From: a virus
Length of the DNA: 27,636 bases
Virus record (IMG/VR): IMGVR_UViG_3300048591_000494
Coordinates: 1 to 27,636 of that record
Reading direction: 5' to 3' (one strand)
The notes under the pieces are model-generated. The model was not told the origin of the DNA. It did not search any database and worked only from the letters and a program-made list of their open reading frames with translations. Both the position numbers and the translations under genes were made by a program. Shown one piece after another: positions 1 through 27,636 of the stretch (positions are counted from its first letter, which is position 1; every line of letters starts with the position of its first letter).

Positions 1-2
1 GG

Positions 3-95
3 ACGCACCGCTTTCTGTGGTGCTGCCACGCGCTGGAGTGGGCCATTGCCACCTATGACGCGCAGAAAGCTGGCACGCCGGCTGTTGCTGCATAA
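3..95 (+). CDS. C-terminal end of a small hypothetical gene, cut by the left edge
   Basis: An open frame enters from the left edge and gives about 30 residues (ending DAQKAGTPAVAA) before a TAA stop at 93-95. I do not recognise the product. The stop codon lies inside the left core of the attC site (GCATAAC, 90-96). The next gene on the same strand (179-544) also ends with a TAA inside a GCCTAAC core. The ending is consistent with a small gene carried in an integron cassette, or with a phage gene whose end was captured by the site. Because the start is missing, coding status rests only on the open frame and on this stop-in-core coincidence. Confidence 0.35.
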   Translation, partial: THRFLWCCHALEWAIATYDAQKAGTPAVAA

Positions 96-163
96 CGCCC
101 GAGTTCAGGCGCCCGCGGAGGGCGCCAGCCCGTAGCGGGTCGCCCTGGAACGACGTGTTAGGC
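90..163 (-). other. attC: attC recombination site of an integron cassette
   Basis: The site is bounded by GCATAAC (90-96) and GTTAGGC (157-163), which pair in six of seven positions like the R'' and R' cores. Inside them GTTC (103-106) pairs with GAAC (148-151). AGG (107-109) pairs with CCT (144-146), leaving G147 unpaired. C110 and G111 pair with G142 and C141, leaving C143 unpaired. The centre holds two further hairpins, GGCGCCC/GGGCGCC (108-126) and CCCG/CGGG (129-139). In known attC sites the arm with the unpaired bases is the L'' side next to the end of the cassette gene. That reading puts the cassette orientation on the minus strand, as expected for an array divergent from the integrase at 557. 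The size (74 bases) is normal for attC. Folding was done by eye. Confidence 0.72.
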
Positions 164-178
164 ATCACTGGAGACGAG

Positions 179-544
179 ATGACGCAACGATGCAAATGCG
201 AACACTGGCAGGAATGCCCGACGTGCGCGCCACAAAGGTTTGATGCCGCTGGCAAGCGCAAGCCGCCAGAGCCGACGCCGCTACAAGCCTGCCGCACCGA
301 ACTGGAAGCGATGCGGGAGGTTCTTGCGCTGCACGAGGTCGGCAGCGCTTACGCGCACAGGCTGGCGGTGATGCTGGAATGTGCGCTGCTGGACCAGACC
401 GGAACATGGAACGATGCCCATGCGCTGCTGGACGAGTACCGCGCAGCGTGCCGTGCCGCAGCACCGATGCAGGAGCCGCCGACGTTCATGGGCGAGCCTG
501 TTGTGACGCCTAACTTCGATTCGGCAGCACCGCCCGTCGCCTAA
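179..544 (+). CDS. small hypothetical protein in the cassette between attC and intI
   Basis: This 121-residue protein starts at ATG 179, chosen because GGAGA (170-174) sits just upstream. A GTG at 155 in the same frame would begin inside attC. The N-terminus holds a Cys/His cluster (CKCEHW, CPTC), possibly a small zinc-binding knuckle. The middle is helical, and the tail contains PPTFMGEP. I do not recognise the family, although small proteins of this style are common in phage early regions. Codon use favours G or C at the third position like the neighbours, and the antisense frame is Arg/Pro/Ala-rich, so this strand is the likelier one. The TAA stop lies in a GCCTAAC core (539-545). If the attC orientation is right, the gene is antisense within its cassette and co-directional with the integrase. 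Confidence 0.6.
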   Translation: MTQRCKCEHWQECPTCAPQRFDAAGKRKPPEPTPLQACRTELEAMREVLALHEVGSAYAHRLAVMLECALLDQTGTWNDAHALLDEYRAACRAAAPMQEPPTFMGEPVVTPNFDSAAPPVA

Positions 545-560
545 CACCTACCCGCTGTGA
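505..560 (-). other. attI: candidate attI region of the integron
   Basis: Two copies of GCCTAAC lie at 508-514 and 539-545, immediately upstream of the integrase start. On the minus strand they read GTTAGGC, the canonical attI/cassette junction core. Position and orientation are those expected of the primary recombination site, with cassettes extending leftwards from intI. I cannot tell which copy is the functional core. The copy at 539-545 would put the whole small gene inside the cassette; the copy at 508-514 would cut its last codons. A convincing inverted L-box could not be identified, so this is a positional call supported only by the cores. Confidence 0.35.
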
Positions 561-1603
561 CGCAAGTCATTGACACAGCAGCAACGCGCGCCGATTCGCA
601 CGACGCGACTGCCGCGTTATGCGACGCCGCTCCGCGGAGCCCGGCCACCTTGCGCGAGGCGATCCGTGAAGCCTGCGCGGTGCGCCACTACAGCCCGCGC
701 ACCTTCGACGCCTACTGGCACTGGGCTCGGCAGTTCGTGCTGTGGTCTGGCCGCAGGCCGGTGCGCGAGCTGGGCAAGCCCGACGTCGAGCAGTTCCTCG
801 GCTGGCTGGCCAACGAGCGCCAGGCATCGGCCAGTACGCAGCGGCAGGCCCTGGCCGCGCTGCTGTTCCTGTTCCAGAAGGTGCTGCAGCAGGACGTCGG
901 GTGGGTCGAGCACGTCGTGCGCGCCAAGCAGCCCACGCGCCTTCCAACCGTGCTGACGGTCGACGAGACGCGGCGCCTGCTGAGCCACACCAGCGGCACG
1001 CCTGGCCTGTTTCTGCGCCTGCTGTACGGCACCGGGCTGCGGCTCTCTGAAGGACAGCATCTGCGGGTGAAGGACCTCGAGCTGCGCGAACGCCGGCTCA
1101 CGGTGCGCAGCGGCAAGGGCGACAAGGACCGCGTCGTCATGGTGCCGGAGACCCTGGTGCGGCCGCTCGCCGATCTGCTGGCCGAGCGGCGCCGCTGGCA
1201 CGACAAGGACATGAGCCTGGGTCGCGCCAGTGTCGACTTGCCTCACGCGCTGGCGCGAAAGTACCCGCGTGCCGGCAGCGAATGGGCGTGGCAGTGGGTC
1301 TTCGCCACGCCGGAGTACCACGTCAACCGGGAGACGGGTGAGGAGCGCCGGCATCACATCTTCGACTGGACCGTGCAGCGGCACATGAAGGCGGCACTGC
1401 GCGCAGCAGGGGTCTCCAAGCCCGCCACGCCGCACACGTTGCGGCACTGCTTCGCCACCCACCTGCTCCAGCGCGGCACCGACATCCGCACCATCCAGGA
1501 ACTGCTCGGTCACTCCGACGTCGAGACGACCATGATCTACACCCACGTGCTGGGCGCAGCGGCAGGCCGCGGAGTCCGCAGCCCGCTGGACACCCTGGCC
1601 TGA
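557..1603 (+). CDS. intI: integron integrase (IntI family tyrosine recombinase)
   Basis: This 348-residue site-specific tyrosine recombinase would excise and insert cassettes at attC and attI sites. The catalytic set is complete: R162 in YGTGLRLSE, a Lys in the GKGDKDR strand (186-192), H293 and R296 in HTLRHCFATHLL, H319 in LLGHSD and nucleophile Y328 in MIYTHV. The insertion that separates IntI proteins from other tyrosine recombinases is present at about 222-250 (LPHALARKYPRAGSEWAWQW). The SAM-like core-binding domain is at about 30-125. Length is normal and the frame is intact. The start is GTG at 557, because no in-frame ATG occurs before the catalytic domain; a TTG start near 650 is possible. 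The stop lies two bases before the next ATG, so intI, the HTH gene and int look like one transcription unit. Finding intI next to phage xis/int and attP, not in a chromosomal integron, is unusual. Confidence 0.93.
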   Translation: MTQVIDTAATRADSHDATAALCDAAPRSPATLREAIREACAVRHYSPRTFDAYWHWARQFVLWSGRRPVRELGKPDVEQFLGWLANERQASASTQRQALAALLFLFQKVLQQDVGWVEHVVRAKQPTRLPTVLTVDETRRLLSHTSGTPGLFLRLLYGTGLRLSEGQHLRVKDLELRERRLTVRSGKGDKDRVVMVPETLVRPLADLLAERRRWHDKDMSLGRASVDLPHALARKYPRAGSEWAWQWVFATPEYHVNRETGEERRHHIFDWTVQRHMKAALRAAGVSKPATPHTLRHCFATHLLQRGTDIRTIQELLGHSDVETTMIYTHVLGAAAGRGVRSPLDTLA

Positions 1604-1605
1604 CC

Positions 1606-2028
1606 ATGCCAGACCGCCCGCTCATCACCGCGAAGGAAGCCGGCGTGCTGCTCGGACTGAGCGCCAGGGCGGTCTACGACATCCCCTGCGAGCAGCTGCC
1701 GCGCTTCCGGCTGGGCGCCGGCGGCGGTGCTGTACGCTTCGACCCCGCCGACGTGCAGGCGTACAAGGCAGCATGCCGATCTACCGAGACAAGGCCACCG
1801 GAAGGTGGCGCTTCGACTTCGACCGCCGCATCAGGAGGCCGGACGGCGGTAGCGAGCGCGTTCGCCGGCGTCAGCTTCTCCCGGCCGGGTGGACACGCGC
1901 CCAGGCCGACGCCTTCGACCGCAAGGAAAGCGCGGCCCTGTACGCGCTCGCCACAGGCATCGCCCGCCCTCGGCACCTCATTGATCACGCTGTCGCTAGT
2001 TACGTCCGAGAGCGCTGCCAGCAGCTGA
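1606..2028 (+). CDS. excisionase-like HTH protein overlapping the integrase gene
   Basis: The first 60 or so residues form a MerR/AlpA-like DNA-binding domain. A helix-turn-helix occupies about 8-32 (TAKEAGVLLGLSARAVYD) and a wing about 33-58 (AVRFDPADVQAYKAACR). Proteins of this type act as excisionases or regulators for the adjacent tyrosine integrase. The ATG is two bases after the intI stop. The frame runs to 2028, which overlaps the first 256 bases of int in a different frame. The C-terminal 80 residues are Ser/Thr/Ala/Pro-rich and look like an out-of-frame reading of int, so the functional part is probably the first 55-65 residues. The family call is by motif only; a repressor role is an alternative. 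Confidence 0.7.
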   Translation: MPDRPLITAKEAGVLLGLSARAVYDIPCEQLPRFRLGAGGGAVRFDPADVQAYKAACRSTETRPPEGGASTSTAASGGRTAVASAFAGVSFSRPGGHAPRPTPSTARKARPCTRSPQASPALGTSLITLSLVTSESAASS

Positions 2029-2747
2029 AGGCCGGCGCGAACGCCGAGCGCGAGATCGAGGCCATGCGCGACTGGTGGCAGGGGCGCGCGCTCGAGGAAC
2101 TGCCGGCCGTCTGCGCCGAATACGCCCAGGACCAGCACGGCGCGCTGCAGCCGGCCACCGTCAAGAACCGCATCAGCTACTTGCGCGCGGCCTGCCGCTG
2201 GGCGTGGAAGCACCACGGCATGGGCGACCGCGACCCAGGCGAGCGCGTCACGGCGCCGGCGGTCAGCAATGCCCGCCAGGTAGTGGTCGACCGCGCTCAG
2301 ATGGTGGCGCTGGCTCGCGCCTGCCGGCACCGCGGCGTGCGCGCCCTGATCCGCATCCTGTGGTGGTCGGGTATGCGCGTGAGCGAGGCCACCAGCGCCG
2401 AGCGCGTCGCGGGCGCCTTCGTGCTGCGCGACAGCAAGAACGGCCAGCCGCGGATCGTGCCCATACACCCGATCATCAGCACCGCGTCCCGCGTGCCGAT
2501 GCCGCCGCGAAGCCAGATCGACTACTGGTGGCCGCTGGCGCGCGAGGCCTGCAGTATGCCGCACGTGCGGCTGCACGACCTGCGGCACTCCACGGCGACA
2601 GCGCTGGTCGAGGCCGGCGTAGATCTCGGCACGGTGGGGCGGCTGCTCGGGCACAAGAGTCGGGCCAGCACGCTGCGATACGCCCACCACTCCGTCCGGG
2701 TGCTCGCCGACGCGGTGGCGAAGATGGGGAAGCGGCGCTCGGCGTGA
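1773..2747 (+). CDS. int: phage tyrosine integrase
   Basis: This 324-residue tyrosine recombinase should integrate the phage at tRNA-Cys. The N-terminus (MPIYRDKATGRWRFDFDR) resembles an arm-type DNA-binding domain. A core-binding domain follows at about 65-160, then the catalytic domain with R202 (WWSGMRVSE), K222 (RDSKNGQP), H268 and R271 (LHDLRH), H294 (LLGHKS) and Y303 (LRYAHH). All key residues are present and the length is usual for phage integrases. The start at 1773 gives a complete N-terminal domain and lies inside the HTH gene. The stop overlaps the left arm-type repeat, and the tRNA-Cys fragment begins 65 bases later, the standard int-attP spacing. A hairpin terminator follows directly. 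Confidence 0.92.
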   Translation: MPIYRDKATGRWRFDFDRRIRRPDGGSERVRRRQLLPAGWTRAQADAFDRKESAALYALATGIARPRHLIDHAVASYVRERCQQLKAGANAEREIEAMRDWWQGRALEELPAVCAEYAQDQHGALQPATVKNRISYLRAACRWAWKHHGMGDRDPGERVTAPAVSNARQVVVDRAQMVALARACRHRGVRALIRILWWSGMRVSEATSAERVAGAFVLRDSKNGQPRIVPIHPIISTASRVPMPPRSQIDYWWPLAREACSMPHVRLHDLRHSTATALVEAGVDLGTVGRLLGHKSRASTLRYAHHSVRVLADAVAKMGKRRSA

Positions 2748-2768
2748 TGGCCGAGAAGTTCCCCACGG
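2748..2768 (+). repeat. left copy of a 21-base direct repeat flanking attP (candidate arm-type site)
   Basis: TGGCCGAGAAGTTCCCCACGG recurs at 2941-2961 in the same orientation with two mismatches (AG against TT at positions 10-11). The copies lie on either side of the tRNA-Cys fragment, about 64 bases from its left end and 86 bases from its right end. Phage integrases of the lambda type bind core sites and separate arm-type repeats on both sides, so these are good candidates for P and P' arm sites. This copy begins at the last base of the int stop codon. Confidence 0.55.
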
Positions 2769-2779
2769 GCCACAACGAG

Positions 2780-2806
2780 AAACGGCCCATCAGCGGGGCC
2801 GTTTTC
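2780..2806 (+). terminator. intrinsic terminator after int
   Basis: AAACGGCCC (2780-2788) and GGGCCGTTT (2796-2804) form a nine-base-pair stem with a seven-base loop followed by a T. On the plus strand it would end the intI-HTH-int transcript. Read on the minus strand, the same stem is followed by CTCGTTG with few Ts, so it may also stop late transcripts coming from the spanin genes, but more weakly. Confidence 0.7.
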
Positions 2807-2811
2807 ATAGG

Positions 2812-2855
2812 TGGAGGCGCGTTCCGGAGTCGAACCGGACTGGACGGATTTGCAA
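2812..2855 (-). other. attP: tRNA-Cys 3' fragment, phage attP core
   Basis: Read on the minus strand the segment runs from the anticodon loop (TTGCAAA, anticodon GCA) through TCCGT, the T arm (TCCGG TTCGACT CCGGA) and the acceptor strand ACGCGCC to an encoded CCA. This matches the 3' half of bacterial tRNA-Cys. The 5' half is missing: bases right of 2855 do not complete the anticodon stem, and no D arm follows. Phages that use a tRNA gene carry such a 3' piece in attP so that integration rebuilds the gene. In a simple integrated prophage the fragment end would have host DNA on its 3' (left) side; here int lies there. The arrangement therefore fits an attP in a circular phage genome, or a junction between tandem prophages. 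Confidence 0.82.
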
Positions 2856-2940
2856 CCGCTCAGCGCGTGCATCGCGCGCTACGCTTCCCAGGTGCGCGCT
2901 TCGCGCGGTCCGCGCTTGGCCGGCATGAAACGCGCCATCT

Positions 2941-2961
2941 TGGCCGAGATTTTCCCCACGG
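2941..2961 (+). repeat. right copy of the 21-base direct repeat flanking attP (candidate arm-type site)
   Basis: TGGCCGAGATTTTCCCCACGG matches 2748-2768 at 19 of 21 positions in the same orientation. It lies on the lysis-gene side of the tRNA-Cys fragment, just beyond the i-spanin stop codon. Having a copy on each side suggests that both phage arms are present, as expected for attP and not for a single attL or attR. Confidence 0.55.
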
Positions 2962-2964
2962 CCT

Positions 2965-3441
2965 TCATCTGCTCAGCGCATCGTAGGCCCGCTCGCAGGC
3001 CGCTCCGGCGATGCCGCGCTCGTCGGCGATGCGAGCCAAGATTCCCGCGCGCTCGTCAGCGCGGCGCTGCAGCTCGGCGAGCATTCCGGCGGCGTCGGCG
3101 GCTGTCTGGCCTCCGGCGGCAGCGGCGGGATCGTTGCCGGCGGCACGGGCGGCGAGCCGGGCGACGTGCTCGCGCAGGCTGCCAGCAGCAGCGTCGGCAG
3201 CAGCGGCATCAGCCCGCGCGCGGCGGGCCTGTTGGGCGGCGGCATTGGCGGCCTCCTGTTGCGCCGTCAGCCGGCGCGTGGTCTCGATCAGGGCCTGGTG
3301 CATGGCCGTCTCGCGCAGCGTGGCCACGTGCGCCTGCTGGCGGGCCTCTGCGCGGTCCCAGCGCCACGACTGCACCTGCCAGCCGGCGGTGAAGCCGACC
3401 GCCAGCGCAGCGACTGCGGCGGCGGCGTGGGTCCAGATCAC
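2965..3441 (-). CDS. Rz: i-spanin (Rz-like, DUF2514-type)
   Basis: This 158-residue protein starts with one N-terminal membrane segment (AAAAVAALAVGFTAGW, about 6-21). A long Ala/Arg/Glu-rich helical periplasmic domain predicted to form a coiled coil follows (EARQQAHVATLRETAM onward). This is the plan of inner-membrane spanin subunits that pair with an outer-membrane lipoprotein to fuse the membranes in the last step of lysis. The C-terminal part (LARIADERGIAGAACERAYD) resembles DUF2514 proteins. The GTG start overlaps the endolysin stop as GTGA. A proline-rich lipoprotein is nested in another frame, typical of Rz/Rz1 pairs. It is the last gene of the late operon. Confidence 0.85.
   Translation of the reverse strand: MIWTHAAAAVAALAVGFTAGWQVQSWRWDRAEARQQAHVATLRETAMHQALIETTRRLTAQQEAANAAAQQARRARADAAAADAAAGSLREHVARLAARAAGNDPAAAAGGQTAADAAGMLAELQRRADERAGILARIADERGIAGAACERAYDALSR
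2973..3245 (-). CDS. Rz1: o-spanin lipoprotein (Rz1-like), nested inside Rz
   Basis: This 90-residue frame lies entirely within the i-spanin gene. It has a short positively charged N-terminus (RPAAR), a hydrophobic stretch and a lipobox LLLAAC, so cleavage would leave Cys24 as the lipidated residue. The region after the lipobox is proline-rich (PPVPPATIPPLPPEARQPP), as in Rz1 proteins. An internal Met at residue 13 is an alternative start but would leave little charge before the hydrophobic core. The protein would sit in the outer membrane and contact the Rz coiled coil across the periplasm. Signal, composition and nesting together make this a good call. Confidence 0.72.
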   Translation of the reverse strand: MPPPNRPAARGLMPLLPTLLLAACASTSPGSPPVPPATIPPLPPEARQPPTPPECSPSCSAALTSARESWLASPTSAASPERPASGPTMR

Positions 3442-4061
3442 GCCAGCGCCGCCAGCCCGGCCAGGGCCGCCGTGTAGCGGCTGCGCCGGTCGTCTGCGCC
3501 CACCATGCCGGGGCCGTTGATCCGCCGCGTCAGCGCGTCGATCTGCGCGCTGTCGGCGAGCTCGTTGCCGCGGATGCTGGCCCAGTACCAGCCGGCCGTC
3601 ATGCAGGCGTGCAGCGGCTCGGCGACGAGCTCCGGCTGCGCCTTGTACTCCACGCCCAGAGCGTCGCCGGCGGCCATGTAGTTCGCGCGGCCGGTGAGCT
3701 GGAAGATGCCGCGGCCGCGGTAGCGCCAGCCGTCGCCGCTGCTCTCGTCTCCGTTGCCCAGGCGGTTCGCGTACACCCGGTTCGCCAGCGCACGCGGGTT
3801 GCGTGTCAGCCGCGCGGCCTCGGCGAGCGACGGCACGCGCGACGGCCACATGGCGCGGATGCGCTCCGGCGTGGTGTAGTACAGCGATTCCTCAAGCCGC
3901 GTGAAGCTGGCGCTCTCGTGCCCGGCCTGGGCGATGAACGCCGCTGCGCGGGCCGGCGTGCTGATGTCGAAGCGCTCGAAGGTGCGCGCCATCGGATCGG
4001 CGAACAGCCTCGCCTGCGTCGGCGCGAGCCCGCAGGCGATGAGCTCAGCGATGCCGATCAT
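3438..4061 (-). CDS. GH19 (chitinase-like) endolysin
   Basis: This 207-residue glycoside hydrolase family 19 protein is predicted to cleave the peptidoglycan glycan strand. The catalytic acid is E49 in AQAGHES and a second acidic residue is E58 in TRLEESLYYT. The GH19 core is at 111-128 (GWRYRGRGIFQLTGRANY), with TRRINGP at 178-184. The start ATG 4061 (MIGIAEL) is preceded by CAAGG; the same frame extends upstream to 4142, but that part is Arg-rich and overlaps the previous gene. No secretion signal is seen, so release would depend on a holin. It lies between two membrane proteins and the spanins, giving a full lysis cassette. Confidence 0.92.
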   Translation of the reverse strand: MIGIAELIACGLAPTQARLFADPMARTFERFDISTPARAAAFIAQAGHESASFTRLEESLYYTTPERIRAMWPSRVPSLAEAARLTRNPRALANRVYANRLGNGDESSGDGWRYRGRGIFQLTGRANYMAAGDALGVEYKAQPELVAEPLHACMTAGWYWASIRGNELADSAQIDALTRRINGPGMVGADDRRSRYTAALAGLAALA

Positions 4062-4377
4062 GGCCTTGCCCCGCTGCCGTAGCATGCGCGTGCGGCGCAT
4101 CGTCCAGCGCGCCGTGGTCACTGCGCGTGCCGTCCGGCGCACCGCTGCGCCAGCGCGGCGCGGCGAGCCAGAGCCAGCACAGCACGGCCAGCGCCAGCGA
4201 GAGCTTCGCCATCGGCGCCGGCAGCACCAGCGCGGCGGCCAGGCCCATCCCTAGAACGAAGTGCTGCTTGAACACGGTCGGCTCGGTCACGCCGTGCTGC
4301 ATGGCGTTGAGCCGGCACACGACCGACCACAGGGCGGCGACCAGCACTGCCGCCGTGACGACGTAGATCGCGCTCAT
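4045..4377 (-). CDS. small membrane protein, holin candidate
   Basis: This 110-residue protein has a hydrophobic helix at about 4-20 (IYVVTAAVLVAALWSVV) and a long hydrophobic region at about 40-75 (LGMGLAAALVLPAP, LALAVLCWLWLA) that could form one or two more. The tail is hydrophilic and rich in His and Asp. Size, topology and position directly before the endolysin suit a holin or antiholin, but no family-specific motif was recognised. The ATG overlaps the upstream stop as ATGA. Its 3' end overlaps the endolysin start by 17 bases, so part of the tail is constrained by the next gene. Confidence 0.68.
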   Translation of the reverse strand: MSAIYVVTAAVLVAALWSVVCRLNAMQHGVTEPTVFKQHFVLGMGLAAALVLPAPMAKLSLALAVLCWLWLAAPRWRSGAPDGTRSDHGALDDAPHAHATAAGQGHDRHR

Positions 4378-4805
4378 TCGGCGCCCTCCCGGTGCGGCTC
4401 TGCGCGGCGGCGGATCAGGCCCCAGGCCCAGCGGCCGACCGAGAGCCACGAATGCCCGATGGCCGGCAGCGCGAAAGCCAGCGGGAACAGAAGGCCGTAG
4501 GGGTCCGACAAGCCACCCCACGGCAGCAGGTTCGGCAGTGCGCCGGCCAGCCATCGCGCAAGCGGCACGGTGACGCCGATGACGGCGACGAAGCTGACCA
4601 GCGTGAAGGCTGCGATGTGCGCGCGCCGCGCTGGCGGCATGCGGTACACGCCGACCATCACGCCGCCGATCCAGCCGAGGGTGATCACGCTGTACGCGCC
4701 GGCCGCGTGCGCCCACTCCGGGCCGAGCAGCACGCCGAGCGCGGCCACGGCCACGGCCACGGGGCTGATGTCTGGTGCGTCTGCCTGCATCGTGCGCGTC
4801 CTCAT
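4374..4805 (-). CDS. multi-pass membrane protein, second holin candidate
   Basis: This 143-residue protein has about four hydrophobic segments, near 14-30, 38-54 (YSVITLGWIGGVMVGVY), 62-88 (FTLVSFVAVIGVTVPLARWL) and 103-120. The C-terminus is charged (RRRAEPHREGAE). It could be the holin, with the next protein acting as antiholin, or the reverse. The ATG overlaps the upstream stop as ATGA, tying it to the late operon. No homologous family was recognised by eye, so the holin role rests on topology and neighbours. Confidence 0.65.
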   Translation of the reverse strand: MRTRTMQADAPDISPVAVAVAALGVLLGPEWAHAAGAYSVITLGWIGGVMVGVYRMPPARRAHIAAFTLVSFVAVIGVTVPLARWLAGALPNLLPWGGLSDPYGLLFPLAFALPAIGHSWLSVGRWAWGLIRRRAEPHREGAE

Positions 4806-5263
4806 GAAAGCTCGAACTCCGCGTCGCCGGGAGCGATGGCGATCGCGTCACCCTCCGCCCAGTTCCGCGTCACCGGCGTACCGCCTGCGGTGATGTAGAT
4901 CCACTCCCAGAGGTTCCCGCCGGAAGAGGCATCGAACAGCCCGACCGCAACTGCGCCGCTGACCGCCGCGCTGGCGCTGGCCACGAAGACGATCTCGTCG
5001 TTGTTGCTGACGATGCCAGGCGTATCGGTGCCGGTGCTGGCGCCCGTCGAGCCGGCCGACTGCGTGCCGCTCCACAGGGTCGTGTTGCGCGCTCGCCCCT
5101 GCCTGGTGACGCCGCCGGTCGTAATCTCCACGCCGTTCGGATCTCCGAGCGTTGGCACGGCGCTGAGAAGTCCGTAGTACCACGTCCCGGGCAGCGTCGG
5201 CGCCGAGGCGCCGCGGTGGAACCAGTCGTGGATCGAGTTGATGGCGGCGACTGCGAGCGGCAT
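4802..5263 (-). CDS. small virion or tail-associated protein, resembles the protein at 20948-21421
   Basis: This 153-residue Gly/Ala/Ser/Thr-rich protein looks like an all-beta structural protein (IVSNNDEIVFVASASA, GAVAVGLFDASSGGNLWEW). AAGGAG lies upstream of the ATG. It follows the gpJ-like gene, where lambdoid phages carry tail fibre or accessory tip genes. Its plan (N-terminal helix, TTGG motif, an EIVFVAS- or DVVWTAS-like strand, then a Gly/Asp-rich C-terminal strand pair) matches the protein at 20948-21421, suggesting two copies of one fold. No enzymatic motif is seen. A tail tip accessory or head decoration role is inference. Confidence 0.75.
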   Translation of the reverse strand: MPLAVAAINSIHDWFHRGASAPTLPGTWYYGLLSAVPTLGDPNGVEITTGGVTRQGRARNTTLWSGTQSAGSTGASTGTDTPGIVSNNDEIVFVASASAAVSGAVAVGLFDASSGGNLWEWIYITAGGTPVTRNWAEGDAIAIAPGDAEFELS

Positions 5264-5284
5264 GCGGTTCTCCTTGCGGGGTTC

Positions 5285-8164
5285 TCAGGGTGGACTCTGG
5301 ATGAAGATCGACATGGTGAGCGTGGCCTCGGCCTGCAGCGTCTGCGTGGCCACGTCGCGGATGCGAATGCGCAGCGGGCACGTCCATGTCTGGCCGGGCG
5401 CCTCGCCGGTGATGTCCAGCACGAAGCGCCGTGTCGTGCCCATGCCGAGCCAGGTGTCCAGCGCATTGCCGGATGTCGGCTCGACCACCTTCGGGTCCGA
5501 AGCGGTGTCCACCGCGCCGACCAGCTCGGCATGCAGCTCGAACCGAGCCGCGATGGTCGGCTCGACGGCGCCGAAGACCAGCCACTGCGCGGGCACCGGG
5601 TCGGGTAGATAGCCGGTCAGCACCGTCAGGATGCCGTCGTTTCCGAACTGCAGTTCCACCACGGGCGGGGCGAGGCCGGAGATCGGCGTATGGAAGAAGA
5701 CGTTCGTGCTCAGGGCCACCAGCGGCAGCCAATCCGGGTCGCCGTCGCCGTCGTCGCCGACCTGGCCCAGACTGCCGTCGGCCAGCGGGTCTTGCTCCTC
5801 GTCACCCACCGGAAGCCAGGCCGCATCGGCGTCGTGCACACGGTCGTCTTCGAGGAAGAATTGAACCTCGACGGTGTCGGCCGACGTCGGCCGCAGTCCG
5901 GCCGCGACGGCATGGCGCTGCACGTCAGGCAGCGCGCCGAACAGGTAGCGCGTGCGCTCGCGGTCCGATCCGACCGTCTCCGGCGTGAAGAACGGCGCGC
6001 TGTCCAGCACCACCTCGAAGTCGGTGGCGCCTGGCGTCACCTCGATGGCGCCGCCGAGTGCGCCGGTGTCTGCCTGCAGCCTGACGTAGTGCACCTCGCC
6101 GGTGGTCCATCGCGGCGGCTCGCTCAAGGTCAGGGTCAGCGTGCCGGAATCGTAGGCCACGACGTCGCCGCTCTGCGCCCACTGCGCGGCGTCGTGCGCG
6201 ATGCCGATCAGAGAACCCATGCTCATCAGCAGCCCGTCCAGGTCTGCCGTGAAGCTGCCCTCCACGCGGCGGTACAGCGCGCGCGCCAGCAGGTAGACCG
6301 CCTCGCGCAGCGCGTGATGCCGGCCGAGCACTCCGCGCAACTCCACGCCCTCGATCAGCGTCGGAGCAGGCACCCCTGACGGCCGCACAGGCACGCCGGC
6401 TGCGTCGGCGTCATAGCCGTAGATCGTGCCGCCGTGGAGTTGCGCGTACACGGTGCGCGGCGCCCAGTACCTGCCGCTGCGGTAGGTCACGGCCACCGCG
6501 TCCGGCGTCTCGCTGGTCGGCAGCGCCCAGCGCAGCGCGAAGCTGTCGCGGTCCATGTTGCGCGGCATGAAGACGGCGACCGCGTCTGTCTGCCGCTCGT
6601 CGCGCACCAGGCTGTAGACCGCACCGCGGCGCAGCATCGTTCGCGCGCGCCCGGCAGCCGCGACAAGGCGCGATGCCTCGTCGGTGGTCATGCGCGTGTC
6701 GAAGCTGTAATCGAAGCGGTCCTGCCGTTCGTCCCACACGTCGGCGAGATCCAGCAGCGAGTCCAGGTCGATTCGGCTGTCCGGCAGGCCTCGGCCGTAC
6801 ACCGAGTTGCGCCACACGTCCGCCAGCGCCCAGGCCGGGTTCCGCGTGGGCTGCACCGAACTCCACGTCGTGCCGTTCCAGACCGGCAGCAGCCTCTTGG
6901 CTAGCACCTTCACGCGGCGCTGCGTGGCGGCCGACAGTTGCTCGCTCGCACGGATGCGCACGACGATGCCGGTCAGGTCCGTGCGCGTGACGCCATCGAC
7001 GGACAGCCTGCCGCGCGCCTGCGCCCACTGCAGATCGTTGAGCACGCGGTCGTTCTCCGACCGCGGCGTCGCGCGCCGCATGCGGACCCGGTAGCGACCC
7101 GCGGCGACGTTCACCTGCGTGCTGATGCGCACCGGGCGCGAGGTGGCGCCGATGTATGAGCCGCCGCTCTGCACCCACCCGGCCAGCGGTTGCCCGTCGT
7201 CGTTGATGGCCTGATACGCCACCTGCCATCCGATCGACAGCGACCCGACGGCGCCGTCGTTGCCGACCTGCCCGACGCCACGCGGGAACACCAGATCGAA
7301 GAACAGTCTGTCGGTCTGCCAGCCTGGTTGCGTGACGACGAACGGCCCGACCCAGTCGTCGTCGAGGATTTCCTGCCCGGCCACCTCTTCGGCGGTGACC
7401 ATGCCGAGCTCGATCAGCGTCTGGTCGCCCCACTCGTCGCGGCCGGTGTACCCGGTGCCTTGCGTGCGCGCTGCCATGCCCGGGCCGATGATCTCGACGC
7501 TGGCGTCCTGAAAGTTCTGAATCGGCGTGTCGCCGATGTAGACCCCTAGCACGTCATACTCGCCGATGCCGATGGCCAGGCCTGTGCAGTAGTACATGTC
7601 GGAGTCGCCAGCGAACTCGGTGTAGGCCGGGCATGCCCAGTCCGGGAAGAACAGTTCCTGCCCGTAGCGAACGGGAACTGCCTGGCCGTAGCGCGGCCGC
7701 GTCCCCTCCAGTTGGCCGCTGTAGGTCGGGCTGACCTCCTGGCCGCCGACGCCCTGCTGGCCGACCGGGAACAGCCTGGCGACGAGCAGGCCGCCGACGA
7801 CGCTGACCGCCGCGGCGGAAGCGGCGCCCCAGCCGGAGCCGTAGGCCGCGCCGACAGCGCCGCCGGTGTATGCACTGGCCACGGCCACCAGCAGCGTCGC
7901 CAGCAGTCGCCCGTTGTCGCCGCTGGCCGCGAGCTCCGCGAACACGACGACATCGCCACGCCGCACCGGCTGCCACCAGTCCGCGCGACCGATGTACTCG
8001 CCGTTGATGCAGCACACGACAGGCCTGCCGTGCGTCGGCGCCAGGTCGTTGATGCACAGGTGCTCGCCGACTGCGCGCAGGTCGCGGTGGTCCAGCTCGA
8101 CGTGCATCGCGCCGACGTGCGCCCACTGGGCGCGCATGGTGCGCCGAAGCGCCGTTCCGGTCAT
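5285..8164 (-). CDS. J: host specificity / tip attachment protein (gpJ-like)
   Basis: This 959-residue protein lies at the classical place for the central tail tip protein, after DUF1833 and NlpC/P60 genes. The first 60-odd residues (VVCCINGEYIGRADWW, RRGDVVVFAE) and the following Ala/Gly-rich hydrophobic stretch (LLVAVASAYTGGAVGA) resemble gpI-type tail assembly proteins, so this may be an I-J fusion. The central part (for example ALADVWRNSVYGRGL, LADVWDERQDRFDYSFD) has the look of the phage-tail domain of J proteins. The C-terminal third is beta-rich and probably contacts the receptor. The ATG at 8164 overlaps the NlpC/P60 stop as ATGA; the frame is open further upstream but is antisense-like there. 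Lambda J is somewhat longer. Confidence 0.88.
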   Translation of the reverse strand: MTGTALRRTMRAQWAHVGAMHVELDHRDLRAVGEHLCINDLAPTHGRPVVCCINGEYIGRADWWQPVRRGDVVVFAELAASGDNGRLLATLLVAVASAYTGGAVGAAYGSGWGAASAAAVSVVGGLLVARLFPVGQQGVGGQEVSPTYSGQLEGTRPRYGQAVPVRYGQELFFPDWACPAYTEFAGDSDMYYCTGLAIGIGEYDVLGVYIGDTPIQNFQDASVEIIGPGMAARTQGTGYTGRDEWGDQTLIELGMVTAEEVAGQEILDDDWVGPFVVTQPGWQTDRLFFDLVFPRGVGQVGNDGAVGSLSIGWQVAYQAINDDGQPLAGWVQSGGSYIGATSRPVRISTQVNVAAGRYRVRMRRATPRSENDRVLNDLQWAQARGRLSVDGVTRTDLTGIVVRIRASEQLSAATQRRVKVLAKRLLPVWNGTTWSSVQPTRNPAWALADVWRNSVYGRGLPDSRIDLDSLLDLADVWDERQDRFDYSFDTRMTTDEASRLVAAAGRARTMLRRGAVYSLVRDERQTDAVAVFMPRNMDRDSFALRWALPTSETPDAVAVTYRSGRYWAPRTVYAQLHGGTIYGYDADAAGVPVRPSGVPAPTLIEGVELRGVLGRHHALREAVYLLARALYRRVEGSFTADLDGLLMSMGSLIGIAHDAAQWAQSGDVVAYDSGTLTLTLSEPPRWTTGEVHYVRLQADTGALGGAIEVTPGATDFEVVLDSAPFFTPETVGSDRERTRYLFGALPDVQRHAVAAGLRPTSADTVEVQFFLEDDRVHDADAAWLPVGDEEQDPLADGSLGQVGDDGDGDPDWLPLVALSTNVFFHTPISGLAPPVVELQFGNDGILTVLTGYLPDPVPAQWLVFGAVEPTIAARFELHAELVGAVDTASDPKVVEPTSGNALDTWLGMGTTRRFVLDITGEAPGQTWTCPLRIRIRDVATQTLQAEATLTMSIFIQSPP

Positions 8165-8571
8165 GGCTGGTGCCTCCACACCTGGGGCCTGCCGTAGCCA
8201 GCGCCCAGCAGTTCCGCCAGGTCGTTGAGGCGCACCCGGCCCACCTGGCGACCAGCGACCACGCTGCCATGCGCGTGCAGCACCCGCAGTGCGCGACCGG
8301 CGAGCACGAATATGCCCACGTGCGGACCGCCTCGGCTGTGCAGCAGCAGCACGTCGCCGGGCTGCGGCGAATCGTCGGCAGGCGCCCAGTGCCGGACGCT
8401 GCGCAGCGCGTCGCTGGTGATCGCCGTCCCGGGCTGAATGAGCGCCGGAACCTCGCGCCCCCACACGCTGCGCTGCACCGCCAGCACGAGGCCTCGGCAA
8501 TCGTAGGCTTCCGGCCCCGATGCCCCTTCGCGCCAGGGCCGGCCGACGTAGGCAGAGAGCCAGCCGCTCAT
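8161..8571 (-). CDS. NlpC/P60-family tail peptidase
   Basis: This 136-residue cysteine peptidase or amidase of the NlpC/P60 fold corresponds to the C-terminal half of lambda gpK. The probable nucleophile is C25 in AYDCRGLVL, and the catalytic His is H84 in GGPHVGIF. A further HAHG (99-102) may supply the third residue. The PGDVLLLHS strand before the His is typical of the family. It probably trims host peptidoglycan during DNA entry. It overlaps both neighbours by ATGA. The Mov34/JAB metalloprotease half of gpK is not present. Confidence 0.88.
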   Translation of the reverse strand: MSGWLSAYVGRPWREGASGPEAYDCRGLVLAVQRSVWGREVPALIQPGTAITSDALRSVRHWAPADDSPQPGDVLLLHSRGGPHVGIFVLAGRALRVLHAHGSVVAGRQVGRVRLNDLAELLGAGYGRPQVWRHQP

Positions 8572-9143
8572 TGCGCCGCCGCCAGACCGGCGAACCCTTC
8601 CTCGGCGGTGTAGCTCACAGCCGGGAAGGGGAAGTTCGTCACGTCGCCGTAGCCCGCCTGTAGGCGAACGTTGACGCCGTCGCTCTCGGCCCCCTGGATC
8701 TCGAGATTCAGCGGCGGCATCTCGTGCGGCGCGCTGGTGTCGCCCGGCAGGTACGTGCGAGCGATCAGTCGGACAGGCTCGCTGCCGGCGGTCGCCTCGC
8801 GCAGCAGCGGCGACAACAGTCGCGCGACGTTGTCGACCTCGATGGACGCGCGCGGGTCGCGGCTCTCGTCGGTCTCTTCCGGCATGACGACGGTCATCGG
8901 TACGGGAGTGAAGGTCACTTCCTGGCCGGCATGAAGTGGCGCGTCGGCTTCCAGCGTCGCCGTGAACTCTTCGTGATCGCACACGAGGTACAGCGCAGTC
9001 GGCTGGCCGAAGCGGTCGAGAAAGCTGCTGTGGTACAGCGCCAGCGTGAGCAGTTCCGGCTGGTCGACGCGGGCGAACGCACGCGCTTCGGCCATCGCCT
9101 CTGACTGCGTGATGCCGCGGCGCGCTGGAAGATAGGTAGGCAT
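8568..9143 (-). CDS. DUF1833-like distal tail protein
   Basis: This 191-residue protein starts MPTYLPARRGITQSEA and contains a strand-rich domain with ARVDQPELLTLALYHSSF and PAVSYTAEEGFAG. That layout is typical of DUF1833 proteins, which sit before the NlpC/P60 and J genes and take the place of lambda gpL-type tail tip components. It probably forms part of the distal tail ring. The stop overlaps the NlpC/P60 start as ATGA. Family assignment is by pattern and position. Confidence 0.72.
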   Translation of the reverse strand: MPTYLPARRGITQSEAMAEARAFARVDQPELLTLALYHSSFLDRFGQPTALYLVCDHEEFTATLEADAPLHAGQEVTFTPVPMTVVMPEETDESRDPRASIEVDNVARLLSPLLREATAGSEPVRLIARTYLPGDTSAPHEMPPLNLEIQGAESDGVNVRLQAGYGDVTNFPFPAVSYTAEEGFAGLAAAQ

Positions 9144-9149
9144 GAGTCC

Positions 9150-10208
9150 TCAGCCCGTCGAATAGACGTCGGGCACAGCGTGATTCGTGTGCGAGTAGCG
9201 CGCCGCGCCCATCGTGATGCGGTACTGCGAGACGAGAATGTCCATGTTGGCATTCGTCGACGACGGCATGCCGATGCGCGGCGTGTTAGTCGAGCTGAAC
9301 ACCGAGTCGAATGTGTACCCAGAACCGAGGTCGACATCCTGCGGCGCGAACGTGCCATTGATGGAAGCAGCGACCACGTCGCCCATGCGTTCGACGACGA
9401 CATACACGCCGTCCGATGACTCGAAGGTCGCCGTCTGATCACCCAGCGAGTCAGCGAGCACGCCCCTGTTCGTCTCGTTTGTGTAGAGGTTGGTCGTCGT
9501 GCGAATCCCGAGCGGGTCGCCGCCAGCCCCGCCTCGGTCGGTATACCAGTGCACGATGTTGGTCAGCGGCAGGTCGCACCGGACGCGAAATTCCACCGTC
9601 CAATCGTTGTCTTCCCACTCGAGCTCGGCCGCCGGATTCCATGTCACGAACCCGGGCGTCGGGCTCGGGAAGCTCAGCGTCCCCTGAATCCTGATCACCG
9701 GTCGCGACAGCGGCTGCCATGCGTCATAGAACTGCGTCACGCCGGCACCAGTCAATGTCCGCGCGTAGCTTGACTGGTCGACGAGTTCGCCGCCTTGGAT
9801 CTGCAGCACGACAAGCGCCCACAGCGGGTCAGGAGTCAGCGGCTCGACCAAGGCATACGCGCCGCGCTCTTCCAGCTCAGCCGTCACGCGGTAGACCCCG
9901 GCTCCGAGCAGCGACTCCTGAACGGAAACGTACCGCGCCTCACGAACCACAAGGCCGCCATTGCCTGGAAGCGCGGCGCGGAACCATCGGCGTCCATGCA
10001 GAAGAGCGCCACCGAACCACGACCGCCATAGATCCATCTGCTCGGCTGTGTACGTGTAGGTGTAGCGGCTGCGCTTGCCCGCCATGTCGCGATGGCGCGC
10101 GCGCAGTTGCAGCGGCCCGTCGAGACTGGACGCCGCGAGTCTCGCTGGCGGCGAGAACGAACCCGGCTGCGGTCCAGGCAACGACGACGGGTAATTGACC
10201 CAGACCAC
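9150..10208 (-). CDS. distal tail protein with a C-terminal LamG/ConA-like lectin domain
   Basis: This 352-residue protein has two parts. Residues about 1-135 (YTAEQMDLWRSWFGGALLHG, GVYRVTAELEERG) resemble the protein at 11666-12310 and probably dock on the tail. Residues about 140-350 form a beta-sandwich of the laminin-G/concanavalin type: WTVEFRVRCDLPLTNIVHW, VVVERMGDVVAASINGT and the terminal YRITMGAARYSHTN, which recalls the RITKGVARY motif of phage LamG domains. It may bind surface polysaccharide. The start is GTG at 10208, three bases from the preceding TAG. Domain names are from motif memory, not a search. Confidence 0.72.
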   Translation of the reverse strand: MVWVNYPSSLPGPQPGSFSPPARLAASSLDGPLQLRARHRDMAGKRSRYTYTYTAEQMDLWRSWFGGALLHGRRWFRAALPGNGGLVVREARYVSVQESLLGAGVYRVTAELEERGAYALVEPLTPDPLWALVVLQIQGGELVDQSSYARTLTGAGVTQFYDAWQPLSRPVIRIQGTLSFPSPTPGFVTWNPAAELEWEDNDWTVEFRVRCDLPLTNIVHWYTDRGGAGGDPLGIRTTTNLYTNETNRGVLADSLGDQTATFESSDGVYVVVERMGDVVAASINGTFAPQDVDLGSGYTFDSVFSSTNTPRIGMPSSTNANMDILVSQYRITMGAARYSHTNHAVPDVYSTG

Positions 10209-10209
10209 A

Positions 10210-10923
10210 CTAAACCCCGGCGTATGGAGCGAAGCCGCTGGGCGCGGCCCATGCGAACTGCCAGGACGCGACCATCAGTTCCGCGACGACGGTGCCGCTG
10301 CTGCCGCCGTTGCAGTTGTAGAGAGCGCACGCTGGGCGGAACTCCGAGTAGTTCCCGGATGACGGAGCCTCGAGCGCCGACAGCGTGCCAGTCGGTCCAG
10401 TCGGCGTTTCCGGGTCGCCGGAGATCCAACTGCCGCTCCCATTCCTTACCCAGATCTCACGGGTCGTGGGATTGAATGCGATCCCGATGCGCTGCGACTC
10501 CGTCAACCGGTATCCCGAAGTGCTACCCACCGCTGTGCCGTTGAGATACAGGCCGTTCGTTGTGCTGACGCCGCAGGAGTTTGTGCCTGAGCGATACAGG
10601 TAGAGACCGCCTGTGCTGGCAGTAGGGAACCTGACTGCGGTCACAACGTCGCTCGAGTTCAGTCTGCACTGCGACAGGCCGACGTAGCCGGAATAGACCG
10701 TTGCCGGCATCGAGTTCAGCGACCACTCGAAGTAGACGTTCCCGCTGACCGGAGACCCCGTGCACGTTGCGTTGAACGATGAAGACGCCTCACCGTTTCG
10801 GGTTGCGATGAGCCCGTCGCCAGTGATCGACCAGGAGTCGAATGCGAGCAGGTGATACTGGCTCTGCACAACCTGCTGACCGCTGGCGAGAAGCAGCCCG
10901 CGATGTCCGACCAATCCGCTCAC
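10210..10923 (-). CDS. tail-associated protein with a SPRY-like domain
   Basis: This 237-residue protein starts at GTG 10923, which overlaps the upstream stop as GTGA. The central domain shows the SPRY pattern: GNVYFEWSLN, YSGYVGLSQ, LYLNGTAVG, then RIGIAFNPTTREIWVRN and GSWISGDPETPTGPTG. SPRY-like domains in phage tail proteins are thought to be binding modules. The frame is open upstream to 11298, but that part is antisense-like and overlaps the gene at 10920-11651. It lies between two other tail proteins with binding-type domains. Confidence 0.72.
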   Translation of the reverse strand: MSGLVGHRGLLLASGQQVVQSQYHLLAFDSWSITGDGLIATRNGEASSSFNATCTGSPVSGNVYFEWSLNSMPATVYSGYVGLSQCRLNSSDVVTAVRFPTASTGGLYLYRSGTNSCGVSTTNGLYLNGTAVGSTSGYRLTESQRIGIAFNPTTREIWVRNGSGSWISGDPETPTGPTGTLSALEAPSSGNYSEFRPACALYNCNGGSSGTVVAELMVASWQFAWAAPSGFAPYAGV

Positions 10924-11651
10924 GAGAAGTCCGTCGCCAGCGTGGCGCGCCAGGTGGTGCCGCCGTCGAATGTGGTGATCGCCAGCAGGTCGACGGCGCC
11001 GCCGCTCGTGCTGACGCTGCCAAGGGTGCCGCCGGCGGCCGTGAATGACGCCGGCCAGGCCACGGTGCGCGCGGTGCTGTCCTGGGTGATCTCGATCATC
11101 AGGCTGCGGCCGCGACCGGGCGCCGGCAGGTTGCTGAAGGTGATGCTGCTGACGTTCTCGGTCAGGTCCAAGACGAAGTAATCGCCGTCGTCGCAGTCGA
11201 TGTCGACCACGCCGGAACTGATCGCCAGCGCGGTCACGCTGTCGCGGCTGCCGGCCATGTCCGCCAGGTCTTCGGCGGACACGCGCCGGCTTTCCCATCG
11301 CGTGATCGTGACCGTGTCGCCTTCCACCTCGTCGACGATGCCGTCTCCGTCAGACCCTGCGATGTGCATGTATCCGGCGGTCAGCGTCGTGATGCGGCCG
11401 CTGAAGATGTTGTTTGCGGCCTCGGTGAATCCGCTCACGCGCACACTGTCGCCTTCCGTGAATCCGGCTGCCACGAAGCCGTCGGCGCTGTCCTCGAAGG
11501 CGCCGCCCTCGCTCTCGGCGGCGGCGGCGATGGTGGCCGCGGTGATGCTCACTGTGAACGAAGGCCGCGACACCTCGACCAGCATCTCGGCGCTCAGGGC
11601 GTTGGAGCTGTCCGCTGCAGCGTCGTTGAGTTCGTGAATTCGGATGCCCAT
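10920..11651 (-). CDS. tail fibre-like structural protein
   Basis: This 243-residue protein begins with IHELNDAAADSSNALSAE, the IxEL-type adaptor N-terminus common in phage fibre proteins. The C-terminal half (FVLDLTENVSSITFSNLPAP, ITQDSTARTVAWPASF) follows a beta-strand pattern often seen at the ends of phage fibre or structural proteins. An acidic beta segment (AGSDGDGIVDEVEGDTVTI) lies between. GAGAGG precedes the ATG. It probably forms part of a side or tip appendage. No enzymatic residues are visible. Confidence 0.72.
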   Translation of the reverse strand: MGIRIHELNDAAADSSNALSAEMLVEVSRPSFTVSITAATIAAAAESEGGAFEDSADGFVAAGFTEGDSVRVSGFTEAANNIFSGRITTLTAGYMHIAGSDGDGIVDEVEGDTVTITRWESRRVSAEDLADMAGSRDSVTALAISSGVVDIDCDDGDYFVLDLTENVSSITFSNLPAPGRGRSLMIEITQDSTARTVAWPASFTAAGGTLGSVSTSGGAVDLLAITTFDGGTTWRATLATDFS

Positions 11652-11665
11652 GCCCTGCCTCTCGT

Positions 11666-12310
11666 TCAGTCGGTGTCACGCGCGAAGCCGGAGTCTGTCT
11701 CGCGCTCGACGCTGTCGTCTGTCTCGCGCGGCACCGCCAGCGCAGCGCCGCGGACAGGCCCGCCACCGGCGAAGGCGATGCCGCCCCGCGCCTGCAGCGG
11801 CGGCGAGCCCATGTAGGCGCCGCCGCTCAGCGAGATGCCGCCGCGGGCTGACAGCACGTAGGCGCCGAAAGCAGCGCCGCCGGAGAACGCCAGCCGCCCC
11901 AGCGCCTGAATGCTCGGCGCGGTGCGAACCGGCCCGATCAACGTGCGCAGCAGCAGCGGTGCAGTCACGCGGTACAGCATCGGGTGCAGCACCTCGGCCG
12001 CGTAGTCCTGCAAGAAGACGGCCGTGTACCAGGTGGTGCCGTACTCGGTGCCGCGGTGCTGCACGCGCACGTCGAAGTCCAGCGAGCCGGCCTGCAGTTC
12101 GTCCTCGAACCAATCGTGGAAGGCGTCGAACTGGTCCTGGTCGAAAAGCCATGATGCGCTGCAGACCTCCGGCGAACTTCGGTAGCGCGGCCTCAGCCGC
12201 ACCTCGCCCTGGTCGCGCTCGCGCTGCCTGGCGTTCGGAACAGGCTGGAAGCCATGCCCGGCCACCAGCGCCGCCGGCAACGCGGGCGGAAACTCTCGGA
12301 TGCTCGCCAC
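11666..12310 (-). CDS. minor tail protein following the tape measure gene
   Basis: This 214-residue protein starts at GTG 12310, adjacent to the tape measure stop. The first 120 residues (SWLFDQDQFDAFHDWFEDEL, GTTWYTAVFLQDYA, LHPMLYRVTAPLLLR) resemble the N-terminal part of the protein at 9150-10208, so both may occupy equivalent ring positions in the distal tail. The C-terminal 90 residues are Gly/Ala-rich with three near-repeats (ARGGISLSGGAYMGSPPLQ, ARGGIAFAGGG) and end in an Arg/Asp/Glu tail. Position suggests a gpM-like role. Confidence 0.7.
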   Translation of the reverse strand: MASIREFPPALPAALVAGHGFQPVPNARQRERDQGEVRLRPRYRSSPEVCSASWLFDQDQFDAFHDWFEDELQAGSLDFDVRVQHRGTEYGTTWYTAVFLQDYAAEVLHPMLYRVTAPLLLRTLIGPVRTAPSIQALGRLAFSGGAAFGAYVLSARGGISLSGGAYMGSPPLQARGGIAFAGGGPVRGAALAVPRETDDSVERETDSGFARDTD

Positions 12311-14620
12311 TCACCCTCGCCTGCGCGTCAGCGTGCTGCCTTCGCCCATGCCGAAGCGGCCGGCCACAGCGCGGGCGGTGACGCCACCGCGCGCCGTGTC
12401 GGCCGCCACCGCGCCGACGACGCGCCGCTCGAAATCGACGATGAGCCGGCCATCGGAACCCTGACGCGTGCTGACCTGGGCTTCCGAACCGAAATAGTTG
12501 TTCACCTCGACGCGCTGGCCGCCGCCACCGACTGGCGCGCCGGCTGCCGGGTTGTACTTCTTCGGCACGACAGCCTCGCCCTCGTGCAGCACGGCGCGCA
12601 TGCCGTTGTACGGCACGTAGTTCGTGCCGGTGGACAGGTACTGGCCGTAGTCCTGATTCCCGTACTGCGCACCGGTGCCGAACCCGCCGCCGCCGAAGTA
12701 GCCCGCGATGGCGCTGCCGATGCGGCTGAGCCAGCCGCCACTGAGGTTGCCGCTGTCGTCAGACCCGAACAGCGCGCGCGCCAGGTTCGCGGCCTGAGCC
12801 TGCGCCAGCATGCGAAGCAGCATGTCGCCCCACAGTTGGAGCAGTCCGTCGGTGTTGCCCTTCCAGGTCTGGTAGAGCGTGTCGCCGAGCAGGTTCTGCG
12901 CGTTCTCCGCGAACGTGCGCCCGAAGTCGTCGAGCTTCTTGCCGACGGCGCCGATGCTCTCCGACCACTCGTCCCATACCTGCTTGCGCAGGCGGCCGAC
13001 CAGTTCCACGTTGTCGGACAGGAAAGGGTTCTCCTTGGCCAGCGTGTTCAGTTCGGCGAGCCGGCGATTCAGGCGTTCCATCGGCGTCTCGACGGAGATC
13101 GCCAGCGCGCGCGTCTGCTCGAAGGAGTCCTGCACGAGGCTGTTCGCTTCGGTCAGCTGCTCGCTGGCAGCGCGGCGGGAAGCCTCGAAGTTCTCCTGCA
13201 CGCGGCGGTTCTGCTCGCGCAGCGCGGCATCGGCATCAGCGGCCGCCTGCGCGGCCTTCCGGGCGGCGTCGATCTGCTGCGCGACGGCGAGCAGCTCCTG
13301 CGTCTGCTGCCTGGAGACCGACGTGCCCAGCCGGCCGGCGCGGATGTCGGCCAGCACCGTCTCTGCGACCGACAGATCCTGCGTGGCCTGCAGTTGCTTG
13401 CGCAGGCCGTCGAGGTACTGCTCGACGCGCTTGCGGTTCGCCTCGGCGAGCTTCGCGGCCTCGGCTGCGCGGCGGCGTTCTTCCTCGGCCCGGCGTCGGT
13501 CGGCGTCCGGGTCGCCACCGGTGACAGCTGGCGAGCCGCCTGCAGCCTCTGCGCCGCCAGACCCCAGCGCCATGACGCGCGCCTGGAACTTGTCCAGTTC
13601 CTTGCGAGCGCGCTCGGCGTCCTCGCTGACGGCGCCGCTGATCGCCCGGAAGCGCCGCCACATCTCCGGCGCGCGCTGCATCAGCTCTTCGGGCCGCGTG
13701 GTCAGGAACTCCAGCGCCACGCCGATCTGCGCGGACCAGGCCCCGATCTCGCGACCGGTGCTGGTCAGGACGAACTTCACGTCGGACAGCAGCACCAGGA
13801 ACGTCTGCAGCACCGTGTTGACGACCTTGAAGGCGGTCCCGGCCTCCTTCATGTCGTCGCCGGTAGCGCGCGACTCCTTGCCGACGTCGACCAGCAGATC
13901 CGTGACTTCGACCAGCAGCGGCAGGAACTGCGCGGCGAGGTCGTTGCCGAAGCCGCGCGCGAGCTGGCCGAGCCGCGTCAGGTTGTCGTTGAACTGCTCG
14001 GCAGCCTTGGCCGTCTTGGTGTCGATGATGACGCCGAGCTGGGCAGCCTCTTCGGCCATGTCGCGCAGGCCCTGCGACCCGCCGTTCAGCAGCGGGATCA
14101 GCTTCGCGCCGCTGCGGCCGAGCAGTTCCGTCGCGAGCGCAGTCTTCTCGATGCCGTCGGGCATCCTGGCGAAGCGGTCCGCGAGTTCCTTCAGCAGCGC
14201 GTCGGTGTCCTTCAGCGCGCCGGTCGGCGCCTTGATGTTGACCCCGAGCCGCGCGAACGCATCCGCGGCCTCTTTGCTGCCGTCGGCCGCATCCTTGGTC
14301 CGGCGCGACAGGATCGTGAGGGCGCTCGCGAGCTCGGTCTGCGAGACGCCGCTCAACTCGCCAGCGTAGGAAAGCGCCGTGTACTGCTCGACCAGCAGGC
14401 CTACGCTCTGCGCCTGCTTGATGGCTTCGTCGGCCGCGTTGATGCTGCTCTTGACCCAGGCGGCAGTGGCGAGAGCCGCGGTCGCGAGCGCGCCTCCGAT
14501 GATCTTGCCGGCGCGGTCGATCTCCTTGGCCATGGCTTGCGCCTGCCTGGCCGCGCGCTTGGAGTCGGTCTCGAACGACCCCGTTCGCATCAACAGGTCG
14601 ACGATCAGGCTGTGGGCCAT
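12311..14620 (-). CDS. tail tape measure protein
   Basis: This 769-residue protein is largely helical, as tape measures are. The N-terminal domain (SFETDSKRAARQAQAMAKEI, IIGGALATAALATAAWVKSS) and the segment IKQAQSVGLLVEQYTALSYA followed by SGVSQTELASALTILSRR are typical of siphovirus tape measures. A long coiled-coil region fills about 340-560 (RRRAEEERRRAAEAAKLAEA). The C-terminal part has glycine-rich YFGGGGFGTGAQYGNQDYG and ends GMGEGSTLTRRRG, as in lambda-type tape measures. At about 0.15 nm per residue the tail would be near 115 nm. It directly follows the G/GT chaperones, as expected. The long open frames on the opposite strand are antisense shadows. Confidence 0.93.
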   Translation of the reverse strand: MAHSLIVDLLMRTGSFETDSKRAARQAQAMAKEIDRAGKIIGGALATAALATAAWVKSSINAADEAIKQAQSVGLLVEQYTALSYAGELSGVSQTELASALTILSRRTKDAADGSKEAADAFARLGVNIKAPTGALKDTDALLKELADRFARMPDGIEKTALATELLGRSGAKLIPLLNGGSQGLRDMAEEAAQLGVIIDTKTAKAAEQFNDNLTRLGQLARGFGNDLAAQFLPLLVEVTDLLVDVGKESRATGDDMKEAGTAFKVVNTVLQTFLVLLSDVKFVLTSTGREIGAWSAQIGVALEFLTTRPEELMQRAPEMWRRFRAISGAVSEDAERARKELDKFQARVMALGSGGAEAAGGSPAVTGGDPDADRRRAEEERRRAAEAAKLAEANRKRVEQYLDGLRKQLQATQDLSVAETVLADIRAGRLGTSVSRQQTQELLAVAQQIDAARKAAQAAADADAALREQNRRVQENFEASRRAASEQLTEANSLVQDSFEQTRALAISVETPMERLNRRLAELNTLAKENPFLSDNVELVGRLRKQVWDEWSESIGAVGKKLDDFGRTFAENAQNLLGDTLYQTWKGNTDGLLQLWGDMLLRMLAQAQAANLARALFGSDDSGNLSGGWLSRIGSAIAGYFGGGGFGTGAQYGNQDYGQYLSTGTNYVPYNGMRAVLHEGEAVVPKKYNPAAGAPVGGGGQRVEVNNYFGSEAQVSTRQGSDGRLIVDFERRVVGAVAADTARGGVTARAVAGRFGMGEGSTLTRRRG

Positions 14621-14621
14621 G

Positions 14622-14957
14622 TCACTCCTTCTTGCGGCGCGGCTTCTTGCTCTGCGGCTTCAACCCGAACGCTTTCATGGTCGCCAGGTCGGCCGCGGAG
14701 AAGCCTTCGGGCACGGGCTCAGGGGCGAGCCACTCGAGCAGCTTCGCGACATTGCCGCCGCCGATCGCGCCTGCCACCAGAGCGGCCGGCCGGTGCACGC
14801 GGTGCATGTCGTCGAACGGGTGGAGCCGGTAGAACTCGATCCAGGCTGTGAACTCGCGCTGCGACATGGCCGACTGCCATTCCGCAACCGTGCGGCCACC
14901 GAGGGCCAGCGCGAGAACGTGCCAGAACCAGTCCTCACCGCGCGCCCTCAGCCGTTT
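14622..14957 (-). CDS. tail assembly chaperone T extension, made by -1 frameshift from the G gene
   Basis: This frame has no good start of its own before the internal Met at 14867 but is open to the slippery site. It encodes about 110 residues containing DWFWHVLALALGGRTVAEWQ and MSQREFTAWIEFYRLHPFDD, a signature of gpT-like tail assembly proteins, and ends in a basic tail (KPQSKKPRRKKE). In the expressed form it would be the C-terminal half of a G-T fusion that recruits the tape measure and tail tube subunits. The stop lies just before the tape measure start. A separate product from the Met at 14867 (81 residues) is possible but less likely. Confidence 0.8.
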   Translation of the reverse strand, partial: KRLRARGEDWFWHVLALALGGRTVAEWQSAMSQREFTAWIEFYRLHPFDDMHRVHRPAALVAGAIGGGNVAKLLEWLAPEPVPEGFSAADLATMKAFGLKPQSKKPRRKKE

Positions 14958-15280
14958 CCCTGCTCACCAGCCTGTCCGACGCCGTTGAGCTTGAGCACGA
15001 CCGACAGGATCGCCTCGGCTGCCGAGGCCTTGAGCTTGCGCGCCTTGTCCATCGTCAGCGCCGGCTTGCCGTCGGCTTCGCACAGGCTGGCGACGATCAG
15101 GCGCGCGACGCTGCCGGCGCGCACGTTCTCGTCCGGCGATCTCTCGTCGGCCGCGAACTTGCGAAACTCCAGCGCCGGCAGCTCGCGGAAGAACAGGGTG
15201 TGCTCCTGGCCGTCCGGCAGCGTCACCTTTCGCTCGTGCACCTTGTCGCTGACGAACAGCGAGTCGTCGAGAGCGCCCAT
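14948..15280 (-). CDS. tail assembly chaperone (gpG-like)
   Basis: This 110-residue protein begins MGALDDSLFVSDKVHERKVT and contains EHTLFFRELPALEFRKFAA, typical of gpG-type chaperones that sit between the tail tube and tape measure genes. Most ribosomes should stop at TGA 14948-14950. A fraction should slip at GGGAAAC (14954-14960) and make the G-T fusion. The start is two bases after the tail tube stop. The longer frame to 15685 is an antisense-like extension through the tail tube gene and is not used. Confidence 0.83.
   Translation of the reverse strand: MGALDDSLFVSDKVHERKVTLPDGQEHTLFFRELPALEFRKFAADERSPDENVRAGSVARLIVASLCEADGKPALTMDKARKLKASAAEAILSVVLKLNGVGQAGEQGNG
14954..14960 (-). promoter_or_regulatory. 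programmed -1 frameshift slippery site of the tail chaperone gene
   Basis: On the minus strand the zero-frame codons CAG GGA AAC GGC TGA contain the heptamer G GGA AAC. A -1 slip re-pairs as GGG AAA and continues CGG CTG AGG into the T frame. The heptamer differs from lambda's GGGAAAG by the last base only and fits the X XXY YYZ rule. It lies two codons before the G stop, and the T frame downstream has the expected gpT features. Heptamer, frame and position agree, which makes chance unlikely. Confidence 0.82.
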
Positions 15281-15282
15281 GC

Positions 15283-15780
15283 TCAGACCCAGTGCGGCGT
15301 GGTGGCGCCGTTCGGCTGGATCGTCAGCGTGCCGCGCACGACCTCGTTGCCGGCGATGTCGACGGTGATGTTCGCGACGTAGCCGAAGAACGTGAAGCAC
15401 GTCCGGTCGTTCGGCGGCTCGACGTTGCCGTCGCTGTCGATCACGGTCGGCACGCTGTCGCTGTCGCTCAGGCCGACCAGCCAGCCGACGTTGCGGTTCT
15501 CGCGCCGCAGCTGGAACAGCGCCTGGTGGCTGCCGTCCTGGTGGTACAGGATGAAGGGCACGCTGACCGGGTCGCCGCTGGCCAGGCCGCCCACGAACTT
15601 GCGGTAGCCGCTGACCTCGTCGAGACACGTCGTGTCGATCTGGTCCTTCGTGCCGCCGCCCACGCCGGTGATGCCGGTGGGGCAAGTCAGCTTGACGATC
15701 TCAGGCACGCTGCTGGTCACGTCGTCGACGAAGAACAGGTGGGTGCCCTGGGTTTCGTAGCTGTTGTCGATCACGCTCAT
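15283..15780 (-). CDS. major tail tube protein
   Basis: This 165-residue protein starts at ATG 15780 (MSVIDNSY), chosen because GGAG lies at the right distance upstream; an in-frame ATG four codons earlier overlaps that site. The sequence is beta-rich (QGTHLFFVDDVTSSVPEI, FGYVANITVDIAGNEVVRGT) and ends in a strand typical of lambda gpV-like tube subunits (LTIQPNGATTPHWV). It lies between the terminator-type protein and the G/GT chaperones, the standard siphovirus order. It is the only late gene preceded by both a strong RBS and a possible terminator hairpin, which suits a separately controlled, abundant product. Confidence 0.8.
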   Translation of the reverse strand: MSVIDNSYETQGTHLFFVDDVTSSVPEIVKLTCPTGITGVGGGTKDQIDTTCLDEVSGYRKFVGGLASGDPVSVPFILYHQDGSHQALFQLRRENRNVGWLVGLSDSDSVPTVIDSDGNVEPPNDRTCFTFFGYVANITVDIAGNEVVRGTLTIQPNGATTPHWV

Positions 15781-15790
15781 GGCGTTCTCC

Positions 15791-15816
15791 AAGAAGAAGG
15801 GCCGCTACTGCGGCCC
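15791..15816 (-). terminator. hairpin with T-rich tail upstream of the tail tube gene
   Basis: On the minus strand GGGCCGC, loop AGTA, GCGGCCC (15816-15799) is followed by TTCTTCTT (15798-15791). The seven-base-pair GC stem and broken T tract could be a weak intrinsic terminator, an attenuator or an mRNA-stabilising stem. It sits in one of the few gaps of the late operon (15781-15841), before the RBS of the tail tube gene. Because essential tail genes follow, full termination is unlikely; transcript processing or attenuation fits better. Confidence 0.4.
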
Positions 15817-15841
15817 GGGTTGCGGAAGCGAGAAAGTCAGG

Positions 15842-17449
15842 TCACAAGGCGCGCTCGCGGCCTCGGTCGAGCCACACGTCGAACTGCAGGCCCATGCGGT
15901 ACAGCCGCGTCTCTGGCTCGCGCAGGTTCGCGACGAGCCCCGTCATGTAGCTGTGCTGCTCCATTGCGTCGCGCACCGCGCGGGCCAGGATCTCGACGCC
16001 GGCATCGGTCTGGTGCCAGCAGTCCACCTGCACGCTGACGCGAGCGGTCGGCGGCAGGCCGCTGAGGTTGACCTCCGGCGCCATGCTCGGGCTGAACCAA
16101 GTCAGGTACGGGTCGGGCATCGGCGCACCGTCGCGCGTCTGCGGGGCCGCTCCGTGGCGCCAGATGCGCGGCGGCGAGGTGCCGACGATGTTCGTGACGG
16201 CCGCGCTGGCGGCCAGCCAGGTGTGAACTGGTGGCATGAAGACGTGCCTCGGGACGGTTGATGGCTCGGTGCGCGTGACGACCGGCACGCGCGGCGCTGC
16301 GCTGACCTGCGCGACACCAGGGACGAACCGCCTATTGCCTGTCTGCGTGGCCGTCGGCGCAGCCGTGAGCACCTGCAGCGAAGCCGGGCCAGGTCGCACG
16401 CGCGTGCCGGTCTGCTGCTGGACGCTCGGCGCGTAGGTCTGCAGCGCAACGGCGCCCAGGTCCGGCGCGACGATCTGGTGCGCCGTCCTGTCGACCGTCG
16501 GTGCGTAGGTCTGAAGCTCGACAGCGGCATAGCCGGGTGACACGACTCCAGACTGCGTGCGCTGGACCGTCGGCGCGTAGCTGGAGAGCGCCACCGCGGC
16601 GGCCGCAGGCTGCAGCGTGACATGCGCCGTGCGGTCTACGGTGGGTGCATAGGTGGCCAGCGAGACCGATGCAGCGCCGGGAGTGGCGACGAATGCGCCA
16701 CCGCGCGACACCGTCGGCGCGTAGGTGGCAGCAGCCAGTGCCGCGAACTGCGGCGACAGCGTCAGGTCGGCCGTCTGCGCCAGCGTCACCTGGTAGCTTG
16801 CGACCTCCACAGCGGCCACGCCAGGCCGCACGATCTGGTTCTCTGTGCGCGAGACGGTCGGCGCGTAGGAGGCAGCTGCGATGGCCGCTGCCGCCGGTGT
16901 GATGGTTCGCGAGTCCTGGCGATCGACTGTCGGCGCGTAGCTGGTGACCGCGAAGGAAGTAGCGGCCGGAGCGACGGTCTGGTTCGCTGTCCGGTCGACC
17001 ACCGGCGCATAGGTCGTGGCCTCGATCGCCGCGGCCGAAGGCACGACGCGCTGGTTTGCCGTCTGGTCGACAGTGGGCGCGTAGGTCTGCGCCTCGATTT
17101 CCGACGGGGCGCCTGCATTGATGGTCGTGCTGCCGACGGTGACGTAGATCGTCCCATCGTCCGCGCCAGTCGTGCCGTCAGCCTCGATCCACAGCAGACG
17201 GTAGTCCTGCTCATAGGCGCCATCGTCGGCGCCGATCAGCGCGTACCCGCCGAAGTCGTCGGCCTGCGTCGTGCCGCTGGCGATCAGCGGCGTCAGCAGC
17301 ACCCACAGCAGTTGTGTGTCCGCGTCGGCCGGCAGGTCCGGGTCGTTGAGCAGCGGCGAGTCCTCGTCGCCGAGCCCGCTGATCTCCGACGGGAAGATGC
17401 CGACGTTGCCGACCTTCAGCCGGCCGGGGATGCCGCCGATCAGGATCAC
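15842..17449 (-). CDS. repeat protein fused to a DUF3168-like tail completion domain
   Basis: This 535-residue protein starts at GTG 17449, overlapping the upstream stop as GTGA. Residues 1-121 form a mixed N-terminal domain (ILIGGIPGRLKVGNVGIFP). Residues 122-385 are eleven tandem 24-residue repeats with consensus near TYAPTVDRTANQxVxPxAAA. Residues about 405-535 look like a DUF3168/tail completion domain: VHTWLAASAAVTNIVGTSPP, PYLTWFSPSMAPEVNLSG, RVSVQVDCWHQTDAGVEILA, MGLQFDVWLD. The usual DUF3168 protein is only about 130 residues and caps the tail at the head junction. The order gp10-like, DUF3168, tail tube is kept, so the C-terminal domain is in its normal place and the repeats are an addition. 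Confidence 0.8.
   Translation of the reverse strand: MILIGGIPGRLKVGNVGIFPSEISGLGDEDSPLLNDPDLPADADTQLLWVLLTPLIASGTTQADDFGGYALIGADDGAYEQDYRLLWIEADGTTGADDGTIYVTVGSTTINAGAPSEIEAQTYAPTVDQTANQRVVPSAAAIEATTYAPVVDRTANQTVAPAATSFAVTSYAPTVDRQDSRTITPAAAAIAAASYAPTVSRTENQIVRPGVAAVEVASYQVTLAQTADLTLSPQFAALAAATYAPTVSRGGAFVATPGAASVSLATYAPTVDRTAHVTLQPAAAAVALSSYAPTVQRTQSGVVSPGYAAVELQTYAPTVDRTAHQIVAPDLGAVALQTYAPSVQQQTGTRVRPGPASLQVLTAAPTATQTGNRRFVPGVAQVSAAPRVPVVTRTEPSTVPRHVFMPPVHTWLAASAAVTNIVGTSPPRIWRHGAAPQTRDGAPMPDPYLTWFSPSMAPEVNLSGLPPTARVSVQVDCWHQTDAGVEILARAVRDAMEQHSYMTGLVANLREPETRLYRMGLQFDVWLDRGRERAL
16295..17086 (-). repeat. eleven tandem 72-base units encoding 24-residue repeats
   Basis: The coding repeat TYAPTVDRTA and variants recurs every 24 codons without any length change (TYAPTVDQ, TYAPVVDR, SYAPTVDR, SYAPTVSR, SYQVTLAQ, TYAPTVSR, TYAPTVDR, SYAPTVQR, TYAPTVDR, TYAPSVQQ, TAAPTATQ). 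On the plus strand this shows as recurrent CGGCGCGTAGGT-like segments. A degenerate twelfth unit (PRVPVVTRTE) follows. Similar YAPTV repeats occur in other phage structural proteins. They probably stack as a beta fibre or lattice. The units are diverged at the DNA level. Confidence 0.85.
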
Positions 17450-18684
17450 GTCGTCGTCATCCTCTTGCAGCCGATCTCGCCGTCGCCCACGCGCACGAAG
17501 ACGAGGTGGTACTCGGTGGCGGCGGCGAGGGCAACATCCTCCCACCGCGGCAGCCTACCGGTGCTGTCAATCTGTAGCGTGCCGCTTTCCTCGACGAGCG
17601 CACCCGTCGCCACGTCATAGGCCCGGACGATGTAGTCCTCGTCCTCGGCCTCCAGGCCGATGCCGGTCAGCGACCCGACGATCTCGCCGAAGATGCAGTC
17701 CGGGTCGGTGTCGAAGTCGAAGCCGCGCAGCGGGTCCGTCGTGTCGCTGGTGCCAGTGATGACATCGCCGGCCCCGTTGTCATGGAAGAAGTGCGGCCAG
17801 TATTGGGTGGCCGGGCTGAGGCCGGTCGCGTTGAAGGTGTTGGCCCCGGCGATCACGCTCGCGTCGCTGCCATCCCATGCCGCCGCCGCGCCGGTGTGAT
17901 CCTGGCCGTTCTCGATCTGCGTATCGCTCGGCGTCGTGCTGCTGGTCGTCAGCACGGCGTACAGCGTGCCCGCCGCGACGTCCGTCGTCACCGACAATTC
18001 GCCAGTGGTTGAGCCGTCTGCGGTGAAGCTGGCCGCGCTCAGGGTCGGGTCGGCGGGCGCCGTAATGCCGGCGATGCTCCACGTCGAGCCGAACGTGTAC
18101 GGGGTGCCTCCACCCGTCACTGTCGCCGACATCGTGACCGACGACGCCCCGGGCTCGTCCATCCCGTATATCTGCGGGAAGTTTGAGGATGCGCTGTCGA
18201 GCCGCTCGACCGTCGGCGAGTCCGCCGCAATCGTGCCGCCGGTGGAGATCGAATAGAGTCCGGCGACCACGCTATCCGTGTCGCTGCTCTTGGTCGGCTG
18301 CGGGTTGTATCCGCTCGCGCCGAAGTTGCTTGAAGACGATATAGCGCTCGTGTCGCGGTAGGACATGAACGCCACGCCGGGGCGGCTGTTGGCGTCGCCG
18401 CATGTCAGCGTGAACGACTGCGAGCCGGTGAGTGCCGAGGCCGGCAGCCGGAAAGCCCTGTACTCGCCCGTGTAGCCGATGGACGAAAGATCGAACGCCG
18501 TGTCAGCGGTCATCGTCTCGCCACCGATCACGAGGGAGTCGATGGTCGTGGCGTTGTTGTTGACCGTGGCGAACGCGATGATGCCAATGTCGTCGCCAGA
18601 GCCGACATCGAAGGAGCCCGTCAGCGTGCTCGAAAAACTGCCGTCGTAGAACTGGGCCGCGTTGTTGAATGTCGGCTGCGCCAT
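17446..18684 (-). CDS. large beta-rich virion protein of unknown role
   Basis: This 412-residue Ser/Thr/Gly/Asp-rich protein looks extracellular and beta-structured. Residues 1-200 (TLTGSFDVGSGDDIGIIAFA, FTLTCGDANSRPGVAFMSY) suggest a jelly-roll or lectin-like module. Residues about 210-320 (DPTLSAASFTADGSTTGELS, TGLSPATQYWPHFFHDNGAG) resemble a fibronectin type III domain. The last 90 residues (EDYIVRAYDVATGALVEESG) may be another beta module that attaches the protein. It overlaps both neighbours (TGATG and GTGA). It is probably an appendage or decoration protein; no search was possible. Confidence 0.75.
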   Translation of the reverse strand: MAQPTFNNAAQFYDGSFSSTLTGSFDVGSGDDIGIIAFATVNNNATTIDSLVIGGETMTADTAFDLSSIGYTGEYRAFRLPASALTGSQSFTLTCGDANSRPGVAFMSYRDTSAISSSSNFGASGYNPQPTKSSDTDSVVAGLYSISTGGTIAADSPTVERLDSASSNFPQIYGMDEPGASSVTMSATVTGGGTPYTFGSTWSIAGITAPADPTLSAASFTADGSTTGELSVTTDVAAGTLYAVLTTSSTTPSDTQIENGQDHTGAAAAWDGSDASVIAGANTFNATGLSPATQYWPHFFHDNGAGDVITGTSDTTDPLRGFDFDTDPDCIFGEIVGSLTGIGLEAEDEDYIVRAYDVATGALVEESGTLQIDSTGRLPRWEDVALAAATEYHLVFVRVGDGEIGCKRMTTT

Positions 18685-20069
18685 CAGGTGCCTCTCGGTC
18701 GGTAGACGTGCATCGTGTCGGCACCGTCAGTGCTGGCGAACGGGAACCATGTGATCGCGCCCAGGCGGGCGTCGTACTGGAACTTGTGGTGCGTGGTGTT
18801 GGTGTTCGGGTAGAAGGTCTGCCCGTCGCCGAACGGTGCGCGCGTCACCGTCCAGGTGTCGGTCAGCGTGGCCGGGATCTCGATCTCGTAGGCCGCCTCG
18901 TCGTCCTGCTCGACGCCGGCCACGATGATTCGCTCGGCTTCAGGACACCACGTCGCAGCGCCCCACCAGTACGTTTCGTCCTCGTCCGCAAGCGTGCCGG
19001 TGTTGAGCGTCTGACTCAGCGAGGCGGTGCCACCGAGCGTGGGCTGCGTGACCGTAACGTCCATCCACTGCACGCGCAGGTCGCCGCCGTAGCTGTAGCA
19101 GCAGATCAGCAGGCCGCGCTCCGGTACGTAGAACTGGCAGCCGCTCTCGGCATGGAAGGCGGGGGAGCCGGACGAGTCGGCCAGGTTGAAGTCGAAGGCC
19201 GTGCCAGTGCCCTCGATCCAGTCTCCGGCCGCAACGTCATACCAGACGACTTTGCCCCCTGTGCCGCCGCGCGTTGTCATGTAGACCCGGCCTTGTGCCG
19301 GCACGAACGTGCACAGCGTCGGGGCCTTCCAGTAGGTGGTGCCCTCGTTGTATCGCGTGTTCGTATGCCGCTCCCACCAGAAGGGAGAGTCGGTGTCGGT
19401 CGTGGTCAGGTGCAGGGCGTGCGCCGCAATGCAGCCCTGGTAGTTGATGTGCCCGACCGCGGCATTCTGTGTCTTGAGCACCGTCCCATGCTTCGCACCG
19501 CCATGCTCCGGGCCGATGACGACCATGCAGCCGTAGGTGTGGCTTGCGCCCGGTTGGCCGTTCCACGCCGCCAGGTCGCCGGTCAGGTTCTTGGCTTCGC
19601 CATATTCCAGATCCCCGCCGACCGTGCCGTCTATCCAGTCCAGCACGCCAGCCGTGTTAAGGTTGCCGACCGCGTTGTCGAACGGATCACCGTCGAGGCC
19701 GAACCACGGCACCGGGTCGGTGATGCGCTTGAACTCGACCTGATCGGCTTGGTACTCGGCGATGATGACGCTGTTGTCGTTGGTGTTGCTGTGGCCGCCG
19801 CTGAAGATGACGTTGCAGCCGTAGTAACCCCAGTACGGATTCTTCAGCCCGCCGCCGTAGCTGTTGGCGATCTTGCTGGCGTGGAACTGGGTGTAGTAGG
19901 TCGCCGCGACGCTGCGGAACGTGTTGGCGAGCAGGCCGTTCGTCGTGCTGAGGACCGCGACCTCGCCGGGCGCCGGCACCCAGCTTGGCGGCGGTTGCGG
20001 CACAACCATGCCGGCCCCAAGGTTCATGCCGCTCGGCACCGTGTAGTAATCGTCTCGCGCTTCGGGCAC
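18684..20069 (-). CDS. beta-propeller-like (Kelch-type) virion protein
   Basis: This 461-residue protein contains recurrent modules with glycine-histidine turns and aromatic strands: NVIFSGGHSNTNDNSVIIAE, GCMVVIGPEHGGAKHGTV, CTFVPAQGRVYMTTRGGTGG, WCPEAERIIVAGVEQ and YDARLGAITWFPF followed by TMHVYRP. This suggests a Kelch-like propeller. The start is GTG 20069 with CGAGG upstream. No signal peptide is visible. It sits in a block of three large beta proteins placed unusually between neck and tail tube genes. A carbohydrate-binding or appendage role is inference. Confidence 0.72.
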   Translation of the reverse strand: MPEARDDYYTVPSGMNLGAGMVVPQPPPSWVPAPGEVAVLSTTNGLLANTFRSVAATYYTQFHASKIANSYGGGLKNPYWGYYGCNVIFSGGHSNTNDNSVIIAEYQADQVEFKRITDPVPWFGLDGDPFDNAVGNLNTAGVLDWIDGTVGGDLEYGEAKNLTGDLAAWNGQPGASHTYGCMVVIGPEHGGAKHGTVLKTQNAAVGHINYQGCIAAHALHLTTTDTDSPFWWERHTNTRYNEGTTYWKAPTLCTFVPAQGRVYMTTRGGTGGKVVWYDVAAGDWIEGTGTAFDFNLADSSGSPAFHAESGCQFYVPERGLLICCYSYGGDLRVQWMDVTVTQPTLGGTASLSQTLNTGTLADEDETYWWGAATWCPEAERIIVAGVEQDDEAAYEIEIPATLTDTWTVTRAPFGDGQTFYPNTNTTHHKFQYDARLGAITWFPFASTDGADTMHVYRPRGT

Positions 20070-20082
20070 TTGTGCCTCGTGT

Positions 20083-20562
20083 TCAGATTGCAGCGGCCAT
20101 CAACTCGCGCGCCCGGTCCTTGACCTGCTGCACGCGCGACGTACCCACGCCAGTAAGGCGCTTTCGTTCGCGCGGGTCGTCGTGCTCCATGTAGGCCGCC
20201 AGAATCTCGCGCTGCCGGTCTGTCAGCGCATCCAGCGCCACCAGTGCCTGCTTTGCGGCGAGGATTCGCTCTGGCGTCTCGTGGTGCGCGTCGCTCTGCG
20301 GCATCGGCTGAATCTCCGGTGCAGCGCGGCGCCGTAGCCAGCGGCGCAGTTCGTCCAGCATCGCCCATCGCGCCTGCGCGAACGCGGCGCCGAACTCCGG
20401 CAGCGCGCCGCGCTTCTCTTTCGACAGCCACAGGGCTACGGCCGCAGACTGCAGCAGGTCGCAGCGGATCAACTCCGGCGCGGGTATGGCGCCCGACCGC
20501 ACAAGATGCTGCAGGGCGTGCTCGGCCGCCCGGCGCTCTGTGGGTGTCAGGCAGTCGCGCAT
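20083..20562 (-). CDS. sigma-70-like HTH protein inside the structural operon
   Basis: This 159-residue protein has two parts reminiscent of small sigma factors. Residues about 35-80 (ALWLSKEKRGALPEFGAAFA, RWAMLDELRRWLRRR) recall the region-2 core of FliA-type sigma factors, where AMLDELR is a familiar motif. Residues about 106-157 (ALDALTDRQREILAAYMEHD, LTGVGTSRVQQVKDRARELM) resemble the region-4 HTH (LTxRQRxIL, then GVxxSRVxQ). It could be a phage sigma factor, an anti-sigma partner or a DNA-binding regulator of late genes. The start is two bases after the preceding stop. Its place among virion genes is odd. Confidence 0.72.
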   Translation of the reverse strand: MRDCLTPTERRAAEHALQHLVRSGAIPAPELIRCDLLQSAAVALWLSKEKRGALPEFGAAFAQARWAMLDELRRWLRRRAAPEIQPMPQSDAHHETPERILAAKQALVALDALTDRQREILAAYMEHDDPRERKRLTGVGTSRVQQVKDRARELMAAAI

Positions 20563-20564
20563 GG

Positions 20565-20948
20565 TCAGGCCGGCGGGAAGCGCCGCCGCAGGGCGTTGAC
20601 GCGCTTGATCGCCAGGTCCACCACATCCAGGTCGCTCAGGCCGGTCATCTCCGGCATGCGTGCCAGGAAGTGCAGCACCAGGTCGCGCTCGCTCATCTGC
20701 GAACCGCCCGCCATCGCGGCCAAGCCATCGGCAACGGCCTGCGTTGCCCGGCGCTGCTCGACGGCCGCAGCGTTCATCGCTTCGGCCTGCGCCTTGTTCG
20801 CGTCGGCCTGGGTCAGCCTGGCGATCCAGTCGGCCACCTGCGCAGGCGTCAGGCCCTCCGGCATCGGCGGCCAGTGCGCGGGCGGGGTCCACGGTGCCGG
20901 CGGCTCGGTGGGCGTGGGGGCGGTTCCGGCAGTCATGGCGTCGCCCAT
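20565..20948 (-). CDS. small hypothetical protein with proline-rich N-terminus and helical C-terminus
   Basis: This 127-residue protein starts at ATG 20948, overlapping the preceding stop as TGATG; an in-frame ATG at 20936 is an alternative. The first 35 residues are Pro/Thr-rich (TAPTPTEPPAPWTPPAHWPP). The remainder is helical (PAQVADWIARLTQADANKAQ, DLDVVDLAIKRVNALRRRF). The family is not recognised. Position after a small structural protein and before the sigma-like gene suggests either a scaffolding-type virion protein or a partner of the sigma-like protein. Confidence 0.68.
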   Translation of the reverse strand: MGDAMTAGTAPTPTEPPAPWTPPAHWPPMPEGLTPAQVADWIARLTQADANKAQAEAMNAAAVEQRRATQAVADGLAAMAGGSQMSERDLVLHFLARMPEMTGLSDLDVVDLAIKRVNALRRRFPPA

Positions 20949-21421
20949 CACAGCACCGCCAGCGTCAGGACGCCGCTCGCATGCGCCTCGATCGTCAGCG
21001 TGTTGCCGTCGGTCGTGATCGGCACGTCGGCCGGCGTGTTGTCGCCGAGGAAGTGCCCCAGCACAGGGTTGACCTTGCTGTTGAGCGTGCCGGCGTAGTA
21101 CAGCACCGCGCGGCGCCAGGCCGGGATGCCGGAACCGCTGGCGGTCCACACGACGTCGCCGATGTCGAAGGTCACGGTGCCGCCGCTCTCGCTGAGCGAC
21201 ACCGAGGCAGGCGCGGCGCCGCCCGTGGTGTAGCCATCGCCGTTGGCGATCTCGTCACCCGAGAAATCGGCCCAGACCTCGTCGGTGGCGTCGTCGGGCG
21301 TGAAGCCGCTGTCGATCAGCGCAACCCGCCAGTTGCCGGCGGTCGACTGCGCCAGCAAGTTCGTGGCGCTGACGAAGTTCAGCAGCGCCTTGTCGGGAAT
21401 GACCCATGCACCTGCAGCCAT
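20948..21421 (-). CDS. small virion protein, resembles the protein at 4802-5263
   Basis: This 157-residue Gly/Ser/Thr/Asp-rich protein is predicted to be beta-structured: GNWRVALIDSGFTPDDATDE, GDGYTTGGAAPASVSL, TFDIGDVVWTASGSGI and WRRAVLYYAG, with a terminal DGNTLTIEAHASGVLTLAVL. GAAGGAG precedes the ATG. The same strand plan appears in the protein encoded after the gpJ-like gene, so the phage may carry two copies of one small structural fold. It is probably a decoration or fibre component. No enzymatic motif is visible. Confidence 0.75.
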   Translation of the reverse strand: MAAGAWVIPDKALLNFVSATNLLAQSTAGNWRVALIDSGFTPDDATDEVWADFSGDEIANGDGYTTGGAAPASVSLSESGGTVTFDIGDVVWTASGSGIPAWRRAVLYYAGTLNSKVNPVLGHFLGDNTPADVPITTDGNTLTIEAHASGVLTLAVL

Positions 21422-21442
21422 GTGAGCTCTCCTTCGGGTAGA

Positions 21443-21496
21443 TCAGTGCGCCGCGCTGTGCCGCGGCAGTTGGTGGAACTTCGGGACGCGCTTCAT
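21443..21496 (-). CDS. possible 17-residue peptide between the gp10-like and next gene
   Basis: A tiny frame, MKRVPKFHQLPRHSAAH, starts at ATG 21496 and overlaps the gp10-like stop as TGATG, the same coupling seen at other junctions of this operon. It ends 22 bases before the next gene's ATG, upstream of that gene's RBS. It is basic and His-rich. It is too short to judge by composition and may simply be leader sequence, so it is recorded at low confidence. Confidence 0.25.
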   Translation of the reverse strand: MKRVPKFHQLPRHSAAH

Positions 21497-22008
21497 CACA
21501 TCCCCTCGGTCTTGAATCCGAGCTTTCGCGCAGCGCGGCCGATGGCGCGCGGCAGTTCTGTCTCGATGGTCGCCAGCGCCTCCGGGGCCTTGGCCTCGAA
21601 TGCGGGCTTCAGCCAGGGCGTCGCCGGCTGCTTGCTGCTGCCGTGCTCCATGACGAAAGCGATGTCGTTCGCGCGGATAGGCCGGCCGCGGAAGGTGTTG
21701 CCGTTCGGGTGCGGCACGTAGCGAACCGTCACCAGCTGCCGCTCGCCCTTGACGCCGGCCGGCATCTTCCGGCCGCGCTTGGCCGTGATCTGCTGCTGCG
21801 TGAAGCCCGTCGTGTCGGTGATGCCGGAGACGCCTGCCATCGCCACCGCCGCGCCGAAGTTGATGCGCGCCTGCTTCACGAAGACCTGCGCGGCCTTGCG
21901 CAGCGCGACGCGCACCGGGCCGCCGTTCTTGCTGACGACTTCCGGCGGCAGCTTGCGCAGCGCCTCGAGCACGCCGTCCAGGCCGCTGAGCTTCACGTCG
22001 ACCTGCAT
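21496..22008 (-). CDS. HK97 gp10-like neck/tail protein
   Basis: This 170-residue protein has the HK97 gp10 layout. It opens with MQVDVKLSGLDGVLEALRKL, which matches the GLDxLxxxLxxLP start. An ALRKAAQVFVKQAR helix follows, then a beta segment with VRYVPHPNGNTF and DIAFVMEHGSSKQPATPWLK, the typical ExGt..qpa.Pfl pattern. Such proteins act at the head-tail interface or on the tail terminator. In related phages the next gene is DUF3168; here six genes intervene. The start overlaps the upstream stop as TGATG. Confidence 0.87.
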   Translation of the reverse strand: MQVDVKLSGLDGVLEALRKLPPEVVSKNGGPVRVALRKAAQVFVKQARINFGAAVAMAGVSGITDTTGFTQQQITAKRGRKMPAGVKGERQLVTVRYVPHPNGNTFRGRPIRANDIAFVMEHGSSKQPATPWLKPAFEAKAPEALATIETELPRAIGRAARKLGFKTEGM

Positions 22009-22172
22009 CAGCCCAGACTCCTGCCGTCGTCGCGCGCCGGGAACACGCGGCCATCCAGGCTTCGCACGGCGGCGTCTTCCTCCGGCTCTTCGGCCAGGGC
22101 CTTGAGCAGTGCGTCGAGCTTCTCTTCGATTTGATCCAGGCGGGCTTCGATTGCTGCCAGATGCTCGATCAC
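22008..22172 (-). CDS. small coiled-coil protein
   Basis: This 54-residue protein starts at GTG 22172, which overlaps the preceding glycosyltransferase-like stop as GTGA; its own stop overlaps the next ATG as TGATG. Residues 1-32 (IEHLAAIEARLDQIEEKLDA) show a clear heptad pattern predicted to form a coiled coil, followed by an acidic segment (AEEPEEDAAV) and a basic tail. It could be an oligomerisation or adaptor peptide for the neighbouring modification enzymes, or a small virion protein. Tight coupling on both sides supports expression. Confidence 0.65.
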   Translation of the reverse strand: MIEHLAAIEARLDQIEEKLDALLKALAEEPEEDAAVRSLDGRVFPARDDGRSLG

Positions 22173-22768
22173 GCGGCTTCCATCGCTCGGTGCAGCGGCG
22201 GCACCCACTCGTCGGCCACGTCCCACGGCCTCGGCTTGCCGTGAAAGCACACGATCTGCGTGCCCTGCGGCACCCCGCTTCGGCAGTGCACCTTGTAGCT
22301 GCGCACTTCGTCGCCCCACCGCGCGGCCACGCCGAGGAACGGCTGCAGGAACCCCTGGTCGCCCCAGCGCGCGCGCGTGACGCACTCGCGCATGTGCCGC
22401 GCAGGGTTGACGTTGAACGCCTCCCAGCAGCGCGCGCGGTCCGCGGCCGTGATGAACATGAAGCCCGAGCCCATCAGGTGCGGCCTGTAGAAGTCCGACA
22501 GCACGGTCGTCTTCGATGGCAACCGCGGCAGCTTCAGCACGACCGTGTCCAGGTCCATCAGCAGCACGTCGCCGCTGACGAGCTCGCTGTCGAATGCCTC
22601 CAGCTTCGCCCACCAGCCAGGCCAGCGCGTGCGCAGCGCGATGGTTGGCACTCCGGGGACAGACTGGTCCGACAGGCACACGATGCCCGGCACCTGGCGC
22701 GCCAGCCACTGCACGTGAGCCGGCGCGAAGTCCTTGCCGGCGCGCAGCACGCACAGCAGCGTCGTCAT
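22169..22768 (-). CDS. glycosyltransferase-like protein with DxD motif (second of a tandem pair)
   Basis: This 199-residue protein is related to the next gene upstream. Shared features are an N-terminal LLCVLRAGKDFAPAHVQWL strand-helix, IVCLSDQSV, the segment WPGWWAKLEAFD, then VLLMDLDTVVLK with DLD at 72-74, then WGDQGFLQPF and a terminal VCFHGKPRPWD. DLD in a hydrophobic strand is the metal and nucleotide-sugar site of GT-A-fold glycosyltransferases; the layout suggests a GT8-like protein. The donor and acceptor are unknown. Starts overlap stops (ATGA and GTGA), so it is an integral part of the late operon. Confidence 0.75.
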   Translation of the reverse strand: MTTLLCVLRAGKDFAPAHVQWLARQVPGIVCLSDQSVPGVPTIALRTRWPGWWAKLEAFDSELVSGDVLLMDLDTVVLKLPRLPSKTTVLSDFYRPHLMGSGFMFITAADRARCWEAFNVNPARHMRECVTRARWGDQGFLQPFLGVAARWGDEVRSYKVHCRSGVPQGTQIVCFHGKPRPWDVADEWVPPLHRAMEAA

Positions 22769-23391
22769 GCCGGTGCCCCTTGTCGCCACCACTTGCGCGC
22801 CCAGTCCGGCCCTTCCCACGGCACGTGCGTGGCGTTGAACGCGACGATGCGCGCGCGCCTCGGCGGTACTCTGAGCCGGCGCCGTGCCATCTGATACCGG
22901 TAGCTGACGATGGCCCCATCCTGGAACGCGCGCACGTCTCCGGCATGCTCGGCGATGAACGCCTGGTCGCCCCACTTCTCGCAGGTCGTGTAGGTCGCCA
23001 TGACCTCGGCGGCCACCGGCTCGAAGGCCTTGGTGATGTGGCTGTAGTCGCCGTCCCACGACATCACGCCGCTCGCGAAGAGGCTCGGATACGCCCAGTT
23101 CCTGATCATCAGGAACCGCCCGGTCACCAGCGGCGATGGGTCGGCAACGATCACGCTGTCCAGGTCCAGGTACAGCGTCCGGCCGGTGAGCTCGCGGAAC
23201 AGCTCCAGCTTTGCCCACCATCCAGGCCAGTCGGTCTGCAGCGGCAGGCGCTCGCAGTCGACGGGCACATCAGACAGGCACACGAAGCGTGCCGCCGGCA
23301 TCCAGTGCGCGACCTGCGCGCGCAGACCTTCGACATGGGCGGCGCTGTAGGAACCGCCGCTGCGCAGCACGCACGCCACGGTCAGGTCCAC
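22765..23391 (-). CDS. glycosyltransferase-like protein with DxD motif (first of a tandem pair)
   Basis: This 208-residue protein starts at GTG 23391, eight bases inside the GT2 gene; the open frame extends upstream but is antisense-like there. It shares with its neighbour the opening VACVLRSGGSYSAAHVEGL, FVCLSDVPV, WPGWWAKLELFRE, the strand TLYLDLDSVIVADPS (DLD at 76-78), EKWGDQAFIAEHAG and FNATHVPWEGPDW. The two genes look like a tandem duplication that has diverged, perhaps for different acceptors. GT-A fold is inferred from DLD and the overall plan. Confidence 0.75.
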   Translation of the reverse strand: MDLTVACVLRSGGSYSAAHVEGLRAQVAHWMPAARFVCLSDVPVDCERLPLQTDWPGWWAKLELFRELTGRTLYLDLDSVIVADPSPLVTGRFLMIRNWAYPSLFASGVMSWDGDYSHITKAFEPVAAEVMATYTTCEKWGDQAFIAEHAGDVRAFQDGAIVSYRYQMARRRLRVPPRRARIVAFNATHVPWEGPDWARKWWRQGAPA

Positions 23392-24041
23392 AGGTGCCCC
23401 CACTTGGACACGAGCCGGTCGCGGTTCGTCTCGTGCACGCCCTGATACGCATGCGGCGTCGCGTGGTGACGCACGACACCGGGCGCCAGCTTGAACACAG
23501 CGCCAGCGGACGCCAGCGACCATAACCAGTCGTTGTCCTCACAGCTGCGGCCGTGGCGGTATGCCTCGTCGAAGCCTCCGACGCGGTCCCACAGCGAACG
23601 CCGGAACATCGCGCAAAAGTGGAAGTGCGACCCAGGAGGCACCGGCAGGCGGCCGTGCTTCATGTAGTCGACCTTCGGCCCGGCCAGCCACAACCCCCCG
23701 GCGTCCCGGCATGACACGGTGACGTAGTCGTTTTCGCTCTGCAGCATCGCCAGCATGCCGCTGAGCACGTCGTCGGTGTGCTCGACCTCCGGGTTCGTGA
23801 GCACGATCACGTCCCCGCTGCTGGCCTGCACCGCGCGGTTGATCGGCACGCACGGGTTGAGGCCGACGCTCTTGGCCGGCAGCCGCGTGACGACGCACCC
23901 TGGCGCTTCAACCGGGACCGGCGAGCCGTCGTCGCAGATGGACACCTCGATGTCCAGGTGCCCGTACAGCCGCCGGTAGCTCGCCAGCGTCCGGTCCAGG
24001 TGGGTCTGGCGCTGCCAGTAGGGCATGCAGACCGAGATCAC
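23382..24041 (-). CDS. family 2 glycosyltransferase
   Basis: This 219-residue protein begins ISVCMPYWQRQTHLDRTLAS and has VSICDDGSPV, the nucleotide-binding start of GT2 enzymes. The segment GDVIVLTNPEVEHTDD occupies the usual DxD position but reads TNPE. Near the C-terminus WDRVGGFDEAYRHGRSCEDN with DWLWSL matches the GGFDExx...ED acceptor/catalytic motif. It is short but complete. The acceptor is unknown: virion protein or host surface polysaccharide are both possible. The ATG overlaps the radical SAM stop as ATGA. Confidence 0.88.
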   Translation of the reverse strand: MISVCMPYWQRQTHLDRTLASYRRLYGHLDIEVSICDDGSPVPVEAPGCVVTRLPAKSVGLNPCVPINRAVQASSGDVIVLTNPEVEHTDDVLSGMLAMLQSENDYVTVSCRDAGGLWLAGPKVDYMKHGRLPVPPGSHFHFCAMFRRSLWDRVGGFDEAYRHGRSCEDNDWLWSLASAGAVFKLAPGVVRHHATPHAYQGVHETNRDRLVSKWGHLWT

Positions 24042-25081
24042 ACGAACTCCGCGTGCATGCTCTTGCGCTGCGTCGCAGCGATCACCTGGTTCTGACCGCG
24101 GAACTGGCAGAAGCGGCAGCCTGTGGCGTCGAAGTGCTGCACGGCCTGGCCGAACAGGCTCGCGAACCGGCGGTCATGCAGGCTGGCGACCTTGCCGGCG
24201 CGCGTGTACGCGGTGTTGCAGCATCGGTACACGCCCAAGTCGCCGCCGATGTACGTCGACAGGTGCTGGTAGCCGCAGAGCTCTTCCGTCGGGCTGCCGG
24301 CATTCAGGTCAGCGATGCGCCGATCGAACAGGTCAACGACCAGAGCCCCGAACCGCGCGCGCGCATCGGCTCGCACCGCGGCGATCTCCGGCAGCAGGTC
24401 GCCGTAGTGCGAGACGCCGTCGGCGCTGAAGACGGCGCCGACGCGGACGTTCGCAGCGCCGGCCTCCAGCGCAAGCTCGCAGGCGGCCGGAAGCTCGCGG
24501 TAGTTCTCCGGCGTGACCACGAAGCCGACGCTGACGGTCCCGGTGCACCGCTGTGCCAGCTCCTTGACCTTCTGCCAGGCGACAGGCCAGTACCGCTGCG
24601 CCACTCGCCTCGTTCGGGCGTAGGTCTCCGCGCTGCCGGCGTCGATCGAGACGCGAATCCAGCGCATCGCGTGCACGGCTTGATGTTCGGTGTCCAGCGC
24701 GATCGCGTTGGTCACGAGCGCCGTCGACATGCCGCGGGCCTGCGCGCGCGCGAACATCTCCAGGTGATCCGGGTGCACTGTCGGCTCGCCGCCGCCGGTG
24801 AACTGGATCGCGTGAACGCCGATGTCGGCGCAGTCGTCGATGATCTCGCGCGCCTTGTCCGTCGCGATCTGCCGGTTCGGGTTCTTGCGGGCGCCCTCCG
24901 GGAAGAGCTCGTTCGAGAGGCCAGACGACATGCGGTAGGCGCAGAAGCCGCAGTCCTGATTGCACAGGTCCGAGAGCACGAGCTGCACGTGCACGGGTGC
25001 CGGCGAGAAGCCGTCGCGCAGCGTGGCCAGGCGGTCGAGCCAGTAGACCGGCTTGGTCTGCGAGTACAGGTCTTCGGTCAT
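24038..25081 (-). CDS. radical SAM protein with C-terminal SPASM-like cysteines
   Basis: This 347-residue protein carries the radical SAM [4Fe-4S] motif CNQDCGFC (C40, C44, C47) after a VQLVLSDL strand. SAM-binding GGGEPT lies at 96-101 and VSIDAG later in the barrel. The C-terminal cysteines C269, C287, C288, C322 and C325 (LCGYQ, YRCCNTAY, GCRFCQF) suggest a SPASM- or Twitch-type auxiliary cluster. Such enzymes modify peptides, sugars or other small substrates by radical chemistry; the substrate is not evident. The true start is ATG 25081, overlapping the preceding stop as ATGA; the longer frame to 25234 has a low-complexity antisense-like extension. It sits between a nucleotide-sugar-fold protein and a GT2. 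Confidence 0.88.
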   Translation of the reverse strand: MTEDLYSQTKPVYWLDRLATLRDGFSPAPVHVQLVLSDLCNQDCGFCAYRMSSGLSNELFPEGARKNPNRQIATDKAREIIDDCADIGVHAIQFTGGGEPTVHPDHLEMFARAQARGMSTALVTNAIALDTEHQAVHAMRWIRVSIDAGSAETYARTRRVAQRYWPVAWQKVKELAQRCTGTVSVGFVVTPENYRELPAACELALEAGAANVRVGAVFSADGVSHYGDLLPEIAAVRADARARFGALVVDLFDRRIADLNAGSPTEELCGYQHLSTYIGGDLGVYRCCNTAYTRAGKVASLHDRRFASLFGQAVQHFDATGCRFCQFRGQNQVIAATQRKSMHAEFV

Positions 25082-25701
25082 GCTGCCGCCATCTCCTGTG
25101 GCACCGCCAGTGCCAGCGCTTCCTCTAGCGTGCTGCGCGCGAAACACGTCAGCGCCGTCGAGCGACTTGCGTTCACTACCTGGCAGCGCCTGCCCTTCGC
25201 GTACATCGCCACCTGCGCGAACTGCTTCGGCCACTTGCCGACGCTGCCGGCGTTGCCCAGCGGCGCCGGGTGGTCGCCGTGCCAGTGCGTCCGGCCCGCC
25301 GTGTGCTGGCAGTCATAGCCCAGCAAGATGACCTTCTTCGCGCCGGCCAGGGCGGCGAGAGAGACTGCCGCCGCGCCGCTGTTGCCGAATGGCTTGAAGC
25401 TCATCAGCCGCAGAGTCCGCAGGGACAGCGCGCCGTACTTCGCGCCGTTGTTGGAGCAGGTGACGCGCCGGCCCTTGAAGTCCTTCGCCACCTGCGCGTG
25501 GTGCACCTTCCACCAGTTCTCGTCGAACGCCAGCAGCACCGTCGCCCACGGGCACAGCTGGTACGTCGTGTTCGTCACGATCGTCGGCAGGCCGCTCGCG
25601 CGCACCAGTTCGCAGTCTTCAGCGGTCAGGCTCGGCCCGCTCGCAATGCATACCACCGTCCCGGCCAGCTCCTTGAGCCACTCAGCCCGGATTGACGCCA
25701 T
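25078..25701 (-). CDS. DUF115/GT42-like nucleotide-sugar-fold protein
   Basis: This 207-residue protein opens with VVCIASGPSLTAEDCELVRA, the GxGPSL loop found in DUF115/MptE-like and GT42 (sialyltransferase) proteins. Later it has KPFGNSGAAAVSLAALAGAK and VILLGYDCQHTAGRTHWHG, the NSGxxA and LxGxD pair of the same fold. A sugar-transfer role is plausible, but pterin-pyrophosphokinase-like or inactive versions cannot be excluded. It begins within the last 20 bases of the head closure gene and ends overlapping the radical SAM ATG. It is the first gene of the presumed modification cluster. Confidence 0.72.
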   Translation of the reverse strand: MASIRAEWLKELAGTVVCIASGPSLTAEDCELVRASGLPTIVTNTTYQLCPWATVLLAFDENWWKVHHAQVAKDFKGRRVTCSNNGAKYGALSLRTLRLMSFKPFGNSGAAAVSLAALAGAKKVILLGYDCQHTAGRTHWHGDHPAPLGNAGSVGKWPKQFAQVAMYAKGRRCQVVNASRSTALTCFARSTLEEALALAVPQEMAAA

Positions 25702-26023
25702 ACGAACAGAGCAGGGTCATGTGGCGGATGCCGCTGCGCGCGTCGGGCAGCACCGCCTCGACGTTGTAGGTCGTGTCGCGGTGCACGACGCGCATGCTCG
25801 GCGCGATGCCGGGCCTGTGCCGGATGGTGATGCGCGCCGTCACCTTGGACTGCGTCGCAGCCGCCGCTATGAACTCCCGGCCCGACAGCGGCGCGATCTC
25901 GGCCGGCACCAGGCTGCCCACGAAGTCAGCCCATGTCTCGACCGCGTTGCCGTCGGAGTCCTGTTCCGTCGTGATCTGTTCGATGCGTACCCGATGCCGC
26001 AGGCGGCCGGCAGCCAAGCTCAT
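25682..26023 (-). CDS. head closure protein (SPP1 gp16 / phage_H_T_join type)
   Basis: This 113-residue protein matches the head-tail joining pattern: MSLAAGRLRHRVRIEQITTE (the GxLrhRvxIe start), then DSDGNAVETWADF, VPAEIAPLSGREFIAA, and ARITIRHRPGIAPSMRVVHR followed by TTYNVEAVLPD. These proteins form the stopper ring that closes the portal after DNA packaging. The ATG overlaps the connector stop as ATGA. Length is normal for the family. Confidence 0.9.
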   Translation of the reverse strand: MSLAAGRLRHRVRIEQITTEQDSDGNAVETWADFVGSLVPAEIAPLSGREFIAAAATQSKVTARITIRHRPGIAPSMRVVHRDTTYNVEAVLPDARSGIRHMTLLCSYGVNPG

Positions 26024-26655
26024 GCCATCCCCAGGCGCACGCGAGACGGCCGCAGCAGCGCCTCGAACCCGAGCGGCAGCGCGGTGAGCGCCTTTTCCGT
26101 GGCCTCTTCGCGGTGGGCGAACAGGTGGCCCAGCACGAGCAGGATCGCGGCCCGGAACGTCGCCGGCAGCGGCTGCTCGGTGTCCGTTGCGTCGGCGCGG
26201 CCGTAGCCGGCGCGGTATGTGATGCGCACGCCCAGCGGGCCGCCCGACGCCGGCCAGGCCGAACGCACGACCAGCCGATTCGGCATGCTGAAGTCGTCGA
26301 GCAGGTAGGCCGACGGGTCGACCGTCTCGGCATCGCTGCTGCTGGACGAACTGCTGCTGGCCTCGCCGCCGCCGACCGTCACGCTCAGGATCTCCAGCAC
26401 CGGGCCAAACGGCAGCTCGACCGCCTCGGTCGGGCTCTCGTCCAGCGCGATCTCCAGCACGCGCTCGGCCAGCGACAGGCCCAGGAAGTTCTCGCAGTGC
26501 TCACGCGCCGCGGCCAGCCAGCCGAGGATCATGGTGTCGTCCATGTCGTCGCTGCTGTCGCTGTCGCCGTATGGCAGCGCTTCCAGATGCGACCGGCACT
26601 CGTCGATCGTCAGCGGTTCTTCCGCCGGCGGGATGATGACCTTCGGGCCTCTCAT
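26020..26655 (-). CDS. head-tail connector protein (gp6/phiE125 gp8 type)
   Basis: This 211-residue protein has the connector layout: LTIDECRSHLEALP near the N-terminus, a helical ILGWLAAAREHCENFLGLSL, then PFGPVLEILSVTV, YLLDDFSMPNRLVV, VRITYRAGYG and AILLVLGHLFAHREE. This matches adaptor proteins that bind the portal. It carries an uncommon run of eight serines (about 104-111) and an acidic DSDSSDDMDD loop, both probably surface insertions. It overlaps both neighbours by ATGA. Confidence 0.9.
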   Translation of the reverse strand: MRGPKVIIPPAEEPLTIDECRSHLEALPYGDSDSSDDMDDTMILGWLAAAREHCENFLGLSLAERVLEIALDESPTEAVELPFGPVLEILSVTVGGGEASSSSSSSSDAETVDPSAYLLDDFSMPNRLVVRSAWPASGGPLGVRITYRAGYGRADATDTEQPLPATFRAAILLVLGHLFAHREEATEKALTALPLGFEALLRPSRVRLGMA

Positions 26656-27636
26656 CGCGTGCCCTTCACCCCGAGCTGCCAGTCGTCGCCTGCGCCCTTG
26701 GGCGGCTGGCCCGTGTCGCGTTTTGCCACCCAGACGCTGCCGCCGTAGGTGACGGCATCGCCTTGTGCATAGGCCTTGCCAGGCGCGTACACGCCACGGT
26801 AGACCATCATTCCAGGCAGGTGAACCTGGCGCTGCACGCGCCGCTCACCTGCGCAGAGCGTGATGGTCAGCGTCCGGTCCTCCAGCGAGATCTCCAGATC
26901 GTCCGGCGTGAACCCGTCCGCGCCATCCTTCGGCTTCGGCGCCTTGTCGACCGCTCGCTGCGCCACTTCCGTGGCGCGGCGCTCGATCTCCAGCAGGCGG
27001 CGCGACACCTCGGCCTCGACGAGCGGCTGCACGTCCTCCGGGGTGATGCTCTCGCCGTCCTTGCCGTCCCTGCCGTCCTTCACGGCGGGCAGCGACTTCA
27101 TGACCATGTCGAGCACGTCCTTCGCGATGGCCACGGCGTCGGCGTCCTTGCCAGGCTGCGGCGGCGGCAGTGCGGCGACGGCGCGGCTGACTTCCTCGCG
27201 GACCGCCAGACGCACGGCCTCCGGGTCCGCGTCCTTGCCGTCGCGCGGAACAGGAATCGCCTTGACGGCCTGCAGCGCCTCTTCGCGCACCATGACGCGC
27301 ACTGCGTCCATGTCCGCATCCTTGCCATCGCGCGGGACCGGGATGGCTTCGACTGCGCGCTGCACGACGGCCAGCGCCTCGGCCTTGTGCTGCTCGGCCA
27401 GACGCTTGACCTCGCCTTCGATCAGCGGCCGCACGTCGTCGACTGTCACGCTCTTGCCGTCGGCCGGCCGAGGAATCGCAGCCACCTCGGCGGCCGCTTC
27501 TTCGCGAGCGGCGGCGCGCAGGACGTCCGGGTCGAAGTCGCGGCCATCGCGCCCCGGGAGCCCCTGCTCGCCGCGCTGACCTGGCTCGCCGTCCTTGCCG
27601 TCCTTCGGCACCGGCAAGCGGTCGATCGCGCGCTGC
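26652..27636 (-). CDS. collagen-like / coiled-coil virion protein with C-terminal binding-type domain, cut by the right edge
   Basis: At least 327 residues are visible and the frame continues past the right edge. Collagen-like turns (PVPKDGKDGEPGQRGEQGLP, VPRDGKDAD twice, VKDGRDGKDGES) alternate with helical segments of about 20 residues (AVRVMVREEALQAVKAI, AVRLAVREEVSRAVAAL), giving a 29-residue period in the middle. The last 60 residues (YRGVYAPGKAYAQGDAVTYG, GSVWVAKRDTGQPP) look like a small carbohydrate-binding module of the CBM5/12 type. It is probably a trimeric fibre on the head or neck. Its stop overlaps the connector ATG as ATGA. Confidence 0.82.
   Translation of the reverse strand, partial: QRAIDRLPVPKDGKDGEPGQRGEQGLPGRDGRDFDPDVLRAAAREEAAAEVAAIPRPADGKSVTVDDVRPLIEGEVKRLAEQHKAEALAVVQRAVEAIPVPRDGKDADMDAVRVMVREEALQAVKAIPVPRDGKDADPEAVRLAVREEVSRAVAALPPPQPGKDADAVAIAKDVLDMVMKSLPAVKDGRDGKDGESITPEDVQPLVEAEVSRRLLEIERRATEVAQRAVDKAPKPKDGADGFTPDDLEISLEDRTLTITLCAGERRVQRQVHLPGMMVYRGVYAPGKAYAQGDAVTYGGSVWVAKRDTGQPPKGAGDDWQLGVKGTR

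Follow-up and report, generated by a model that had tools for sequence, protein, structure and literature searches.

A putative glycan-modification cassette with a radical SAM enzyme in a phage virion morphogenesis operon

Why would a phage carry four sugar-transfer-type enzymes, together with a radical SAM enzyme and a small peptide, among the genes for the neck of its particle? This question is raised by a 27,636-base virus record from IMG/VR (the window, i.e., the whole stretch of DNA analyzed), in which the late genes occupy the minus strand between 27617 and 20948, in the order collagen-like protein, adaptor (Ad1), head closure protein (Hc1), genes A to F, gp10-like gene, and tail protein. 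The six-gene insert (25701-22008, minus strand) is flanked by Hc1 and the HK97 gp10-like gene, with A, C, D, and E being the sugar-transfer-type enzymes, B the radical SAM enzyme, and F the peptide. The phage is of HK97 type and, with two integrases encoded in the window (557-1603 and 1773-2747), looks temperate. The insert and its surroundings read as follows.

26020..26655, minus strand: head-tail adaptor Ad1 (gp6-like), upstream (PF05135 6.5e-6; phrog_442 1.4e-22)
25682..26023, minus strand: head closure protein Hc1 (Phage_HCP), upstream flank (PF05521 5.9e-29)
25078..25701, minus strand: gene A, 207 aa, putative glycosyltransferase-type enzyme with a putative MptE/DUF115 fold (phrog_4603 1.8e-54)
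24038..25081, minus strand: gene B, 347 aa, radical SAM enzyme, auxiliary cysteines of twitch type (PF04055 5.8e-16)
23382..24041, minus strand: gene C, 219 aa, GT2-like glycosyltransferase (PF00535 5e-9)
22765..23391, minus strand: gene D, 208 aa, GT8-like glycosyltransferase (phrog_1962 3.5e-34; DLD and GDQ motifs)
22169..22768, minus strand: gene E, 199 aa, GT8-like glycosyltransferase (phrog_1962 2.3e-52; DLDT, GDQ, and HGKPRPW motifs)
22008..22172, minus strand: gene F, 54 aa, short predicted coiled-coil peptide with a GTG start, overlapping E and gp10
21496..22008, minus strand: HK97 gp10-like tail completion/neck protein, downstream flank (phrog_5 "tail completion or Neck1" 2.1e-14)

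The position and both flanks of the six genes agree with the initial annotation, and its claim that every junction overlaps was confirmed: measured between start and stop codons, the overlaps are 20 nt (Hc1/A), 4 nt (A/B), 4 nt (B/C), 10 nt (C/D), 4 nt (D/E), 4 nt (E/F), and 1 nt (F/gp10). A gene caller that relies on codon usage and used no family information recovered the same genes, and for five of them there are homologues that share conserved motifs. Between 20900 and 27636, a sigma-70-like promoter was looked for and none was found (0.2 expected by chance). The continuous overlaps and the lack of an internal promoter point to late expression coupled to the virion genes, which bears out the co-expression proposed earlier, and homologues in phage P1 lie near a late promoter (see below). 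The GC content of the cluster (0.68-0.69) is uniform and equals that of its flanks, and a recent acquisition judged from base composition was therefore rejected.

The neck itself appears to be complete without these genes. A contig nearly identical to the window (L002) has a large terminase subunit that shares 50% identity with its counterpart in Salmonella phage FSL SP-016. The gene order of that phage (terminase, protease/capsid, portal, portal-like, adaptor, head closure, gp10, gp11, and major tail subunit) is syntenic with that of the window phage, and there Hc1 and gp10 overlap directly, with no insert. In PAJU2, where the backbone order is that of the window, an A homologue, a gene of unknown function, and a methyltransferase gene fill the slot between Hc1 and gp10; D3 and Psp6 have A together with a methyltransferase, located between capsid and gp10. 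Given the insert-free neck of FSL SP-016 and the different gene set in the PAJU2 slot, gene order favors reading the cassette as an insertion into a site that tolerates it, and not as part of the basic neck.

What the insert encodes is, for the most part, related to sugar transfer, as suggested before, and the families and folds of A, C, D, and E support this theme. Gene A is 40-47% identical to D3 Orf7, PAJU2 ORF010, a Psp6 gene, and P1 PmgO, and its relatives include P7 HdmB. The predicted model of A (pLDDT 84) has as its best PDB fold match an MptE-type HPPK (8sd5; E 2e-4, TM 0.48), the MptE-like/DUF115 profile PF01973 scores 20.3 bits (cut-off 34.6), and the match of the A profile to the GT42 enzyme Cst-II is weak (E 0.003). 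With a best fold match of MptE type and so weak a GT42 match, the PHROG label "sialyltransferase" is unproven and was not accepted for A. The homologues in PAJU2 and Eowyn are labeled "structural protein", the basis of the label being unstated. The GT2 assignment of gene C stands, since it passes PF00535 (36.7 bits, cut-off 23.3); its family profile has chondroitin synthase as the nearest solved relative (1.7e-15), and DDG, LNPCVPxN, NPE..H, and D-x-D motifs are conserved.

For D and E, described initially as two DxD proteins, the DxD-type motifs were confirmed and the description can be refined, as motifs (DxD, DQ, and, in E, HGxPRPW) and similarity to solved GT8-type enzymes mark both as GT8-like glycosyltransferases. 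They are homologous to each other (about 33% identity) and 33-36% identical to their P1 homologue (E to PmgQ, 33%; P7 counterpart HdmD), and no Pfam family matched either at E<=1. Their family profile matches an AgtA-type galactosyltransferase (2e-8) and glycogenin (2e-5); as these are GT8-type enzymes that act on proteins, we counted the match in favor of a virion protein as acceptor. Gene F was found only in near-identical copies of the window locus and in one relative (L003), where it keeps the same position (51% identity over 41 aa, E 3e-6).

Gene B is a radical SAM protein as first annotated, passing PF04055 with 59.5 bits against a cut-off of 29.5, and its core CxxxCxxC (C40, C44, and C47) is invariant in 50 viral sequences. 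The SPASM-like cysteines of the initial annotation did not hold up: after the core, only C269, C287, C288, C322, and C325 are conserved (C269-x17-C287-C288 and C322-x2-C325, again invariant in the 50 viral sequences), too few for the seven-cysteine motif that holds two auxiliary clusters, and SPASM was rejected on this count. By its cysteine motif, B is classed as a twitch-type enzyme predicted to hold one extra cluster. The AlphaFold (AF2) model of B is confident (pLDDT 94.5), and in a Foldseek search its best solved match was BlsE (E 3e-14, TM 0.66, 21% identity), followed by DesII, with the peptide-maturing enzymes SuiB and SkfB close behind. Profile comparison likewise placed BlsE first, and SkfB in the second tier. 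BlsE is a cytosylglucuronate decarboxylase and DesII an amino-sugar ammonia-lyase, both acting on nucleotide sugars; they are the closest solved structures to B but, unlike B, belong to antibiotic biosynthesis. Neither equivalog cut-off was reached (BlsE TIGR04466, 50.9 against 400; DesII TIGR04426, 26.0 against 450), and B fell far under the curated cut-off of every named radical SAM family listed.

How widely does this gene set occur? Searching for B yielded 377 confirmed stretches in viral sequences, compared with 144 in 84,980 bacterial and archaeal genomes. Identity to B of at least 36% was reached by nearly all of the best 80 viral hits and by 10 of the best 80 genomic ones, a contrast that is only indicative because the search patterns came from viral sequences. 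In the tree of B, 68 of 70 viral proteins form one clade (SH-aLRT 99) that also holds ten sequences from genome assemblies, some of them viral-looking, and this topology places B in a phage-dominated clade. Gene maps of the loci were made with a codon-model caller, as the longest-ORF map was misled by shadow ORFs in this GC-rich DNA. Of 69 non-redundant viral loci, 49 (71%) have a glycosyltransferase-type gene no more than three genes from B, compared with 52 of 431 (12%) for control genes at least nine positions away. A methyltransferase is found within three genes in 22 of the 69, at least 27 of the 69 have a recognized structural gene within eight genes (a lower bound from a small profile set), and 103 of 129 junctions of B have gaps of no more than 25 nt.

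The position of the cassette is less constant than its company. Where an HK97-type neck was recognized, gp10 is preceded by the A, B, GT2, GT8, and methyltransferase genes, which in nearly every case fall between it and the capsid gene, at a junction that varies: Hc1/gp10 (window and PAJU2), Ad1/Hc1 (L004, L016, and L179), or capsid/Ad1 (L020, L050, and L185). Elsewhere, B-GT2-GT8 stands ahead of terminase and portal (L017, L042, and L057), and in T4-like contigs (L044) B-GT2 sits between the sheath stabilizer region and terminase. As to conservation at the same place, which the initial annotation had proposed to survey, the gene set recurs in morphogenesis operons of unrelated phages but shifts among neck and packaging junctions; the sporadic occurrence with independent promoters that the initial annotation had named as contrary evidence was not seen in the loci examined. 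A and D/E were searched in viral contigs with single proteins, which reach close relatives only. As A and GT8 genes occur in the capsid-gp10 stretch without B (L176-L180), B, C, and the methyltransferases look, from these gene maps, like add-ons to an A+GT8 core. The sequences closest to the B of the window come from differently organized phages, a pattern that fits transfer of the module between phages.

Parts of this arrangement are known already, namely A and GT8 in P1, A in D3 and PAJU2, GT8 with radical SAM in pelagimyophages, and virion glycosylation in mycobacteriophages. The Pseudomonas phages PAJU2, D3, and Psp6 resemble the window phage in their A homologue and backbone order but have a methyltransferase and no radical SAM, GT2, or GT8 gene, and the functions of their genes are unassigned. 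Phage P1 has homologues of A (40% identity) and D/E in one late operon, pmgO-pmgP-ppp-pmgQ (hdmB-hdmC-ppp-hdmD in P7); unlike the window phage, P1 is a myovirus with a phosphatase between these genes and neither a radical SAM nor a GT2 gene. In the P1 annotation, a late promoter and operators of the C1 repressor lie close to pmgO and pmgQ; this speaks for expression late in the lytic cycle and counts against lysogenic conversion. HdmB and HdmD of P7 are annotated as head morphogenesis proteins. P1 pmgO, pmgP, and pmgQ are dispensable for lytic growth (PMC10695390); any virion role of such genes would hence be accessory, and the dispensability of pmgO and pmgQ is as expected of a protective decoration. 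The pelagimyophage "host recognition cluster" likewise has GT8 and radical SAM cassettes in the structural region, beside the neck gene gp14, although it is a large hypervariable island with tail fibres (PMC7029224). In the mycobacteriophages Che8 and Rita, glycans on the major capsid protein have been attributed to phage glycosyltransferases (Freeman 2023, as described in the citing papers PMC12619734 and PMC11256854); in these second-hand accounts, the glycosyltransferase genes lie near the right end of the genome and not in the neck operon, and a radical SAM partner is not mentioned. Among the open-licence papers searched, we found no description of a phage-dominated radical SAM clade partnered with glycosyltransferases in neck operons of several phage types.

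Taken together, we favor, with confidence slightly above even, the reading that the insert is a late, mobile glycan-modification cassette within the virion morphogenesis operon, which decorates a virion protein with a sugar tailored by the radical SAM enzyme. Mechanistically, the operon would be read late with the virion genes, translation of the cassette being coupled to that of the neck genes, and the GT8-like, GT2-like, and putative MptE-fold enzymes would build up a short glycan on one virion protein or several. Donor nucleotide sugars would be supplied by the host. B may tailor the sugar through chemistry like that of BlsE or DesII, such as epimerization, decarboxylation, or deamination, either while it is still a nucleotide sugar or once it has been transferred. 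We infer that the window phage expresses the cassette late, that the target is a virion protein, and that B acts on a sugar. Several observations weigh against this reading: no gene for making NDP-sugars was seen in the cassette, SuiB and SkfB follow BlsE and DesII closely in the fold ranking, B stays far under the cut-offs of the named families listed, structural genes were recognized near B in 27 of 69 loci (as a lower bound), the P1 homologues are dispensable, and the mycobacteriophage glycosyltransferase genes lie outside the neck operon. As to the acceptor, Ad1 of the window carries a run of eight serines and is a candidate in the window phage and in L004; across the loci, only these two have the serine run, and a Ser/Thr-rich stretch in the neck adaptor was therefore rejected as a general acceptor. 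The observations of the initial annotation were confirmed, and its interpretation, which had ranged from a radical-modified sugar or modified virion protein to host O-antigen alteration, is partly supported.

The chief alternative, which we judge unlikely, is that the cassette acts instead on glycans of the host surface (O-antigen or capsule), either late in infection or in lysogens, and so blocks readsorption or superinfection. In its favor, lipopolysaccharide is a common target of GT8 and GT2 enzymes, cellular relatives of B frequently have neighboring genes of epimerase/dehydratase or glycosyltransferase type, the phage looks temperate, and the authors of the pelagimyophage study read their GT8-rich, radical-SAM-containing island near gp14 as O-antigen modification (PMC7029224). 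However, the genes lie inside a late structural operon with no promoter of their own, the P1 homologues are near C1 operators and a late promoter, and no flippase, acyltransferase, or Wzy-type gene was recognized in the cassette; a surface change minutes ahead of lysis would also be of limited value.

Less probable still is a direct modification of a virion peptide by B through a SuiB/SkfB-like crosslink or epimerization, with the glycosyltransferases acting on the product or independently. The ranking of SuiB and SkfB among the matches of B and the presence of a short peptide gene in the operon are consistent with such a role, but the best fold and profile matches are sugar enzymes and the recurrent partners of B are glycosyltransferases, not peptides. 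F has no cysteine, no recognized leader or core sequence, and no counterpart beyond the closest relative, while B is widespread without it, and F is therefore disfavored as a radical SAM substrate.

That A and the GT8-like proteins are mainly head-neck assembly factors, as the "morphogenetic function" names in P1 and P7 imply, we regard as distinctly improbable. Their place in the neck block, the head morphogenesis annotation of HdmB and HdmD, and the "structural protein" labels on A homologues would suit this role, but catalytic-type motifs are conserved in C, D, and E, P1 grows without pmgO, pmgP, or pmgQ (PMC10695390), and FSL SP-016 has the same neck without A or GT8 genes. Hypermodification of phage DNA (glycosylated or radical-modified bases), from which both enzyme types are known, is very improbable here, as no hydroxymethyl-pyrimidine synthesis or kinase gene was recognized nearby, neck and packaging genes are the company in which the module travels, and D/E match GT8-type enzymes acting on proteins or glucosides.

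Returning to the decoration of virion proteins, we tentatively extend this reading, at less than even confidence, to the clade as a whole: its phage-dominated, twitch-type radical SAM enzymes may make an unusual radical-modified virion sugar and travel in a neck-operon cassette, and virion glycosylation would thereby gain its first assigned radical SAM enzyme. If so, glycosylation of tailed-phage particles would be far commoner than the few mycobacteriophage cases suggest, would be encoded in the assembly operon, and would involve radical chemistry. It would also give a testable role to "putative morphogenetic" genes, such as pmgO and pmgQ of P1 and orf7 of D3, and to a phage-dominated clade of radical SAM enzymes.

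The following genes of the window bear on which virion protein might receive the proposed glycan:

26020-26655, minus strand, head-tail adaptor with the run SSSSSSSS
26652-27635, minus strand, collagen-like protein, which has DGKDG repeats and, at its C terminus, a stretch resembling CBM5/12

The adaptor's serine run, the only one that long among the window's predicted proteins, is possibly an O-glycan acceptor or a linker; the adaptor of the close relative L004 has SSSS, and those of more distant cassette-bearing relatives lack any such run. The collagen-like protein, encoded between portal and adaptor and longer in the near-identical contig L002, is a further candidate acceptor.

In phage P1, a gene that lies between the homologues of gene A and of the GT8-like genes is also of note:

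4001-4627 of locus L014, P1 pmgP

Its product was also matched weakly by the MptE-like family (E 3e-4, below the cut-off). The GT2-like gene C family conserves NPE..H, which follows LNPCVPxN in motif order (A5 alignment of the family) and sits about where GT2 enzymes usually carry DxD.

Elsewhere in the window, two proteins gave partial or weak matches:

15842-17449, minus strand, 535-aa protein, matching the tail completion gp17/tail terminator family over its final ~125 residues
20083-20562, minus strand, 159-aa protein of the late operon, weakly matching sigma-70 region 4 (E 0.029, short of the cut-off)

Tail completion gp17/tail terminator proteins are as a rule small and stand-alone. The 412-aa and 461-aa neighbours of the 535-aa protein matched no Pfam or PHROG family, and the 159-aa protein is possibly a late-gene regulator.

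The window also carries, in tandem and adjoined by a tRNA gene:

557-1603, plus strand, first tyrosine-integrase-family gene
1773-2747, plus strand, second tyrosine-integrase-family gene
2812-2887, minus strand, tRNA-Cys gene, next to the second

Given this arrangement, the phage is probably temperate, and the tRNA-Cys gene may mark an attachment site.
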